Positions 1-64,000 of a stretch of 64,000 nt of DNA are shown piece by piece. The stretch covers positions 1 through 64,000 of the forward strand of contig JACPPF010000121.1 in assembly GCA_016191165.1 (NCBI GenBank), in the 5' to 3' direction. This DNA is from Planctomycetota bacterium. GTDB taxonomy: Bacteria > Planctomycetota > Planctomycetia > Gemmatales > Gemmataceae. Position numbers and translations under genes: made by a program. Below the pieces are notes generated by a model. It worked only from the letters and a program-made list of their open reading frames with translations. It did not search any database and was not told the DNA's origin. Within the stretch, counting starts at the first letter, position 1; every line of letters begins with the position of its first letter.

Positions 1-41
1 CCGTCGCGAACGTCCTGTTTGAGTTGCTCGAAAGCGTCCAT
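1..41 (-). CDS. Start of an unidentified gene, cut by the window edge
   Basis: An ATG at 41 on the minus strand opens a frame that begins MDAFEQLKQDVRDG and runs off the left edge after 13 complete codons. It lies 9 nt downstream of the likely TAA (51-53) of the preceding minus-strand gene, so the two could be cotranscribed. The N-terminus resembles, from memory, the short helical start of some planctomycete transposase-like proteins, but 13 residues are far too few to assign a family. No clear Shine-Dalgarno sequence precedes it. Confidence 0.3.
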   Translation of the reverse strand, partial: MDAFEQLKQDVRD

Positions 42-50
42 GCCAGCAGC

Positions 51-535
51 TTAGGAAAACGCCCCGTGCCCAGCTGCGCCAGTTTTGAAAAAAAAGCCCG
101 AAATTTCACTACGCAGGTTTCAGAGAATGGACGACTACGTGAGAAAGTGCGTCGGCCATTTCGCGTGGTGGCGTCAACCTCGTCGTAAAGAAAGAGACGT
201 TCCGCCGTTTGCATTGCTGGCGGTAGGACGTCGGGTTCAATGATGGGATCCGTTGCCAGATGATATTCGATCGAAACCACAGCGTTGGGCGGAAATTCAG
301 GACGCAAAATAAGTTCGCAGCGATCACCGCTTCGGCCCAGGAAAACAAGCTCGGCATCGTGAAGCCGCACCTCATCCGCCAGATGCAACACTCCCGCCGG
401 GAATGTTGGCCGAAGCTTTTTGAGATGTTTTTCGTATCGGCCAAGCGCCCGCTCCCACTCGGCGTGGGCGGCGTCCGCAATGTCGTCGTCCGCGGAGCAA
501 GTTCTGGCATGGAGTTCTGGAGTGAAGAATTTCAT
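51..535 (-). pseudogene. Small planctomycete hypothetical protein with a likely frameshift in an 8-T run
   Basis: The minus-strand frame from ATG 535 starts MKFFTPELHAR, an opening typical of a family of about 150-residue planctomycete proteins of unknown function. It continues with an acidic helical segment (DDDIADAAHAEWERAL) and a C-terminal strand region with LYDEVDATT and a VKFRAF motif. The frame then stays open past the expected end and into the next gene. Removing one T from the eight-T run (plus-strand A8 at 88-95) brings in a short tail FKTGAAGHGAFS and a TAA at 51-53. I infer a one-base insertion, either a sequencing error or a true lesion. The function is unknown and no catalytic motif is seen. 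Confidence 0.55.
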
Positions 536-660
536 GTTGGTTTTTTCGCCTTGAATCGGCCCGTGGCGCCCCCTTCCAGTCCGTGATCTGGTTCGTTCGT
601 ATTCTACCAAAGAGGGCGCTTCGCAGAAGCTGAAGTTTATTCAAACAGAAGGACCACCCC

Positions 661-1686
661 ATGCCCCTCCGCCTCGCCATGCTTGGCATGTGGCACGTTC
701 ACGCCGATGGCATCGTGCGGCAGGTCGCCGAGCATCCGGACGAGTTCACGCTCGTCGGCTTTCACGACGGCGATGCGGCCGTCGTTGCCAACCGCGTGCG
801 GGAATGGACGCCGCGGCTCGGGGCGTTGCGTGTATTCGACGATCCCGCCGCGCTCGTGCGCGAACCGATCGACGGCGTCGTCGTCGAAGGCCGGGTGTCC
901 GAAAACCTCGGCCTCGCCCGACTCGCGCTGGAAGCGGGCAAGCCGGTGATGCTCGAAAAGCCGGCAGGTGTGGAGTTCGACGAATTTCGGCGCCTGATCG
1001 ACCTGGCCCGGGCCAAGAATCTTCACGTACAGATGATCTACTTATTCCGCTACATGAACTCGGTGCGGGAGATGCTGAAGCGAGCCCGGACGGGAGAACT
1101 GGGCGATATCTATCACTATCGCGCCCGGCTGCCCAAGGACTTGCCGTCGTATGAGCGATTTGTCAACGAGCTGGCCGGGTACGGCGGCGGCATTTTCTTC
1201 GAGATGGCGGGTCATGTCATCGACATGATGATCGCCATGCTCGGGGCCCCGCGGCGCGTTACGCCGTTCCTCGCACACCACCATCGCGAGGGCCCGGCGA
1301 CGTTCATCGACAACGCCGTCGCGATGTTCGAGTACCCGGGCGCCTGGGCGTCGATCGAGGTGCCCGCCATGGAGGTCGCCCCCCATTCTCGCCGCATCGA
1401 GGTGTTTGGCACGGAAGGCGCGATCGTCATCCCGCACCTGGGCAGCGGGCATCTCAAGAACCGCAACGTGCAGCCCATCGAAATCTATCGCCGCGGCGAC
1501 GACGACTGGCAAACGCTGGAGTTGCCCGCGAACCCATTGCAAATCTCCGACCTGCGCGAGTTCGCCGCGGTGTTGGCGAGTAACAAACAGCCAGATTTCT
1601 CGCTGGAGCATGACCTGAGTGTGCAGGAGACGCTGCTGCGTGCGAGTGGGATGTGGGGGGGTTGCGAACTGAAACAATCATGGTAG
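661..1686 (+). CDS. Gfo/Idh/MocA family NAD(P)-dependent oxidoreductase
   Basis: This is a 341-residue predicted cytoplasmic dehydrogenase. The N-terminal Rossmann half begins PLRLAMLGMWHVHADG, where the usual GxGxxG turn is replaced by GMWHVH. The EKPAG motif near residue 100 carries the lysine conserved in the family. The C-terminal half is the typical alpha/beta sheet domain, with GGGIFFEMAGHVIDMM in the place where these enzymes put their active-site His/Asp. The length fits the family (330-400 residues). Planctomycetes carry dozens of paralogues that oxidise sugars or polyols, so the substrate cannot be told from sequence. It stands alone, followed 39 nt later by a toxin-antitoxin pair. 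Confidence 0.85.
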   Translation: MPLRLAMLGMWHVHADGIVRQVAEHPDEFTLVGFHDGDAAVVANRVREWTPRLGALRVFDDPAALVREPIDGVVVEGRVSENLGLARLALEAGKPVMLEKPAGVEFDEFRRLIDLARAKNLHVQMIYLFRYMNSVREMLKRARTGELGDIYHYRARLPKDLPSYERFVNELAGYGGGIFFEMAGHVIDMMIAMLGAPRRVTPFLAHHHREGPATFIDNAVAMFEYPGAWASIEVPAMEVAPHSRRIEVFGTEGAIVIPHLGSGHLKNRNVQPIEIYRRGDDDWQTLELPANPLQISDLREFAAVLASNKQPDFSLEHDLSVQETLLRASGMWGGCELKQSW

Positions 1687-1725
1687 AATTTCGACAGGCA
1701 TGATGTATTGGGAGTCGGTCGAAAC

Positions 1726-1980
1726 ATGCTAAAAGCCACATTGCGAAAAGGCGCCATCGTGCCTCTGGAACCGTTGCCCCCGGATTGGCACGAGGGCGCC
1801 GCCCTGGAAATCGAAAAATCTGCCGATGTCCAAATCGATATCGACGTGTGGGTGAAGCTCATGAAGGAGTTGTGCGCGGATAGTCCGATGGAGGAAGATG
1901 GACGAATGCAGGCTGCCATTGATGAACATCGGCTTGCAGCCAAGGAGCAAGTACGCCGTGAAATGGGGTTGTCTCAATGA
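1726..1980 (+). CDS. Antitoxin-like protein of a VapBC-type module
   Basis: This 84-residue protein starts MLKATLRKGAIVPLEPLPPDW, a short beta-strand N-terminus like the AbrB/DUF104-type antitoxins that read 'ATLKNGVIVPLEPLP'. An acidic and basic helical C-terminus (MQAAIDEHRLAAKEQVRREM) would wrap the toxin. I chose ATG 1726 over the upstream ATG 1708 because GGAG lies about 12 nt before it and the family motif starts there. Its stop overlaps the toxin start by 4 nt (ATGA at 1977-1980), which is normal for a translationally coupled antitoxin-toxin pair. The family assignment is inferred from pattern and neighbour. Confidence 0.65.
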   Translation: MLKATLRKGAIVPLEPLPPDWHEGAALEIEKSADVQIDIDVWVKLMKELCADSPMEEDGRMQAAIDEHRLAAKEQVRREMGLSQ

Positions 1981-2381
1981 CTCGGCATTTGCTGGACACG
2001 AACCATCTGAGCGAGGCCGTTTCACGTGTTTCGGTCGTACGTGACCGGATTCAGCAACTGTATCGTCAGGGACATGCGTTTGGCACTTGTGGCGCCGTCT
2101 TGTGCGAATTGATGGTTGGCATTCTCCAACGGAAGGATGCAAATGCTACACGCAGGCGCCTGGATGGTTTGTTGAAATTAGTGAGAGTTTGGCCGATTGA
2201 TCTTGAAGTTGCGGGGCGGTATGGCGAGGTGTACTTGGAATTGCAGAAAGCTGGCCGGGCCCTTTCTCAAGTTGATATCATGCTGGCGGCCATGGCGCGT
2301 CATGCGAGTTTGACGCTATTATCCACCGATCAAGACTTCGCAGTTTTGCGAGATATTCCAACGGAGAATTGGTTGAAATGA
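1977..2381 (+). CDS. vapC: VapC-like PIN-domain ribonuclease toxin
   Basis: This 134-residue single PIN domain shows the expected acidic metal site: D7 in LLDTN, E44 in CELMVG, D100 in SQVDIMLAA and D118/D120 in LLSTDQDF. PIN toxins of this type cleave tRNA or rRNA with Mg2+ and are neutralised by the upstream antitoxin. The gene overlaps that antitoxin by four bases, so the two form one transcript and the toxin is probably made only after antitoxin translation. Length and motif order are intact, so the toxin is likely active. The base composition is lower in G+C than that of the surrounding housekeeping genes, which fits a mobile module. Confidence 0.85.
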   Translation: MTRHLLDTNHLSEAVSRVSVVRDRIQQLYRQGHAFGTCGAVLCELMVGILQRKDANATRRRLDGLLKLVRVWPIDLEVAGRYGEVYLELQKAGRALSQVDIMLAAMARHASLTLLSTDQDFAVLRDIPTENWLK

Positions 2382-2438
2382 AGGGCGCTATCCCTCACCG
2401 TGGACTAAATTTAGCTACCGGGTCCGTTGAGTTCTGTA

Positions 2439-2885
2439 ATGGACGTGAAAGCCAAAGTCAACGACGCTCTGGCTGTTTTGGAAGGATTGCCGCTGTGGTC
2501 GATTGGCCGAGCAGGAAGTCTGGAGTGGTTCGCGTTCGGCGCCAAAAAAAACGCGATAACGATTCACAACAAACAGAAAGTAGTTGGCGAATTCGCTCTC
2601 CATTTGGATTGTCCGTGGAAACTCCTGGGAGTCGATGGGAGCCTTCTTGCTGACGATCAATCAGATCTAAATCTACTTGCTGCTTTGGCCGAACCGGCGT
2701 TGCTTTGCGGGCGTAGGGAGGCAGGCGAGATGGGGGATTTCCGGCTCGATTTCTTTGGAGGCGTTTCCTTGATGGTCCATGCGAGCGACCAGCAAGGTGA
2801 CGGCGAATATTGGCGGTTGTTTCAGCCATATTCTGGGCTACCGCATTTTGTAGTAGGCTCAAACGGCGTTGAAAACGAGGGATGA
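2439..2885 (+). CDS. Small hypothetical protein, possibly a cytoplasmic all-beta protein
   Basis: This gene codes for 148 residues from ATG 2439. A TTG twelve bases upstream is a possible but weaker start. The protein reads as a beta-rich fold with a LHLDCPWKLLG segment, a central run of acidic residues and a C-terminal EYWRLFQPYSGLPHFVV segment. Many small proteins of the contact-toxin immunity or unknown-function type have this HLxCPW...WRxF layout, but I cannot name the family. There is no signal peptide or transmembrane segment. It lies 57 nt after vapC and ends about 15 nt before the DUF1501 gene. It is probably an accessory gene of the same small island as the toxin pair. Confidence 0.6.
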   Translation: MDVKAKVNDALAVLEGLPLWSIGRAGSLEWFAFGAKKNAITIHNKQKVVGEFALHLDCPWKLLGVDGSLLADDQSDLNLLAALAEPALLCGRREAGEMGDFRLDFFGGVSLMVHASDQQGDGEYWRLFQPYSGLPHFVVGSNGVENEG

Positions 2886-2899
2886 ATGGGGGGGGAACC

Positions 2900-4300
2900 A
2901 TGCTACAAATCCTCGGCCACGGGTCGAAGGCTTGCGACGGCTTCACGCGCCGCGCTCTCTTGAAAGCCGCTTGCGGCTTCGCGCTCGGAGGGTCCATCGC
3001 GAGCGCTACGCCGCAAGCGGCAAGGCGGGGGCGCATCCGCTCGGTGATCCTGATCGACCTGTTCGGCGGGCCTTCGCATATTGACATGTTTGATCCGAAG
3101 CCGGACGCTCCTGCCGAGATTCGCGGGGAGTTTCAGGCGATCCGGACGTCGTTGCCGGGCGTTTTGGTTTCCGAGCATTTGCCGCGTGTCAGCCGATGGA
3201 TGAATCGCACCTGTTTGATCCGCACGGTGTCGCATCCTTACAACAGTCATAACCCCTACGCGGTGATGACGGGCTACACGGGCGGGCAGGATCAGCGCGA
3301 TTACTTCTCCAGCCCGACGAACCATCCGAGCATGGGTTCGGTGTGCCATTACTCCGGGCTGATTCGGCCTGGCGTGCCGCCGTATGTCGTGCTGCCAGCG
3401 TATCCGGGTTACAGCCAGGGCTTGCGGCGAGCAGGTCCATACGGGGGGTATCTGGGCAGCCGATACAATCCGCTGTTCAGCCAGTGCAATCCGGAATTTG
3501 GGCGCACGGTTAGCGATGCCGACTTCTACAACCCGGCGCTACGGCCCATGGGCGACCCGACGCTGCCATCGCTGGAATCGTCGATCACGCTCGACGCGCT
3601 GGATCGCCGGCGCACGCTTTTGCAACAAGTCAACCAGCAGGCATCCCACTACGCCCGCAGCCGAGAGGCTGCGGGATTCAGCGACAATCAAAGGCAAGCC
3701 TTCGACCTCCTCATGAACGCGACGGCACGCTCCGCGTTCGATCTCGGGCAAGAGCCGGCCAGCATCCGCGAACGCTATGGCCGCGACTTGTTTGGCTCCA
3801 GCGCGTTGTTAGCGCGCCGCCTGGTCGAGGCGGGCGTGACGTTCATCACGATTCACACCGAGTCGCGTGGCAACGGCCACTGGGACACGCACAACAACAA
3901 CTTCAACTTGCTGCGCGAATGGCTGCTGCCCTACCTCGATCGAATCCTGACGGCGCTATTTGAGGACCTGCACCAGCGCGGCCTGTGGGACAGCACGCTG
4001 GTGATGGTGAACGGCGACATGGGCCGCACGCCGCGCATCAACGCCCGGGCCGGCCGCGACCATTGGCCCCAGTGCGGCTTCTGCCTGTTCGCCGGCGGCG
4101 GCGTGAAGCAGGGCCACGTGCATGGCCGCAGCGATCGGCAGGCGGGCTACCCGGTCGAGTTTCCGGTGACACCGGGCGATCTGTGCGCGACGGTGTATCA
4201 CCTCCTCGGGCTCGACCCGCACATGATGCTCCCGGACCAGACGAATCGGCCGCAACACGTGGCCCACGGCGGGGACGTGATACGTGGTATCCTGGCGTGA
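2900..4300 (+). CDS. DUF1501 domain protein, Tat-exported (alkaline phosphatase/sulfatase-like fold)
   Basis: This 466-residue protein has a twin-arginine signal (FTRRALLKAACGFALGG) followed by the DUF1501 core. That core includes LIDLFGGPSHIDMFDPKP, the TCLIRTVSHPYNSHNP segment, GNGHWDTHNNNF and GDMGRTPRIN near the end, which are metal-site-like positions shared with the alkaline phosphatase superfamily. DUF1501 proteins are abundant in planctomycetes and usually sit beside a DUF1549/DUF1553 partner. This copy has no such partner within 14 kb. ATG 2900 was chosen. An in-frame ATG at 2882 overlapping the previous stop would add six residues. The catalytic activity of the family is not established. 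Confidence 0.85.
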   Translation: MLQILGHGSKACDGFTRRALLKAACGFALGGSIASATPQAARRGRIRSVILIDLFGGPSHIDMFDPKPDAPAEIRGEFQAIRTSLPGVLVSEHLPRVSRWMNRTCLIRTVSHPYNSHNPYAVMTGYTGGQDQRDYFSSPTNHPSMGSVCHYSGLIRPGVPPYVVLPAYPGYSQGLRRAGPYGGYLGSRYNPLFSQCNPEFGRTVSDADFYNPALRPMGDPTLPSLESSITLDALDRRRTLLQQVNQQASHYARSREAAGFSDNQRQAFDLLMNATARSAFDLGQEPASIRERYGRDLFGSSALLARRLVEAGVTFITIHTESRGNGHWDTHNNNFNLLREWLLPYLDRILTALFEDLHQRGLWDSTLVMVNGDMGRTPRINARAGRDHWPQCGFCLFAGGGVKQGHVHGRSDRQAGYPVEFPVTPGDLCATVYHLLGLDPHMMLPDQTNRPQHVAHGGDVIRGILA

Positions 4301-4320
4301 ACGATCCGCTGATTCATCCA

Positions 4321-5339
4321 TGAACTTCCTCGCCATCGAAACCTCCTGTGACGAAACCTCCGTCGCGATCTTCACCGACGAGTTGCAGGTTCTTTCCAAC
4401 GTCGTCGCCTCGCAAATCGAACTGCACGCGCGCTTCGGCGGCGTCGTTCCCGAAGTCGCGGCGCGCGCTCACTTGCAGCGGTTGCTGCCAACGATGGACG
4501 AAGCATTGCGCCAGGCGAACCTCAAACTCGCCGATATCGGCGCGGTCGTCGTCATGAATTCGCCGGGCCTCGTGGGCGCGTTGCTCGTCGGCGTCAGCGC
4601 GGCGAAGATGCTGGCGCTCACCCTCGACGTGCCGCTCTTGAGCGCCAATCACATCGAGGCGCACATCTTCGCGGCGCGCATGGCGGCGGGGCGCGACATC
4701 TTTCCGTGCGTCGGCCTGGTCGTCAGCGGCGGGCATACCAGCCTGTTTCATTGCAAGACGCCGCTTGAGTTCGACCTTCTCGGCGGCACCATCGACGATG
4801 CCGCCGGCGAAGCGTTCGACAAGGTTGCCGCCATCCTCGGTCTGGGCTTCCCCGGCGGCCCGGCGGTCGAACGCGAGGCTGCCCTTGGCAATCCGAAAGC
4901 CCATGCGTTGCCGCGCTCGTTTCTGAAGGAGGATCGCCTCCAGTTCAGCTTCAGCGGCTTGAAGACGGCGGTGCTGTACGCCTTGCACGGGCCGAGCACG
5001 ACGCGGGGGCCGCTGCCGGGGCCGGGGGCGGTGCGCGCCAACCTCGCGGCCAGTTTTCAGCGTGCCGTGATCGATGTGCTCGTCGAAAAGTCCCGCCAGG
5101 CGTTGCGTAAGACCTGCGAAAAGCGACTCGCCGTCGGCGGGGGCGTGTCGGCGAACCAGGCTCTGCGTGCGGATCTCGAAGCCATGGCCCAGCGCGAAGG
5201 AGCCGAGCTTTTTATCCCGCCCATGGCCCTGTGTACCGATAATGCCGCCATGGCGGCCGTCGCCGTCGAGAAATGGCGGCGTGGCATCGTCGCTCCGCTC
5301 GACCTGGACGCGATGCCGAACTATCAGGGCAAGAATTGA
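4321..5339 (+). CDS. tsaD: tRNA N6-adenosine threonylcarbamoyltransferase TsaD
   Basis: This 339-residue ASKHA-fold enzyme transfers the threonylcarbamoyl group from TC-AMP to A37 of ANN-decoding tRNAs, working with TsaB/TsaE. Diagnostic motifs are ETSCDET at residues 7-13, the iron/zinc-binding histidines H111 and H115 in HIEAHIFAA, VVSGGHTSL, the DAAGEAFDK segment and a C-terminal CTDNAAM aspartate. The length is typical. The frame is open further upstream, but ATG 4321 gives the family N-terminus exactly. It follows the DUF1501 gene by 20 nt, probably by chance rather than function. This is an essential single-copy gene in most bacteria. Confidence 0.97.
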
Positions 5340-5602
5340 GCGCTCGGCAATTGTCCCGGCGAACTTGAAGCGTTTTGGAATGGCGCGCCAGGTTTCGTCG
5401 AATCGTCTGCGCGTTGCAACAAAAAAAAACGATCTATGCTTTCTGCCTTTTGCCCCTGCACCCGCGTGCCAACTTTCGGGATTCACGCCGATTCGCTGGC
5501 AATTCCCGGCGCGGGCCTGACGATGTTCCACTAGGCGAAAGACCGGCATCACAACGATGGCAGCGGCTGTTTCGCCGGCACCCTCTGGAGTTGGGGCGGA
5601 AC

Positions 5603-6193
5603 ATGAAACGCAAAATCCTGGCCGTCGGCCTGCTGAGTCTTTCTTGCCTCGCCCTTTTCACGGGTGAGTCCCAGGCCTTCTTCGGCTTGCTTTCTCCCTA
5701 TCACCCATCGTCGCTCTGGAATCGGCACAATCGGTACGTGACTCACATCACGGTTCGGCCATACAACGCCTTCACGCCGATCTGCTGGGGCAATCTGGTA
5801 TGCGACGGAGTTTGCCCATCCCCGTGCGGCGTGGCGAGCGGGTGCATGCCGATGACGATGGGCGTGCCGCAATTCCCGTGCTCAGGGGGCGCGTGCGTCG
5901 GGATGCCGTACTTCGGGAACGGCTATGCCCAGAATACGGCCACGGTCTCGGACATGCCCATGACACCGCCGGTTTACAACGCACCGGCGCCGCAGCAGTT
6001 TGTTCCACCCTCACCGAATCCAATCGGTCCGACGACGATGATGTACCCGCCGCGCGGCGTTTCGCAGGCGAGCTATCCGATGTATGCGCCACAATATTAT
6101 CCCACCTATTACATGCCGCAATACAACCCGTATTACATGGGTTGGACCGCGCCTCAGCCGATGCCTTACTACTGGCAGGGTTACGGCCGCTAG
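5603..6193 (+). CDS. Secreted Pro/Tyr/Met-rich hypothetical protein
   Basis: This 196-residue protein starts MKRKILAVGLLSLSCLALFTGESQAFF, a clear Sec signal peptide with cleavage near SQA. The mature part has a short cysteine cluster (CWGNLVCDGVCPSPCG) and then a low-complexity tail of Pro, Tyr and Met (YPTYYMPQYNPYYMG). Such tails are common in planctomycete exported proteins and may be structural. No enzymatic motif is present. A longer in-frame ORF begins at 5375, but the signal peptide, and GGGGCGG just ahead of ATG 5603, mark the real start. A good rho-independent terminator candidate lies about 170 nt downstream (6363-6393). Confidence 0.75.
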   Translation: MKRKILAVGLLSLSCLALFTGESQAFFGLLSPYHPSSLWNRHNRYVTHITVRPYNAFTPICWGNLVCDGVCPSPCGVASGCMPMTMGVPQFPCSGGACVGMPYFGNGYAQNTATVSDMPMTPPVYNAPAPQQFVPPSPNPIGPTTMMYPPRGVSQASYPMYAPQYYPTYYMPQYNPYYMGWTAPQPMPYYWQGYGR

Positions 6194-6230
6194 GGGGAGG
6201 TCAAGGAATGCCTTCCGTATTTCGGCGCTC

Positions 6231-6272
6231 GCGGCTTGGCGTTCGCAAGGCGCCTCGCGAACGCCAAGCCGC
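6231..6272. repeat. Palindromic unit, 16-bp perfect arms
   Basis: Arms 6231-6246 (GCGGCTTGGCGTTCGC) and 6257-6272 are perfect reverse complements around a 10-nt loop. A second copy of the same palindrome lies at 33874-33915, so this is a dispersed repeat family rather than a gene-specific terminator. Confidence 0.85.
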
Positions 6273-6362
6273 AAACAGGAAGCGATGACTTGAAGGTGAG
6301 CCCTTTTTCTCGCCAAAGAAAGGAGGTCACGCCATCGGTTCTTTACAATCCGATTTCCCAAC

Positions 6363-6393
6363 GCCGACCCTCGCAAGGGGGTCGGTTTTTTTG
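6363..6393 (+). terminator. Rho-independent terminator candidate
   Basis: A GC-rich hairpin (CCGACCC, loop TCGCAAG, GGGGTCGG) is followed by seven T residues, the textbook intrinsic terminator layout on the plus strand. It lies 170 nt after the secreted protein gene ending at 6193. It also faces the 3' end of the minus-strand gene at 6445-7995, so it ends the plus-strand transcript. Confidence 0.65.
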
Positions 6394-6444
6394 TTGGCAT
6401 CCGCGCGCGGCCAGCTTCATTCGCCCTGGCTTTCGTGGCCGAAT

Positions 6445-7995
6445 CTACTCGACGATCTTCATGCCGCCGCGTGTGCGAATTCTTTCGGTGAGGTCCCGGG
6501 CAAGGTTGGCGCGGGTAAGGAACAGGATCGCGAAACAGGTGTCGCCCACGTCGCCGTGGAGGTCCTGCCAGTGGCCGTCGGGAAGTTGGTGCTGGAGGAT
6601 CACGTCGGAACCCCAGCCGTACCAGTCCTTGCCACGGATCGTCTTGAGATCGTAAATCACCGAGACGCGTTCCAGGCACCAGAGAAAATAGTAATCGCCG
6701 TAGGAGTCAGCCTTGATGATCTTGCCGTGATAGTTGTGCTTCGCGATGGGGTCGTTCTTGGTGCGACCGATGACGCTGGAGAGATGGGAGAAAGCGCGGG
6801 CGCATTGGTCATCGGCGTCCCGGTTGGCGGGCGGGTCGGTGATGCCGGCCTGGCCCTGGAATTCCTTGTCCTCGCGCAACACTTTTTCCATGGCCAGCGC
6901 CAGCAAGCCGGCACAGGTATTGGAGTCCTGAAAGTTGCGCGGCATATCGGGCCGGGCGTAGCTCCAGGTGCCATGCGCCCATTGCGTGGAATGAAAGCGC
7001 GCCGCGGCATGCAGAATCGGTTGGCGCACCGGCACCTTGTTTCGGCTGCCCCACAGGGCGAGCAAAGCAAACTGGGTCATGGAATTCGAGGTGGAGATCG
7101 GCGGCTTGGTGGGGCGATACGTTTTCGCTTCCAGTTCTTGCAGGAGCCGATTTTCCTGGTCCTCGGTAAGGTGCGGATTGTTGTAGGTCCAAAGCCCGTT
7201 GCTGCGCTGCCCAGCGATGATCTGCAGGGCCAGGTTGCGTTGCAGGCGGCGATCGCCATCGTCGAGGGCATTGGCCTCGCCCAGGCGGTTGAGGAAGAAC
7301 AAGACCGCGCCCAGGGAATAGATATGGTTGACCCGCGCGATATTCTGGCGCACGACCATTTGCGCGCGAACCACGGCTTCGTCCTTGGGTGAGACGCCGG
7401 CCTCGAGCAGGCTCAAGCCGGCAAGCGCGATGGTGCCCGTCTCGACGCCGGTGAAGGCGCCGCGGAACTGCGCGTCGGACAGGTTGGAAAGCTTGGCTCC
7501 GGCAAGAATGCGGCGCTTGAGATGCTCGGCGCCGCGATCGATGGCGGCCCGTACCCTGGGTGGCATCGGCGGCGGTCCGATCGGCTTCACGGGGACGACC
7601 GGCTTTTCCTTTTCCGGACGATCAACGTTTGGGAGCTTTTCCAAATCGTTCTTGACTTGCCCGGCTCGTTTCTCGGGCGCCGGATCCGATGTGCGGCCGC
7701 CGTACATCCAGGCCATGCCGATGCCGATGACCGGTACGCACCCGAGCACGAGTACGGCGGCAATGATGCCGCCCGCGATCAGTAGTCCACCCTGCGAAGT
7801 CGCGGCGGGCGGCGCCTGCGGCGTCGGGCGCGTCGGCGCGGCGATCGGCGCCGGCCCGGCCTTCACGGCGCTCGGCGCCGGCTCGGCTTTTCTCTTGATG
7901 ACCGCGCCGCATTTCCCGCACGTGATCCGATCCGGCGCCGGGTTCGGAATCTCCAGCGGGCTGCGGCAGCGCGGACATTCTTTGGCTTGGCTCAT
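6445..7995 (-). CDS. Zinc-ribbon membrane protein with prenyltransferase-like alpha/alpha-toroid domain
   Basis: This 516-residue protein has three parts. An N-terminal zinc ribbon carries C7/C10 and C26/C29. A Pro/Ala linker and one membrane segment near residues 70-95 (LLIAGGIIAAVLVLGCVPVIGIG) follow. The large C-terminal domain contains repeats of the squalene cyclase/prenyltransferase type (GALTG-like turns, QRSNGLWTY, YSLGAVLFFLNRL, GHWQDLHGDVGDTCFAILFL). The domain is therefore probably an alpha/alpha toroid lacking an obvious DxDD catalytic motif. Planctomycetes have many such proteins of unknown role. ATG 7995 is used because the zinc ribbon begins there. The frame is open 14 codons further upstream. 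Confidence 0.75.
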   Translation of the reverse strand: MSQAKECPRCRSPLEIPNPAPDRITCGKCGAVIKRKAEPAPSAVKAGPAPIAAPTRPTPQAPPAATSQGGLLIAGGIIAAVLVLGCVPVIGIGMAWMYGGRTSDPAPEKRAGQVKNDLEKLPNVDRPEKEKPVVPVKPIGPPPMPPRVRAAIDRGAEHLKRRILAGAKLSNLSDAQFRGAFTGVETGTIALAGLSLLEAGVSPKDEAVVRAQMVVRQNIARVNHIYSLGAVLFFLNRLGEANALDDGDRRLQRNLALQIIAGQRSNGLWTYNNPHLTEDQENRLLQELEAKTYRPTKPPISTSNSMTQFALLALWGSRNKVPVRQPILHAAARFHSTQWAHGTWSYARPDMPRNFQDSNTCAGLLALAMEKVLREDKEFQGQAGITDPPANRDADDQCARAFSHLSSVIGRTKNDPIAKHNYHGKIIKADSYGDYYFLWCLERVSVIYDLKTIRGKDWYGWGSDVILQHQLPDGHWQDLHGDVGDTCFAILFLTRANLARDLTERIRTRGGMKIVE

Positions 7996-8061
7996 CGGCT
8001 GGTTCCTTGCGAATCGGGTTCCTGGGGGCCGCGGCAATTCGCCGGATTTGCTAGGGACTCC

Positions 8062-8418
8062 TTACGCCTTCACCACCTGAAGCGCTTCAGCACGCGAAGA
8101 GCAGATGGTCCAAAACTCATCGAGCCGGGTAATGTGCAAGATTTCCAGCTCGTGCGGCGAAACGTGGCAGAACGCCATGCGCCCGCCGCGCATCTGGGTC
8201 TTTTTCCAGAGACGGACGAAAAAACCCAGGGCGGTACTCCCGAAATAGTCCGTCTTGTGAAAATCAAGAACCAGATTCGTGATCGTTTCGTCGGTGAGGA
8301 GTTCATAAACCTCCTGGGTCACCGTTTCGTCGTATTCCAACTCGCTCAGGTTTACCAACGCGGTCAGTACAAGCGTATCGGCTTCACGCTCGACCTGGAA
8401 TATGTTGCGAAGGGACAC
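8062..8418 (-). CDS. STAS-domain anti-sigma factor antagonist
   Basis: This 118-residue STAS protein begins VSLRNIFQVEREADTLVLTAL and has the phosphorylatable-serine region NLVLDFHKTDYFGSTALGFFVRLWKK, where S in FGSTALGF matches the SpoIIAA-type switch serine. It would bind an anti-sigma factor or switch kinase when dephosphorylated. I chose a GTG start at 8418 because GGAGGAT lies 7 nt before it and the protein then has the normal family length. The longer ATG-initiated frame from 8547 adds an unrelated Arg/Pro-rich stretch. The cognate kinase is not in the window. Confidence 0.8.
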   Translation of the reverse strand: MSLRNIFQVEREADTLVLTALVNLSELEYDETVTQEVYELLTDETITNLVLDFHKTDYFGSTALGFFVRLWKKTQMRGGRMAFCHVSPHELEILHITRLDEFWTICSSRAEALQVVKA

Positions 8419-8815
8419 GGGCGTATCCTCCGGGAAAGCCAAGGAACGAGGTTTCAAGCGGTGGCCGGCGGGACTCATCTGCCATCGGGTCATGGGACCA
8501 CCCGGCGGCCCATGCCTGCGCCGCCGAGGTTTCAAATCTGAATGCACGCACCGATGGACCGACTTTTGTTGAAGATACCATGTCGGCGTCCGAATTCAAG
8601 CCTTCCGCCGAATCGGCTGGTCGAGGACCTGCGTCCGTTGGTGAGGCGGCCTTCCCGTATTGCGAGCGCGATCAAGGCGGCATCCCGCACCCGCAGGCGC
8701 TGGCATGGGCCGGCGCTTGCGAAAACTGACCTCGCATCGAAAACGGACGCTTTCGTATAATACACCCACGATTAACTTCCACACGGTTAACTAACTACAA
8801 AAGGAATGGCATCCC
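8419..8815. other. Intergenic region between divergent STAS and Ctp genes
   Basis: This 397-nt stretch holds no convincing gene. Small open frames on both strands are Arg-rich and lack ribosome sites. It must contain the promoters for both flanking genes. The only clear element is a TATAAT hexamer at 8756-8761. Confidence 0.5.
8756..8761 (+). promoter_or_regulatory. Candidate -10 box for the Ctp protease gene
   Basis: A perfect TATAAT hexamer lies 54 nt upstream of the ATG at 8816 in an otherwise GC-rich region. No convincing -35 hexamer sits 17 nt upstream (CGCATC), so this is a single-element prediction. Confidence 0.4.
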
Positions 8816-10294
8816 ATGTCACGCTGGAACCTTTGCTGGCTGATCGGCATTGCCGCCGCGGCGGTGCTGGGCATCTCGATCACCTATAGCTCGCCCCCTG
8901 CCCAAACCAAGAAGCACCAGAATGTCAAGCTCCTGGTCGATGTACTGGAAGAGGTCCAGAAAAAATACGTCCGCGAACTCGACCAGAACAAGATGCGCGA
9001 GCTGGTCGAAAACATGATCAACGGCGGACTCGAAAAACTTGATCCGCATTCCGGATTCGTCGGCGCCGATGATTACAAACAATTCCGCCAGTCCAGCCGT
9101 GGGAAATTCGGCGGCGTCGGCATCCGCCTGGGGCTGGACCCGCGCACCGGGCAGTTCCTCGTCGAAAGCCCCATCGCCGGCACTCCCGCCTACGAGGCAG
9201 GCGTCCTCGCGGGCGATCTGATCCTCAAGGTCGATGGCAAGTCCCTCGAAAACTGGAGTCTCAAAAAGCTCGTCGAGCATATTCAAGGCGATCCCGGCAC
9301 CGCCGTGACGTTGACCGTCTTGCATGAAGGCGAAAAAAAGCCGGTCGATCTCAAAATGAACCGCGCCGAGATCAAGATCGAAAGCGTCATGGGGGATCAC
9401 CGCGACAAGGTCGATCTCAAAAAATGGGACTTCTGGCTCGATCCCGATACCCGGATCGGTTACGTGCGAATCACCGCATTCACCGAAACCACGGTGGACG
9501 AACTCACCCGCGTGGTGGATGCCCTCACCAAGGCCGGCATGCGCGGCCTGGTGGTCGATTTGCGCACCAACCCCGGCGGGCTGCTACGGGCGGCCGTCGA
9601 CGTCGCCTCCATGTTCTTGCCGGACGGGGAAAAAATCGTCTCCACCAAGGGCCGCGGCAACGACGATCAGGACGTCTTCAATGCCAAGCTCAAAAACCCC
9701 GCCCGGCCCGGCACCGGCTACCCGATGGCCATCTTGCTCAATCGCTACAGCGCAAGCGCCAGTGAAATCGTGGCGGCGGCGCTGCAAGATCATGGCCGCG
9801 CCGTCATCGTCGGCGAGCGCAGCTACGGCAAGGGGAGCGTGCAAAACCTCATCGAGATGGAAGACGGGACCACGGCCCTCAAGCTCACCACCGCCAGCTA
9901 CTGGCGCCCCAGCGGACGCAATATCCATCGCTTTCCCGACAGCAAGGAAAAGGATGACTGGGGCGTCAAGCCAGACAAGGGCTACGAAGTGAAGCTGACC
10001 GACGAGGAGCGGAACGCCTTTTTCAAATGGCGTCGTGAACGCGACATTCTCAGGCGACCCAGAGGCGACGTCAAGCAAGTGAAGGGTGAAAAAGAGTTTC
10101 GCGACAAGGTGCGCGACCGGGCAGTTGAATACATTCGCGCTGAACTGGCGAAGCGGGCCAAGAAAGGCGCCCAGGCCGTTCCCGCCGGACCGCGTGCGCC
10201 CGTCGCCCAGGCCGATCCCCGGCCGGCATTGCCATCGCGCCAACGGGTGATTGCGGAGGTTGCCGATCGGAGCTATCGCAATATCGCGCGGTGA
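8816..10294 (+). CDS. S41 family carboxy-terminal processing protease (CtpA/Prc-like)
   Basis: This 492-residue exported serine protease has an N-terminal hydrophobic signal/anchor (LCWLIGIAAAAVLGISITY), a helical region, a PDZ domain around residues 85-170 (GVGIRLGLD, LVESPIAGTPAYEAGVLAGD) and the S41 catalytic core. By alignment with E. coli Tsp in my memory, the catalytic Ser-Lys dyad is S314 in YSASASE and K339 in SYGKGS. Such enzymes trim or degrade periplasmic and membrane proteins from their C-termini. The start ATG 8816 follows AAAGGAATGGCATCCC. The C-terminal 70 residues are Ala/Pro/Arg-rich and variable. Monocistronic. Confidence 0.93.
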   Translation: MSRWNLCWLIGIAAAAVLGISITYSSPPAQTKKHQNVKLLVDVLEEVQKKYVRELDQNKMRELVENMINGGLEKLDPHSGFVGADDYKQFRQSSRGKFGGVGIRLGLDPRTGQFLVESPIAGTPAYEAGVLAGDLILKVDGKSLENWSLKKLVEHIQGDPGTAVTLTVLHEGEKKPVDLKMNRAEIKIESVMGDHRDKVDLKKWDFWLDPDTRIGYVRITAFTETTVDELTRVVDALTKAGMRGLVVDLRTNPGGLLRAAVDVASMFLPDGEKIVSTKGRGNDDQDVFNAKLKNPARPGTGYPMAILLNRYSASASEIVAAALQDHGRAVIVGERSYGKGSVQNLIEMEDGTTALKLTTASYWRPSGRNIHRFPDSKEKDDWGVKPDKGYEVKLTDEERNAFFKWRRERDILRRPRGDVKQVKGEKEFRDKVRDRAVEYIRAELAKRAKKGAQAVPAGPRAPVAQADPRPALPSRQRVIAEVADRSYRNIAR

Positions 10295-10307
10295 CAATCC
10301 GATAATC

Positions 10308-10388
10308 GTTTAGCCGCCCGCCCTTGGCGGGCGCGCTAATTTCGCCAATTGCGGCGCCCGCTCGCTTGCCAGAGGCGAGCGGCTAAAC
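10308..10388. repeat. Compound palindromic repeat flanked by TTTAGCCGC ends
   Basis: Outer 10-bp inverted repeats GTTTAGCCGC (10308-10317) and GCGGCTAAAC (10379-10388) enclose two smaller palindromes (GCCCGCC/GGCGGGC and CGCTCGC/GCGAGCG). A related unit lies at 13224-13267. It sits between convergent genes and could act as a bidirectional terminator, but the recurrence marks it as a repeat family. Confidence 0.75.
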
Positions 10389-10398
10389 AGGTCAATTT

Positions 10399-12138
10399 TC
10401 ACGCCGCCCGCGCCTGCGGCGGCTCCGCGTCCGGGTATTTGATGCGCGAGTGGAACAGCGCGATCAACGACTTGCTAAGCGTTTCCTCGATGATGTGCAG
10501 TTCCGTCAACGTCAGCCCGCTTTCCTCGAACTGCCCGTCCAACAATCGCTTCATCAGCAGGTCGTGTACCAGCTTCCGAAGACTGCCCGGCGTCGGGTTC
10601 GACTGAGCCCGACTCGTGCTCTCGACGGCGTCCGCCAGCATGAGGATGCCCTGTTCGCGGGTCTGTGGCTTCGGTCCCGGATACCGGAAGCAGGCCTCGA
10701 GATCCACGCCGGAACCGGTCGTTTCCTGGACGCGCATCGCCTCGCGGTAAAAATACTCGACCAGCGTGGTGCCGTGGTGCGTGGAGATGAAATCGATCAT
10801 CGGCTGCGGCAGGCGGTAGCGCTGGGCGAGGGCAATGCCGTCCTTGACATGGCCGATGATGACCAGCGTCGAAAGGGCGGGCTCAAGGGCGTTGTGACGA
10901 TTTTCACCCGTCTGGTTTTCGATGAAGTACTGAGGCTTGAGCATCTTGCCGATGTCGTGATAATAGCTGCCGACGCGAACGAGGAGCGGGTTGGCGCCGA
11001 TCGCCTCGGCCGATGCTTCCGCGAGCGTGGCGACCGTCATGCTATGGGTGTAGGTTCCGGGAGCGCGGCGCACCAGTTCTTGCATCAACGGATGCGACCC
11101 GTCGCCGTAATCCAGCAGGCTGATGTCGGTGACGAAACCGAAAGTCCTCTCCACGATGGGCAAGATCCCGGTCAACAGGAACCCGGCCAGGGCGCCCCAG
11201 GCGAAACGGCGCGAGGCGTCGGTCAGCGTCAAGGACCAGGTCTGGTCGGAAAAAAGGCAGGTGGCAATCGTGGTCGCAAAGTAGGCCGCTCCCGCGGCGC
11301 AGGCGACCTGCACGAGCTGCGTGCGCGTCCGGACATGCCGAAGCGACAGCACCGCCGTCGCCATGCCGCCCGTGTGAATGAGAATCTGATCGACGTTGCC
11401 GCCCACCACCACGGTCAAGGTCAGCTCCAGGGCAAACGTCATCAACAACGCAAACTGCGGATTGTAGGCCAGGGTCAACACCATGGCGGTAAAAGTCAAC
11501 GGCAACAGGGCTGCCCGCCACGGCGGCGGGTCGAGGACCACCGCCAGCGCGATCGTCGCCAGCGCCAGCATGGACACCTTGCAAATCATGGGCAGGTTGC
11601 AGGCCAGACCCGGCTGAAATCTGGCCACGTACATCGCCACGACTGCCGACAGCAGGCTCAAGATCATGAACAGCGAAATGCCGCGGAACCAGTGTTCCTT
11701 CACCGACAGGCTGTCCAGCCAGGCCACGTGCTCCTCGCGCAGCAGGTCGGCCTGACGTTCCTGGATCTGCTCGCCGCGCGGCACCAGCAACATGCCGCGC
11801 GGATATTTTTCAAATACGGGTTTATTCGTATAAGCCGCCTTTTCATGGACGGCTTCGCGTTTGCGTTCCTGGTTGACCAGTTCGACGTGATTGATGACCG
11901 TGAAATCGACGCGGGCGCGCAGGTCATGAGGATAGACCTCGCCCACGCGGTAGCGCATCGGCACGTTCCACCACATCGCCAGCGCCGTCACCAGCAGCGT
12001 CGCCGTCCACACGACCGCCAACCGCACCAGCGCGTGCTTGTGCGCCACTTGCTTCAGCAGCGGCTCCTCGTGGCGCGACGAGCGCGTCCGACCATTCCAT
12101 TGCAAAAGCCGCGGCAATTTTTTGAGGGGTCCGAACAT
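10399..12138 (-). CDS. 7TM receptor-HD hydrolase (PgpH-like HDIG phosphodiesterase)
   Basis: This 579-residue membrane protein has a first transmembrane segment near residues 40-58 and an extracytoplasmic region with the 7TMR-HDED look (YPHDLRARVDFTVINH). A cluster of hydrophobic helices covers about residues 170-335. A cytoplasmic HD domain follows, with HSMTVATLAEASAEAIG, H394-D395 in SYYHDIGKMLKP, the HVKDG motif and STHHGT. Homologues such as Listeria PgpH hydrolyse c-di-AMP. Whether this organism uses c-di-AMP cannot be told here. It lies downstream of phoH on the same strand, matching the conserved phoH-pgpH neighbourhood of many bacteria, but without the usual ybeY. Confidence 0.88.
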   Translation of the reverse strand: MFGPLKKLPRLLQWNGRTRSSRHEEPLLKQVAHKHALVRLAVVWTATLLVTALAMWWNVPMRYRVGEVYPHDLRARVDFTVINHVELVNQERKREAVHEKAAYTNKPVFEKYPRGMLLVPRGEQIQERQADLLREEHVAWLDSLSVKEHWFRGISLFMILSLLSAVVAMYVARFQPGLACNLPMICKVSMLALATIALAVVLDPPPWRAALLPLTFTAMVLTLAYNPQFALLMTFALELTLTVVVGGNVDQILIHTGGMATAVLSLRHVRTRTQLVQVACAAGAAYFATTIATCLFSDQTWSLTLTDASRRFAWGALAGFLLTGILPIVERTFGFVTDISLLDYGDGSHPLMQELVRRAPGTYTHSMTVATLAEASAEAIGANPLLVRVGSYYHDIGKMLKPQYFIENQTGENRHNALEPALSTLVIIGHVKDGIALAQRYRLPQPMIDFISTHHGTTLVEYFYREAMRVQETTGSGVDLEACFRYPGPKPQTREQGILMLADAVESTSRAQSNPTPGSLRKLVHDLLMKRLLDGQFEESGLTLTELHIIEETLSKSLIALFHSRIKYPDAEPPQARAA

Positions 12139-12155
12139 ATCCGGGAAGAATTGTA

Positions 12156-12243
12156 GATTTCAGATTTCAGATTTCAGATTTCAGAATGAAGGCAAGCGTA
12201 TTTCATTCTGAAATCTGGAAACTGAAATCTGAAATCTGAAATC
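12156..12243. repeat. Long AT-rich hairpin built from a heptamer (TGAAATC / GATTTCA)
   Basis: The left arm 12156-12190 consists of four tandem copies of GATTTCA-type heptamers. The right arm 12201-12243 is the reverse complement with one extra degenerate heptamer. The loop is GGCAAGCGTA. It occupies almost the whole gap between phoH (stop 12245) and the HD gene (start 12138), so it would form a very stable hairpin in the shared transcript. Confidence 0.85.
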
Positions 12244-12244
12244 C

Positions 12245-13207
<963 letters not shown>

Positions 13208-13223
13208 GCGGGGAGGTTTCCAT

Positions 13224-13267
13224 TTAGCCGCGGGCCTTGGCCCGCGCGGAGCTAGCTCCGCGGCTAA
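13224..13267. repeat. Compound palindrome with TTAGCCGCG ends
   Basis: The ends TTAGCCGCG (13224-13232) and CGCGGCTAA (13259-13267) are inverted repeats. Inside are GCGGGCC/GGCCCGC and a perfect 14-bp palindrome CGGAGCTAGCTCCG (13247-13260). It is the same family as 10308-10388, and it abuts the MITE-like element that begins at 13267. Confidence 0.8.
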
Positions 13268-13441
13268 GAGGGTGTTTTTGAATTCGATTTCTTGCCCAGT
13301 TTGCCGCATCGAAACGACTTTTCGAGCCGGGAAACGGCCATTTTAGTAGGTGAAAAATCGTATTGAAGTAGCGCCTGTTGTGAACAAGCGTTCAATTGCA
13401 GCGCCTGTTGTGAACAAGCGTTCAATTGCAAAACACCCTCT
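13267..13441. mobile_element. MITE-like element with 12-bp terminal inverted repeats
   Basis: The 12-mer AGAGGGTGTTTT at 13267-13278 is repeated perfectly and inverted at 13430-13441, bounding 175 bp with no transposase. Inside are two exact 30-bp tandem copies (13371-13400 and 13401-13430). The right end supplies the TAG stop codon of cdsA (13440-13442). The GAGGGTGTTTT ends look like those of small DDE-type insertion sequences, but this is a non-autonomous remnant at most. Confidence 0.6.
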
Positions 13442-14297
13442 AAATCCGAATCAAATAAAACCAAAGAAAAGCAACGGGCGCCGAAAAAATAATCGCATCG
13501 ACAACGTCCAGCACGCCGCCGAAGCCCGGAACCGTTGCCGAGGCGTCCTTGGTCTGGCAATCGCGTTTGAGGAGCGATTCGGCCAGATCGCCGAGCATCC
13601 CGGCCAAACCCACGCTCAAGCCGAAGCCAATCTCCCATCGCAGATCCTGAAGCAACACCGCCGTGGGCCCGAGCCGATCGATGGCCACGGCCGCCAGCAC
13701 CGCGGTTGCCAGTCCGCCCAGCGCGCCTTCCCAGGTCTTCTTGGGACTGAGCACCGGCGTCATTTTGGTTCGACCGATCAGTCGGCCGACGCCGTAAGCG
13801 CCGATGTCGCAGCACTTGGGCACGAAAGCCGCCAGCGCGATCCGCACGCTGTTAGCCTGGTGGTCGCCGGGGAGCCAGCGAATCTGGGCGAAGAAGCAAG
13901 GCAGCAAACCCAGGTAGGCCACGATCAACCAGGTCAACGCCATGCGCTCCACGGACCGGCCCGGCGCCGCGAACGTCGCCATCTCATATAGGAAAACAAG
14001 CAACAGGAATCCAGCCAGGATTCCTGTCAGAAATGTAAAAAAATTCGCATCGTAACCCAGGTAACTTGGGAACCAGTTGGCAAGCACGAACACGGCGACG
14101 CCGAGGTAACAGACGACCGTTTGAGGACACCGCTGGGGGCCCAGGAGGTTCACGAGTTCCCGGCAAGCCGCCAAGGTCAGGCCGAACTGGAAGAGAAAGA
14201 GGAATGGGAAGTACGGCGCCAGATGCTGATCGCCCAGAATCATGCCGAGGGTGAGCGCGATCAGGATGGCGCTCATCCACAGTCGGGTTGTAAGCAT
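13440..14297 (-). CDS. cdsA: Phosphatidate cytidylyltransferase CdsA
   Basis: This 285-residue integral membrane enzyme makes CDP-diacylglycerol from phosphatidic acid and CTP. It has about seven or eight hydrophobic helices and the family signature near the C-terminus: GRTKMTPVLSPKKTWEG, then DLAESLLKRDCQTKD, with the conserved Lys/Asp pair. ATG 14297 is chosen. It overlaps the end of uppS by 25 nt, so the two are translationally coupled, and a longer frame to 14432 lies entirely inside uppS. The stop TAG is formed by the end of the MITE-like element, but the signature is complete and the C-terminus (FLWFYLIRI) has normal length. Confidence 0.95.
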   Translation of the reverse strand: MLTTRLWMSAILIALTLGMILGDQHLAPYFPFLFLFQFGLTLAACRELVNLLGPQRCPQTVVCYLGVAVFVLANWFPSYLGYDANFFTFLTGILAGFLLLVFLYEMATFAAPGRSVERMALTWLIVAYLGLLPCFFAQIRWLPGDHQANSVRIALAAFVPKCCDIGAYGVGRLIGRTKMTPVLSPKKTWEGALGGLATAVLAAVAIDRLGPTAVLLQDLRWEIGFGLSVGLAGMLGDLAESLLKRDCQTKDASATVPGFGGVLDVVDAIIFSAPVAFLWFYLIRI

Positions 14298-15064
14298 GGG
14301 TTGCCCCGAACCGCCTTTCGGTTTAGCCGCTCGCGCCTGGCGAAGTCGTGCAAGGCTTGCCGCAAGGTTGCCTCGTCGAAATCGGGCCAGCATTTCTCGG
14401 TCACCCATAATTCCGCGTACGAGATTTGCCATAGCAGAAAGTTACTTATTCGCATTTCCCCCGCGGTGCGGATCAGCAAGTCCGGCTCTGGCATTCCCGA
14501 TGTGTACAGCGCGTTGGAAATCGTGTCTTCATCGATGTCCTCGGGGCGAAGCGTATGGTGTCGCGCCTGTTCGACCAGGTCGCGCACGGCGTCAACCAGC
14601 TCGGTGCGGCCGCTGTAGTTGATTGCGAGGCACAGCGTCATGCCGGAGTTGTCGGCGCTGACGCGGATGTTTTCGTCCATCTCCGCCTGCACGAAATCGG
14701 GCAGGCCCTCGCGCCGGCCGATGACGGTGAAGCGGATGTTCTGCTGCATGATCTCTGCGCGTTCCCGGATCAGGTACTCCTTGAGCAGAGCCATCAGAAA
14801 GCTAATTTCCTCGGCCGGGCGTTTCCAGTTCTCGGTGCTGAAGCAATAGAGCGTGAGTTGTTCGATGCCGAGCCGGCAGCATTCTTCGATGGTGGCGCGC
14901 ACACTGCCGACGCCGCGGAGATGGCCTTGAATGCGTTCCTCGCCGCGTTCCTGGGCCCAGCGGCCGTTGCCATCCATGATGACGGCGATATGCCGCGGCA
15001 ATCGGGCGGGATCGAGCCCGGCGGCGGCGAGGCGTTTCAGGGTTTCAGGAGATTTCATCATCAT
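14273..15064 (-). CDS. uppS: Isoprenyl transferase (undecaprenyl diphosphate synthase)
   Basis: This 263-residue cis-prenyltransferase condenses isopentenyl diphosphate onto farnesyl diphosphate for cell-envelope lipid carriers. The catalytic aspartate is D31 in HIAVIMDGNGRWA. Other family signatures are LYCFSTENWKRP, the DLLIRTAGEMRISNFLLWQ box and SYAELWVTEKCWPDF. The length is typical at about 250 residues. It is followed by cdsA with overlapping ends, a pairing seen in very many bacteria. The start is preceded by the palindrome at 15080-15131, which separates it from purA on the same strand. Confidence 0.96.
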   Translation of the reverse strand: MMMKSPETLKRLAAAGLDPARLPRHIAVIMDGNGRWAQERGEERIQGHLRGVGSVRATIEECCRLGIEQLTLYCFSTENWKRPAEEISFLMALLKEYLIRERAEIMQQNIRFTVIGRREGLPDFVQAEMDENIRVSADNSGMTLCLAINYSGRTELVDAVRDLVEQARHHTLRPEDIDEDTISNALYTSGMPEPDLLIRTAGEMRISNFLLWQISYAELWVTEKCWPDFDEATLRQALHDFARRERLNRKAVRGNPCLQPDCG

Positions 15065-15079
15065 ATTTCACGCCCGCGG

Positions 15080-15131
15080 CCGACAGGCTGCGGGATATAT
15101 CGCGCACGGCTACGATCCCGCAGCCTGTCGG
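15080..15131. repeat. Palindrome with perfect 17-bp arms between purA and uppS
   Basis: Arms 15080-15096 (CCGACAGGCTGCGGGAT) and 15115-15131 are exact reverse complements around an 18-nt loop, with an outer CGCCC/GGGCG pair. It lies just after the purA stop on the minus strand and may terminate or attenuate transcription. It lacks a T-run. Confidence 0.75.
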
Positions 15132-15147
15132 CTGGGGGCGTGGTTGG

Positions 15148-16437
15148 TCACATCATCGGAATCGTCTGTTCCCGGTCCGGGCCCACCGAGACGATGCTCA
15201 CCGGTAATTCTACCAGTGCCGCGATGCGGTCAACATACCGCCTGGCCGCCGCGGGTAGGTCACTCGGCGTTCGCGCCGCCGAGATGTCTTGCTTCCAGCC
15301 CGGCAGCGTTTCGTAGATCGGCTTGCAGCGGTCCAGCAGGAACGCGTCGCCTGGAAAATCGGTCGTGCGCTGTGCGTCAATTTCATACGCCGTGCAGATT
15401 TTGATCTCGTCAAGCGTGCTGAGCACATCGAGCAGCATGATCGTCACTTCATCGACGCCTCCCAGCGCGGCCGAGTAGCGAACGGCGACGAGGTCAAGCC
15501 AGCCGCAACGGCGCGGGCGCCCAGTCACGGTGCCGACCTCGCGGCCGATTTTGCGAATCGTCGCGCCGATGCCCGTCGGGCCGTCGTCGAGTTCGGTGGG
15601 GAACGGTCCCCGGCCAACGCGCGAGGTATAGGCCTTGATGACGCCGATAATCCGCGAGAGGTTTCGCGCCGGCACGCCCGAACCGCTCCAGATGCCAGCG
15701 GTCGAGCTGTTGGAACTGGTGACGTACGGGTAGGTGCCGTGATCGACATCGAGCAGGCTGCCCTGGGCCCCCTCGAACAGCAGGTTCTTCCCGGCCTTGA
15801 GCGCCTGGCGTAACAGACGCCCCGTGTCCTGAATGTGCGGCCGCATCGTGGCGGCGTAGCCCAGATACTCGTCGCAAAGCGCGTCGGCGTCAAACCGTTT
15901 GGCGTCGGCGGAGAACGCGGCCAGTGCCTGATTTTTTCGGGGCACAATCGCGTGCAATCGTTCGCGCAGATGTTCGGGATGGAGCAGCTCGCCGACGCGG
16001 ATGCCGTTGGATCGCGAGACCTTGTCCTGATAACAGGGCCCGATGCCGCGGCCCGTGGTGCCGATGGCGGAGGCTGCCCCTTGCTCGGTGAGGCGTTCTT
16101 CTTCCATGTGGTAAGGGAAGATCAGGTGGGCGTGGTCGCTGACCACGAGATTGGCGCCCACCGCGATGCCGGCGTCGCGCAAATTGGTGACCTCTTCGAG
16201 AAAGCGCACGGGATTGACAACGAGCCCGTTGCCGATGACCGCTTGCATGTGCGGCGTGAGGATTCCCGTGGGTAGCAACGAGAGCTTGTAGGTCTTGCCG
16301 TTCTTGACGATGGTGTGCCCGGCATTGGCGCCGCCGTTGTAACGAACCACAATGTGATGATCGGCGGTGAGCAGATCGACAATCTTGCCCTTGGCCTCGT
16401 CGCCCCATTGCAGCCCGACGACACAGGTACAGGCCAT
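15148..16437 (-). CDS. purA: Adenylosuccinate synthetase
   Basis: This 429-residue cytoplasmic enzyme converts IMP, aspartate and GTP to adenylosuccinate in AMP synthesis. The N-terminal GTP/IMP motif is WGDEAKGK (residues 11-18) with the catalytic D13. The 'YNGGANAGHT' segment carries the second catalytic His. Further family blocks are GRGIGPCYQDKVSR, LLFEGAQGSLLDVDHGTYPYVTSS, AYTSRVGRGPFPTEL and GRPRRCGWLD. The length matches the family. ATG 16437 is chosen because the family starts there. The open frame adds 19 residues with no similarity. Confidence 0.97.
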   Translation of the reverse strand: MACTCVVGLQWGDEAKGKIVDLLTADHHIVVRYNGGANAGHTIVKNGKTYKLSLLPTGILTPHMQAVIGNGLVVNPVRFLEEVTNLRDAGIAVGANLVVSDHAHLIFPYHMEEERLTEQGAASAIGTTGRGIGPCYQDKVSRSNGIRVGELLHPEHLRERLHAIVPRKNQALAAFSADAKRFDADALCDEYLGYAATMRPHIQDTGRLLRQALKAGKNLLFEGAQGSLLDVDHGTYPYVTSSNSSTAGIWSGSGVPARNLSRIIGVIKAYTSRVGRGPFPTELDDGPTGIGATIRKIGREVGTVTGRPRRCGWLDLVAVRYSAALGGVDEVTIMLLDVLSTLDEIKICTAYEIDAQRTTDFPGDAFLLDRCKPIYETLPGWKQDISAARTPSDLPAAARRYVDRIAALVELPVSIVSVGPDREQTIPMM

Positions 16438-16531
16438 GCGAACCTCGCGCGAAATCGAAAGGGAATCCCAAATCATAAGTATCGCCGTTTTCACAAGATC
16501 GTCAAGCCGCTCGCGGGGAGTCGCACCGTTT

Positions 16532-16901
16532 GAAGTAGGTCAGGCATTCTTGCCTGACAGCCGTCGCGAAAAGGTCAGGCTGGAAAGCCTGACCTACGGG
16601 AAGTAGGTCAGGCATTCTTGCCTGACAGCCATCGCGAAAAGGTCAGGCTGGAAAGCCTGACCTACGGGAAGTAGGTCAGGCATTCTTGCCTGACAGCCAT
16701 CGCGATGCGTCAGGCTGGAAAGCCTGACCTACGGGAAGTAGGTCAGGCATTCTTGCCTGACAGCCGCCGCGATGGGTCAGGCTGGAATGACTGACCCACG
16801 GTGAAGTAGGTCAGGCATTCTTGCCTGACAGCCGTCGCGAAAAGGTCAGGCTGGAAAGCCTGACCTACGGGAAGTAGGTCAGGCATTCTTGCCTGACAGC
16901 C
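16532..16901. repeat. Tandem array of a 68-bp unit (five full and one half copy), each with two hairpins
   Basis: Units start at 16532, 16600, 16668, 16735, 16803 and 16871, with lengths 68, 68, 67, 68 and 68 plus a 31-nt partial. Each unit contains GTCAGGC-attctt-GCCTGAC and GGTCAGGC-TGGAAA-GCCTGACC palindromes. Unit 4 varies in the second hairpin but keeps pairing (GGGTCAG/CTGACCC). A solo unit of the same family lies at 47368-47429. The array fills the 490-nt gap between purA and the HEAT-repeat gene. The copies are contiguous with no unique spacers, so it is not CRISPR. Confidence 0.95.
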
Positions 16902-16927
16902 TGACTTGCCTCCGGGAGGGTCCTGCC

Positions 16928-18067
16928 ATGACTCGCAACCTGTTCGCGTCGGCGCTGATCGGCTTGACGCTTTTTTCGCTTTGCACTCTGAGAACCAGCG
17001 GGCAGGAAGAAAAAAAGAAGCCGACGTTGATTCTGGGCAAGACGATCGGCGAGTGGATCAAGATTCTGCGCACGCACGAGAATCCGAAATATCGCCGCGC
17101 CGCCCTGATCGCCCTGGAAGGCGCAAACGAGGCGCGCAGCACCGGCCTGCCGGCCATCCTCGACGCGATCGAGAAGGACAAGGAAGCGCGCGTGCGTCTG
17201 GATGCCGTCAATTTGCTGGGCCGCATGGGCCCGGAAGTCAAGCCATCGCTCAAGGCTCTGGTCGGCGCGTTGCAGACAGACAAGGCGGACGAGGTTCGCG
17301 AGGCGGCGGCTTCCTATATCGCCACGAAATTTGCGGAACCGGCTGCCAATTACGTTGACGCCCTGGTCGGCGCGCTCAAGGACAAGCACGCCGGCACGCG
17401 CATCGCCGTCGCGGGCGCGCTGCGCAACCTCGGCGAGAACGCCCGGCCAGCGGTCCCGGCCTTGCTCGACGCGGCGGGCAACCCGAAAGAAGATCCGCAG
17501 GTCCGGGGCGCAGCCATTCACGTCATCAGCCGGCTCGCCAAGGACGACCCAAAGACGCTGGCTCTCCTTGTTGAAATCGCCAAGGACGCCAAGGCCGCCC
17601 GCATTTTGCGCGAAGCCGCCGTGGACGGCCTGGGCCGCTTGGGCAGCACCGCTCCGGAAGTCAGCGCCGTGCTGTGCGTGACACTCGTGGACAAGAGCCT
17701 CGAGCTGCGCAAGGCATCCGCCGCCGCCCTGGGCGCGCTGGGCGTCAAGGCGAAAGCGGCCTGGCCGACGATCAAACTTCGGCTCATCCAGGCCAACGAA
17801 CCTGATAGCAGTGTGCGCAATCACCTGATCCATCTGACGGGCGTGCTCGGCAAGACGCTGGATGAGGCCGTCCCCGCCCTGGGCAAAGTGGTTCTGGACG
17901 ACACTTCCACGGAAAACCGCATCGCCGCCATTCAGGAGTTGGCGGAGCTGGGTGCGCGTGCCAAGAGTGTGATCCCGACGCTGGCCAAGGTTGCCAGCAA
18001 CGACGCCCGCTTTGCCATCCGCGAAGCCGCGGAAAAGGCAGTGTTGCAGATCAAGACCGCGCCATGA
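16928..18067 (+). CDS. Secreted HEAT-repeat protein
   Basis: This 379-residue protein has a Sec signal peptide (NLFASALIGLTLFSLCTLRTSGQ) and a mature part that is nearly all HEAT/PBS-lyase-type helical repeats of about 35-40 residues (for example YRRAALIALEGANE, VRLDAVNLLGRMGPE, TRIAVAGALRNLGENA, LRKASAAALGALGVKA). Such solenoids bind protein or peptide partners, and no catalytic residues are visible. ATG 16928 is preceded by GGGAGGG. An upstream in-frame ATG at 16889 is inside the 68-bp repeat array and is rejected. A planctomycete periplasmic scaffold role is only a guess. Confidence 0.85.
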   Translation: MTRNLFASALIGLTLFSLCTLRTSGQEEKKKPTLILGKTIGEWIKILRTHENPKYRRAALIALEGANEARSTGLPAILDAIEKDKEARVRLDAVNLLGRMGPEVKPSLKALVGALQTDKADEVREAAASYIATKFAEPAANYVDALVGALKDKHAGTRIAVAGALRNLGENARPAVPALLDAAGNPKEDPQVRGAAIHVISRLAKDDPKTLALLVEIAKDAKAARILREAAVDGLGRLGSTAPEVSAVLCVTLVDKSLELRKASAAALGALGVKAKAAWPTIKLRLIQANEPDSSVRNHLIHLTGVLGKTLDEAVPALGKVVLDDTSTENRIAAIQELAELGARAKSVIPTLAKVASNDARFAIREAAEKAVLQIKTAP

Positions 18068-18080
18068 GTGCGCAATGGGT

Positions 18081-18294
18081 GCGAGCCGCCGGGCTTGTAC
18101 CGGCGGTTTTTCGGAAGATGCACCGCCGGGACAAGCCCGGCGGCTCGCCGATGCCCTTCTTCAACGCACTATTTGTAAACACCCCACCAGATGCACCGCC
18201 GGGACAAGCCCGGCGGCTCGCCGATGCCTTTCTTCAACACCCTGTTTGTAAACACCCCACCAGATACACCGCCGGGACAAGCCCGGCGGCTCGC
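18081..18294. repeat. Cluster of GCGAGCCGCCGGGCTTGT-type palindromes with a 73-bp tandem duplication
   Basis: A 28-bp core, CACCGCCGGGACAAGCCC followed by GGCGGCTCGC, occurs at 18121, 18194 and 18267, and in inverted orientation at 18081. The first two copies, with their trailing sequence, form 73-bp direct tandem repeats (18121-18193, 18194-18266). The same core is found inverted-paired at 22107-22182 and 28261-28336 and as a variant at 23317-23342. The 374-nt gap before the DUF1549 gene holds nothing else recognisable. Confidence 0.9.
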
Positions 18295-18441
18295 CTTGGG
18301 GCGCGTGGAAACATCCGTTCAGTCGCCGTCTTTCGTCGAATCCACAATTCTCGCCGGATTTTTGTTCACTTTTCCCCCCAGCCTCGTCATAATTGCAATC
18401 GGCCCGTTCCCTGCTTTGTCCCTCTCAAGGAGATTCATCCC

Positions 18442-20082
18442 ATGCTGCGGCGATGTTGGGGCTTTGCGATTGTCACCATCTTCATGCTTACCCTTGCGCC
18501 CGCCTGGGCGCAGAATCCCGCTTACAACAAGGACGCAGTCAAGGCGCTCAGCCAGCGCATCGACGCGCACCTCGCCAAGGCCTGGAAAAAAGCCAAAGTC
18601 ACTCCTGCCCCGAAGGCCGAGGACTACGTCTTTTTCCGCAGGCTGAATCTCGACCTGACCGGGCACATCCCCAACCTCCTGGAGATCGGCGATTTCATCG
18701 ACAACGACGAAGCAGACAAACGCTGGGTCTGGGTGGACAAGCTCCTCGATAGCCCCGACTACCCGCGCCATTTTGGCAACGTCTGGCGCAACATCATGCT
18801 GGGCTACCAGACCAACCAGCAGTTCCAGTTCCTGATGCCGCAGTTTGAAAACTGGGTTCGCGGCAACGTCGAAAAGAATGTCGCGCTCGACAAGATGGTC
18901 CTCAACTTGTTGACGAGCCAGCAAGGCAACATGGGTTTCCGCGGCGGGGTCAACTTCCAGATGCAGGGGAGTCCGCAGTTGTTTTTCCAGGCCAACGAGA
19001 ACAAGGCCGAGAACCTGGCTGCGGCCACGTCGCGCGTGTTCCTCGGCGTCAAGATTGAATGCGCCCAGTGCCACGCCCATCCGTTTGCGAAGTGGAAGCA
19101 GGATCAGTTCTGGGAATTCGCCGCCTTCTTTTCAACCCAGCCGCAGGTGTTCCGTCGCCCGGGCATTCAGCCCAAGCAGGCGCCTCCCGCGTTCACGGCC
19201 GGGCGGGAAATCCGCGTTCCTGGCACAGACAAAATCGTCAAGGCGAAGTTTCTGAACGGCAAGGAACCGAAGTGGGAAGGTTTCACGAATTCGCGTCAGA
19301 CGCTGGCCAACTGGGTCACGGCGCCGGACAATCCTTACTTCGCCCGGGCGATGGCCGACCACCTCTGGTCGTACCTCATGGGCGTGGGCCTGCTCGAACC
19401 GATCATGGAACCGAGCGACGACATCCCGATGACGCACGAAGCCCTGTTGGACGACCTGGCCAAGGCTCTGGTCGCCAACAACTTCGACGCCAAGTTTCTG
19501 ATTCGCGCCATCGTCCATACCGACGCCTACCAGCGTTCCTCCGGCGGCGCCAAGCTGGCGGACAAGGAAGACTATCACCTGTTCGTCCGCATGCCGATCC
19601 GCGCGTTGTCGCCCGAACAGCTTTTTGACAGCGTCGAGATGGCGACCAGCAGTGGCCAAAAACTCGCGGTCCAGCAACCGCTCAATCCGCAGTTTTTCAA
19701 CCCCAACCAGATGCAGTCGCCGCGAGCCCAGTTCCTGACCAAGTTCCAGAATCAGGACCGCCGCCACGAGCCGCAGACATCGATCCTGCAAGCCCTCTTC
19801 ATGATGAACGGCAAGCACATGGCCGAGAAGACCCGGCTCATCAACAATGACGATCTCAAGACGCTCGCCGCTCAGCCCGGCGGACACGAGAAGCGGCTGC
19901 GCTCGCTCTACATGATCGTCCTATCCCGCCCGCCGCGCGCCAGCGAATTGCAGCGCCTGGTTCCATACCTCGAACGAGGCGGCTCGCTGGAGAAGGGCTC
20001 GCCAACCGAGAAACTGGGCTCCGCCCTCAGCGACGTCTACTGGGCGCTGCTGAATAGCTCGGAGTTCATGCACAACCATTGA
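18442..20082 (+). CDS. DUF1549 and DUF1553 domain exported protein
   Basis: This 546-residue protein has a Sec signal (MLRRCWGFAIVTIFMLTLAPAWAQ). A DUF1549 domain follows (FFRRLNLDLTGHIPN, WVDKLLDSPDYPRHFG), with a central CAQCHAHPFAKWKQDQFW segment that looks like a c-type heme or metal-binding CxxCH. The C-terminal part is DUF1553-like (TLANWVTAPDNPYFARAMADHLW, FLIRAIVHTDAYQRSS, MIVLSRPPRASEL). These proteins are hallmarks of planctomycetes and normally have a DUF1501 partner, which is missing here. ATG 18442 has AAGGAG at 18427-18432. The frame is open 126 codons further upstream but only through repeats. Confidence 0.9.
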   Translation: MLRRCWGFAIVTIFMLTLAPAWAQNPAYNKDAVKALSQRIDAHLAKAWKKAKVTPAPKAEDYVFFRRLNLDLTGHIPNLLEIGDFIDNDEADKRWVWVDKLLDSPDYPRHFGNVWRNIMLGYQTNQQFQFLMPQFENWVRGNVEKNVALDKMVLNLLTSQQGNMGFRGGVNFQMQGSPQLFFQANENKAENLAAATSRVFLGVKIECAQCHAHPFAKWKQDQFWEFAAFFSTQPQVFRRPGIQPKQAPPAFTAGREIRVPGTDKIVKAKFLNGKEPKWEGFTNSRQTLANWVTAPDNPYFARAMADHLWSYLMGVGLLEPIMEPSDDIPMTHEALLDDLAKALVANNFDAKFLIRAIVHTDAYQRSSGGAKLADKEDYHLFVRMPIRALSPEQLFDSVEMATSSGQKLAVQQPLNPQFFNPNQMQSPRAQFLTKFQNQDRRHEPQTSILQALFMMNGKHMAEKTRLINNDDLKTLAAQPGGHEKRLRSLYMIVLSRPPRASELQRLVPYLERGGSLEKGSPTEKLGSALSDVYWALLNSSEFMHNH

Positions 20083-20137
20083 GGCCGACGCCCGTTGCTT
20101 GCTGCGTAGCGTTCGCGCAACGTTACGCAGCAAGCGG

Positions 20138-20884
20138 CTATTGATGCGAATGCACAAACAAGTGCCGCGCGGTCCCAAAGATTTGCTGGAGCGCCTCGGC
20201 CGTGATTTCTCGCGGCGGCCCCTGAAAGTGGATCAACCCGTCCTTCATGCACATCACCTGATGCACGTGGGCGCCGACGGTCGAGAGATCGTGTGAGACG
20301 AGCACGACGGTGGTGCCCCGCTCGCGATTAAGCCGGCTGATGATGTCGTAAAACTGCTCCTGCCCCTGCACGTCGATCCCCGAAGCCGGTTCATCCAGTA
20401 GCAACAACTCGGGCTCGGGCCACATGGCCAGCGCTAATAGAACACGCTGCTGCTCGCCGCCGGAGATTTTCTCGAGTGGGCGATCGAGCAGGCTCTCGGT
20501 GGCGCCGACCCCCTCCAGCATGACCTTCATCTGTTGCTTCACCTCGCTGCGCAGCCCCAGGAAGATCGGCCGGCGCTGCATGGCAATGCCTAACAGGTCG
20601 CGCACGGTGAGCGGCATGTTCGATTCGATGCGCAGCTTCTGCGGCACGTAGCCGACGTGGCGTGGATTGGGTTTCGAGTGATCGTGTCCGCAGTGGAACT
20701 GGATGGCGCCGGTATAGGGAATTTCCTTGAGCAAGGCGCGCAGCAGCGTCGTTTTTCCCGAGCCGTTGAGGCCAAGGACGGCGGTGATCTTGCCGCGCGC
20801 CAGCTCGCACGAGAGCCCGCGCAGGATCTCGTTTCCTCCCAGCTCGACGCGCAGGTTGCGTACGGAGACCAGCGAAGCGATCAT
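20138..20884 (-). CDS. znuC: Zinc/manganese-type ABC transporter ATP-binding protein
   Basis: This 248-residue ABC ATPase has Walker A GLNGSGKTT, Q-loop GYVPQKLRIESNMPLTVRD, signature ISGGEQQR, Walker B LLLLDEPASGID and H-loop VLVSHDLSTV. The closest recall is the ZnuC/AdcC/MntB group. Its ATG (20884) overlaps the stop of the upstream binding-protein gene by four bases, so the two are coupled. The C-terminus contains FVHSHQ, a short His tail. The membrane permease expected beside them is absent, because the next gene downstream on this side is the unrelated DUF1549 gene on the other strand. Confidence 0.88.
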   Translation of the reverse strand: MIASLVSVRNLRVELGGNEILRGLSCELARGKITAVLGLNGSGKTTLLRALLKEIPYTGAIQFHCGHDHSKPNPRHVGYVPQKLRIESNMPLTVRDLLGIAMQRRPIFLGLRSEVKQQMKVMLEGVGATESLLDRPLEKISGGEQQRVLLALAMWPEPELLLLDEPASGIDVQGQEQFYDIISRLNRERGTTVVLVSHDLSTVGAHVHQVMCMKDGLIHFQGPPREITAEALQQIFGTARHLFVHSHQ

Positions 20885-21894
20885 GGCAGGCCCCTGGCGA
20901 TGGCGTCGATGTTCCTTCGCATGGTGCGCACGTAATATTCCGGATCGGGGTTTCGCGTTCCTTGCTTCATGTCGGCCGTCTCCAGCGGATCGAGCGTGAC
21001 GATCGGCACGTCGATGCCGGCCTTCGCGAGCGTCTCTTGCAGCGATTCGGCCTGCGCCTTGGAATACTGTGGCTCGACGGCGATCAGCGAGATTTTTTCC
21101 TGCTTGCACAGCTTGACGAGCCGGGCGCGTCCCGCGGCATCGGGGTCGGTGCCGGGCAGCTTCTGGATGGTGCCGACGATTTCCAGGCCGAAGGCATCCG
21201 CGAAATAGCCGAAGGCCTCGTGCATGGTCACCATGTGGACGTGTTTTCCCTTGAACTTTTTTTTGCCGTAGTCTTCGACCTCTTCCTTCACGCGTTTGAT
21301 GAACGCGTCGGCGCGTTTCTCGTAGTTCTTGGCGTGAGGCGGATCGATCTCCGCGAGCTTGTCGGCGATGATGCGCGTCATGATCATCGTCTGCTTGGGG
21401 CCGAGCCAGACGTGGGGATCGTGTTCGCCGTGCTGATGGCCCGCGTGGGGGTCGGGCTTGCCGTCTTTTTTGTCGTCTCCGTGATCGTGGTCGTGGGCTC
21501 CGTGGAGCAGAACCTCGTGGTGCTTCTTCTCGAGGACCTCGCCGACATTCAGCGTGACCAGATGGCGGTTGCTATGGTTGTTGAGTATCTTGCCGACGAA
21601 AGTGTCGTCAAGGGAAAGCCCGTTGGAGATCAACAGGTCGGCCTGCTTGACCTTGCGCAGGTCGTGAGCGTTATAGTCGTAGCCGTGAGGCCCGGTGCCG
21701 CAGAGCATCGACAGCACGTAGGCGTCCTCGCCGGCAACGGCGTGGGTGATGGCGTAGAGCGGCGGAAAGGTGACCAGGACTTTCTTCTGCGTCGGCTTGG
21801 CATCCGCCCAGAAATTCGGCGCTGAACTACAGCCGGCCAGGCCGAGGACTGCCAACAAAAAGCCTGACAAAATAAGGAGATAAGAACGGCGCAT
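20881..21894 (-). CDS. znuA: Metal ABC transporter substrate-binding lipoprotein (ZnuA-like)
   Basis: This 337-residue protein has a lipoprotein signal ending in LAGC (C22), then a cluster A-I type metal-binding fold. That fold includes LVTFPPLYAITHAVAGED, LCGTGPHGYDYNAHDLRKVKQADL, a His/Asp-rich loop of about 35 residues (HDHDHGDDKKDGKPDPHAGHQHGEHDPHVW) typical of zinc chaperoning, and the TMHEAFGYFADAFGLE and EPQYSKAQAESL segments. Conserved histidines in PHG, HDPHVW and MHEAF fit a three-His zinc site. ATG 21894 is chosen for the signal peptide, and GGTGGAG lies upstream. It is translationally coupled to the ATPase gene. Confidence 0.9.
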   Translation of the reverse strand: MRRSYLLILSGFLLAVLGLAGCSSAPNFWADAKPTQKKVLVTFPPLYAITHAVAGEDAYVLSMLCGTGPHGYDYNAHDLRKVKQADLLISNGLSLDDTFVGKILNNHSNRHLVTLNVGEVLEKKHHEVLLHGAHDHDHGDDKKDGKPDPHAGHQHGEHDPHVWLGPKQTMIMTRIIADKLAEIDPPHAKNYEKRADAFIKRVKEEVEDYGKKKFKGKHVHMVTMHEAFGYFADAFGLEIVGTIQKLPGTDPDAAGRARLVKLCKQEKISLIAVEPQYSKAQAESLQETLAKAGIDVPIVTLDPLETADMKQGTRNPDPEYYVRTMRRNIDAIARGLP

Positions 21895-22350
21895 GGAGTA
21901 ACTCCACCGGGAATACTTCGTTATACCATGCTTGATTGTAGGCGCGGGATTTGAAGTTGCCAAGCGGCGCGGCCAAAAAAGTCGCATCATCCGAACTTGA
22001 AGCGTAAGCGAAGGGCGGTTCCCGTTCGTTGGCGTCGCCGAGATACCCCCCGCGTCCTTGAGGAGGCGTGTTTCAAATCCATCGATGTTAGGGTTACAAA
22101 CAACCCGCGAGCCGCCGGGCGTGTCCCGGCGGTGAACCAAGGCGGACCGGGATGCACCGCCGGGACAAGCCCGGCGGCTCGCGGTGACCTTGTCCGTGAA
22201 TCTTTTGAGCAAATCTGGTATTACCCGAACACGCTGACATTTGACGCGGGGCGAAAATGGAAAAACGCCATCCGCGTTTGAAGTATTGAATCGCAAGCGC
22301 CGACTATTCATCAACCACCAACGTTTTTGACACGGAAGCCGATTTCTGCC
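21895..22350. other. Intergenic region between divergent znuA-like and acyltransferase genes
   Basis: The 456 nt carry an inverted pair of 28-bp repeat cores (22107-22134 and 22155-22182) and a GAAGCGTAAGCGAAGG motif near 22001. A 94-codon open frame (21997-22281) runs through the repeats and looks spurious. I saw no obvious Zur-like palindrome near the metal-transport start. Confidence 0.5.
22107..22182. repeat. Inverted pair of GCGAGCCGCCGGGC-type palindromes
   Basis: The cores at 22107-22134 and 22155-22182 face each other and could also pair into one long stem. They belong to the family clustered at 18081-18294, and the flanks (GTGACCTTG on the right) resemble those of the pair at 28261-28336. 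Confidence 0.85.
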
Positions 22351-23292
22351 ATGGCCGTCAAGTCTCGTTCTCGCTTATTTCAGTTCATCGGTTACCTTGC
22401 GATAAGGGCTTTTGATTGGTTCATCCAGTCGATCCCAATCTCGTGGGCGTTGGCGGATGCGCGTTTGATGGGATGGCTGGCTTACCACCTGGACCGGCGG
22501 CATCGGCTCGCGGCGGCGGAGAACCTGCGCCAGGCGTTCCCGGACTTGCCTGACGACGAGATTGATCGCCGCGTGCGATCTTCTTTTGAGCACCTTTTCG
22601 TGATGACCGTGGAAACCCTGCTGCTGGCGCGGCGAATCACGCCGGCCAACGTGGGTCGATTCGCTCGTGTCGCCATGGACCCGGACAAGTACCGCGAAGT
22701 GATGGATTTGCTGTCCTCACAGCGTCCGTCGATCATCATGACCGGCCATCTGGGGAACTGGGAAGTGATGAATCTGGCGCTATCGACCCTGGGGCACCAC
22801 GCGTCGATCGTCGCCCGCCGGCTCGACAACCCGTTTCTCGATCGCTACATCCGGGAGATGCGCAGTTCGCTGGGCTTGCAAATCATCGACAAGGATGGCG
22901 CTTCCCACGCTGCGGAGGCGGTTCTTCAAAAAGGCGGAATCCTCGGCCTGGTGGGCGATCAGGATGCGGGGTCGAAAGGGTTGTTCGTCGAATTCTTCGG
23001 CCGGCCTGCCTCGACGTTCAAATCGATCGCTCTGCTGTCGCTGCAATTCAACGCGCCGATCCTGGTCGTGGCGTGTGTGCGGACCGGCGAAGCGCTCAAG
23101 CACGAAGTGTTTCTTGTTGACTCCATCGATCCGGCGGACTATCAGTCCGATCCGAATGCGGTGCGCGCGATCACGCTCCGTTACACGAAGGCGCTGGAAT
23201 CGATTGTGCGTGCTCACCCGGAACAATACTTTTGGCTTCATCGCCGCTGGAAAAGCCAGCCCAGGGCTGGTAAAGCACGCCAGGCGGCGTGA
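22351..23292 (+). CDS. Lipid A-type lauroyl acyltransferase (LpxL/HtrB family)
   Basis: This 313-residue inner-membrane acyltransferase shows the family N-terminus (FDWFIQSIPISWALADARLMGWLAYHLDRRHR), the LxxAFPDLPDDEID stretch and the catalytic HX4E motif H133-E138 (HLGNWE). Further family blocks are GLVGDQDAGSKGLFVEFFGRPAS and HPEQYFWLHRRWK. It would add a secondary acyl chain to a lipid A precursor or a related lipid, and its presence fits the lipid-A-like genes known in planctomycetes. ATG 22351 was used. A TTG 24 nt upstream is less likely. Monocistronic, and followed by a palindromic repeat. Confidence 0.9.
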   Translation: MAVKSRSRLFQFIGYLAIRAFDWFIQSIPISWALADARLMGWLAYHLDRRHRLAAAENLRQAFPDLPDDEIDRRVRSSFEHLFVMTVETLLLARRITPANVGRFARVAMDPDKYREVMDLLSSQRPSIIMTGHLGNWEVMNLALSTLGHHASIVARRLDNPFLDRYIREMRSSLGLQIIDKDGASHAAEAVLQKGGILGLVGDQDAGSKGLFVEFFGRPASTFKSIALLSLQFNAPILVVACVRTGEALKHEVFLVDSIDPADYQSDPNAVRAITLRYTKALESIVRAHPEQYFWLHRRWKSQPRAGKARQAA

Positions 23293-23316
23293 GCGAACGA
23301 GTCCACCAAATTTATA

Positions 23317-23342
23317 CGGCGGGGACAAGCCCCGCCGCTCGC
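23317..23342. repeat. Variant of the CGGCGGGGACAAGCCCCGCCG palindrome
   Basis: CGGCGGGGACAAGCCCCGCC with a trailing GCTCGC lies between convergent genes. It is compensated at the stem positions relative to the 18121 family (GGGACAAGCCC widened to GGGGACAAGCCCC), so pairing is preserved. It touches the stop codon of the following minus-strand gene. Confidence 0.7.
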
Positions 23343-24391
23343 TATTCGGGCGCGGGCACATTCAGCCGCTGGGCGAGCGTGGTTAGCTGGGTCCAGGTGC
23401 CGTCGTCCAGCGGGATTCCCGTCTGCCGGCGTTGCACGCATGAACGCCGTTCGGGTTCGCCCGGGACGAGGATATCGCCGGCGCCGGCCGCGCGCGGACA
23501 CTCCTTCACGTTCCTGGCCAGTCCGCTCACCTCGCGCAGGAAATGTTCCGCGCCGGCGAACTGGTCCACGTCAAGCACCAGAAAAAAGACGGCATTGCCC
23601 GACATGTTCGGCAACCCCGGCGTGCTGCACGGGGCGCCAGAGAAACCGCCGACGAGCATGTCGAGCACCAGGCCGATGCCGAAGCCTTTGTACGCCTGCG
23701 ATCCGCCCAGCGGCTGGATGGAGCCGCGCGGATCCTTGTAAAGGACGCTCGGATCGGTGGTCGGTCTACCCTCGGAATCGAGCAGCCAGCCCTCGGGGGC
23801 TTGTTGTCCCTTGTTGAAGGCGACGCGCACCTTGCCCTCGGCCACGACGCTGGTGCCGATGTCGAGTACGACGGGATCGCCACTGGTGGGAACGCCGACG
23901 CACAGGGGATTCGTGCCGATGCGCGGCTCGCGCCCGCCGGGTGGAGCGACGCCGCGACCAAAGCCGTGGTTGTTGACGCTCGCCAGGAAGGCCATCTTGC
24001 GTGCGGCAGCGGCCTCGGCGTATTCGCCCAGCCGACCGATGTGCCCGCAATTCTTCAGTGTCCCGGCTGCCAGGCCCAGACCCTCCGCGCGCGGGACGAG
24101 CCGATCGAGCAAGCGATGCGCTTGCACCTGTCCCAACCCCCAGCCGCCATCGACGACCAGCACCGCGGCGGTCTGCTTGACGATGGTGAACGGGGCCCCG
24201 GGCTTGAGTCGGCCATCCTTGATGGCGTCCGCATACTGAATGACGCGGATCATGCCATGCGAATCGTGCCCGCACAGGTTTGCCAGCACCAGGCTCTCGG
24301 CGACCCGGCCCGCCTCGCCCTCGGGGACGTTGCTGGCCAGGAACAACGATTTCGCGAACGCGGTCAGTTTCTCGGCGCTAAAGGTTGGCAC
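23342..24391 (-). CDS. Ldh family (malate/L-lactate dehydrogenase-like) NAD(P)-dependent oxidoreductase
   Basis: This 349-residue protein of the YlbC/ComC-type Ldh_2 family reduces or oxidises 2-oxo/2-hydroxy acids, ureidoglycolate or sulfolactate. Family blocks are VLANLCGHDSHGMIRV with the catalytic His, GHIGRLGEYAEAAA, VNNHGFGRGVAPPGGREPRIGTNPLCVGVP and GSQAYKGFGIGLVLDMLVGG. I chose the GTG start at 24391 because GAGGA precedes it and the family N-terminus (PTFSAEKLTAFA) begins there. The longer ATG frame to 24490 overlaps the opposite gene's leader. Substrate unknown. Confidence 0.87.
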   Translation of the reverse strand: MPTFSAEKLTAFAKSLFLASNVPEGEAGRVAESLVLANLCGHDSHGMIRVIQYADAIKDGRLKPGAPFTIVKQTAAVLVVDGGWGLGQVQAHRLLDRLVPRAEGLGLAAGTLKNCGHIGRLGEYAEAAAARKMAFLASVNNHGFGRGVAPPGGREPRIGTNPLCVGVPTSGDPVVLDIGTSVVAEGKVRVAFNKGQQAPEGWLLDSEGRPTTDPSVLYKDPRGSIQPLGGSQAYKGFGIGLVLDMLVGGFSGAPCSTPGLPNMSGNAVFFLVLDVDQFAGAEHFLREVSGLARNVKECPRAAGAGDILVPGEPERRSCVQRRQTGIPLDDGTWTQLTTLAQRLNVPAPE

Positions 24392-24526
24392 GGGATTGAT
24401 TCCTCGGTAAGAAGTTGAATGAATACGCCCCAGGATGAGCGCAACGATTCCTGGGGGTTCGCCCTGGGGGTTCGCGTCCGTTCCATTCACTCTATGCCCG
24501 CCGAGATGCGTCGGGGAGGATCACCC

Positions 24527-25522
24527 GTGCCCTTTCAGATTACCTGGGAAACGCGCGACAACGCCTTGGGCCTTGAGGGCTCCGTTGCCGTCCTCGGCGA
24601 TGGCGCCAACCGCCTGGAGGTCTGGCCCGCGCTTGGGTTCAACGCTTTTCGCTGGCAGGCGCGTGGGCTGGAGTTGCTGTATCGACACCCGCAGTTCTTC
24701 AGCGAACGCAAGCCGACGCGCAGCGGGTTTCCGATTCTTTTCCCGTTCGTCAATCGAATTAGCGCCGGTAGGTTCGTCTGGCAGGGAAAAAAATACGACC
24801 TCCCGCTTGGCGATCCGGCGCAGAAAAACGCCATCCACGGCTTCGCGTTCGATCGCCCCTGGCGCATCGTCGATGAAGGCGCCGACACGGGCTCCGCATG
24901 GATCACCGGCGAATTCCACGGCTCCAAGGACGCGCCGGAAACGCGCTCGCTCTGGCCGGCGGACTATCGGCTGCGCGTCACCTATCGACTACTTGATCGA
25001 GTGCTGCGCGTCGAGGCCGACGCGGACAATCCAGACACCGTGCCGTTGCCCTTCGGATTCGGCTATCATCCCTACTTTGCGACCGCCGGCTTCGGCGGCG
25101 CGCAGGCCGGCGTCACCGTGGCGACCGGAAAGTTCTGGGAACTGAAAGATAACCTGCCGACCGGGAACGTCCTCGATGTGGATGAGCGGCGCGACTTGCG
25201 TCACGGCCGGCGCTTCGCCGACCTGCAACTCGACGACGTGATGACGGACCTGTACACGTTTGCCTTCGATCAGGAGGAACGGCTCGGGCTGGTCGCGGTA
25301 ATTCAACATCCGGGCGGGGAACGCATGATGACGCTGTGGACCTCGGAGGACTTTCGCGAACTCGTTCTGTTCACGCCGCCTCACCGGGAAGCGATCTGCC
25401 TGGAACCGTATACCTGCACGACCGACGCGATCAATCTATCCCAAAAAAGTATCGACGCGGGTTGGCGAATCCTGCAACCCGGTGAACACTGGCACGGCAT
25501 CGTCGAGATGCACGTCGCCTGA
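24527..25522 (+). CDS. Aldose 1-epimerase family protein (galactose mutarotase-like)
   Basis: This 331-residue beta-sandwich protein has the mutarotase-type blocks ALGFNAFRWQARGLELLY, SGFPILFPFVNRI, NAIHGFAFDRPWRI with a conserved His, FGFGYHPYF with a second His, and a C-terminal EPYTCTTDAINL carrying the catalytic-type Glu. It interconverts sugar anomers or acts on hexose-6-phosphates. The GTG start at 24527 is supported by a strong GGGGAGGA at 24513-24520. An in-frame ATG at 24419 lies far upstream without a site. Its stop TGA overlaps the start of the methyltransferase gene by one base. Confidence 0.88.
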   Translation: MPFQITWETRDNALGLEGSVAVLGDGANRLEVWPALGFNAFRWQARGLELLYRHPQFFSERKPTRSGFPILFPFVNRISAGRFVWQGKKYDLPLGDPAQKNAIHGFAFDRPWRIVDEGADTGSAWITGEFHGSKDAPETRSLWPADYRLRVTYRLLDRVLRVEADADNPDTVPLPFGFGYHPYFATAGFGGAQAGVTVATGKFWELKDNLPTGNVLDVDERRDLRHGRRFADLQLDDVMTDLYTFAFDQEERLGLVAVIQHPGGERMMTLWTSEDFRELVLFTPPHREAICLEPYTCTTDAINLSQKSIDAGWRILQPGEHWHGIVEMHVA

Positions 25523-26730
25523 TGGCGGATGGGTCCGAGCCTGAGCAACAGCGAAGGGCGCCGCCGGACGAGAAAGTTCCCATGCGAAAAACCAAGAAGC
25601 GAGCCAAGACGTTTCCCGAACTGCTCGAAGCGGTCGCGACGAAGTTGCGCCCGCCGTTTGGCATCCTCCTCGGTTCGCCGGGCGAGGTCGCGGAACTCCT
25701 GCCCGCGTTGCCCGAAGGCGACGTTGCTTGCTACCAGATGGACCTCTACCAGGCCGACCGCCTGCGTGAACATCTCGGCGACCAGGCCGGGCGCGCGACC
25801 ATCGAAATGCATGCGGATTTGTGGGATACGCCCCTCCCCTCTCCCGCCGGGAGAGGGGAGGAGGGTGAGGGTGAGGCCTCTGATGTCTTGGACCTCCCCC
25901 CTCACCCCCGGCCCCTCTCCCAGGGGGAGAGGGGAGGGTTCCAAACCCTGATCTACCCCGTCCCGCACGGCGGCGAGCGGGCGCTCAAACTCGACATGCT
26001 CGAGCAGGCGTTTCACGTAATTAGGCCGAACGGTGCCTTGATCGTGCTGTCGCCGTACGAGAAAGAAGATTTTTTCCAGGGCGCGCTCAAGAAGGTCTTC
26101 GGCAAGGTTCACGCCCCGATGGACGGCGACGGCAAGGTGCTCTGGGCCTTGCGCACCGGCGAGCGCCGGCGCCGGCGGCATGAAATGACCTACCATGTGC
26201 GCGTCGATGAGCAGACCTCCTACTGCTTCGTCTCGCGCCCCGGCGTTTTCGGTTACGGCTTCTACGACGAGGGCGCCCGCGCCTTGATGGAAGCCACGGA
26301 ATTGACGGAAGGCCAGCGCGTCCTCGACCTCGGGTGCGGCGTTGGAACGAACGGCATCCTCGCTGCTCGCCGCATCGGCCCGACGGGCTCGGTCGTTTTC
26401 GCCGACAGCAACGTTCGCGCCATCGCCCTGGCCGAGTTGAACGCCCGCGCCATCGGGGTGCCGAATTTCGAGACGCTCGTGAGCCACACGCTGACCGAAT
26501 TGGCTCCTGCCTCGTTCGACGCCGTCCTCGCCAACCCGCCGTACTATGCTCAGGGCGCGATCATTCGACTGTTCATCGAGCGCAGCCAGATGTTATTGCG
26601 GCCCGGCGGCACGCTTTACCTGGTGACCAAACGAGTGGATACGACCTGGCCGACGATCCAGGAATTCTTCCCTGAGCCCGAGATGTACGAGAATCGCGGC
26701 TACGTGATTTTCCGGAGCACGAAAACGTAG
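25522..26730 (+). CDS. RsmC/RlmG-like rRNA (guanine-N2)-methyltransferase with an in-frame palindromic insertion
   Basis: This 402-residue SAM-dependent enzyme has the duplicated architecture of RsmC. The degenerate N-terminal half spans about residues 30-215. The catalytic C-terminal half has motif I VLDLGCGVGTNG (from residue 267) and NPPY (338-341), which is typical of base N-methylation of guanine. Residues about 104-139 are a proline/glycine-rich stretch encoded by a 108-nt palindromic repeat (25831-25938), which interrupts the first half without breaking the frame. The start ATG at 25522 overlaps the epimerase stop. A second in-frame ATG at 25582 (MRKTKKRAKT) is also plausible. Confidence 0.85.
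   Translation: MADGSEPEQQRRAPPDEKVPMRKTKKRAKTFPELLEAVATKLRPPFGILLGSPGEVAELLPALPEGDVACYQMDLYQADRLREHLGDQAGRATIEMHADLWDTPLPSPAGRGEEGEGEASDVLDLPPHPRPLSQGERGGFQTLIYPVPHGGERALKLDMLEQAFHVIRPNGALIVLSPYEKEDFFQGALKKVFGKVHAPMDGDGKVLWALRTGERRRRRHEMTYHVRVDEQTSYCFVSRPGVFGYGFYDEGARALMEATELTEGQRVLDLGCGVGTNGILAARRIGPTGSVVFADSNVRAIALAELNARAIGVPNFETLVSHTLTELAPASFDAVLANPPYYAQGAIIRLFIERSQMLLRPGGTLYLVTKRVDTTWPTIQEFFPEPEMYENRGYVIFRSTKT
25831..25938. repeat. GC-rich palindromic element inside a coding sequence (108 nt, 36 codons)
   Basis: Two CCCCTCTCCC-type hairpins (25831-25860 and about 25912-25938) flank complementary purine and pyrimidine tracts, so the whole unit can fold on itself. Its length is a multiple of three, and it encodes Pro/Gly/Glu-rich residues within the methyltransferase. 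Related units lie at 27289-27332 (intergenic), 53679-53701 and 59899-59941 (both coding). Confidence 0.85.
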
Positions 26731-26756
26731 CAAGGACCCCTGCGCGAGGAACCGAA

Positions 26757-27263
26757 ATGTCAACCGCCGACGAACTGATTCGACACCTCGGCTTGCAGCC
26801 GCACCCGAAGGAAGGCGGTTTCTTTCGCGAGACCTACCGCGCGGCCGAATCGTTCGCGCCGCCGGCGCTGCCCGGTCGCTATGTCGGCACACGTTCAGCG
26901 AGTACCGCCATCTACTACCTCCTCACCCCCAAAACCTTCTCCGCGCTGCATCGCCTGCAAACCGATGAAATCTTCCACTTCTACCTCGGCGATCCCGTTC
27001 GCATGTTGCAACTGCATCCCGATGGATCGAGTCAAACCCTACTTCTCGGCAACGATGTGCTCGCCGGCCAACACCCGCAAGTCGTCGTCCCACGCGGCGT
27101 CTGGCAGGGCAGCCTGCTCGAACCCGGCGGCGCCTTCGCCCTCCTGGGCTGCACCGTGGCGCCGGGCTTCGATTATGTCGATTACGAACACGGCAATCGC
27201 GACGCCCTCTCCGTTCAATACCCGTCAGCAATCGAAATGATCCGTCACTTGACCCAGGATTGA
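26757..27263 (+). CDS. Cupin superfamily protein, DUF985/Cupin_5
   Basis: This 168-residue protein matches the Cupin_5 pattern: ADELIRHLGLQPHPKEGGFFRETYR at the start, STAIYYLLTPKTFSALHRLQTDEIFHFYLGDPVRMLQLHPDG in the middle, VVPRGVWQGSLLEPGGAFALLGCTVAPGFDYVDYE near the end. The HRLxxDEIFHFYxGD block carries the cupin metal-like residues. The family's activity is not established, though a link to nucleotide-sugar or small-molecule isomerisation has been suggested for relatives. It is 26 nt downstream of the methyltransferase and probably cotranscribed. A CCCTCTCC-type palindrome follows. Confidence 0.9.
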   Translation: MSTADELIRHLGLQPHPKEGGFFRETYRAAESFAPPALPGRYVGTRSASTAIYYLLTPKTFSALHRLQTDEIFHFYLGDPVRMLQLHPDGSSQTLLLGNDVLAGQHPQVVVPRGVWQGSLLEPGGAFALLGCTVAPGFDYVDYEHGNRDALSVQYPSAIEMIRHLTQD

Positions 27264-27288
27264 CCCCACTGCTTGCGGCGATTCTTGC

Positions 27289-27332
27289 TCCCCTCTCCCC
27301 TTGCGGGAGTGGGGTTGGGGGTGAGGGGAGGG
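27289..27332. repeat. CCCCTCTCCCC palindromic unit between genes
   Basis: This unit contains CCCCTCTCCCCTTGCGGGAG followed by TGGGGTTGGGGGTGAGGGGAGGG. It is the same family as the elements inside the coding sequences at 25831, 53679 and 59899, and it is located between the cupin and DUF4337 genes. Confidence 0.75.
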
Positions 27333-27419
27333 ACTTACGGCAAAGTAATAGTCGCATCGCATTCACGTCGATAGGTTGCTCGGAAATTGCCCTGTAATAC
27401 CAGACCCAAGGATCAAGCC

Positions 27420-28148
27420 ATGACTCACGGACCTGAACATCACATCGAACACGCCGAGCACGCCGCCCACGCGGCCCACGATGGCTTCAACAAGCAGGTG
27501 ACGATGTCGATCGCCATCGTCGCCGCCGTCCTCGCCTGTGTCACCATGCTCGCTCATCGTGCTCACAACGACACCTTGCGTTTGCAAGGCGAAGCCCTGG
27601 AGCTGCAATCCAAGGCCAACATCAAGAGCACCGAAACGGCCAACAAGTGGGCCTACTATCAGGGCAAGAACACGTTCAACCTCTTGTCGGAAATCACGCT
27701 CGACACCCTCAAAGTTGTGGCCGTGCGCGACGAGAACAAGAAGGACTTCAAGGACATCGTCAAGCGCTACGAGGACACGGTCGAATACTACAGCGGCGAC
27801 AAGAATAGCCGATCGACGGCGAAGAAGAAAAAGAAGTCGGCCGAACCGGACGCGACGGAGGTGAAAGGACAACTCAAGAAAATCGAGAAGGAGGCCCGAG
27901 GCCTGGCCAAGCAGACCGACGATCTGATGAAAGCATCCGAGACCAAGCTCAATGAGAGCCACGTCATTCACGCCAAGGCCGACCGCTTCGACTACGGCGA
28001 ATTGGGTCTGCAACTTGGCGTGGTGTTGTGTTCGCTGGCGATCTTAACGAGAGGCCGCGGCTTCTGGCTCGCGGGCATCATCAGTTCCGTGGTGGGCGCC
28101 CTGGTGGCGCTGACTGGCTTGCTCGGGTTGTTCATGGGGCATCATTGA
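27420..28148 (+). CDS. DUF4337 domain membrane protein
   Basis: This 242-residue protein has a His-rich N-terminus (HGPEHHIEHAEHAAHAAHDGF), one transmembrane helix near residues 20-45 (VTMSIAIVAAVLACVTMLAH), a central predicted coiled coil (EALELQSKANIKSTETANKWAYYQGKNT through KGQLKKIEKEARGLAKQ) and two C-terminal helices (LQLGVVLCSLAILT, GIISSVVGALVALTGLLGLF). This is the arrangement of DUF4337 proteins, which occur widely in planctomycetes and proteobacteria with no known role. ATG 27420 has AAGGATCAAGCC upstream. Monocistronic. Confidence 0.88.
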   Translation: MTHGPEHHIEHAEHAAHAAHDGFNKQVTMSIAIVAAVLACVTMLAHRAHNDTLRLQGEALELQSKANIKSTETANKWAYYQGKNTFNLLSEITLDTLKVVAVRDENKKDFKDIVKRYEDTVEYYSGDKNSRSTAKKKKKSAEPDATEVKGQLKKIEKEARGLAKQTDDLMKASETKLNESHVIHAKADRFDYGELGLQLGVVLCSLAILTRGRGFWLAGIISSVVGALVALTGLLGLFMGHH

Positions 28149-28260
28149 TGCCGAGGCGGATTGTAGTGCCGGCCGAGAATCGTGCATGAAAATGACCGGG
28201 TAACGGAGAACCGAGAACGGGGCTAATTCGAAACAGTCTATTTTCAGGTAACAAAAGTCA

Positions 28261-28336
28261 GCGAGCCGCCGGGCTTGTCCCGGCGGTGGACCAGGCCAAC
28301 CCCGAAAACACCGCCGGGACACGCCCGGCGGCTCAC
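28261..28336. repeat. Inverted pair of GCGAGCCGCCGGGCTTGT-type palindromes
   Basis: Cores at 28261-28288 and 28309-28336 are in inverted orientation with a short spacer, as at 22107-22182. The pair lies between convergent genes (stops at 28148 and 28375). Confidence 0.88.
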
Positions 28337-28374
28337 TGTGACCTTGGCTTGAATTAGGTTCCCCCACGAATGAC

Positions 28375-29001
28375 TCAATCGATCCCCCGCGTATCACCCG
28401 GCTGCATGGCCGCCAGCGGCGAACGCGCGAATTGAAAACTGATCAGCTTCGAGATCGGCAGCGGCAGAATGCCCGGGCCCTTCTTGGCCGCGGGGAACAC
28501 GCCCTCGCTCGCCGACGCCAATTCGTCCACCGCGTAGAACGCGCCGGGGTGGTGCGTCTCGATCAAGCCGACGATCTCCGGCAACTGCTTGCGCTTCACC
28601 ACGGTCATCACGATTTGCACCTTGCCGCGGGAGCCGATGCCCTCAACGCAAGTGACGCCGAAATCGGACGCCCGCAGCTGATCGATGAGTGTCGTGGCGT
28701 CGCGGTGCGTGATGATGCGGACGATGGCCATGCCCAGGGCCAGGCGCTTTTCAATCAAGATGCCCAGATAGTTCCCCAGGGTGAAGCCCAGGGCAAAGGC
28801 GATGAAGCAATTCCAGTCGCTCAGATTCTGCATGATCTGACTCATGGCGAAAAGCCAGATCAGAATCTCGAAAAAGCCGAGCACCGGCGCAATATAGCGA
28901 TGGCCGCGGGCGACGAAGATGATACGCAAGGTCCCGATCGTGACCACGCACATCTCGGCAACAAAAATCACCAGCGGCAAAATAAGATCGGACCCATCCA
29001 C
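28375..29001 (-). CDS. DUF2179/DUF5698 membrane protein
   Basis: This 208-residue protein has three N-terminal hydrophobic helices (LILPLVIFVAEMCVVTIGTLRIIFVARGH, YIAPVLGFFEILIWLFAMSQIM, CFIAFALGFTLGNYLGILIE). A cytoplasmic DUF2179 domain follows (VRIITHRDATTLIDQLRASDFGVTCVEGIGSRGKVQIVMTVVKRKQLPEIVGLIE). Bacillus YebE-like relatives are of unknown function, and the DUF2179 domain is thought to be regulatory. I choose the GTG at 28999-29001 because AAGGAG lies 14 nt before it. The ATG 78 nt further upstream would add a non-membrane Arg-rich leader. Confidence 0.85.
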   Translation of the reverse strand: MDGSDLILPLVIFVAEMCVVTIGTLRIIFVARGHRYIAPVLGFFEILIWLFAMSQIMQNLSDWNCFIAFALGFTLGNYLGILIEKRLALGMAIVRIITHRDATTLIDQLRASDFGVTCVEGIGSRGKVQIVMTVVKRKQLPEIVGLIETHHPGAFYAVDELASASEGVFPAAKKGPGILPLPISKLISFQFARSPLAAMQPGDTRGID

Positions 29002-29117
29002 GGCGAGCGGACTCCTTTCCCTGCGTTTCGGGCAAGCGAAGCGAGGCGGGAGAATAGCCATGCCGTCGGCGCGTGTCAATCGGAGTCGGTTGGGTCACGA
29101 AATTGTAATTCGGCGCC

Positions 29118-29335
29118 AGTTAGCCGGAAGCGCAAGCGATGGAAGATATACTGCACGCACTCGAGATTAACATAAATACTACGAGCCGCGACCGTAAGGG
29201 AGCGGGAAGGAGCCAACGCTCCTTTACGGTCGCGGCTCGTTATTGATGATGGGTCATTTCGTGGCGGGTGCGGTATGATCCGAGGCGACGAGAATTCCCA
29301 TCCGTCGCTTGCGCTTCCGGCTAACTTGCGCGATG
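29118..29335. repeat. Cluster: CGGAAGCGCAAGCGATGG motif, its inverted copy, and a 23-bp-arm palindrome
   Basis: GTTAGCCGGAAGCGCAAGCG at 29119-29138 is repeated inverted near 29308-29327 (CGCTTGCGCTTCCGGCTAAC). Between them is a palindrome with 23-nt arms and one mismatch (29181-29203 and 29218-29240, starting ACGAGCCGCGACCGTAA), preceded by TATACTGCACGCACTCGAG. The palindrome and its left flank recur in opposite orientation at 36920-37016. The left arm lies upstream of the DUF2179 gene, and the right end overlaps the 3' end of the permease gene. Confidence 0.85.
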
Positions 29336-30988
29336 CTCAAGCCGCCAAAGGGCCAGCCACCAGCACGCTGCCGCGCCAATGGCGCAGACCGCCAGGACGG
29401 TTAATGTCGCGAAGATATCCTTTACATCCACCAGCGTCACCTCGTGCCGCGCCGAATACGCCAGCGCGGCGAAAAACGGAGCGTCGCCATGCATCAGCGT
29501 CGGCAGGATGAAAAAGAACGCCACGGCGATCAAGATGACGAACATCGTCAACACGGCACGCAGGACCGTCTTCATCGTCAGCGACAACAACAGGCCCAAG
29601 TTGGCGACGAAAAAGAACACGGGCCACGGCGCCAGGCATAACAACACGCCGCTGAACGGATGAAGATAACCCGTCAACACGCCGATCGACACGACCCCCG
29701 CGCTCAAAGCGAGCCAGGGCCAGCCGTGCCAGAGCGCCCCGTAGACCTTCGCAATGAGGATCTCGCGGCGATCAATCGGCAACAGCAAGAGCGGCTCCAG
29801 CGTCTGCTGCTGGTGTTCGCGCGCAAGTCCGACTGCCGCGCGCCAGGCGACGCCGATGGTGTAACCGCCGAGGAGAAGAAGATAAAATGAAAACAAGCCG
29901 GCGATCCCAAATTCCGACGAGTTCTCGCCTATGATGCCCGATAAGCACGGCACGCTGGCGAGGGAAATCACGAGGCCGATGACTGCCGCAAGCGGTGTAA
30001 AAAAGATCGATGGCCCGCCCAGATACCGCTCTTTCCACCACAATGCGTTGTCGGTTACATCGGGTAGCTTGTACGGCATCAAGAACCCGTCCAGCGGTTG
30101 CTCCTCCGTTTTCGACTTCCCGCCAGGCCGCGGCAGACCAGCCGCGGCCAATTCGCCTGGCAACCCTTTCAGGCCCACAGCCAGGTCGCCCCCCAGGTCC
30201 GTCAACGAGTCGCTCGCCGTCTCCTTTTCTCGCAACTGAAATATCGCAAAGACAAGGCAAATCGTGCTGACGAACATATGAGCAGGTCCTAGCACCCAAA
30301 GATACTGCACGGTCACAATGCCCAACCCCGCCTGACTGTCGTGCTGCAAAACGAATGGAAAACCCGTACACGCCCCGGCACAGCAAAGCCCGGTGGGGAG
30401 CACGATCGCGTAGGAGACCATCACCGCCCCCGTCACCGTGCGGCATAGCACCGACGCGATGATGCTCACGCTGCCGATCGTCAGCACGTTGAGCAGCGTG
30501 TTGGCCAGATTCCCCACGATGAGCTCCAGGTCCACGCCGCCCCATAGCTGGACCAGGCTCAAAACGGGAAACCCGGCGATCACGAAGCCAAACAGGTGAA
30601 CCATGCGCGAGGTCAAATTGCCGAGCACGATCTCGGTGTTCGTCAGCTGCGTCGTGAACAGCAACTCCAGCGTGCGACGTTCCTTCTCCTCGGCAATCGC
30701 GCTCGCCATGTACGCGGGCGCCAGCACCAGGAGGGCGAGGTTCTGGATGAGAAAAAGCGTGAACGTGAACCGCTCGGCAACCAAAGCGTAGGTGTTGATG
30801 TCGTCTGACCCGGTGTTCGCTGGATAGATCCACGCCAGCCCCGCGAGGAGCACGAGCAAATAGACGCTGCGCAACAATGTGCTGCGCCCGCGGCGCGCCA
30901 GGCGGACCACGTCGTAGTAAAAGTGCGGTCCCACGAAGCCGCGAACGGGCACCCAGGACCAGAGCCGTTGAAGGAACGAAGCGGGCAT
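29321..30988 (-). CDS. ABC-2 type transporter permease (about 12 membrane helices)
   Basis: This 555-residue integral membrane protein resembles an ABC-2 permease duplicated in tandem. The N-terminal block contains RSVYLLVLLAGLAWIY, FTLFLIQNLALLVLAPAYMASAIAEEKERRTLELLFTTQLTNTEIVLGNL, which is the diagnostic ABC-2 cytoplasmic loop. The second block repeats that logic (AREHQQQTLEPLLLLPIDRREILIAKVYGALW). No ATP-binding subunit is adjacent, so its ATPase is elsewhere or unlinked. ATG 30988 begins PASFLQRLWSWVPVRG. The upstream extension to 31210 is non-hydrophobic and overlaps the opposite gene's start. Substrate unknown. Confidence 0.82.
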   Translation of the reverse strand: MPASFLQRLWSWVPVRGFVGPHFYYDVVRLARRGRSTLLRSVYLLVLLAGLAWIYPANTGSDDINTYALVAERFTFTLFLIQNLALLVLAPAYMASAIAEEKERRTLELLFTTQLTNTEIVLGNLTSRMVHLFGFVIAGFPVLSLVQLWGGVDLELIVGNLANTLLNVLTIGSVSIIASVLCRTVTGAVMVSYAIVLPTGLCCAGACTGFPFVLQHDSQAGLGIVTVQYLWVLGPAHMFVSTICLVFAIFQLREKETASDSLTDLGGDLAVGLKGLPGELAAAGLPRPGGKSKTEEQPLDGFLMPYKLPDVTDNALWWKERYLGGPSIFFTPLAAVIGLVISLASVPCLSGIIGENSSEFGIAGLFSFYLLLLGGYTIGVAWRAAVGLAREHQQQTLEPLLLLPIDRREILIAKVYGALWHGWPWLALSAGVVSIGVLTGYLHPFSGVLLCLAPWPVFFFVANLGLLLSLTMKTVLRAVLTMFVILIAVAFFFILPTLMHGDAPFFAALAYSARHEVTLVDVKDIFATLTVLAVCAIGAAACWWLALWRLEHRAS

Positions 30989-31144
30989 GACGTTCTTTGT
31001 ATGCGATTGCCGAGAAGAAATAGCCTGGGCAGGCGGGGCAAGTCGCGGGAGCGGCATGGAAGCGATTTCGGCTTTTCTTTTTTCATCGAATGGCCTATAC
31101 CCTGCGCCGCTTGTATTTGCGTTCCTGACCGACAGGTGGTTGCC

Positions 31145-32422
31145 ATGACTGTTTATACTGCCGCCCAATCGCAAGAAAAGGAACCGAGCCCGCGCGTGGG
31201 GCTTTGGCATCGCTACCGTCCCGGGGCGGGAGATGGGCGAACGTCCGCGTTGTTCTGGCTGGCCGTGCTGGTGCTGGGCCTGGTGGCCCTGGTCTTCGTG
31301 ACCTGGGGTGCATCGGCGCTGTTGGCGCAGAACGGTTCGGAAAAGCTCTTGCGGGTGAAGCTGTTACTCCCTAAACTCAAGGGTAATCACGGGACACGGA
31401 AAGCCGCCCCTTTCCGCATGTCAGAGCCTGAACCCAGCGAGTTGGCTCACCCGAAGGACCGGAAGACACCGCCGCCGGTGGTCGTGCCACCCGCGGTGAT
31501 CGATGCACCCAAGGCGGCGCCGCGCGTCGCCTCTCTGGAACCTGGGCTGCATCTGATCCCGCAGGTCGAGATGACACCGATCGCCAGCGCGTGCGGCGAA
31601 CCCGTCGTGTATCTCAATCCCTGTAGCCCGCCACCTGGAGACAGCCCGATGATGCGCAACTGGAAATCGTTGACGATGTACTCCCTCCTGACCGCGGCCG
31701 CCGTGACGTTCGCGCCTCCGCCCGCGGTCATCCTGGCCCAGGAAAAGAAGGAACCCCCCAAGACGCCGGCCGTCGATACCGACGCGCTGCTCAAGTCGCT
31801 TCAGGCCGACATCAAGAACCTGGAAACCGGCCTGTTGGCGAAAATCGACAAGAAACTTCAAGGCGTCGGCGATGACGTTCAGGTCGTCAAGAAATCGGTC
31901 GAAAACCTCAAGACCGATCTCGACGCGTTGCAAGGCGCACAGCTCAAGCAAAAGATCGAGCTGGATAAACAAAAGAAGGAAATCGAACTCCTGGCCGAGG
32001 AGGTGCGCAGCCTGCACAAGAAACTGCTCGCCGAGGGCAAGCCGGCCACGCCAGCACTCGACAAGGCGATCCTGGAAGACATGCGCGACGCGCTCAAGGC
32101 GATCAAGGACGGCATCGCCAAGCTCGGCGCCGCCGACACCAGCAAGCGCTTCGCCATGTCGCCTCCCAACGGCTCGAATGGCTCGGCCGTCACGTCGGGA
32201 CGCGTCCTGTTGCAGAACTTCTATTCCGAAGACCTGTTGTTCCTGATCAACGGGGCTCCATTCCGCGTCCCGGCTGGCAAGTCGCGCCTTCTGGATGGCG
32301 TCCCGCTCGGCACGCTGAACTACCTGGTTCACTCGGATCGTTTCGGCACGCTGCAAAGCCGCAGCACGGTCCTGACCGCGAATGAAAGCACGTTTACCTT
32401 GACCGCCAACAGCCCGCGTTGA
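31145..32422 (+). CDS. Membrane-anchored coiled-coil protein with two possible N-termini
   Basis: The 425-residue frame has a first transmembrane helix near residues 37-60 (LFWLAVLVLGLVALVFVTWGASALL), a Pro-rich linker to about residue 165, and then a second signal-peptide-like stretch (MMRNWKSLTMYSLLTAAAVTFAPPPAVI). A long coiled coil follows (DIKNLETGLLAKIDKKLQGVGDDVQVVKKSVENL). A C-terminal beta domain (FYSEDLLFLINGAPFRVPAGKSRLL) ends it. ATG 31649 with GGAG upstream would give a simple 257-residue secreted protein. Two genes may have fused, or the first half may be a separate gene read through. No known family. Confidence 0.6.
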   Translation: MTVYTAAQSQEKEPSPRVGLWHRYRPGAGDGRTSALFWLAVLVLGLVALVFVTWGASALLAQNGSEKLLRVKLLLPKLKGNHGTRKAAPFRMSEPEPSELAHPKDRKTPPPVVVPPAVIDAPKAAPRVASLEPGLHLIPQVEMTPIASACGEPVVYLNPCSPPPGDSPMMRNWKSLTMYSLLTAAAVTFAPPPAVILAQEKKEPPKTPAVDTDALLKSLQADIKNLETGLLAKIDKKLQGVGDDVQVVKKSVENLKTDLDALQGAQLKQKIELDKQKKEIELLAEEVRSLHKKLLAEGKPATPALDKAILEDMRDALKAIKDGIAKLGAADTSKRFAMSPPNGSNGSAVTSGRVLLQNFYSEDLLFLINGAPFRVPAGKSRLLDGVPLGTLNYLVHSDRFGTLQSRSTVLTANESTFTLTANSPR

Positions 32423-32427
32423 TCCGA

Positions 32428-32475
32428 GCCTGAAGCGTTAGCGAAGGAATTGCTTCCGTCGCTAACGCTTTGGAT
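32428..32475. repeat. GAAGCGTTAGCGAAGG inverted repeat upstream of cmk
   Basis: CTGAAGCGTTAGCGAAGGAA is followed by TTGCTTCCGTCGCTAACGCT, making a palindrome in the 77-nt gap before cmk. Related single arms occur near 22001 and the CGGAAGCGCAAGCG motif near 29119 and 42300. Confidence 0.65.
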
Positions 32476-32499
32476 TTGGAGCTGTCCAATCGACCCGCC

Positions 32500-33156
32500 A
32501 TGATCGTGACCATCGACGGCCCCGCTGGTGCAGGCAAGAGCAGCGCGGCGCGCATGTTGGCGGCGCGGCTGGGCTTCGCGTTTCTCGATACCGGCGCCAT
32601 GTATCGCGCCGTCACGCTCGCCGGCCTTCGCGCTGGCTGCGATCTCGCCGATCCCAGCGCGCTCACCAAATTGCTGATCAATCTTCGCATCGAGCTGCCG
32701 CCGGGGCGCGTCCTGCTCGACGGCGAAGACATCACCGCTCTCATTCGCACGCCGGACATCACCGCCGCCTCCGGCGCCGTCGCCAGCAATCCCGCCGTGC
32801 GCAAGCAACTCGTGGTCTGGCAACGGGAAATCGCCGCGCGCGGGGACTTCGTTTGCGAAGGGCGCGACCAGGGCACCATCGTGTTCCCCGACGCGCTTTG
32901 CAAGTTCTTCCTGTTCGCCGATCCCGATGAGCGCGCGCGCCGCCGACATCGCGAGCTGGCAACCCGCGGCGAAACGATCACGCTTGCGGAAGTTACCAGC
33001 GCCCAGCGCGAGCGCGACGCGCGCGATGCCGCGCGCGACATTGCGCCGATGATCCCGGCCCAGGACGCGATCCTGCTTGACAGCACCCGGCTCACCCTGG
33101 ACGATGTGGTTGCCCGCATGGACTCCGAAGTCCGCCGGCGCATGAAAAGCGACTGA
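32500..33156 (+). CDS. cmk: Cytidylate kinase
   Basis: This 218-residue nucleoside monophosphate kinase phosphorylates CMP/dCMP with ATP. The P-loop GPAGAGKSS is at residues 8-16. The Cmk-specific insertion domain (LLINLRIELPPGRVLLDGEDITALIRTPDI) and the FVCEGRDQGTIVFPDA block are present, with the lid arginines in RARRRHREL and AQRERDARDAARDIAP. ATG 32500 gives the normal length. A TTG 30 nt upstream is open but atypical. It is followed by plsC after one base, the common cmk-plsC order. Confidence 0.96.
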   Translation: MIVTIDGPAGAGKSSAARMLAARLGFAFLDTGAMYRAVTLAGLRAGCDLADPSALTKLLINLRIELPPGRVLLDGEDITALIRTPDITAASGAVASNPAVRKQLVVWQREIAARGDFVCEGRDQGTIVFPDALCKFFLFADPDERARRRHRELATRGETITLAEVTSAQRERDARDAARDIAPMIPAQDAILLDSTRLTLDDVVARMDSEVRRRMKSD

Positions 33157-33157
33157 C

Positions 33158-33859
33158 ATGACCGACCTTCCCAAGTTGCCGCTCAATCCCCATCTGCGCA
33201 TGGAATCCGCCTGGTTTCGCGCCTGGCACCGTTCGCTTTACACGGCCTACCATGCCGCGTTCACGCTGGGTTTCAGTCTGCGCATGACGGGGGAGCGGAA
33301 CATGACCCAGGCCGGGCCCGCTCTGGTCGTGGCGAACCACCAGAGCTTTCTCGATCCGCTCATCATCGGCCTGGCGGCGCGGCGGCCGCTCGTTTACCTG
33401 GCCCGCAAGACGCTGTTCCGCAATCGCTTCTTCGCCGCCATGATCCGCAGTCTGAACGCCGTGCCCATCGATCAAGAGGGCGTCGGCAAAGAAGGAATCC
33501 GCACGGTTCTCGAACAGCTTCAGTGCGGCAACGCGGTCGTCGTCTTCCCGGAAGGCGAACGGACCCTGGGCCAAATGATCCCGCTGCGGCCCGGGATTCA
33601 TCTTCTCATCAAGCGGACGCATGTGCCGATCGTTCCCATCGGCATCGCCGGCGCCGCGGAGGCCTGGCCCCGAACGCGCGCCTATCCCTGGCCCGCGCCG
33701 CTGTTCCTGCCCGCGCGGCCCGGCACGATTGCCGTATCGATTGGCGCGCCCATCGACGCCCGCCGGCTTGCCGAACTGCCGCGCCAGGAGGCGCTCGCCA
33801 AGCTATTTGACTTGATTCACGCCCAGAAGGACATCGCAGAAAAACTGCGCCGGCGCTGA
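33158..33859 (+). CDS. plsC: 1-acyl-sn-glycerol-3-phosphate acyltransferase
   Basis: This 233-residue membrane-associated acyltransferase makes phosphatidic acid. It has the catalytic NHQSFLD (H61-D66), the substrate-binding VFPEGERT region near residue 128, and a VPIVPIGIAGA block, in the correct order and spacing for the PlsC family. A first hydrophobic stretch (YTAYHAAFTLGFSL) precedes the catalytic motif. It starts one base after cmk ends, so the pair is cotranscribed. The product feeds CdsA, encoded elsewhere in this window. A palindromic repeat separates it from the PIG-L gene. Confidence 0.93.
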   Translation: MTDLPKLPLNPHLRMESAWFRAWHRSLYTAYHAAFTLGFSLRMTGERNMTQAGPALVVANHQSFLDPLIIGLAARRPLVYLARKTLFRNRFFAAMIRSLNAVPIDQEGVGKEGIRTVLEQLQCGNAVVVFPEGERTLGQMIPLRPGIHLLIKRTHVPIVPIGIAGAAEAWPRTRAYPWPAPLFLPARPGTIAVSIGAPIDARRLAELPRQEALAKLFDLIHAQKDIAEKLRRR

Positions 33860-33873
33860 ATCGTTTGCCGCTT

Positions 33874-33915
33874 GCGGCTTGGCGTTCGCATGGCGCCACG
33901 GGAACGCCAAGCCGC
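33874..33915. repeat. Palindrome GCGGCTTGGCGTTC, second copy of the 6231-6272 family
   Basis: 14-bp perfect arms (33874-33887 and 33902-33915) enclose a 14-nt loop. The outer CGCTT/GAGCG positions continue the stem with mismatches. It lies between plsC and the PIG-L gene. Confidence 0.85.
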
Positions 33916-33936
33916 GAGCGACTTTGAGATTCCACC

Positions 33937-34683
33937 ATGAACAAGACCATCCTCTCCGTTCTGGCCCATCCGGACGATGCTGAATTCCTGTGCGCGGGCA
34001 CGTTGATCCGCCTGAAACAAGAACACGGTTTCGCCATTCACATCGCCTCGATGACGCCCGGCGACTGCGGCTCCGCGGAACTCGGCCCCGACGAGATCAG
34101 CCGCATCCGCCGCGAAGAAGGTACGCGCGCCGCGGCCTTGATTGGCGCCACCTATCATTGCCTTGAGGAAAAGGATTTGCGCGTGTTCCACGGCGAACTG
34201 GCGCTGGAAAAAGTGACCCGGCTTCTGCGCTCGGTCCAGCCGGGCATCGTGTTGACTCACAGTCCAGCGGATTACATGCTCGATCACGAAATGACCAGCA
34301 CGATCACGCGCGCCGCGGCATTCGCGGCGCCGATCCCGAACTTCATGAGTGAACGTCCGCTCGGTCCGGTGTTGGCGCATATCCCGCATCTTTACTACTG
34401 CGATCCGATCGAGGGGAAGAATGCGCTGGGCGAGGACGTGACACCGGGGTTTCGCATCGACATCAGCGGCGTGATCGCGACCAAGGCGGAAATGCTCGCC
34501 GCGCACGCCAGCCAGCGCGAGTGGCTCCTGAAACACCACGGCATGGATCAATATTTGCAAGCCATGCGCGACTGGGGCGCCCAGCGCGGCCGCGAGTGCG
34601 GCGCCGCCTTCGCGGAGGGCTTTCGCCAGCACCTGGGCCACGGGTATCCGCGCGACAACGTACTTGCCGATTTGTTGCGTTAG
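33937..34683 (+). CDS. PIG-L family zinc-dependent deacetylase
   Basis: This 248-residue LmbE/PIG-L type hydrolase removes acetyl groups from N-acetylglucosaminyl compounds or relatives. The zinc-binding AHPDDAE motif is at residues 10-16 (H11, D14). A distal His motif lies in DYMLDHEMTS (the third ligand), and the FEITDVSGVI-like block appears as FRIDISGVIATKAEMLAAHASQ. The length is typical at about 240-260. The family includes bacillithiol and mycothiol enzymes and antibiotic deacetylases, so the substrate is unknown. No signal peptide. Confidence 0.9.
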   Translation: MNKTILSVLAHPDDAEFLCAGTLIRLKQEHGFAIHIASMTPGDCGSAELGPDEISRIRREEGTRAAALIGATYHCLEEKDLRVFHGELALEKVTRLLRSVQPGIVLTHSPADYMLDHEMTSTITRAAAFAAPIPNFMSERPLGPVLAHIPHLYYCDPIEGKNALGEDVTPGFRIDISGVIATKAEMLAAHASQREWLLKHHGMDQYLQAMRDWGAQRGRECGAAFAEGFRQHLGHGYPRDNVLADLLR

Positions 34684-34692
34684 TCTGAACGG

Positions 34693-34858
34693 TTTTGACT
34701 TGAGCCTTATTTTCTGGTTCCCAAACTCTGTTTGGGAACCCACGAGAGCGAAACTCTGTTTCGCAAGAGAAACGCCGCATTGAAACGGAGTTTCCCAACT
34801 TGCGTTCCCAAACAGAGTCTGGGGAACGAGGGCAACGATTTTGACTTGGGCCTTATTT
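34693..34858. repeat. Imperfect 20-bp direct repeats flanking a GGTTCCCAAA palindrome cluster
   Basis: TTTTGACTTGAGCCTTATTT (34693-34712) recurs with one mismatch at 34839-34858, where it overlaps the stop codon of the BON gene. In between are the palindrome GGTTCCCAAA-CTCTG-TTTGGGAACC (34716-34740) and a degenerate inverted copy near 34803-34828. The layout suggests an insertion that duplicated its target. Confidence 0.7.
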
Positions 34859-35614
34859 CGCTTGCACGACTTGCAGCACATTCTGCACGTCGGCCACGCC
34901 CGGCAAGGTGCGGACCAACCCTTCGACGATACGCTTTTCGCGGGCCGAACCCACGCTGCCGGTCAGGATGATGACCGTCCCCTGGGCGGTGACCTGGATG
35001 TTCTTCTTGCCTTGCAAAAAGCTGGAACGCTCGATGGCTGCCTTGGCATTGGCATAGAGGTCCGACGATTTGTGAACGATGCGCGGCACGTCGTCACCCA
35101 GAAAGGTGGAGTAGACCGGCCCGCGCGGCTGGCCGACGGTGTTGAAGCCCGTGCCCTGGGTCGTCGTGGTGGTCGTCCCCTTCGCCCCGGCGCCGCCTCT
35201 CGTGGTGGTCGTGGTGGTGGTGTAGATACCCTGGCCAAAGGTGCCGGTCTGGGTGCGGGTCGATCCAACCGAAGTGGTGAATTTGCTGGGCATTCCCACG
35301 GAGAGATAGTCAACGTAGGAGGAGACGAACGGGTTGGAGTTGCTGGGGACGGAGGTCGCCGAACCTTTGCCGCTGTTGATGGCGGAGAGGTCCAGACTGG
35401 TGGCGCCGGCCGAGCCCTGGTTGGCGTTGGCGCCGAGGTTGGCCGAGGTAAGCCCTCCGCCGCCGCCGGCTCCTCCGCCCATGCCACCCCCGCCAGTCCC
35501 GATGGTCGTCCCGCCGCCGCCGGTCGTGATCGTCTGGGCGCTCACCGCGGCCGGCATTCCGATAAGGACCATTCCCACGACGGCGGCGATGGATAAAAAA
35601 CGTTGGCGCAACAT
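34853..35614 (-). CDS. Secreted BON-domain protein with a Gly/Thr-rich region
   Basis: This 253-residue protein has a Sec signal peptide (FLSIAAVVGMVLIGMPAAVSA), a Gly/Thr low-complexity segment (residues about 28-150, with poly-Gly and a run of seven threonines) and a C-terminal BON domain from about residue 185 (IQVTAQGTVIILTGSVGSAREKRIVEGLVRTLPGVADVQNVL). BON domains bind phospholipid or envelope partners and recur in osmoprotective and secretin-related proteins. The stop codon lies within a 20-bp direct repeat. The stable hydrophilic linker suggests an envelope attachment role. Confidence 0.82.
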   Translation of the reverse strand: MLRQRFLSIAAVVGMVLIGMPAAVSAQTITTGGGGTTIGTGGGGMGGGAGGGGGLTSANLGANANQGSAGATSLDLSAINSGKGSATSVPSNSNPFVSSYVDYLSVGMPSKFTTSVGSTRTQTGTFGQGIYTTTTTTTRGGAGAKGTTTTTTQGTGFNTVGQPRGPVYSTFLGDDVPRIVHKSSDLYANAKAAIERSSFLQGKKNIQVTAQGTVIILTGSVGSAREKRIVEGLVRTLPGVADVQNVLQVVQAK

Positions 35615-35759
35615 GGGTCACATTCTCCACACCGGGAAGGGAGTAGCGGTTATCGTCATTGTATCGTCATCGGCCGCCATGCGTCATCAATCAAATCCCA
35701 TTTTTCATTATGAGAATGAGAAAGACGGTTTGCAATCCGAACATCTGGGCGCGGCGGTA

Positions 35760-35829
35760 GTGTCTCAGTTTGACGGTAGACCTCACGCGGAGCGTGAGGT
35801 CTACCATGCGCCGAAGCAAAGTGAGACAC
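35760..35829. repeat. Nested palindrome: 13-bp perfect inner arms, 13-bp outer arms
   Basis: Inner arms 35776-35788 (GTAGACCTCACGC) and 35792-35804 pair perfectly around GGA. Outer arms 35760-35772 and 35817-35829 (GTGTCTCA-type) pair with one mismatch. The element sits in the 263-nt gap between two minus-strand genes, the BON gene and the FHA regulator. No gene is seen in the rest of that gap. Confidence 0.8.
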
Positions 35830-35877
35830 CACCGGCGCGGCTCGATTTACGCTCCACCGGGTTGAATCCAGTGCCTC

Positions 35878-36450
35878 CTATGGATGCTGCTCTTTTCCAC
35901 GCCAGCGGGCCAGGAGTTCCAGGCGGGATTTGACCTCCAGCTTCCGATAGATTGCCCGAATGTGGTTGTGAACCGTGTGTTGGCTCAAACCCATGGCGCT
36001 GGCGATTTCCTTCTCTCCCAGCGGCGTCAGGAGTTGATCGAAGACGCGCCGTTCCGCCTTGCTGAGCTGTTCCAGTTCCGCTGACCGCAAGGGCGGCCGG
36101 GCGAAGGCCAGGAACGTGGATGCTTCCGATAACTCATCCTCCGCCCGCACGGGCTGATCGTGGGCTATCAACTGGAACTGGGCAAAACCAAAGCGAACGA
36201 GCTGCCCTGGCTGAACCTCGGCCTTGGTTATGGGCTGACCGTCGAGAAAGGTGCCATTGCGGCTGTTCAGGTCCTTGAGAACAACCGACGCCTCCTGTAC
36301 GAAAAGGTCCGCGTGCTTGCGCGATACCGACAGATCGCTCAGGACAAAAGCGCAGCGCGACAACCGGCCGATTCGGTAGCTTTCGCCAACCACGAGGTGG
36401 CCGGGGCCGTTCTCCAAGGACCGATCGATGCATATCAGGCGAAGCACCAT
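35878..36450 (-). CDS. FHA-domain / LuxR-type helix-turn-helix regulator
   Basis: This 190-residue two-domain protein has an FHA phosphothreonine-recognition domain at about residues 20-95, with YRIGRLSRCAFVLSDLSVSRKHADLFV and LNSRNGTFLDG. The LuxR/GerE helix-turn-helix is at about 125-185 (LSKAERRVFDQLLTPLGEKEIASAMGLSQHTVHNHIRAIYRKLEVKSR). This joins Ser/Thr-kinase signalling directly to DNA binding, with no receiver domain. ATG 36450 is used. Extra frame upstream to 36537 is a leader that crosses a perfect palindrome at 36496. Planctomycetes have many Ser/Thr kinases, so a kinase-driven switch is plausible but unproven. Confidence 0.85.
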   Translation of the reverse strand: MVLRLICIDRSLENGPGHLVVGESYRIGRLSRCAFVLSDLSVSRKHADLFVQEASVVLKDLNSRNGTFLDGQPITKAEVQPGQLVRFGFAQFQLIAHDQPVRAEDELSEASTFLAFARPPLRSAELEQLSKAERRVFDQLLTPLGEKEIASAMGLSQHTVHNHIRAIYRKLEVKSRLELLARWRGKEQHP

Positions 36451-36495
36451 CAAGACTCCCGTTCGCCAAAAAAAAAAGCGCCCTTTTGCCAAAAA

Positions 36496-36511
36496 TGACC
36501 TGATCAGGTCA
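36496..36511. promoter_or_regulatory. Perfect 16-bp palindrome, possible operator of the FHA-HTH gene
   Basis: TGACCTGATCAGGTCA is a perfect palindrome centred 54 nt upstream of ATG 36450, where a repressor or an autoregulatory LuxR-type dimer would be expected to bind. No second copy was seen in the window, so it looks gene-specific. Confidence 0.45.
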
Positions 36512-36919
36512 TTGCACGCGTGGCGAACTTGTTGCATAGTGATTCATGTCGGCGTCGCTCCATCAATCAGCCCCCATCCCGATGTCAATCGTCTTGGCAC
36601 TCGGGATGGCTCTTTTTACAGACACCCCCTTCAACGCGGGATGGTCGTGCGGGGCACCCTTCTCAAACCAAACAGCCACGGATGAAACCCGGCACGGGCA
36701 AGCCACAGCCAAATCAGCCACGGAATCACGTTGTACGCAAAAATCCACCAGATAACGACCGCGGCGAAGCACGGTTTTTTTGACGCTGGTCTTTGCATTT
36801 GATCCGTGTTCCATTCGTGGCCAAGACCTTTTTGTTTGTAATGGTGCCAAGGCCTCTTTTTCTCCGTGTTTTTCGGTTCTACCCTACTGCACGCGACACG
36901 AAATGACACCTCCTCATTA

Positions 36920-37016
36920 ACGACCCGTGACCGTAAGGCAGCGTTGGGCTTGTTCCCGCTCCCTTCCGGTCGCGGCTCGTAACAACTTTGCCAATCTCGA
37001 GCGCGTGCAGTATAAT
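36920..37016. repeat. Inverted second copy of the 29181 palindrome with flank
   Basis: Arms 36920-36942 and 36958-36980 (ending TTCCGGTCGCGGCTCGT) are followed by AATCTCGAGCGCGTGCAGTA, the reverse complement of the flank at 29150-29170. The conserved flank shows the unit is longer than the palindrome. Confidence 0.8.
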
Positions 37017-37179
37017 CCCGTCCTTGAAACGAGTAATTGTTTTTTATCCGGTTTTGTGTTGGTCGCCTTTCCGATTTTTTAGTTCCCTATCCTTTCATTT
37101 TTTTTTTAGGTGACTCCGCGGCAGTACCGGTTCCTGTGGAAGATTTTTGAGTCCAGATTTCAAGCCAGGCACGGCGGCT

Positions 37180-38136
37180 TCAATCTTCTGGTTGCCGTCG
37201 CTCCCATTCCTCGAGCGTCGCGGCATAGGCGTGCGCTTGAGCCACGAAATCGATGCCAGCCAGGTTTTTCCAGGCGTCCATCAGTTTTCGGAACACGGGA
37301 CCGGGACGGCCATCGGCGACAGTTTGCCCCTCGAAGGTCGTGGCGTGGACGAGTGCGAACGTTGTCGCCGTGCAGAAAATCTCCTCGGCCTGAAGCATTT
37401 CATAGCGGCCCAGGTTGGTCTCGCGGGTGGCCAGGCCCAATTGTCGGGCCAGTTCAATCGTCGTGGCTCGACTGACCCCCAGCAGTATGTTGCGAGGCTC
37501 CGGGGTGAGGAGGACGTCGTCTTTGACCAGGAACACATTCCAACCCGGGCCCTCGGCCAAAAATCCATCGGGATCGAGCAACACCGGCCAGCGGCCTTCC
37601 CCCATCCGTCGCGCCTGGAGATTGGCCATCTGGTAATGCAGTCGGCTACGCGTTTTGGCCTTGGGATCGACCAGCGTCGCGGGCAACGCTTGCTGAGCGG
37701 GAATAACCAGGTGAACGCCGTTTTCATATGTGGCGGCGAAACGACCCATGTGCGTGATCAGCGGCCAGCAGTTGATCGAGATCGTGGGCCGCAACGGCTC
37801 GGCAAAGGCGCGGCGATACAGGTCGAGCGGCCCGCGCGAAACGTCGTGCATGATCTGCCAGTCCATGTCCGCAGCTTCCGTGGGCAGATTTCTTTTTAGC
37901 GTTTCGAGCGTAATACGCTCCATCTCGGCGGGGGACAACCCACAGTCAATCTCGAGCAGTTTCAATGAAGCGTACAACCGGTTCAGATGGTCGCGCAGTT
38001 TGAACGGCTCGCGGCGGTAGGTTCGCGTCATCTCAAAGGCCATGTCCCCGTACATGAGAGCCGAATCGAAGATCGAAACACGGGCCTCCGCCTCCGTCAC
38101 GAATCGCCCGTTGAAAAACACCGTACGCTGTGCCAT
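37180..38136 (-). CDS. Class IV PLP-dependent aminotransferase (BCAT / D-amino acid type)
   Basis: This 318-residue fold-type IV enzyme begins AQRTVFFNGRFVTEAEARVSIFDSALMYGDMAFEMTRTY, the class opening. The FLAEGPGWNVFLVKDDVLLTPEP and ILLGVSRATTIELARQLG blocks bind PLP phosphate, and EIFCTATTFALVHAT closes the site. The catalytic-lysine segment reads DPKAKTRSRLHYQM, so the nearest lysines (K159, K161) lie further from the conserved Tyr (Y168) than in canonical KxxxNY enzymes. ATG 38136 is preceded by GAGGAAGCG. It lies 51 nt after the symporter stop and is probably cotranscribed with it. Confidence 0.83.
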   Translation of the reverse strand: MAQRTVFFNGRFVTEAEARVSIFDSALMYGDMAFEMTRTYRREPFKLRDHLNRLYASLKLLEIDCGLSPAEMERITLETLKRNLPTEAADMDWQIMHDVSRGPLDLYRRAFAEPLRPTISINCWPLITHMGRFAATYENGVHLVIPAQQALPATLVDPKAKTRSRLHYQMANLQARRMGEGRWPVLLDPDGFLAEGPGWNVFLVKDDVLLTPEPRNILLGVSRATTIELARQLGLATRETNLGRYEMLQAEEIFCTATTFALVHATTFEGQTVADGRPGPVFRKLMDAWKNLAGIDFVAQAHAYAATLEEWERRQPED

Positions 38137-38186
38137 CGCTTCCTCGGAATTAAGCCGGCTCCCGCCAGGAGCCGGGATTACGCCGG

Positions 38187-39677
38187 TCATTCCCTTGACG
38201 CCTGGTCCCTGACACCTGAAACCTGGCCCACGGGGATCAGGCTCACGACGCTACCGACGACAACCCCCGCCACAAACGCAGCCGGGCCCGTCCAAAGAAA
38301 CTCCAGCCCGCCGAGCTTGAAGAACGCTATCCCCACCGCCACGCCGACGCTGGCAACCGTCGCCGCCGCGCCTCCCAGCGGGCGAGCCCACGGCACAAAG
38401 AGGGCCAGGAAAAAAAGCACGAATAGCGGCGCGGTCAAAAGGTTCACCACCTTGATGCACAACTCCAGCAGGTTCGAAGCTAACTCCCCCACGAATGTGC
38501 TCAACAGCACGGCAATCATGCCAACCCCGATCGAGGCCCAGCGGGCCACACGAACCTCGTCCTGCGGGCTCCATTTCTCCCGGCGATACCGGCCAATGAA
38601 ATCGGTCGTGATGACGGCACTGGCTGAGTTCATCCCCGAAGAAAGGCTCGACATGGCCGCGGACAACATGGCCGCGATCACCAGCCCCGAGACCCCGGCC
38701 GGCAGGACGTCGACGACAAACCGAGGCAACATTTCATCCGCTTGCTCGAGCAAGGGCCTTTCCGATGCGAGCACCTCGGGATGGGCCGTGAAGTAGGCGA
38801 GCACCGCCAGCCCTGCCACCGCCAGCAACAACGCGATGGCGACGTCGGCCAGCAAGTGGATGCCAAACGACCAGCGCGCCGCGCCGGCATCGCGCGTCGA
38901 GAGGTAGCGCTGAATCGCCATCTGGTCTGCCCCGGCCGTGCAGGTCATCCACACCACCATGTTGAGGAACGCCCCCATGAACGTCACGCGAACGTCGGCG
39001 CGGAACCAAAACACCGGCTCCTGCCAATGCGGCGCCCACTCCGTCGGCCACCACGCGGCAATACCTCCCAGGCTCACGCTGACAACCACCACGATCGCGA
39101 TGGCGCCGCCAAACATGATGAACGATTGCAGGGCATCCGTGACAACCACCGCCCGCATCCCGCCCTCGGCTGCATAGATCAAGGTAACGACGCCCATCGC
39201 TGCCGAAATCAGCGGCGCCCACAGGGGATCGATGCCAAGCAACGGCACGATGATCTTGTTCGTGGTCGCATAGAGAATGGCCGCCATCCACACGGTGCGC
39301 AAGGCCATGAACATGACCGCGCCCAGAAGTCGGCCCCCGAGGCCGAGGCGCGATTCGAGCAATTCATAACCGCTGGTGACTTTTTCGCGCATGATGCGCG
39401 GAATCAGCACCCACCCGACAATTAGCATCACAACGGGAAACGCGGTGAGCTGGGCGAACATCATCGGTCCGTTCTTGATCATCTCCCCTGGGTAGGCCAG
39501 GTATGACAAGGTGCTGGTTAGCGTGGCAAACAGCGACAGCCCGATCATCCACGGATTCATCCGCCGACCGCCCAGCAAAAAGTCGTCGGCGGTCACCGCG
39601 CGCATCCGGTAATATCGCCCCACGGCAAGCATGGCCACCGCATAGCCGCCGATGACCAGATAATCGAGGAGGTCCAT
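38187..39677 (-). CDS. Sodium:solute symporter (SSS family)
   Basis: This 496-residue permease has about 13 hydrophobic helices and the family signature in the centre (GMNSASAVITTDFIGRY, matching the SSF signature block with SxxSSGMNS). The start MDLLDYLVIGGYAVAMLAVGRYYR and the GGRRMNPWMIGLSLFATLTSTLSYLAYPGE segment are typical of planctomycete and Bacteroidetes SSS transporters for sugars, sialic acid or similar solutes. The C-terminal dozen residues (GVRDQASRE) are unusual and fall in a repeat-like sequence. The downstream class IV aminotransferase suggests an amino acid or keto acid link, but this is weak. Confidence 0.88.
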   Translation of the reverse strand: MDLLDYLVIGGYAVAMLAVGRYYRMRAVTADDFLLGGRRMNPWMIGLSLFATLTSTLSYLAYPGEMIKNGPMMFAQLTAFPVVMLIVGWVLIPRIMREKVTSGYELLESRLGLGGRLLGAVMFMALRTVWMAAILYATTNKIIVPLLGIDPLWAPLISAAMGVVTLIYAAEGGMRAVVVTDALQSFIMFGGAIAIVVVVSVSLGGIAAWWPTEWAPHWQEPVFWFRADVRVTFMGAFLNMVVWMTCTAGADQMAIQRYLSTRDAGAARWSFGIHLLADVAIALLLAVAGLAVLAYFTAHPEVLASERPLLEQADEMLPRFVVDVLPAGVSGLVIAAMLSAAMSSLSSGMNSASAVITTDFIGRYRREKWSPQDEVRVARWASIGVGMIAVLLSTFVGELASNLLELCIKVVNLLTAPLFVLFFLALFVPWARPLGGAAATVASVGVAVGIAFFKLGGLEFLWTGPAAFVAGVVVGSVVSLIPVGQVSGVRDQASRE

Positions 39678-40193
39678 GCTTCACCAGGGGCAGGAAGTGT
39701 TGTCATTGATTCGTCGCGAATCGTTGCCCGCGGAAAAAATCATTACACCCATTGTGGCTTCGCGTCGGAAACGTCCCTGTCCGCGGCGGAACGCAAACCC
39801 ACGCGGGATCGAGAGAGGGAAAACCAACCTTGAATCGGGCCGACAACTCCATTGACTTTAGCAAGCGCCGCGGTAGGATCAAGTTGTTTTCCACCAGGAA
39901 CCAAAAACCTCGAGACGAAGAACAGGGAACCAGCATGACGAGAACCCCGTCCGACACCCCGCAATAGGTAATCGAGTGTATCAAGTGTGCGAGTGTGAGC
40001 GCCATGGTATGGGACGACAAAAAGAGACCCGCTTGCGGACCTGATTTGACGTTGAATCATCCAACACTTTTGCCACGAAGGCGTAACAAAACAAACCCGG
40101 CGTTCGCGGCGGCCCGAAAACAGACCGTTGACTTTGCGGTAAACTGCGACCAAGATAGGTCTGCCCCAATCCCACCTGCCAAGGAGCCTGCCA
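39678..40193. other. Intergenic region between divergent symporter and G8 protein genes
   Basis: The 516 nt have minus-strand open frames (for example 39703-40020), but these have no ribosome site, no signal and overlapping alternatives in other frames, so I do not call a gene. The stretch must contain two divergent promoters. TTGACT near 40129 may be a -35 element, without a matching -10. An internal repeat could be present but cannot be shown from one copy. Confidence 0.4.
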
Positions 40194-42536
40194 ATGTCCC
40201 TCCACTTCAAGTATGTGCCCGTTTTGGTGTTGGCGTTCGCGCTGCCCGCATCGGCCCAGGAACATAAAGAGGCCAGGCCGGGTAACTTGATCCGCTCGGC
40301 CAAGAGCGGGGCGTGGTCGGCGGCCTCCACCTGGCACGGCGGGAAAGTCCCCGGCGCTGGTGCTCGGGTCCAGGTTCGTGCCGGCCATGTCGTGATCTAT
40401 GACGCCAAATCCGATGCCGTCATTCGCTTCCTCCACGTCGCCGGCACGCTGTCGTTTGCCACGAATCAGGACACATTACTCAATGTCGGCCTCATCAAAA
40501 TCCAGGCTGGACACGATGCCAGCGAGAACGGTTTCGACTGCGATGTCCACACGGCAGTCGATGACGTGAAATGGCCGCAGCCCGTCTTTCAGGTCGGCAC
40601 ACCGACGAACCCCATCGACGCCAAGCATACCGCGCTCATCCGCTTGCACTACATCGAAGGGACGGACAAGAACTCCTGGCCCGCCATCGTCTGCTGCGGC
40701 GGACGCATGGACCTGCACGGCACACCCATGAACCGCACCTGGGTTCGGCTCGGCGCCAACGCCGCCAAGGGAGACGCGACGGTCACGCTCGATCAGCCGG
40801 TCGCTGGATGGAAGGCCGGCGATCGCATCATCGTCACCGTCACCAATCGCAACTACGGCAAGGGCGGGACGACGGAGACGCGACTTATCAAGCAAATCGA
40901 CAAGACCAGGATCATTCTCGATGAGCCGCTGGCCTACGCGCATCTGGGCGAGGGCGATTTCCGCGCCGAGGTCGCGAACCTCTCCCGCAATGTCACCGTC
41001 GAATCGGCCGACCCCAAGGGCATTCGCGGGCACACCATGTACCATCGCGGCTCCGCAGGCTCGATCAGCTATGCCGAGTTTCGCCACCTCGGCAAGGCGG
41101 GCGTCCTGGGGCGATACAGTCTGCACTTTCACCTGTGCGGCGACACCATGCGCGGCAGCAGCGTCATTGGCGCTTCGCTCTGGGATAGCCACAATCGCTG
41201 GCTGACGATTCACGGCACCAACTACCTCGTGGTTCGCGATTGCGTCGGCTACAAGAGCCTGGGGCACGGGTTCTTCATGGAAGACGGCACCGAGGTGTTC
41301 AACGTGCTCGACCGCAATCTCGCCGTCGGCGCGGTGCGCACCAAACGGTTGCCCAAGCAAGTGTTGCCGTTCGATTCAAACAACGGCGCCGGCTTCTGGT
41401 GGGCCAACAGCCTGAACACGTTCACGCGCAACGTCGCCGCCGAGAACGACAACTACGGCTTCCGCTTCGAGGCCACCCAGGGGAGTTCGCTCAAACTGAC
41501 GATGAAAGTCGCGCAGCCTGATGGCACGAAACGGACGGTTGACATTCGCACCCTGCCGTTCGTCCGCTTCGACGACAACGAGGTCCATTCCAGTACGGGG
41601 CTCTATGGCCTCAACCTCGGCGAAGGCGTCAACAAGGTCGGCCCGGACGCCCGGCATCCGTTCATCGTCCGCAACATGAAAATCTGGGACACGCATTATG
41701 GCTTCCGCCCGCAGGTGCCATCCTTGCGCGTCGAGAACATGGTGATCCACAAGGTCGCCTATGGCGTCTATCATCCCAACTATGACAATCACGAATACAG
41801 GAACCTCACGATCAGTCAGACCCACACGGAGCCATTCAACCGCGGGCATGACGACATCAGCATCCAGTATGGCCGGCTGACCGTGGACGGCTTGACGTTC
41901 GACGGCTGCCGCTCGGGTGGGATGCCGCTCATTCAAATCAGCGACGACAATCCGACCGGCAAGGCCGAGACGCACATGAAGAACGTCAAGACGATCAACT
42001 GGAAGGACAACAACAAATCGAAAGCCCTTATCAACCTCGGCGGCGGCCCGCGCCCGACACCAAGCACCGAGAAGGGCGTGCCAATCTACTTGCACGACTG
42101 GTACGGCCCCGGCAAACACGCCCAGGTGTCGAGCATGCGCTCGGGCGAATTCAAGGCCGATCCGACTAGGTTCAAGATCGATTTTCCGCTCACCGGCAAC
42201 CAATCTCGTGTAGCTGAAGTCAAGGGCCTCACGTTTCCCAAGCTGCTCGACCCGGTGGATGACCTCGCGCCGACCACCGTCATCACGCACCTAATACCAG
42301 CCGGGAGCGCAAGCGACCGGAAACTCCTCATCCGCGGCACCACCGCCGACAACGGCACGGTGACCAAGGTGATCGTCAACGGCGCCGAGGCCAAGGCAAC
42401 GCGACCGAATTTCGCGGAGTGGGAGATCGTTCTCGACCAGCCCCGAGCGCAAGCGAGCAGGACACCCATTGCGGCGCACGCGGTGGACGCGGCGGGGAAT
42501 GTGGAGAAGAAGGCACACGTGGTGCGAGTGCCATAA
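40194..42536 (+). CDS. Secreted G8-domain and parallel beta-helix protein
   Basis: This 780-residue exported protein has a signal peptide (FKYVPVLVLAFALPASA) and an N-terminal G8 domain at about 35-110 (SAASTWHGGKVPGAGARVQVRAGHVVIYDA). A long beta-helix follows, with the CEMIP/PKHD1-like GRYSLHFHLCGD block and PbH1-type repeats (WDSHNRWLTIHGTNYLVVRDC). The C-terminal domain is an Ig-like strand domain (residues about 690-780) that carries two repeat-derived stretches (PAGSASDRK and PRAQASR). G8/beta-helix proteins bind or degrade polysaccharides such as hyaluronan in animals. A bacterial polysaccharide substrate is possible. Confidence 0.85.
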   Translation: MSLHFKYVPVLVLAFALPASAQEHKEARPGNLIRSAKSGAWSAASTWHGGKVPGAGARVQVRAGHVVIYDAKSDAVIRFLHVAGTLSFATNQDTLLNVGLIKIQAGHDASENGFDCDVHTAVDDVKWPQPVFQVGTPTNPIDAKHTALIRLHYIEGTDKNSWPAIVCCGGRMDLHGTPMNRTWVRLGANAAKGDATVTLDQPVAGWKAGDRIIVTVTNRNYGKGGTTETRLIKQIDKTRIILDEPLAYAHLGEGDFRAEVANLSRNVTVESADPKGIRGHTMYHRGSAGSISYAEFRHLGKAGVLGRYSLHFHLCGDTMRGSSVIGASLWDSHNRWLTIHGTNYLVVRDCVGYKSLGHGFFMEDGTEVFNVLDRNLAVGAVRTKRLPKQVLPFDSNNGAGFWWANSLNTFTRNVAAENDNYGFRFEATQGSSLKLTMKVAQPDGTKRTVDIRTLPFVRFDDNEVHSSTGLYGLNLGEGVNKVGPDARHPFIVRNMKIWDTHYGFRPQVPSLRVENMVIHKVAYGVYHPNYDNHEYRNLTISQTHTEPFNRGHDDISIQYGRLTVDGLTFDGCRSGGMPLIQISDDNPTGKAETHMKNVKTINWKDNNKSKALINLGGGPRPTPSTEKGVPIYLHDWYGPGKHAQVSSMRSGEFKADPTRFKIDFPLTGNQSRVAEVKGLTFPKLLDPVDDLAPTTVITHLIPAGSASDRKLLIRGTTADNGTVTKVIVNGAEAKATRPNFAEWEIVLDQPRAQASRTPIAAHAVDAAGNVEKKAHVVRVP

Positions 42537-42633
42537 GCCAGCCGCGGAGCGGCGGAGGCCAATGGCCAAGGGCGACGGCCCTTGGTATGATGCCCGAGGA
42601 ACCTCCGCTCCGTAATACTCCGGATTTGCCTCT

Positions 42634-43737
42634 ATGTCGATGCTTCGGCGACTCGTGCTAAAGGGCTTCAAGTCAATCAAGGCGATGGACCTTGAGTTGC
42701 GCCCACTCAACGTCCTGATTGGCGAAAATGGTGCCGGCAAGAGCAACCTTGTTTCTTTTTTCAAATTACTCCAAGAAATGATGGCGGGACGGCTTCAGCA
42801 GTTTATTGGTGCGAATGGCTACGCTCACTCCTTACTTTATTTTGGTCCAAAGCTAACACCTCAAATGGACGCACAGTTGAGGTTCGAGGTGGAAAACGGG
42901 GACGTGACCTATGCAATACAGCTTACCCACGGGGCCGAAGATTTGCTTTTTTTTTCGCATGAAAGTTTAACTTTTGTTCCTAATGATCACGGAAAGCTAA
43001 AGTTCATGCCCCTTGGTTCTGGGCATAAGGAAACGCGAATAAGGCGGCCAACAAAAGAACGCGAAAGGCTAAGGTTGCGACGCCTTTTGGATCGTTGCCG
43101 CATGTACCATTTCCACGACACATCACCAACGGCGCGCGTGCGTCAGTCCTGTTTCATTCGTGATAATCGTGCGTTGCTGCCAGACGCCGGTAATTTGGCG
43201 GCAATACTCCTGGATTTGCAAAACTATAACCACACGGCTTACCGACGGCTAATCAGCACCATTCGTCAGATCGCGCCATTTTTTCACGATTTTGCATTGA
43301 AAGTTGGCACCGGCGATCAGGAAACCTTTCTCGATTGGAGGGAAATGGGATCGGATTCTGTTTTTGGCCCCCATCAACTCTCAGATGGCACTCTGCGTGC
43401 GATTTGCCTCCTAACGCTTTTGTTGCAGCCGGAAGATAGTCGTTGGCCGGATCTAATCGTGGTCGACGAACCCGAACTTGGGCTGCATCCCTATGCGCTC
43501 GACATTATTGCTTCCTTGTTCAAGAAGGTATCTCATCACACTCAAGTTATCATTAGTACTCAATCCCGCGGACTTGTCGATCATTTTGATGCGCAAGACA
43601 TCGTTGTTGTAGACCGTGAAGGAAACGGCCCATCGACTTTCACACGGCTTGAGCCGGAAAGGCTGGCCCCTTGGCTTGAGGATTACAGCCTCGGCGAAGT
43701 CTGGGAGAAAAATGTCATCGGCGGAGGACCACACTAA
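42634..43737 (+). CDS. AAA family (AAA_21/ABC-like) ATPase of a two-gene defence-type pair
   Basis: This 367-residue ATPase of the Rad50/OLD-like ABC class has Walker A GENGAGKS (30-37). A long insertion region follows (about 60-240), then the ABC signature LSDGT (249), Walker B LIVVDEPELGLHP (VVDEPE at 276-281) and the switch ISTQSRGLVD. The protein ends WEKNVIGGGPH. Sampled lines inside the gene give 42-47% G+C against 65% in the neighbouring gene, suggesting acquisition. Its stop overlaps the start of the DUF4276 gene (TAATG), so the two are coupled. Such ATPase plus small-effector pairs are common in anti-phage systems. Confidence 0.88.
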   Translation: MSMLRRLVLKGFKSIKAMDLELRPLNVLIGENGAGKSNLVSFFKLLQEMMAGRLQQFIGANGYAHSLLYFGPKLTPQMDAQLRFEVENGDVTYAIQLTHGAEDLLFFSHESLTFVPNDHGKLKFMPLGSGHKETRIRRPTKERERLRLRRLLDRCRMYHFHDTSPTARVRQSCFIRDNRALLPDAGNLAAILLDLQNYNHTAYRRLISTIRQIAPFFHDFALKVGTGDQETFLDWREMGSDSVFGPHQLSDGTLRAICLLTLLLQPEDSRWPDLIVVDEPELGLHPYALDIIASLFKKVSHHTQVIISTQSRGLVDHFDAQDIVVVDREGNGPSTFTRLEPERLAPWLEDYSLGEVWEKNVIGGGPH

Positions 43738-44429
43738 TGGCGAGACTCTACGTTTTCGCCGAAGGCCAAACCGAGCAGACGTTCGCGGACACCGTGCTCA
43801 AGCCACATCTAACGAACCACGGTGTTTATGTGATGGGACCGGTGCTGGTTGCCCATGCCAAGAAAAAGGGAAAGGTTCATCGCGGCGGCGGTAGCAGGTA
43901 CGTGCCCATGAAAAACGACATCCAACGGTTTCTCAAACAAGAGAAAAACGCGGATGTGTTTTTTACGACCATGATCGATTTGTACCGTATTGGCTCTGAT
44001 TTTCCTGGTCTAGCCGAAGCCGAGAAACTTCGCCTTCAACCCGACAAGCGGGTGAATGCTCTTGAAGAGGCGTTCGCAAAGGACATCGGGGATGCGCGTT
44101 TTGTGCCATTCATTCAGTTGCACGAGTACGAAGCTTACCTTTTTTCGGACGTGACCTGTTTGGCGTTGTTTTACGACCACCACGAGAATCAGCTCGGCAA
44201 ACTCAAAGCGATTGCGGACGGCCATTCCACGCCGGAATTCATTGACGACGGCCCGGCGACGGCCCCGAGCAAACGCATCATCGCCGAAATCCCAGACTAC
44301 GCGGATGCAAAGCCGGTCGTTGGTCCGCAGGTTGCTGAGCTTATTGGCCTCCGTACGATACGTGCCAAATGCCCGCACTTTTCGGCATGGGTTTCGCGAC
44401 TCGAAAACTTGGCTGGGCCGACCCCGTGA
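43737..44429 (+). CDS. DUF4276 protein, TOPRIM-like effector partner of the AAA ATPase
   Basis: This 230-residue protein opens with LYVFAEGQTEQTF (E9), a pattern of DUF4276 and TOPRIM-like nuclease families. A second acidic motif follows at FFTTMIDLYRIGSDF (D81), and a third at PFIQLHEYEAYLFSD (E130/E132). This spaced Glu...Asp...Glu set could coordinate Mg2+ as in OLD/PARIS-type effectors. That reading is inferred from the motifs, and the residues have not been proven catalytic. It is translationally coupled to the upstream ATPase, and its G+C is also low. The two together resemble the logic of PARIS (AriA ATPase with AriB TOPRIM). Confidence 0.82.
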   Translation: MARLYVFAEGQTEQTFADTVLKPHLTNHGVYVMGPVLVAHAKKKGKVHRGGGSRYVPMKNDIQRFLKQEKNADVFFTTMIDLYRIGSDFPGLAEAEKLRLQPDKRVNALEEAFAKDIGDARFVPFIQLHEYEAYLFSDVTCLALFYDHHENQLGKLKAIADGHSTPEFIDDGPATAPSKRIIAEIPDYADAKPVVGPQVAELIGLRTIRAKCPHFSAWVSRLENLAGPTP

Positions 44430-44457
44430 AGCCGGCGGTCCCATGCGGGGGTACGCT

Positions 44458-45417
44458 ATGCGATTTCCTTTTTTGATTCCGTCGATTCTCGCCCTTGGTT
44501 TGGCTGTGACGCAGGCCAATGCTGGAAACGCCATGCCCACAACCCACACCTACAAAACCACCGCCACCCTCCCCATCAAGGCCGACGTCTACCGCCTCCC
44601 CGGCAACGAGATTCGTCCCGTCATCGTCTGGATTCATGGCGGCGCCCTTATCACGGGCAAGCGCGGCGGGCCGAATGCGGAACAGCGCAAGCGCTATCTC
44701 GACGCAGGGTACGTCATCGTCTCCATCGATTATCGCCTCGCCCCGGAGACCAAGCTCAAGGGCATCATCACCGACTTGCAGGACGCCGTCAAATGGGTGC
44801 GCGACAAAGGCCCCGCGCTTTTCAAGATCGATCCGAAACGTGTCGCCGTCATCGGGCATTCCGCGGGCGGGTATCTCACCTTGATGAGCGGGTTCATCCT
44901 CGAACCGCGGCCGCAAGCGCTCGTCGCCTTCTATGGCTATGGCGACATCGATGGCGACTGGTACGCCAGGCCCGATCCCTTTTATCGCAAGACGCGACCC
45001 ATCGTCACCAGGGAGCAAGCCTACAAGGCGATCGGCAAGAAGGCGATCGCGGAAGGCAACGTGAAAGGCCGCGGCGATTTTTACATGTACTGTCGGCAGC
45101 AGGGGCTTTGGCCGCTCCTGGTGACAGGGCACGATCCCGCCAAGGAGCCGCGGGCGTTCGACCGCTTTTGTCCGATTCGCAATGTGACCAAGGACTACCC
45201 GCCGACGCTGCTACTACATGGTGACAACGACACCGACGTTCCCTATGAACAATCCGTGGCGATGGCGAAGGAGTTGAAGCGTGTTGGCGTCGTCCACAAG
45301 CTGGTATCAATGAAGGGCTACGGCCACGGTTTCGACGGCAAGGGAATGAAGGACACCAAGGTGGCGGCGGCGTTCGATCAAATCGAAGTGTTCTTGAAAA
45401 AGCACGTCAGCAAGTAA
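44458..45417 (+). CDS. Secreted alpha/beta-hydrolase fold esterase
   Basis: This 319-residue protein has a Sec signal peptide (RFPFLIPSILALGLAVTQANA) and a carboxylesterase/BD-FAE-like fold. It has the oxyanion HGGAL, SIDYRLAPETKL, the nucleophile motif GHSAGG, and late LLLHGDNDTDVPYEQS plus GYGHGF, which supply the catalytic Asp and His. The layout fits an exported esterase or acyl hydrolase. ATG 44458 is chosen because of the signal peptide. An alternative ATG 15 nt upstream exists. The gene follows DUF4276 by 28 nt but has high G+C and no obvious link to defence. Confidence 0.88.
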   Translation: MRFPFLIPSILALGLAVTQANAGNAMPTTHTYKTTATLPIKADVYRLPGNEIRPVIVWIHGGALITGKRGGPNAEQRKRYLDAGYVIVSIDYRLAPETKLKGIITDLQDAVKWVRDKGPALFKIDPKRVAVIGHSAGGYLTLMSGFILEPRPQALVAFYGYGDIDGDWYARPDPFYRKTRPIVTREQAYKAIGKKAIAEGNVKGRGDFYMYCRQQGLWPLLVTGHDPAKEPRAFDRFCPIRNVTKDYPPTLLLHGDNDTDVPYEQSVAMAKELKRVGVVHKLVSMKGYGHGFDGKGMKDTKVAAAFDQIEVFLKKHVSK

Positions 45418-45429
45418 AGGAGCCATATC

Positions 45430-45821
45430 ATGTCGCAGCCGGCCACGGATCCCATCGGCGCCACGCCAATGCCGCTGCGTGGTCCCGCCATGCTTGGCAT
45501 CGTCGTTGCGGTCGTATTCGCGCTCCTGCTCTGGCTGACCGTCGCCTTCCAGGTGCTGCTGGTGGTCCCACGATTTGAGAGAATTTCGAGGGACTTCCAT
45601 CTGCGGCTGCCGTGGATGGCGGAGCGCGTCATCCACGACACCTGGTGGGTTGCGTCCGCCTGTCTGTTCCTTTGCTTTTCGCGTGCCTGGCATAGCGCAC
45701 CCGGTGGGTGGGGCTCGCTCTCCTGGTCGTGGCGCCGTTCCTGATCAATCTGCTCGATGCCGTCAGCCTATATTATCCGCATGCGGAACTGATCGACGGC
45801 CTGGCCGGCGTTGCAAAATAA
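45430..45821 (+). pseudogene. Small membrane protein with a single-base frameshift
   Basis: Frame 1 from ATG 45430 starts SQPATDPIGATPMPLRG, has one hydrophobic helix (LGIVVAVVFALLLWLTVAFQVLLVV) and ends as a second hydrophobic stretch begins (VASACLFLCFSRAWHS). A shift near 45690-45700 continues naturally as RTRWVGLALLVVAPFLINLL, DAVSLYYPHAELIDGLAGVAK and stops at 45821. One missing base (for example in the CCC at about 45698) would restore a single 130-residue, two- or three-helix membrane protein. AAAGGAG precedes the start. It sits 12 nt after the esterase. Confidence 0.65.
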
Positions 45822-45847
45822 ATAACCCGAATGACGGGAGCTCCCTC

Positions 45848-46285
45848 ATGAATCGCATTCACAACCTGATCGGCTTGATGTTGATCCTCGCACCTTCTGC
45901 ATTGTGTGGCGAAGCCGACGCCGACCGCAAGGCATTGAACGGCACCTGGCTGCCCACCGCCGCCGAGTTGAGCGGCCAGGCCTTTCCTGACGACGTCCGC
46001 AAGGCGATCACGCTCGTTATCAAGGGCAACGAATACACGGTGACGATCGGCCAGGTCACCGACAAGGGAACGGTCAAGATCGATGCGACCAAGAAACCCA
46101 GGGCCCTGGACATCGTTGGCGGCGAGGGGCCGAACAAGGGCAAGACTTTCCTCGCCATCTACGAACTCAAGGGCGACACGCTGCGAATTTGTTATGATCT
46201 CCTGGGCAAAAAAAGGCCGACCGAGTTCGCGACCAAGAAAGGCGCTCCCCTTTTCCTGGTCACCTATCGCCGGGCGAAATCTTGA
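45848..46285 (+). CDS. TIGR03067 domain secreted protein
   Basis: This 145-residue protein has a signal peptide (NRIHNLIGLMLILAPSALC) and the planctomycete-restricted TIGR03067 pattern: LNGTWLPTAAELSGQAFPDD, an internal ITLVIKGNEYTVTIG strand pair, IDATKKPRALDI and a C-terminal LYELKGDTLRICYDLLGKKRP-like block. Domain function is unknown. It is likely a lipocalin-like or beta-barrel fold acting outside the cytoplasm. The start is ATG 45848. The frame is open further upstream, but only through the shifted membrane gene. Confidence 0.9.
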   Translation: MNRIHNLIGLMLILAPSALCGEADADRKALNGTWLPTAAELSGQAFPDDVRKAITLVIKGNEYTVTIGQVTDKGTVKIDATKKPRALDIVGGEGPNKGKTFLAIYELKGDTLRICYDLLGKKRPTEFATKKGAPLFLVTYRRAKS

Positions 46286-46312
46286 CAGGCCAACCCGCAG
46301 AGCGGACGAACC

Positions 46313-46687
46313 ATGATCGAGTTTGATTGCCCGAAATGCGGCGAGCCGATGGAGGTCAAGGAACACAAGGCGGGCGAGCGCGTCCGCTGCGTGGAATGCG
46401 ATCGGCTCGTGCGCGTGCCTGATCGTTACAACGATCGGCCGATTCCACGCGGGCGAGCCCCCCGCGACCAGGGGCTCACCGGCAACGAATGGCTGCTTTA
46501 TGGCCTTCTGTGCCTTTTCGTCCCCGGCGTCAACGTCATCTTCACGTCAGTCCTGTACTACACCTGGCAGCGCGACCAGCCGACGCGGGCCGGCCAGATC
46601 AACATGCTCGGCTTCGGCGTCTTCGGCATCCATGTTGCCGCGGTCGCATTCATCGTCTGCCTCGGCGTGGTGCTGAGCGGCCAGTGA
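46313..46687 (+). CDS. Zinc-ribbon membrane protein
   Basis: This 124-residue protein has an N-terminal zinc ribbon with C6/C9 and C26/C29 (CPKCGEPMEVKEHKAGERVRCVEC). A basic linker and two membrane helices follow (NEWLLYGLLCLFVPGVNVIF and MLGFGVFGIHVAAVAFIVCLGVVL). Proteins with this layout are numerous in planctomycetes and are of unknown function. It is probably cotranscribed with the preceding and following genes (28-nt and 20-nt spacings). Confidence 0.82.
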   Translation: MIEFDCPKCGEPMEVKEHKAGERVRCVECDRLVRVPDRYNDRPIPRGRAPRDQGLTGNEWLLYGLLCLFVPGVNVIFTSVLYYTWQRDQPTRAGQINMLGFGVFGIHVAAVAFIVCLGVVLSGQ

Positions 46688-46707
46688 GTTTTCGTGAGGC
46701 GGAAATC

Positions 46708-47385
46708 ATGCTCGCAAGGATGACCCGAAGCATCTACCGCCGCTTTCTGGCGCCGCGCGTGCCAGCGTGGTTCTTCGAGCAACTGCTCGCCAAGACGCAA
46801 AACTTCAACCAGGTCACCTGGCTTGGCCAACCGGTCTGGCAGAACGTGTTCGACCTGTGGATCACGCAGGAGACAATCGCCGAGATCAAGCCGGCGCTTT
46901 TGATCGAGACCGGCACGAACCGGGGCGGGTCGGCCTTGTTCTTCGCGCATCTCTTCGACCTGATGGGGCACGGCGCGGTCGTCACGATCGACGTGGAAAA
47001 ACTGCACGGCATCGCGCATCCGCGCATTCAATTCCTCATCGGCAGCTCCATTTCACCCTCGATCATCGAAACCGTGCGAACGCTGGCGGCGTCCGCGGCC
47101 GGCCCGGTGCTGGTAACGCTCGATAGCGATCACCACGAAAGCCACGTTCGTGCCGAGCTGGAAGCCTACGCCCCGCTGGTGACGCCGGGCAGTTTCTGCC
47201 TGGTGCAAGATGGTGTCATCGACACGTTGCCGAGTTTCGCCGGTGGCCGCCCGGGGCCGTTGCCGGCGATCGAGGATTTTTTGCGAACGCACCCGGAGTT
47301 TGAAATCGACACGGAACGCTCGCGCAAGTTTTTGATTACGCATCACCCCAGCGGCTGGCTGCGCCGCGTAGGTCAGGCTTTCTAG
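46708..47385 (+). CDS. CmcI/rhamnosyl O-methyltransferase family SAM-dependent enzyme
   Basis: This 225-residue protein has the CmcI family blocks TWLGQPVWQNVFDLWITQETIAEIKPALLIETGTNRGGSALFFAHL (SAM-binding region), VVTIDVE and PVLVTLDSDHHESHV with the metal-like Asp/His cluster, then QDGVID. Such enzymes O- or N-methylate sugars or hydroxylate antibiotic precursors. ATG 46708 is preceded by GAGGCGG. The last five codons and the stop (VGQAF) are encoded by a dispersed GTAGGTCAGGC repeat (47368-47429), so the C-terminus has been replaced or trimmed. Confidence 0.83.
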   Translation: MLARMTRSIYRRFLAPRVPAWFFEQLLAKTQNFNQVTWLGQPVWQNVFDLWITQETIAEIKPALLIETGTNRGGSALFFAHLFDLMGHGAVVTIDVEKLHGIAHPRIQFLIGSSISPSIIETVRTLAASAAGPVLVTLDSDHHESHVRAELEAYAPLVTPGSFCLVQDGVIDTLPSFAGGRPGPLPAIEDFLRTHPEFEIDTERSRKFLITHHPSGWLRRVGQAF

Positions 47386-47429
47386 CCTGACGTTCCGCAA
47401 ACGCTGTCAGGCTGGAAAGCCTGACCTAC
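47368..47429. repeat. Solo copy of the 16532-family hairpin unit, overlapping a gene end
   Basis: GTAGGTCAGGC-TTTCTA-GCCTGAC and GTCAGGCTGGAAAGCCTGACCTAC are present in the same order as in the tandem array. Together they also form a larger palindrome. The first hairpin contains the TAG stop (47383-47385) of the CmcI-like gene. Confidence 0.9.
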
Positions 47430-47538
47430 CTGACGCAAGCAACGCCAAACCATAGGATAGGCCGGTACGCGGGGGCGTGAAACGCCGCCTCGCAAAGGAC
47501 TGAATCTGGCCGAAAGCCCAAAAGAACAGGAATCGTTG

Positions 47539-48354
47539 ATGACCATCGACTCGCGCGTGGCCCTCATCACGGGCGCCGGCCGCGGCCTGGGCCGCGAACT
47601 CGCGTGTGCCCTCGCATGTCGGGGCGTGGCTGTTGCCGTGCTCGATCGCGACCCCGAAGGGCTGGCGACTCTGGAGGCGGAGCTTGGCCCCGACGTCAAG
47701 TTCGCGTGGGAACTCGCCGACGTCACCGATGCGCCGAGCCTGGCCGCCAAGGTCGCGCTTCTGGAGGAACGCCTGGGCCCGATCGATCTGGCCATCGCCA
47801 ATGCCGGCATCGGTCGCGAGACGCCGGCACACGACTTCCGCTCCGAGGACATTTCCGCGTTGATCCATGTCAACCTGCTCGGCGTCTCCAACACGATCGC
47901 CGCGGTGCTGCCGGGCATGATCGCGCGCCGCAAGGGGCACATCGTCGGCATCTCCAGCCTTGCTTCGCTGCATGGGTTACCCCGCATGACCGGCTACTGC
48001 GCGAGCAAGGCCGGCGTCAACGCGCTTTTGGAAAGCCTGCACCTGGAACTGAAGCGGCACAACATCGCCGTGACCACCATTTGCCCCGGCTACATGAAAA
48101 CACCGATGAACGCCGAGATGGACCAGGCGGGTTTGATGGACCTGGAAAGCGCGGTGGGCCATATCCTGCACGCCATCCGCCGCCGGCATCGCCTGTGCGC
48201 GTTCCCTCGCTCGCAGGCGTGGGGTCTGCATCTCGTGCGCTTGCTGCCCGGCTGGATGCGCGATTGGCTGGTGCTCAGGAACGTGCCGCAACATCTCGAC
48301 CAACCCGCCGCAATACCCACCGAGGTCGAAGCAGCAGTTGCGACGAGAGAATGA
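47539..48354 (+). CDS. Short-chain dehydrogenase/reductase (classical SDR)
   Basis: This 271-residue SDR has the nucleotide-binding TGAGRGLG (residues 11-18), NAG (88-90) and the catalytic S140, Y153 and K157 in GISSLASLHGLPRMTGYCASK. An acidic residue after beta-2 (LDRD) favours NAD. The C-terminal extension from about 215 is basic and may attach to membranes or partners. No neighbour fixes the substrate. ATG 47539 is used, though a TTG lies one codon upstream. It ends against the start of a 35-bp perfect hairpin. Confidence 0.9.
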   Translation: MTIDSRVALITGAGRGLGRELACALACRGVAVAVLDRDPEGLATLEAELGPDVKFAWELADVTDAPSLAAKVALLEERLGPIDLAIANAGIGRETPAHDFRSEDISALIHVNLLGVSNTIAAVLPGMIARRKGHIVGISSLASLHGLPRMTGYCASKAGVNALLESLHLELKRHNIAVTTICPGYMKTPMNAEMDQAGLMDLESAVGHILHAIRRRHRLCAFPRSQAWGLHLVRLLPGWMRDWLVLRNVPQHLDQPAAIPTEVEAAVATRE

Positions 48355-48430
48355 GAAGTAAAAAGTAAAAGGGAAAAAGGAAAAAGTCGCCGCATGACTT
48401 TTTCCTTTTTCCCTTTTACTTTTTACTTCT
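48354..48430. terminator. Perfect 35-bp AT-rich hairpin between convergent genes
   Basis: The left arm 48354-48388 (starting AGAAGTAAAAAGTAAAAGGG) and the right arm 48396-48430 are exact reverse complements around a 7-nt loop GCCGCAT. The stem is built of A/G-rich units, so one strand reads as a long T/C-rich tract. Position and symmetry fit a bidirectional terminator between the SDR gene (stop 48354) and the giant cytochrome gene (stop 48432). It could equally be a repeat-type element similar in style to 12156-12243. Confidence 0.55.
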
Positions 48431-48431
48431 A

Positions 48432-51400
48432 TTACCGGAGCGATTGCAAATACGCCAGCAGATCGCGTAGTTCGCGCGGCGTCAACTGGGCGTCCAGGCC
48501 CTGAGGCATGATCGAGACCCGGCTCGGGACGAAGGCGTCGATCTCATCTCGCGCAATGCGAATCTCGGTGCGTTCCGTTGTCAAAAGGTAAATCGCGTCC
48601 GCGCTCTCGCGGGCCAGGATGCCCGTGTGGGTCTTGCCGGCCTTGGTCTCCACGACATAGGGCTCGTAGCCCCGGGCGAAGCTGGCGCTGGGGAAGACGA
48701 TCGCCTCCAGTATATCGCGGCTCGACCGGATGGCGCCGATCTTGCCGAGGTCCGGCCCGATGCCGCCGCCGCGATTGTTGATCGCATGGCACGCCGAGCA
48801 GGATGCCTTGTTGCCAAAGAAGATGTCACGGCCCTGTTCCAGGCTGCCGCCGCGGGCGAGGGGCATCAGTTCATCGACCCTGGCCCTTTGTTTCGCGACA
48901 TCAACCTGGAGCCTTGCAGTGAGCTTGAGCGCCTGTTTGCGAACCTCGTCGGGGCATTGGCGCACGGCTTTCTCGATCGCGGCCGGCGTCACGCTGACGA
49001 GGCTTTTGCTTTTGGCCAGGGCGCTGACCAGGGCATTTCCGACCGTTGCCGACCTGTTCCTCTCAAACGCAACCAACAGGGGCGGCAACTCCAGCGGGCC
49101 AGCGTTCGTGATGCTCGCCGTCAACGTCAGTAGTTGCTTTTCGTCGAGGTTCGCCTGACTCAAACCCTTCGCCGCCGCGAGGCGGGACAGCGGCGGGCGG
49201 TCGTCCTGCAACTGGGCGAGGATGAAACGAAAGGTCGAATCCGCCACCGCTTTTGCTCGTCCACTGGTCAGGCCAAACGCTTGCGCGCGCGTGTCGGCTG
49301 GTCGCTTGACGTCCTGGGCAATGCGATGAAGTGCCCCGTCAAACTGCGTGAGCTGGCGTGCGCGAATGGCGGCCATCGCTTGCTGCGTCAGCGCGTCGTC
49401 GGGTTGATCGAGCGATTTGCCAATTTCAACCATCCAGCCCGGCGGCATTTTCACGACGCTGGCTCGGCCCATCGTCTCCACCAGCAACAAACGCACCGCG
49501 CGCCCGGTCCCGGGATTGCGCATGGATTCGACGATCAGGTTCTGAATAGCCGGCTCCTTGCTCAGGGCCAAAAGCAACGCCCGCACGTTTTCGCGCGGCA
49601 GCGAATCATTGGGTTTGGCGAGCCAGGCGCGCAGTTGGCCCGTGATCTCGCCGGCCCATTTCGGGCGCGACGCCACGATGGCGAGAGCCGTCTTGTGGAG
49701 CGCCATGTCCTGACGGTTGAGCTGGGCCGCCAGTTCCTCGCGCGTGAGGTTCCCGTGCGGCATCTGGTCGAGCGCGATGAGCGCGGCCCGCCGCGCCAGG
49801 GGGCTAGCGTCGTTCAGGTATGCAGCCGTTTTTTCTCGGTGGTCAATTTGAATGAGCGCGTAGATGAGTGCATGTTCCAGAAAGCGATCGCCGCCTTGCT
49901 TGACCGCTTCCATGATCGGCCCGATGGCATCCGGGTGGCGGAGGCGACCCAGCGCGGTCGCGGCCTGGCGCTGCGCGGCTGGGTGGTCCTTTGCAACGAC
50001 GGCGAGCAAAGCCGGCAGGGCTTTTGCATCGCGGTACAGGCCGACCGAATGGATCGCCGCCAGCTTGACGCTCAGGTCCTTGTCCCTTACGAATCCACGC
50101 ACAAAGCGCCTGGCGTCGGCATCGTCGATGCGCGTCGCCACCCAGACGGCGTCGCGGACGAACTGGGTATTGGTGGGATTGAGCTCGATGACTTTCTCGA
50201 GCGCGGGTAATGATGCCTTGCCACGCCTGGCCAGTTCGTCAATGGCGCGGTCGCGCACAGCCGGTCCAAAGTAAAAAAGCGGGTGAACCAGTGCATGCGG
50301 GCCCCGCCTGGCCCAGGCAAAACCAAGCTTTCGCAGGTCATGCACCCGCTCTTGATCCATGACCTTCATGTCCGCCTTGCGAACCCGGTAAATCGCGCCT
50401 TTGAATTCGGGCCGGGCGATCTGCGAGGTCGGGCAGCCAATGCGGAACCAGCCGCCCGTGTCGATGACGATCAAGCTACCGTCAGCGTCCTCGAAGACGT
50501 CGGTTGGGTGAAAGTTCTTATCGTCGGTGGTGAGGAAATCCTCGGTCGTGCACTTGAAGCCGGCGCCGAGCCGCTCCAGGATGTGTCGCTGAATGCGATG
50601 CCGATTGAATTGGGCGGTGAAGAGGTTGTTGTGGTATTGCTTCCCAAACGCCCGCGAACGATAGCGCATGATTCCGGACGGGGCGACCCAGCCGAGGTTT
50701 TCGATCGCGGGTAAGAGATCGCCGGTGCGTGGAAATTCCTTCGAGACTTCGTGCCAGGGATAGTTACCCCCTTCAATCGCGAAGATGATGCCGTCGTTGC
50801 GCGACGGCTGATTGTGCAGGATATCAACGGTGACAAGCGGCTCCCCCTCGGCCGTGAAGGCGATCTCGACCGGGTTGTCCATGCCGCCGCCGCACACGAC
50901 CTCCACGTCAGAACCATCCGCCTTGCAGCGAAAGATGCGGGCGGCCTTGCCCTTGGAGATCGACCCGTCGGGCCGTTTGATCTCATGCCCATGCCGGCCG
51001 TCGCACCAGTAGATGCGCCCGTCGGGGCCGAGGAACGGGCCGTGGACATCCGCGGCGTTGCCGACGAAGTTGAACTTGCTGACGAGTTCTTTGCGCTCGA
51101 TCCCAGGGCCTTTCGGCCCTGGGCGTGGGGTGAGCTTCCAGATATGCGGCGCCGCGGTGACGTAGAGCGCGTTCCGATGCCAGAGGGCGCCGGAGGGAAA
51201 CGTCATCTTGTCGGCGAACACCCGGCTCTTGCGGAAACGTCCCTTGGCGTCAACGTCCTCGAGCAGCAGAATCTTGTTGGGCAATTGCTTCAACAGGTCC
51301 GGCGCGCGAAGATTGAGGCCCGCCGACTCCGCAACGAAAAGGCGGCCACGCTCGTCGAAGTTCGCCATCATCGGATGGTTGACCAGCGGCGGGCCGGCGA

Positions 51401-51545
51401 TGACTTCAACGACGAAGCCTGGCGGGACCTTGAGGCGGGCGGCGAGGCTGGGCGGGGCGGGTTGCTGAGATGTGACGGTCTCCACGCCCCGAAATCCGAA
51501 AAATCCGGGCAGAAGGAGAACAGCCAACGCAAGTATTTCCTTCAT
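48432..51545 (-). CDS. Giant PVC-type heme-binding CxxCH protein (membrane-bound dehydrogenase / cytochrome c)
   Basis: This 1037-residue exported protein has a signal peptide (EILALAVLLLPGFFGF) and an N-terminal sorbosone-dehydrogenase-like beta-propeller (residues about 40-390, with FDERGRLFVAES, HGPFLGPDGRIYWCDG and GSLIVIDTGGW). A long HEAT-repeat stretch follows at about 420-860. A C-terminal cytochrome c domain carries the heme motif CSACH at 916-920 and GPDLGKIG. The order propeller-HEAT-cytochrome is the hallmark of the planctomycete PVC-type protein. It probably oxidises sugars or alcohols at the periplasm and passes electrons to a c-type cytochrome chain. Confidence 0.9.
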   Translation of the reverse strand: MKEILALAVLLLPGFFGFRGVETVTSQQPAPPSLAARLKVPPGFVVEVIAGPPLVNHPMMANFDERGRLFVAESAGLNLRAPDLLKQLPNKILLLEDVDAKGRFRKSRVFADKMTFPSGALWHRNALYVTAAPHIWKLTPRPGPKGPGIERKELVSKFNFVGNAADVHGPFLGPDGRIYWCDGRHGHEIKRPDGSISKGKAARIFRCKADGSDVEVVCGGGMDNPVEIAFTAEGEPLVTVDILHNQPSRNDGIIFAIEGGNYPWHEVSKEFPRTGDLLPAIENLGWVAPSGIMRYRSRAFGKQYHNNLFTAQFNRHRIQRHILERLGAGFKCTTEDFLTTDDKNFHPTDVFEDADGSLIVIDTGGWFRIGCPTSQIARPEFKGAIYRVRKADMKVMDQERVHDLRKLGFAWARRGPHALVHPLFYFGPAVRDRAIDELARRGKASLPALEKVIELNPTNTQFVRDAVWVATRIDDADARRFVRGFVRDKDLSVKLAAIHSVGLYRDAKALPALLAVVAKDHPAAQRQAATALGRLRHPDAIGPIMEAVKQGGDRFLEHALIYALIQIDHREKTAAYLNDASPLARRAALIALDQMPHGNLTREELAAQLNRQDMALHKTALAIVASRPKWAGEITGQLRAWLAKPNDSLPRENVRALLLALSKEPAIQNLIVESMRNPGTGRAVRLLLVETMGRASVVKMPPGWMVEIGKSLDQPDDALTQQAMAAIRARQLTQFDGALHRIAQDVKRPADTRAQAFGLTSGRAKAVADSTFRFILAQLQDDRPPLSRLAAAKGLSQANLDEKQLLTLTASITNAGPLELPPLLVAFERNRSATVGNALVSALAKSKSLVSVTPAAIEKAVRQCPDEVRKQALKLTARLQVDVAKQRARVDELMPLARGGSLEQGRDIFFGNKASCSACHAINNRGGGIGPDLGKIGAIRSSRDILEAIVFPSASFARGYEPYVVETKAGKTHTGILARESADAIYLLTTERTEIRIARDEIDAFVPSRVSIMPQGLDAQLTPRELRDLLAYLQSLR

Positions 51546-52437
51546 TTCAAAACCGGCGCTAGGTAATGAATCGGTTTGAGGGGCAAAAGTGCTCGTGCCG
51601 CGTCATCAAGCCGAGCATAGTTGGCTATCCACAATTCAACCAGGCGTTCTAGGTCAATCAATGTGATTTTGCGGTTTTCCTGTGTACGTGCCAAATCCTC
51701 TGCGTCTTTGGTGAACCCGCTTGTCGTCACAAATATTCCGACCTCGTCGTGACCGAGAACAGCCATGAAAGAGCGAAGAGTGTCCACGGCAACCTTTTGC
51801 CCGATGCGTTTCACTTGGACCTTTATTCGAGGAGGTCGCGTACCTAGCTCGTCACCCCACGCGACAATATCGATCCCGCCATCTTTGCCTCGCTCAGCAA
51901 CCCATGGAACGAAGTACCCCATTGCCCGTAACAAAAAGGCCACCAGTTCTTGGAACTCGTACGGTGGCATCGACCGGAGATATTGTTCAATGTTGTTCCA
52001 GGCTTGCTCTTCGGCTTGTTCAAACGTGATTTGGCTTTTCTTTTCACCTTGGTCCGTTTCCCCTTCCAGGAAATCTGCCGCGATTTCTTCCGGCTGCCCC
52101 TTCTTCCAGTCCCGATAGAGTTTCACGGCTCTCTTGTAGAATGTTTCGGGATCCTGAAACTGGGAATAAGCGGCTTTTCCTTCTTCAGTTACGCTCCAAT
52201 TCCCTTTGTGTTTTTGAAGCCAACCAGCCTTCACAGCATCGACTGTTGCAAACCTGACGATCTGGTCAAAGCGCACCCCCCTGACTCATAACTTCCCTTT
52301 TCATGATCGGTCAGCGTGACTTGGCCCCGAAGGGTCGCGAGCGCATCGCGGGCCTGCATTCCGTCGGCGTTAGCGATCAATATGCTAAAGAGCTTTCGTA
52401 TCAACTCGCCGGTTCGCTTGCGTGTGACTTCGGCCAT
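51542..52437 (-). pseudogene. Mrr-like type IV restriction endonuclease, frameshifted
   Basis: Two overlapping frames make one protein. From ATG 52437 the first reads AEVTRKRTGELIRKLFSILIANADG, the usual winged-helix N-terminus of Mrr-like proteins. The second (51542-52276) continues RFDQIVRFATVDAVKAGWLQKHKG and holds the Mrr catalytic core (ELVAFLLRAMGYF, GGIDIVAWGDE, then the QVKR lysine motif). The switch occurs at a C6 run (52276-52281), where one added base restores a single frame of about 298 residues. The stop overlaps the start of the cytochrome gene by four bases. If the lesion is real, restriction is off. Confidence 0.75.
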
Positions 52438-52571
52438 CTCGAGGCTCCACAAAAGTGACAATTCTTTCACCAATCTACTTGTGGTCAAGCTGGCCGCCAA
52501 TCGTACCCCCAATTGCTATTCACGTTTCATCAGAGGCCAAAATGCCCCGATACGGCGGTAGCGAAACAAGA

Positions 52572-52808
52572 TCACCGTTGACAATCCAGCAGATCGCACG
52601 CTTCCGCACGCAAACGATCGCGTTCCTCGTCGGTCCACGGCGTGTCGTCGTAGGATTCCTCATGGATCAGCCGTCCGTATTCAGCCAGCGGCACGAGCAC
52701 GTACGTTTCCTGCGTCTGCGGATTGACCACGCGCGCCGGGCCTTCCTCGCGCATTGTCAAAGCCTGGATTTGGTCTTGCGTCAGTTGAATCATCGCGGTG
52801 TTATTCAT
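52572..52808 (-). CDS. Small antitoxin-like protein without an adjacent toxin
   Basis: This 78-residue protein reads NNTAMIQLTQDQIQALTMREEGPARVV, then VLVPLAEYGRLIHEESYDDTPWTDEERDRLRAEACDLLD. This is the pattern of a family of short planctomycete proteins usually placed in front of a type II toxin. A second start at ATG 52793 (IQLTQDQ) is equally likely. The normal partner, a small toxin gene right after it on the minus strand, is not seen. The following 130 nt lead to the Mrr-like gene. It may be an orphan antitoxin or the remnant of a module. Confidence 0.6.
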   Translation of the reverse strand: MNNTAMIQLTQDQIQALTMREEGPARVVNPQTQETYVLVPLAEYGRLIHEESYDDTPWTDEERDRLRAEACDLLDCQR

Positions 52809-53118
52809 CGTCTTTGATTGTATCCCAAAATAAATACATCATCACCCATCAAAAAGTGGATTTCGCGGGAGTCGAAGCTAGCGGAGTACGATTCACTTTG
52901 AGCCATGCGAACGCTACGCGGCAAACGCCTGAAAAAGTCTGAACTGGGCAAACGGTAGGCCGATCTGCAAAACCTGCTCCTGAATAGTCAACTTTTCAAT
53001 CACTCCAGAAAATGTTTGCACAAAGCCCGCGAACCTGTCATTTTGACAGGATGTTCCGCGCGGAACATGCGCCCATTTTGACCAAATTTGGCAGTCTCGG
53101 CAATCGGGGGTGGCAATC
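52809..53118. other. Intergenic region with stacked palindromes upstream of a hydrolase gene
   Basis: The 310 nt contain no gene that I can support. Two perfect palindromes lie back to back (53034-53050 and 53051-53068), which look like operator sites. The rest is slightly AT-rich and contains the promoters of the flanking divergent genes. Confidence 0.5.
53034..53068. promoter_or_regulatory. Two adjacent perfect palindromes, possible operator
   Basis: CCTGTCATTTTGACAGG (17 nt, 7-bp arms) is directly followed by ATGTTCCGCGCGGAACAT (18 nt, perfect). They lie 51-85 nt before the hydrolase start and 226 nt before the divergent antitoxin-like gene. No other copy was noticed in the window, in contrast to the repeat families. 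Confidence 0.5.
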
Positions 53119-55131
53119 ATGCGATGGTGCGTCGGTGCGTTCCTCGTCGTTTTTGGTTCGATGGTCCCTGCATGGGTTGCGGCACAAGATAAAATGACGA
53201 TCCTGTCGCCGGACCAGGAGCCGCGCACCATGCTGCGCCGCTTTTTGCTGGCAGAAACTCAGAAGCACTTCGACGCGCGCAAGAAAACCGTCGCCGCGCT
53301 GAAGACGCCGGACGACATTCACAAACGGCAAGCCGAATTGAAGGCGAAGTTCATCGCGGCGATCGGCGGGTTCCCGAAGAAAACGCCGCTCAAGGGCAAG
53401 GTCGTCGGGACTTTGAAAGGCGATGGCTTCGTGGTCGAGAACGTCATCTACGAGAGCCGGCCGAACCATCATGTCACGGCGAATTTTTACATCCCCAATG
53501 GCAAAGGCCCGTTTCCTGGCGTGCTGGTGCCTTGCGGGCACAGCAGCAACGGCAAGGCCGCCGACGCCTACCAGCGGGTGTGCATCCTGATGGCCCGCAA
53601 CGGCCTGGCGGTCCTCTGCTACGACCCCATCGGCCAGGGGGAACGATTGCAACTGCTGGACTCCCGCCTCAACCCCGACCCCTCTCCCAAGGGGAGAGGG
53701 GAGAAAACGCCAAAGGGCGCGATCAGGGGCAGCACCAGCGAGCATACGATGGTTGGCGTCGGCGCACTTTTGGTGGGCCAATCGACCGCGGGCTATCGCA
53801 TCTGGGACGGTATACGAAGTATTGACTACCTCGTCTCCCGACCCGAAGTCGATCCCAAACGCATTGGCTGCACCGGCAACTCCGGCGGCGGGACTCTGAC
53901 CGCCTACCTCATGGCTCTCGATGATCGCATCGTCTGTGCGGCGCCGTCGTGCTACATCACCTCGCTGGAGCGACTCTTCGCCACCATCGGTCCGCAGGAT
54001 GCCGAGCAAAACATACCAGGCCAGGTCGCGTTCGGCATGGAGCACGCCGATTACGTCACCCTGCGCGCCCCCCGGCCCACGCTCATCTGCATGGCGTCCC
54101 AGGATTTCTTCGACCAGGCCGGCACCAAGGCAAGCTTCGCGGAAGCCGAGCAAATCTACAAAAAGCTCGGCCACGGCGAACGCGTCGGTCTGTTTGAGTA
54201 TGACGACAAGCACGGCTTCTCGAAGCCGCGCCGCGAGGCGGCCATGCGCTGGATGCGCCGCTGGCTCTTGAACAAGGACGATGCGCCGAGCGAGGGCAAG
54301 TTTCCTTCATTCAAGGATGAGCAACTGCAATGCACGCGCTCGGGCCAGGTGCTTGCCGACTTCAAGGGCGTCTCCGCGTTCGGCTTGAACCTGCTGGAGG
54401 CACGCAAATACACCGCACAACGCGCGCAGTTCGCCAAGTTGCCGGTCAAGGAACGACAGGCGACGATTCGCCGCTTACTTGCCGTGCCAGAAAAGGTTCC
54501 GACCGCGAAGCAGCTCAGCCAGAAGATTCATTCCCTCGAAGATCGCCTGAGCACACACAAGGTTGTTTACGAAACTGAAAAAGGCATCCTGTTGCCTGGC
54601 CTGCGTTTCAAGCACATTCAAGCCAGGGGACCGGTCGTCTTATATTTTCCTGGCGCCGGCTTGCCGACCGATGGCAAACTGCCTGCCTGGCTGAAGGACA
54701 AATACGAAAAGAATCATCAAGAAATCTGGATGTTCGACCTGCGCGGTCTGGGCGAGACGGCGCCGGGCGTGGCGAAAACGCCGGGCTACTTCGGCGTCGA
54801 TCAACGGGAGGCCTGGCTCTCGCTGCACCTCGCTCGCCCGCTCCTGGGTCAGCGCGTGCTGGATGTGCTGGCGCTGATGAATGCCATTGCCGGCGACAAC
54901 GTGGAGATCATCGGCGTCGGAACCACGGGCCCGGTCGTGCTGCACGCGGCCGCGCTGAACGGGCGCATTCGCGAGGTCACGCTGGAAAAATCTTTGCGGT
55001 CGTGGATGAGCGTGGTCGAGCAACCGATCAGTTTCAATCAACTCACCAACGTGGCGCCGGGCGTCTTGAAGGCTTATGACCTGCCGGACCTGGAGCGATC
55101 GCTGTCGCCGCGCAAGGTGATCGTGAAATGA
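53119..55131 (+). CDS. Exported two-domain alpha/beta hydrolase (acetyl xylan esterase-like)
   Basis: This 670-residue exported protein has a signal peptide (WCVGAFLVVFGSMVPAWVAA). Its first hydrolase domain has VLVPCGHSSNGKA, the nucleophile elbow GNSGGG near residue 260 and a late DDKHGFS histidine. The second, degenerate domain (about 450-670, VVLYFPGAGLP, GVGTTGPVVLHAAAL) has a Thr/Gly in place of the Ser elbow. This tandem architecture is common in planctomycete esterases acting on plant or algal polysaccharide acetyl groups. A CCCCTCTCCC palindrome (53679-53701) inserts a Pro/Gly stretch (DPSPKGRGEK) inside domain 1. GTG 53110 is an alternative start. Confidence 0.83.
   Translation: MRWCVGAFLVVFGSMVPAWVAAQDKMTILSPDQEPRTMLRRFLLAETQKHFDARKKTVAALKTPDDIHKRQAELKAKFIAAIGGFPKKTPLKGKVVGTLKGDGFVVENVIYESRPNHHVTANFYIPNGKGPFPGVLVPCGHSSNGKAADAYQRVCILMARNGLAVLCYDPIGQGERLQLLDSRLNPDPSPKGRGEKTPKGAIRGSTSEHTMVGVGALLVGQSTAGYRIWDGIRSIDYLVSRPEVDPKRIGCTGNSGGGTLTAYLMALDDRIVCAAPSCYITSLERLFATIGPQDAEQNIPGQVAFGMEHADYVTLRAPRPTLICMASQDFFDQAGTKASFAEAEQIYKKLGHGERVGLFEYDDKHGFSKPRREAAMRWMRRWLLNKDDAPSEGKFPSFKDEQLQCTRSGQVLADFKGVSAFGLNLLEARKYTAQRAQFAKLPVKERQATIRRLLAVPEKVPTAKQLSQKIHSLEDRLSTHKVVYETEKGILLPGLRFKHIQARGPVVLYFPGAGLPTDGKLPAWLKDKYEKNHQEIWMFDLRGLGETAPGVAKTPGYFGVDQREAWLSLHLARPLLGQRVLDVLALMNAIAGDNVEIIGVGTTGPVVLHAAALNGRIREVTLEKSLRSWMSVVEQPISFNQLTNVAPGVLKAYDLPDLERSLSPRKVIVK
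53679..53701. repeat. Coding palindrome CCCCTCTCCC-AA-GGGGAGAGGGG
   Basis: A 10-bp perfect stem with a two-base loop lies inside the hydrolase reading frame. It shares the CCCCTCTCCC core with 25831-25938 and 27289-27332, and it encodes residues around DPSPKGRG in a loop region of the hydrolase fold. Confidence 0.8.
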
Positions 55132-55154
55132 CCGGGCGTTCGTAAGATGACAGG

Positions 55155-55505
55155 ATGCCAACCACCACCGCCCAAAAATGGCGAGCGTTCTTCGGGCAGC
55201 GCTGTCCGCAATGTTGCGTCGGAAGAATCTACGAGCGCGGCAACAAGATGAATCCGCGCTGTCCGGAGTGCGGTCTGGTGTTCGAGCGCGAGCCGGGCTA
55301 TTTCCTGGGCGCGATGTATATCAGCTACGGCATGGCCAGCGCGATATTGGTCACCGGTTTGCTGATTTTTCACGTTTTTTTGCCCGGGCTGGACCTGGGC
55401 TGGGTGGTGCTGATTTGCGCCGCCTGTTTCCTTCCCTTCGTGCCGATGACCGCGCGCTATGCGCGCGTCATCTGGATTTACTTTGATCGATGGGCGTGGC
55501 CTTGA
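55155..55505 (+). CDS. DUF983 family zinc-ribbon membrane protein
   Basis: This 116-residue protein has an N-terminal Cys-rich ribbon (RCPQCCVGRIYERG, then NPRCPECGLVFEREPGYFLGAMYISYG), the DUF983 signature, and two membrane helices (ASAILVTGLLIFHVFL and VVLICAACFLPFVPM). The family is widespread and of unknown function. It follows the hydrolase by 23 nt, and ATG 55155 gives the normal length. Confidence 0.9.
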   Translation: MPTTTAQKWRAFFGQRCPQCCVGRIYERGNKMNPRCPECGLVFEREPGYFLGAMYISYGMASAILVTGLLIFHVFLPGLDLGWVVLICAACFLPFVPMTARYARVIWIYFDRWAWP

Positions 55506-55555
55506 TTGGGGAATGCATCCCAGGGATTCGCTGCGCTCATCCGTGGGCTTGCGGA

Positions 55556-56593
55556 TTATTTTGTGCGCCAGAATGACATGGAGATGTGCATGATGGCCCA
55601 GTAGGGGAACCAGGTCTTCGACACCAGGTCGCACACGATACCGGTCCGTTCCCAGACATGCGTGCGCAATGCAAACAGCAGGAGCGCGATGGAAGTGACG
55701 GCCAGGTGCAGCGTCAAAAAGCCAGCCGGGGTTTGCCGCAGCCAGGACCATGGGCCGGTGGCCTGGACAGGGTTGTCGCTCAGGCGGCGCAGCATACAGA
55801 CGAACCATGTCAGAGCGTGAATCAGTATGACCAGGTTGGTGCCAATCGAACCAAACAGCGACCCGACGAGCAGGATCCCGATCAACGCCGCATAGACGGT
55901 GAGAAGTGGCCGATAACATGCTCCCGCTTCGGCCAGCGAGCCGCAGCATAGTCGAGCCAACACCACGGTACGGTGATAAGCGAGAAGCGTCACGGCGACC
56001 AGAGCGGCCCAGGCTGCGATGAACCAGTGCATGGGCAGGTAGTGTGCGATTCCCGACCGTGCGAAGATTTGCTCGCGCGCGATCTGCGATGTCGCCAGCA
56101 GGGTCATGAACGTCAGCGCGACGCTGAACCCGAGGGCGCGCAAGAAGCGTTCGCCGGCTGGACTTGGCGCCGGCGCTTCACCGGAGGTTCGGAAGAGATA
56201 CGCTTCGTCCAACGCCTCGTGGATAAAGAAGAAGCTGTAGAATGCCATCAGCGGAAGCGGATTCTTGTCAGCGCCGCCCCAGGCGAACACGGCACAAAAC
56301 GCCGCGCCGAACACCGTGAAGAAGAACAGACGCGACAGGGCGACCCGATTGCGCAAGCGCGGCGACGAGAAGAGAAACAGCCAGCCGATCGAAAAATGCG
56401 CGATGCCTACGGCCCGCATCATCACCTCGGTCGGATTCTCGACGAATCGGCGTTCACAGCCGAGTAGCAACGTCTCCACGGCGTAGAGCGCGCAACCGAC
56501 GCCGATCGCCAGACCAACGCAGCCGCAGGTCCATTGAAACTGCTGCACAGTCGGGCTTTTTCCGATTTCAGACTGATGGATGGCGATCGACAT
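55556..56593 (-). CDS. Multi-spanning membrane protein of unknown family
   Basis: This 345-residue protein has about eight hydrophobic helices (CVGLAIGVGCALYAVETLLLG, AVGIAHFSIGWLFLFS, LFFFTVFGAAFCAVFAW, PLPLMAFYSFFFIHEALD, ALVAVTLLAYHRTVVLARL, LTVYAALIGILLVGSLFGSIGTN, LVILIHALTWFVCMLRRL and LAVTSIALLLFALRTHVW). No conserved catalytic motif stands out. I start at ATG 56593, since the open frame above it is not hydrophobic. Related proteins exist in planctomycetes to my recollection, but I cannot name the family. Confidence 0.65.
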   Translation of the reverse strand: MSIAIHQSEIGKSPTVQQFQWTCGCVGLAIGVGCALYAVETLLLGCERRFVENPTEVMMRAVGIAHFSIGWLFLFSSPRLRNRVALSRLFFFTVFGAAFCAVFAWGGADKNPLPLMAFYSFFFIHEALDEAYLFRTSGEAPAPSPAGERFLRALGFSVALTFMTLLATSQIAREQIFARSGIAHYLPMHWFIAAWAALVAVTLLAYHRTVVLARLCCGSLAEAGACYRPLLTVYAALIGILLVGSLFGSIGTNLVILIHALTWFVCMLRRLSDNPVQATGPWSWLRQTPAGFLTLHLAVTSIALLLFALRTHVWERTGIVCDLVSKTWFPYWAIMHISMSFWRTK

Positions 56594-56840
56594 TCCGGGT
56601 CTCACATTTCCTGAGACTTCACTGGCCTGAAACGCAGCGCAACGGCCTGGGCAGTCTAGCACGAGACGTTCGCCGAAATAAAGGTCGATTTGGAATCAGG
56701 CGCCCACGGCCGCGACCAAAACGGGTACCGTACCTATGAACCGTTGCTCACTGGATAGGAGGATTTGCTACCGGTTTCGTAGAATTGACAGGGGCCACAG
56801 GCTTGTAGCCCCATCCTGGCGTCGGAAAAGACGGCCCCGA

Positions 56841-57065
56841 ATGTTATTCATGTGGAACCCCTTCCGGCACTGGCGCGACAAACCCCACGAATGCCCGCGG
56901 TGCGGCTGGCAAGGGTTGCGCCCCATCACCGATGAGGTCTTTTGCCCGGAGTGTGGCTGCAACCTGTGGCGCCGCACCTGGCTCGAGACCTGGGGGCTGA
57001 CGCTCTTGATCCTGGGCGTCGTCGTCGCGGTCGTTCTTTTCGTGGCGTATTTTGGAAATGGCTAG
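56841..57065 (+). CDS. Zinc-ribbon single-helix membrane protein
   Basis: This 74-residue protein has a zinc ribbon of C18/C21 and C35/C38 (CPRCGWQGLRP, FCPECGCNLW) and a C-terminal helix (LTLLILGVVVAVVLFVAYF). Two starts are possible (56841 and 56850). No partner is obvious. It resembles other short ribbon proteins in the window (46313-46687, 55155-55505) and is probably a membrane-bound nucleic-acid or protein-binding factor of unknown role. Confidence 0.7.
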   Translation: MLFMWNPFRHWRDKPHECPRCGWQGLRPITDEVFCPECGCNLWRRTWLETWGLTLLILGVVVAVVLFVAYFGNG

Positions 57066-57224
57066 CTGGACATCGCCGCGGGTCCTTTTGGGGAAAATTG
57101 AGCGCTGGCGTCCCTTGCGGCTTAGCGAAGCGCCGGCCTGGACCGCGGCACTGACGGCACGCCACATTCGCAGGAATCATTACGGTTCCATTTTGAAACC
57201 CGTGAAAACCCCCGAGGTGAACCA

Positions 57225-58013
57225 ATGAAACGAATCGCACTCGCATTGATCTTGATCGGCGCGACTTTTCCGTGGACCATGCCGGCGTCGTCGCAGCCCG
57301 CGGCAAAGGAAAAACAAGCCATCATCGCCACGTTTTCGATTGCCGCGGTGGATCCCGAGACCGGCCAGTGCGGGGCGGCGGTGGCAAGTCGCTTCCCGGC
57401 GGTCGGCAAGGTGGTCGCCCATGCCCGCGCCGGCGTGGGCGCGTTTTGCACCCAGCATCACGACGTGCGGCGTCTCGCGCCCAAGGCACTTGACTTGCTC
57501 GCCGACAAGAACCTGCCCGAGGAGGTCCTCACTGCCGTCTTGAAGGACGACCCGCAGCCCGGCATGCGCCAGCTTGGCATCATCGACATGCACGGCCGAT
57601 CCGCCCAGCGCCATCCCGTCACCGCCCCAAAGGCCAGCAACTACTGGGGCGGCATGAGCGGACGTTTCTACGTTTGCCAGGGGAACACGCTCCATGGCCG
57701 GGAGGTGATCGTCGCGATGGGCAAGGCGTACGAGGAAACGAAGGGCAGCCTGGCCGATCGACTGATGGCGGCGCTGGTCGCGGGCGATTGCGCCGGCGGC
57801 GATCATCGCGGCCGACTCGCCGCCGGCATCCGTGTGTGCAAGAAAGACACCGAAGGCTACTGGCTTGACCTGCACGTCGACAAATCCACCGACGCCGTCA
57901 TCGACTTGCACAAAAAGTACCTCGAATCCGACCACCCCGCCCGAGGCGAGTGGGGCAAGAAAGCGTATGTCCATCCCTGCCCCAAGCGGGTGGCGCCGAA
58001 GCGCCCGGACTAG
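57225..58013 (+). CDS. DUF1028 family secreted protein (Ntn-hydrolase-like)
   Basis: This 262-residue protein has a signal peptide (RIALALILIGATFPWTMPASSQ) and the DUF1028 pattern: TFSIAAVDPETGQCGAAVASRFPAVGKVVAHARAGVGAFCTQ, GMRQLGIIDMHGRSA, then NTLHGREVIVAMGKAYEET. The family has an N-terminal-nucleophile-like fold. Whether this copy is processed cannot be told, because the putative nucleophile would be exposed only after signal cleavage. Monocistronic, with the start preceded by GAGGTGAACC. Confidence 0.9.
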   Translation: MKRIALALILIGATFPWTMPASSQPAAKEKQAIIATFSIAAVDPETGQCGAAVASRFPAVGKVVAHARAGVGAFCTQHHDVRRLAPKALDLLADKNLPEEVLTAVLKDDPQPGMRQLGIIDMHGRSAQRHPVTAPKASNYWGGMSGRFYVCQGNTLHGREVIVAMGKAYEETKGSLADRLMAALVAGDCAGGDHRGRLAAGIRVCKKDTEGYWLDLHVDKSTDAVIDLHKKYLESDHPARGEWGKKAYVHPCPKRVAPKRPD

Positions 58014-58039
58014 TACCGTGAATCCAAAATGAAGGGCAT

Positions 58040-58110
58040 ACCAGCCCCACGCGCCAGCGTGGGGATCGGTTGGAATCCCCCCAAGCCCCACGCGGGCGCG
58101 CGGGGCTGGT
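58040..58110. repeat. ACCAGCCCC palindromic element
   Basis: The ends ACCAGCCCC (58040-58048) and GGGGCTGGT (58102-58110) are inverted, with a second inner CCCCACGCG...CGTGGGG hairpin. It lies in the 298-nt gap before the PSCyt1 gene, and no other feature was seen there. Confidence 0.75.
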
Positions 58111-58311
58111 GTGGCTCGAATTTGTGGGTCTGCGTACTAAAAGCCCGACCTACATTTTCGTATCAAGGCCCCGCCCTGGAGACAGCCTCCCCTACGATCG
58201 ACCGCGGCCTTTTTCGTTGCTCCCCGTGAAACGATCGTGATAAGATGCTGCAACGATGAAATGGCGATCGGCCTTCGTTGAGGGCACAACCCGGCGGAGT
58301 TGGAGAATGAG

Positions 58312-60699
58312 ATGGGTACAACGGTAGTTTTCCGATCCTGTGTGGCGTTTACCTGCGCAAGTTTTCTGGCGGCTCTGCCCAGCCTGGACGCTGGTGAAAA
58401 AACAGTCGCGAGGGTCGAATTCAATCGCGACATTCGCCCCATCCTTTCAGATAAGTGCTTCTTTTGCCACGGGCCCGACGCGGCGCACCGCAAGGCGAAG
58501 CTGCGCCTTGACACCGAGGAAGGCGCTCGCGTGATCGTGGGCGGCAAGCCGGCCGAGAGCGAACTTTATGGCCGCATCACGCAGGTTGAGGGCTCCAAGC
58601 GCATGCCGCCCCCAAAGTCCGGCAAGACGCTCGCCAAGAACGAGATCGAGCTGATCCGCCGCTGGATCGAGCAAGGCGGCACGTTTCAACCGCACTGGTC
58701 GTTCGCGCCGCCCAAACGTCCCCAGGTTCCCGTCAGTCGGCACCCCTGGCCGCGCAATCCGGTCGATGAGTTTGTGCTTGCGAAGTTGCAAGCGCTGAAG
58801 CTGACGCCGGCGCCGGAGGCCGCCAAAGTGACGTTGATTCGGCGCGTTTATTTCGATTTGCTCGGCTTGCCCCCATCGCCGGCTCAGGTCAAAGCTTTTC
58901 TCAAGGATACGCGCGCCGACGCCTACGACCGGCTCGTGGATGCTTTGCTCACGTCGCCGCACTTTGGGGAGCGCATGGCGATGTACTGGCTTGACCTCGT
59001 GCGCTATGCGGACACCGTCGGCTACCACGGCGATCAGGAGCACCATATTTCTCCCTATCGCGATTACGTCATCAAGGCGTTCAATGACAACCTCCCGTTC
59101 GACCGCTTCACGATCGAGCAGCTCGCGGGGGACTTGCTGCCGAATCCGACGACCGACCAGCTAATCGCCACGGGTTACAACCGGGTCTTGCAGACAACGC
59201 ATGAAGGCGGCGCCCAGGACAAGGAATACCTGGCGATTTACTCGGCCGACCGGGTACGGAATCTCGGCGCGGTGTGGATGGGGGCGACCATCGGCTGTGC
59301 CCAGTGCCACAACCACCGCTACGATCCTTATACGCAAAAAGACTTCTACCGCCTCGCCGCGTTCTTCGCCGACATCGACGAGCGCGGCGCCTTCAAGGGC
59401 CCGGACCAGACGCCGACCAAGAGGCCGCCGGAGATCGCCGTGCTCTCGCCGATTGACCGCGCCGAAGCGGAGGCGGTTCGCCAACAGATTGCCGCGCTCA
59501 AGCTCAAACCCAACCGAGGCGATGATCTTGCCGGGCGGGAGAAGTTGCTGGCGGAGATCGAGAAACGCAAGAGCTTGACGATGATCACGAAATCGGTGAA
59601 GCCGCGCGTCATTCGCGTCCTCCATCGGGGCGACTGGATGGACACGAAGAGCGAGATCGTCGACCCGGGGGCGCCTCATTTCATGAAACCGATCGGGGCC
59701 AAGGGTCGCGCCACCCGGCTCGACCTCGCGCGCTGGCTCACCTCGGCGGAACATCCGCAGACGGCGCGCGTGTTCGTCAATCGATTGTGGTATCTCTACT
59801 TCGGCAAGGGCTTGTCGAAGACCCTCGACGACGGCGGCTCGCAGGGCGATTGGCCGACCCATCCCGAATTGCTCGACTGGCTCGCGGCCGAGTTTACGCG
59901 CCCCTCTCTTTCGCGCGGGAGAGGCGCCGCGGGCGCGGGGGAAATCCCCGCCTGGAACGTCAAGCATCTGGTCAAGCTCCTGGTGACATCCGCGACCTAT
60001 CGCCAGTCTTCGCTCGAATCCGATGCGCACCGCAAGCTCGACCCCGGCAACCGCTTTTTCTCCCGGCAATCGCGTTACCGTCTGCCAGCCGAGATGATTC
60101 GCGATCAAGCCCTGGCCGTGAGCGGGCTGCTGGCCGATCGCCTCGGCGGCCGCAGCGTCAAGCCGGCGCAGCCGGACGGGTATTACGCTCACCTGAATTT
60201 CCCCAGGCGGACCTATGTCGCCGACAAGGGACTCGATCAGTATCGCCGCGGCGTTTACACGCACTGGCAGCGGACGTATCTGCATCCGATGTTGCGGGCG
60301 TTCGACGCGCCGACGCGCGAAGAATGCACCGCGCAGCGGCCGATCAGCAACACGCCGCTGGCGGCGCTCGTCCTCTTGAACGATCCATCGTTTGTGGAGT
60401 GTGCGCGCGTTTTAGCCGCGCGCATCATCAAGGAAGGCGGCAAGTCGGACGCCGAGCGCATCGCCTGGGCCTGGCGTCAGGCGCTGTCGCGCGCCCCGCA
60501 CGAACGCGAAGTCGCGGCCCTTGCCAGGCTTTATCAAGCGAATCGCAAGCAATACGCCGACGATCGGGCGGCCGCGCTCAAGCTGACCAGCATCGGTGCG
60601 GCGCCGCGCCCTGCCGACCTTGACGTGGCCGAGCTCGCTGCCTGGACGAGCGTGGCGCGGGTGCTGTTCAATCTCGATGAGACGATTACGAGGAACTGA
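58312..60699 (+). CDS. PSCyt1-DUF1549-DUF1553 exported cytochrome-like protein
   Basis: This 795-residue exported protein has a signal peptide (VVFRSCVAFTCASFLAAL) and an N-terminal planctomycete cytochrome PSCyt1 domain with the heme motif CFFCH (C49, C52, H53) and the GRITQVEGSKRMPPP block. DUF1549 follows (RRVYFDLLGLPPSPAQV, YWLDLVRYADTVGYHGDQ, plus a second CAQCHNHRYDPYTQKD). DUF1553 completes the protein (TRLDLARWLTSAEHPQTARVFVNRLW, FDAPTREECTAQRP). This is the standard planctomycete partner of DUF1501. A GC-rich palindrome (59899-59941) inserts a Ser/Arg/Gly-rich loop near residues 530-545. ATG 58312 has GGAG upstream. Confidence 0.93.
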   Translation: MGTTVVFRSCVAFTCASFLAALPSLDAGEKTVARVEFNRDIRPILSDKCFFCHGPDAAHRKAKLRLDTEEGARVIVGGKPAESELYGRITQVEGSKRMPPPKSGKTLAKNEIELIRRWIEQGGTFQPHWSFAPPKRPQVPVSRHPWPRNPVDEFVLAKLQALKLTPAPEAAKVTLIRRVYFDLLGLPPSPAQVKAFLKDTRADAYDRLVDALLTSPHFGERMAMYWLDLVRYADTVGYHGDQEHHISPYRDYVIKAFNDNLPFDRFTIEQLAGDLLPNPTTDQLIATGYNRVLQTTHEGGAQDKEYLAIYSADRVRNLGAVWMGATIGCAQCHNHRYDPYTQKDFYRLAAFFADIDERGAFKGPDQTPTKRPPEIAVLSPIDRAEAEAVRQQIAALKLKPNRGDDLAGREKLLAEIEKRKSLTMITKSVKPRVIRVLHRGDWMDTKSEIVDPGAPHFMKPIGAKGRATRLDLARWLTSAEHPQTARVFVNRLWYLYFGKGLSKTLDDGGSQGDWPTHPELLDWLAAEFTRPSLSRGRGAAGAGEIPAWNVKHLVKLLVTSATYRQSSLESDAHRKLDPGNRFFSRQSRYRLPAEMIRDQALAVSGLLADRLGGRSVKPAQPDGYYAHLNFPRRTYVADKGLDQYRRGVYTHWQRTYLHPMLRAFDAPTREECTAQRPISNTPLAALVLLNDPSFVECARVLAARIIKEGGKSDAERIAWAWRQALSRAPHEREVAALARLYQANRKQYADDRAAALKLTSIGAAPRPADLDVAELAAWTSVARVLFNLDETITRN
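59899..59941. repeat. Coding GC-rich palindrome inside the DUF1553 domain
   Basis: CGCGCCCCTCTCTTTCGCGC is followed by GGGAGAGGCGCCGCGGGCGC within the PSCyt1 gene. It shares the CCCCTCTC core with 25831-25938, 27289-27332 and 53679-53701, and it adds a Ser/Arg/Gly-rich stretch in a region where related proteins usually have a short loop. Confidence 0.75.
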
Positions 60700-60702
60700 G
60701 TC

Positions 60703-62118
60703 ATGGATTCACATGAAATGACGCGCCGTGCTTTCCTGGGTCGCACATCAATCGGTTTCGGCGCCACGGCGCTGGCGACGATGCTCCCGGCGTCGCTCAC
60801 GGGTGCTCAATCCGCAGACCCACTTTCCGGGCTGCCGCACTTCGCGGCGACGGCGAAGCGGGTGATTTTTCTCTACATGTCCGGCGGGCCGTCGCACCTG
60901 GAGTTGTTCGACCCAAAACCGGCGCTCACGCGCATGCACCTGGAGCCTATGCCTGAATCCTTCACGCGCGGGCAGCCAATTGCGCAACTGCAAAATGCCA
61001 GGCTCCGGTGTTTCGGGCCGCAGTTTCGTTTCCGCAAGGCAGGCCAGTCGGGTCAGGAACTCTCGGAGCTGCTGCCAAACCTTGGCCGGATTGCCGATGA
61101 TATCGCCATCGTGCGTTCGATGCACACGGATCAGATCAATCACGATCCAGCTCACACGGTGATGAACACCGGCACGCAGATCTCTGGTCGGCCGAGCATG
61201 GGCGCCTGGATCACCTACGGTCTGGGCAGCGAGTGCGACAACCTGCCCGGCTTCATCGTCTTGACGAGTGCCGGCGGGCGTAATCCGCAGCCGATCTCCT
61301 CGCGTCAGTGGGCGCCTGGGTTTCTACCAGGCCGCCATCAGGGGGTCGAGTTTTATTCTTCGGGCGATCCGGTGCACTACGTGCGCAATCCGCCCGGCGT
61401 GACGCGCGCACAGCAGCGCCAGACGATCGACGCCGTTCGCGAACTTAATGCCATCCGCAACGAACCGCTGCGCGACCCGGAGATTGACACGCGCATCGCT
61501 CAGTACGAGATGGCGTTTCGCATGCAGACCAGCGTGCCGGAATTGATGGACATCGCCAGCGAGCCACGCCATGTTCGCGAAATGTACGGTGTCACAGGCG
61601 CGGACGGCAGCTTCGCCTACAACTGCCTGCTTGCCCGCCGACTGGCCGAGCGCGGCGTGCGTTTCATCCAGCTCTATCATCGCGGCTGGGATCATCACGA
61701 CAATATTGTCAACTACCTGCGCCAGTGCTGCGGCCTGTGCGATAAACCGTCGGCGGCGCTGGTGCAAGATCTCAAACAGCGCGGCATGCTCGACGACACG
61801 CTCATCATCTGGGGCGGAGAATTCGGCCGCACGCCGATGGTGCAATTCAAGGGCAGCGCTCCGGGCCGGGATCATCACATTCGCGGCTTCTCGATGTGGC
61901 TGGCCGGCGGCGGCGTCAAGGGAGGCGTCACGTACGGCGCCACGGACGAGTTGGGCTACGCCGCAGTCGTTAATCCGGTCCACGTGCGCGACCTGCACGC
62001 CACCATGCTGCACACGCTGGGGATCGATCACGCCCGTTTGACCTATCGCCATCAGGGGCTGGACATGCGTCTGACCGGCGTGGAACCGGCGCGCGTGGTT
62101 GACGAAATTCTGGCGTAG
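60703..62118 (+). CDS. DUF1501 domain protein, Tat-exported
   Basis: This 471-residue DUF1501 protein has a twin-arginine signal (MTRRAFLGRTSIGFGATALATML). Its core motifs are FLYMSGGPSHLELFDPKP, SELLPNLGRIADDIAIVRSMHTDQINHDPAH, QLYHRGWDHHDNI and IWGGEFGRTPMV, the metal-site-like residues shared with the alkaline phosphatase superfamily. It starts 4 nt after the PSCyt1-DUF1549-DUF1553 gene, the classic planctomycete operon pair, and is likely exported with it. It is a second copy of the family, beside 2900-4300. Confidence 0.93.
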   Translation: MDSHEMTRRAFLGRTSIGFGATALATMLPASLTGAQSADPLSGLPHFAATAKRVIFLYMSGGPSHLELFDPKPALTRMHLEPMPESFTRGQPIAQLQNARLRCFGPQFRFRKAGQSGQELSELLPNLGRIADDIAIVRSMHTDQINHDPAHTVMNTGTQISGRPSMGAWITYGLGSECDNLPGFIVLTSAGGRNPQPISSRQWAPGFLPGRHQGVEFYSSGDPVHYVRNPPGVTRAQQRQTIDAVRELNAIRNEPLRDPEIDTRIAQYEMAFRMQTSVPELMDIASEPRHVREMYGVTGADGSFAYNCLLARRLAERGVRFIQLYHRGWDHHDNIVNYLRQCCGLCDKPSAALVQDLKQRGMLDDTLIIWGGEFGRTPMVQFKGSAPGRDHHIRGFSMWLAGGGVKGGVTYGATDELGYAAVVNPVHVRDLHATMLHTLGIDHARLTYRHQGLDMRLTGVEPARVVDEILA

Positions 62119-62173
62119 GTGGATGGGCATTGCCCAGGTCGCGGTGAGCGTCGCATGGTGGTAGTAGGCAAGC

Positions 62174-64000
62174 TCACTTGCCCGCGGCTTCCTTGCTCAT
62201 CCGCGCCTTATATTCGACCGCCTCCTGGCGCTCCAGTCGGCCGCGCAGGCGGAAGACGTGGTTATCCATCCGCGTGGCCAGGTCCTTCTTCGCCTGCGGG
62301 TCGAAGGTCAGGTGATACAGCTTGTATGTCGTCGTCTTGCCGTGGTTGACGACGAGCTTCCACGCGCCATCCTGAATCGTCTGCTCACCGGTGCGTTGAG
62401 GGATTTCGATCTTGGCCTTCTTCTTCAGGCCGGCCCAGAACAGCTCGTCGGCAGTGCGAAGGTCTTCCTTGCCGCCAGGTGCGCGCAGAGCGTTTTCCTT
62501 GAGAGGCCTCTGAACGCCGTCCAGGGAGACGGCCTTGTCGCGCGGATTCTTGGAGATCGCGATGTTGCCGGCGACAAGTGCGTTGCCGATGGGTTTCTTG
62601 ATCGTGATGGCGGTGCCCTGAAAGTTGCGGATGATGTTGTCGGTGACGGTGACCTTGCAACCGGTGCTGTTGAGAAGGTTGCGGTAGCCATCGACTTGAT
62701 TGGCAATGACGGTGAGATCGGCCTTGCCCCAGCCCCAGACGGCCGAGCCGCTCTTGCCGCTGCCTTGCATCCGGTTGCCACGGATGCGTGCGGTTCCATC
62801 GACCAGGATCGCGGCGACTCCGCCACCGTGGATCGTGTTGCCGGCGATGAGGGCGGAGGAGCCTTCCCGGACGGCGATGAGCGGCGGCATGCCGCCGGCG
62901 CGGCGGAGCTCGTTGCCAAAGAGGTAGGCGAACGAACCATGCCTGAGGCCGACGGCAACCAGGCGGTTTTCCAGGCATTTGTTGTGCAGCAGGATGACGA
63001 CTGCCTTGTGGCGTGCGCCAATGCCGGCGGCCTTGTTTTCCTTGCATTCGTTGCCTTCGATCAAGCAGAAGGCCCCGTCGCGGGAGCCAATGCCCGCGAA
63101 TTCGTTCTTGAAGCAGCGGTTGCCCTGGATGATCGGCATCGCCCCCTCGCGCGAACCAATGCCGGCGAGCTTGTTTTCGTAGCAGTCGTTATCGACGATG
63201 AGCGCCCTGGCGCCGAGTCGGCTGCCAATGCCGGCCATTTCGTTTTTGTAGCAGCGGTTGCCGAGTAGGGTCGGGGCGGCCCCATCGCGTGCGCCGATCC
63301 CGGCCATTTCGTTCTGGTAACATTCATTGCTTTCGATGATCGGTTTCGCTCCATCGCGCGCGCCGATGCCTGCCATCTTGTTCTTGTAGCATTTGTTGAA
63401 GCGGATGGTGGGGGCGGCGTCATGGCGCGCGCCGATGCCTGCCATCTCGTTTTCGTGGCAATCGTTCGATTCGATGATGCCCCTGGCGCCGTCGCGCGAA
63501 CCGATGCCTGCCATCTGGTTCTTGTAACAGCGATTGTTGCGGATGACCGGGGCGGCGCCGTCGCGACTGCCGATGCCCGCCATCTCGTTGCCGTGGCAAT
63601 CGTTGTCTTCGATGATCGGATTGGTTCCTTTCATGCGGACGCCGATGCCGGCGCGGCGGTTGTTGTAGCACTTGTTGCCTCGGACGATGGGGGTGGCGCC
63701 TTCGCGGATCCCGATGCCGGCGCGGACGTTGTCGAAGGATTCGTTGTTGAGGATGGTGGCCTTGGAGTTGCGATTGCCAATGCCGCCGCGGAGGTTGTTG
63801 AAGCAGACGTTGGCCTCGATGGTGGGCGTGGCGCCGTCGGCGATGCCGATGCCGCCGCCCATGTTGCGATAGACGACGTTTTTGTAGATGCGTGAGTTAT
63901 TTCCCTTGCCCGAGCAGCCGATGCCGGCGTGGCCGTTGTCGTGGACGATGCAGTGCCGCACGGTTGCGGTGACGCCGGGCACGCCGACCGCGGGGACGGC
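62174..64000 (-). CDS. Right-handed beta-helix protein built of 23-residue repeats, with a sulfatase-C-like tail (partial, runs off the window)
   Basis: The minus-strand frame is open to the window end. From the edge it reads AVPAVGVPGVTATVRHCIVHDNGHAGIG, then a series of about 15 near-identical 23-residue repeats of the form GAxPIIExNxCYxNEMAGIGxRD (69-nt periods), typical of a parallel beta-helix. The last 100 residues (IQDGAWKLVVNHG, YKLYHLTFDPQAKKDLATRM) resemble the C-terminal extension of sulfatases, without the sulfatase core. No signal peptide is visible because the start is outside. It is probably an extracellular structural or binding protein. Confidence 0.75.
   Translation of the reverse strand, partial: AVPAVGVPGVTATVRHCIVHDNGHAGIGCSGKGNNSRIYKNVVYRNMGGGIGIADGATPTIEANVCFNNLRGGIGNRNSKATILNNESFDNVRAGIGIREGATPIVRGNKCYNNRRAGIGVRMKGTNPIIEDNDCHGNEMAGIGSRDGAAPVIRNNRCYKNQMAGIGSRDGARGIIESNDCHENEMAGIGARHDAAPTIRFNKCYKNKMAGIGARDGAKPIIESNECYQNEMAGIGARDGAAPTLLGNRCYKNEMAGIGSRLGARALIVDNDCYENKLAGIGSREGAMPIIQGNRCFKNEFAGIGSRDGAFCLIEGNECKENKAAGIGARHKAVVILLHNKCLENRLVAVGLRHGSFAYLFGNELRRAGGMPPLIAVREGSSALIAGNTIHGGGVAAILVDGTARIRGNRMQGSGKSGSAVWGWGKADLTVIANQVDGYRNLLNSTGCKVTVTDNIIRNFQGTAITIKKPIGNALVAGNIAISKNPRDKAVSLDGVQRPLKENALRAPGGKEDLRTADELFWAGLKKKAKIEIPQRTGEQTIQDGAWKLVVNHGKTTTYKLYHLTFDPQAKKDLATRMDNHVFRLRGRLERQEAVEYKARMSKEAAGK

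Follow-up and report, generated by a model that had tools for sequence, protein, structure and literature searches.

In-frame insertion of a known triplex-motif repeat into protein-coding genes of a planctomycete

The window analyzed here, a 64,000-nt part of contig C56 in a 7.2-Mb draft planctomycete genome (G000), contains a gene for an RsmC/RlmG-like methyltransferase at positions 25522–26730 of the plus strand. It encodes a 402-aa protein with a Pfam MTS domain (PF05175) at residues 235–397, for which the closest solved structures are MJ0882, 3dmf (an rRNA small-subunit methyltransferase), RlmG and RsmC. A palindromic element lies inside this gene at 25831–25938 (protein residues 104–139), as an earlier sequence-only reading of the window had reported. 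Its 40-nt arms (25832–25871 and 25899–25938) are 88% complementary, and the 402-aa frame runs through it without a stop codon. The element is made of two 36-nt units, inverted and 27 nt apart, both recognized by sequence and pattern match. Unit 1 (25836–25871, plus strand) consists of the arm CCCCTCTCCC, the loop GCC, the arm GGGAGAGGGG and the third strand AGG-AGGGTGAGGG, while unit 2 (25899–25934, minus strand) reads CCCCTCTCCC-CCT-GGGAGAGGGG-CCGG-GGGTGAGGG. Folded as single-stranded DNA, the element reached −47.6 kcal/mol, compared to −29.8 ± 3.3 kcal/mol for shuffled sequences (z = −5.4). The peptide that it encodes is predicted to be disordered: in a structure model that is weak overall (mean pLDDT 62, built on four sequences), insert residues 106–138 have a pLDDT below 50 and no secondary structure, with well-formed parts of the N-terminal domain on either side.

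Three further occurrences of the same core had been proposed in the window. The one between genes at 27289–27332 is a complete single unit (27291–27326, plus strand), and the stop codon of a cupin (DUF985) gene lies 28 nt upstream of it. The core at 53679–53701 does lie inside a gene, as part of a single minus-strand unit (53667–53700) that is in frame within a 673-aa ORF (53110–55131), albeit with an imperfect third strand. This protein, which had no Pfam match at 1e-8, carries ~14 extra codons relative to three congeners. The last proposed copy, at 59899–59941, corresponds to an in-frame hairpin (59902–59925) in a DUF1549/DUF1553 protein; it is degenerate, its loop differs among congeners and it lends the claim weak support, being probably a decayed copy. 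DUF1549/DUF1553 paralogues carry the repeat in one loop, after DWLA..F, at this window site as well as at L090:1501–1534 and L124:2001–2034, as if that loop were repeatedly hit or tolerated.

The two units of the window element, inverted relative to one another, belong to an already known repeat, the G/C-rich intrastrand triplex motif, with the pattern CCCCTCTCCC-loop-GGGAGAGGGG-NNGG-GGGTGAGGG. Holder et al. (2015) described this motif (TM or TMECO) in E. coli and in over 260 bacterial genomes (PMC4666352). The planctomycete repeat shares its arms, the short loop between them and the third strand GGGTGAGGG, and likewise occurs at high copy number, both singly and in inverted pairs. The consensus from 113 units in G000 is CT-CCCCTCTCCC-(3 or 5 nt)-GGGAGAGGGG-YYGG-GGGTGAGGG, with a first loop of 3 nt in 63 units and of 5 nt in 31. 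Conservation drops within a few bases on either side of the unit, from 1.75–2.0 bits at third-strand positions to mostly 0.02–0.3 bits in the flanking bases. As in the TM definition, the arms CCCTCTCCC / GGGAGAGGG enclose a short loop, and in 114 exact units they are followed, after a second short loop, by the third strand GGGTGAGGG in register for purine-motif triplets. Since the second purine tract is approximately a mirror image of the first, each position could form a G.G, A.A or T.A triplet.

The core recurs throughout the 7.2-Mb genome. We counted 97 exact CCCCTCTCCC-N2-10-GGGAGAGGGG palindromes and 114 exact hairpin-plus-third-strand units, with none for a reversed-pattern control, and thus the core is not due to chance. 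Most clusters are single units, which have no TIR outside the hairpin itself; inverted pairs occur in one geometry only (>< 17, <> 0), with a spacing of 13–54 nt. A search of Rfam yielded nothing above any gathering score, the sub-threshold matches being mostly microRNA hairpin look-alikes. Copy numbers among relatives are patchy: three congeners have 101, 186 and 89 copies, another three have 3 to 11, and many genera among the relatives scanned have none. The element was also seen multiplied within one open frame (for example as repeated NPSPKGRGENGA), adding up to ~70 residues (L121:2001–2106, L134:2001–2113, L136:1987–2073 and L126:770–975). A 1180-aa frame (L134:1108–4647) has two separate insertions, at residues 345–360 and 844–883, and at L071:1487–1522 the upstream frame terminates at the TGA within the element (GGGTGAGGG).

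The element was inserted into the methyltransferase gene in frame, as orthologues without it demonstrate. A full orthologue was found in ~50 of the 60 relatives searched, and in ~40 relatives both orthologue halves were listed nearly abutting, with query residues ~105–138 missing. An insert of exactly 36 codons had been proposed. The element is indeed in frame, but the orthologue alignments have a native loop of ~4 codons at the insertion point, so that the net gain in G000 is 33 codons (99 nt). The closest comparison genomes, at ~55–90% protein identity, are too distant for exact insertion boundaries or a target-site duplication to be read from them. Within the genus, the methyltransferase site is empty in G002, G003 and G005, whereas in the congener G001 the identical site holds a single unit, with a net gain of 11 codons. 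The site was therefore either filled before the split of G000 and G001 or hit twice, and the insertion probably predates the split.

The same pattern, element-free orthologues with conserved flanks, was found in at least 13 other genes, which brings the number of genes with empty sites among same-genus orthologues (G001, G002 and G003) to at least 14. In GatB, G000 has KMLHDE-ALTPGPSPGGKEGKLA-DSLVDLNRTG where G003 has KMLHDE-NAGRN-DSLVDLNRTG, and equivalent comparisons revealed empty sites for AspRS, TyrRS, PurH, SelA, TrpA, Fbp, DnaE2 and the window protein at 53110–55131. Net gains relative to congeners were +11 aa for GatB, +12 for TyrRS, +11 for PurH, +8 for SelA, +32 for Fbp and +15 for AspRS. 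The TyrRS insert lies between two well-conserved stretches, and the solved enzyme 2ts1 is without an insert there. Some sites are filled in two species (GatA in G000 and G002, L148 in G000 and G001, and also L144, L117 and L001), and thus copies outlast speciation. Frameshift artefacts are ruled out by the orthologues together with the matching coding frame on both flanks.

We sought to estimate how often copies lie in frame across the genome, using a draft-genome sample in which flanks were taken for most listed copies and a codon-usage score trained on long frames was applied to 240-nt flanks. The sample comprised 91 clusters, two of which entered the count twice; 51 had the same coding frame on both flanks and were open through the element. 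The rest were in the same frame with a stop (1), shifted with a stop (10), shifted without a stop (2), between opposite genes (6), coding on one side (17) or coding on neither side (4). In most shifted clusters a stop codon falls within the element or next to it, which is what gene ends would be expected to show. With duplicates removed, 49 copies with co-directional flanks were in the same frame and 11 were shifted (p = 2e-14 against an expectation of one third), so it is the insertion as a whole that preserves the frame. Copies in G000 do not avoid genes, since 48/85 (56%) were same-frame-open compared with 47% of random positions in the same loci. The hosts include GatB, TrpA, SelA, Fbp, KdpA, AspRS, GatA, TyrRS, PurH, PdxA, error-prone DNA polymerase (DnaE2), squalene-hopene cyclase and a UbiX-family protein, all above NCBIfam cut-offs, as well as a YoaA/DinG-type helicase and an acyl-CoA dehydrogenase below them.

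Frame preservation does not extend to the individual unit. The expectation that coding copies would be enriched for lengths divisible by three was not borne out, as loop lengths divisible by three were found in 18/35 coding copies versus 15/23 others (p = 0.42). Net gains range from 24 to 99 nt. This lack of a multiple-of-three bias together with variable gains suggests variation in the boundaries or in small flank changes, so that selection for frame would have to come after the insertion event. Coding copies are balanced in orientation (16 sense, 19 antisense) and every stop-free frame is used; one sense frame contains a TGA, within GGG-TGA-GGG. This use of either orientation and of every stop-free frame, and the differing peptides that result, suggest that it is the open frame that is selected and not a peptide.

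The coding habit is not found wherever the repeat occurs. In the congener G002, 7/21 copies are in frame, which is not clearly different from G000 (p = 0.09), whereas in G028, from another planctomycete family, only 1/27 is in frame versus 50% of random positions (p = 3e-7 against G000). The motif in G028 forms evenly spaced direct arrays (~170–270 nt) almost only outside coding frames (L247:1–3022, with neighbours L245, L246 and L267–L269). In E. coli, TM is reported to be always intergenic (PMC4666352), in contrast to G000, where more than half of the sampled clusters lie in frame within genes. The coding habit thus belongs to the G000 lineage and not to the repeat everywhere.

Rickettsia palindromic elements (RPE) are repeated palindromes that lie in frame in many unrelated genes, and the window element had been taken for their analogue. 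The likeness holds in how the two work, since element-free orthologues show in-frame insertion here and the planctomycete repeat, like RPE, is observed in frame in many unrelated protein genes. However, the repeat is not an unnamed one: its agreement with the TM consensus speaks against the RPE sequence family. RPE belong to another host phylum and are apparently different in sequence, and single planctomycete units are ~36–40 nt. Comparable repeats are known elsewhere. Enterobacter sp. 638 has ~100 copies of CCCTCTCCCXX(X)GGGAGAGGG palindromes, whose hairpin is the same as that of the planctomycete unit, located at the 3' ends of genes and presumed to be terminators (PMC2869309). The enterobacterial mobile repeats RU-1/2/3 are 103–168 bp MITE-like units that lie inside genes and add peptides; like the planctomycete repeat they are small, intragenic and peptide-adding, although their sequence is different (PMC2759123). 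GTAG- and CGTC-tagged REPs are short palindromes found as singles and inverted dimers, with in-frame cases reported inside genes, most of them in R. conorii and in Opitutus terrae, which like the planctomycetes belongs to the PVC group (PMC3733652). They differ from the planctomycete unit, which has neither tag and no linkage to RAYT genes in G000.

As for what moves the repeat, its mobilization as a REP/REPIN by a RAYT, that is by an HUH (Y1) transposase of G000, would fit the eleven Y1_Tnp genes of this genome and the REPIN-like fixed geometry of the inverted pairs (>< 17, <> 0, spacing 13–54 nt). Yet none of the Y1_Tnp genes examined has a motif within ~0.9 kb (two of the eleven being judged from listed motif positions only), the RAYT loci inspected bear other palindromes, the consensus has neither GTAG nor CGTC tag, and the number of Y1_Tnp genes does not track that of motifs, with G029 having 11 genes and 0 motifs. 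We therefore consider this mover unlikely. RAYT-type Y1_Tnp genes at L150:1894–2708 and L016:1337–2120 are flanked by palindromes of their own, for example GACCCTGAAGGGGTCCGAGACATTAGCC in G000 and CCCAGCGATTCATCGCTGGG in G002, which are separate REP families within the same genus. A replication-based process acting on the hairpin is another possible mover.

Other explanations concern the insert rather than its mobility. The repeat might spread a useful linker or interaction loop, given that inserts persist in essential enzymes and that some are common to two species (GatA in G000 and G002; L148 in G000 and G001). However, the copies use several frames and both orientations and encode differing peptides (PSPLAGEG.., PSPSGRGAGGEG, LTPNPSPGGRG and PSPPTPLPQGERG), their hosts are unrelated in function and congeners manage without them, which makes a useful peptide improbable. 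The very stable hairpin fold of the element could instead point to removal after transcription, by RNA processing or ribosome bypass, leaving a normal protein. Such removal needs no open, frame-keeping insert, yet same-frame copies outnumber shifted ones 49 to 11 (p = 2e-14) in co-directional settings, and we regard it as highly improbable. Least probable of all is ordinary loop divergence in GC-rich proteins with no insertion. Some host loops do vary between congeners (UbiX, L112 and window 59902), but a single DNA motif, with 114 copies against 0 in the control, sits in unrelated genes and is missing from the same place in close orthologues, and the empty sites already contradict divergence alone.

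Our combined findings show that the repeat was inserted, that it recurs across the genome with the frame preserved, and that relatives have empty sites. They make it highly probable that frame-keeping copies of this known non-autonomous triplex-motif repeat survive and are read through as a disordered loop for which nothing selects. The methyltransferase copy is a pair of units that entered a loop of this gene, in a lineage where the repeat lands both within and between genes. Frame-breaking landings would be lost and open-frame landings survive, the ribosome would read through the open frame, and the protein would gain a Pro/Ser/Gly/Glu-rich disordered loop that is presumably neutral. More tentatively, and in our view rather doubtfully, the triplex motif may be actively spreading, having moved from intergenic to protein-coding niches through an enzyme or a replication process, and may be a continuing source of in-frame loops in essential enzymes.

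The repeat itself and REPs within reading frames (PMC3733652) are already known. As far as the literature searched shows, what is new is a triplex motif colonizing coding sequence at scale, including essential genes, in planctomycetes: the text of PMC4666352 makes no mention of planctomycetes or intragenic copies, and our literature search found no paper linking 'triplex motif' to Planctomycetes. For annotators this is a warning that PSPLAGEG.. and LTPNPSPGGRG.. peptides will recur across unrelated proteins. A repeat known for its intergenic location and for genome instability is now found at scale inside genes, its presence or absence varying by species. The matched enzymes with and without one loop offer a natural set in which the tolerance of proteins to insertions can be tested directly, and this planctomycete lineage provides a system for finding the mover of the triplex motif.
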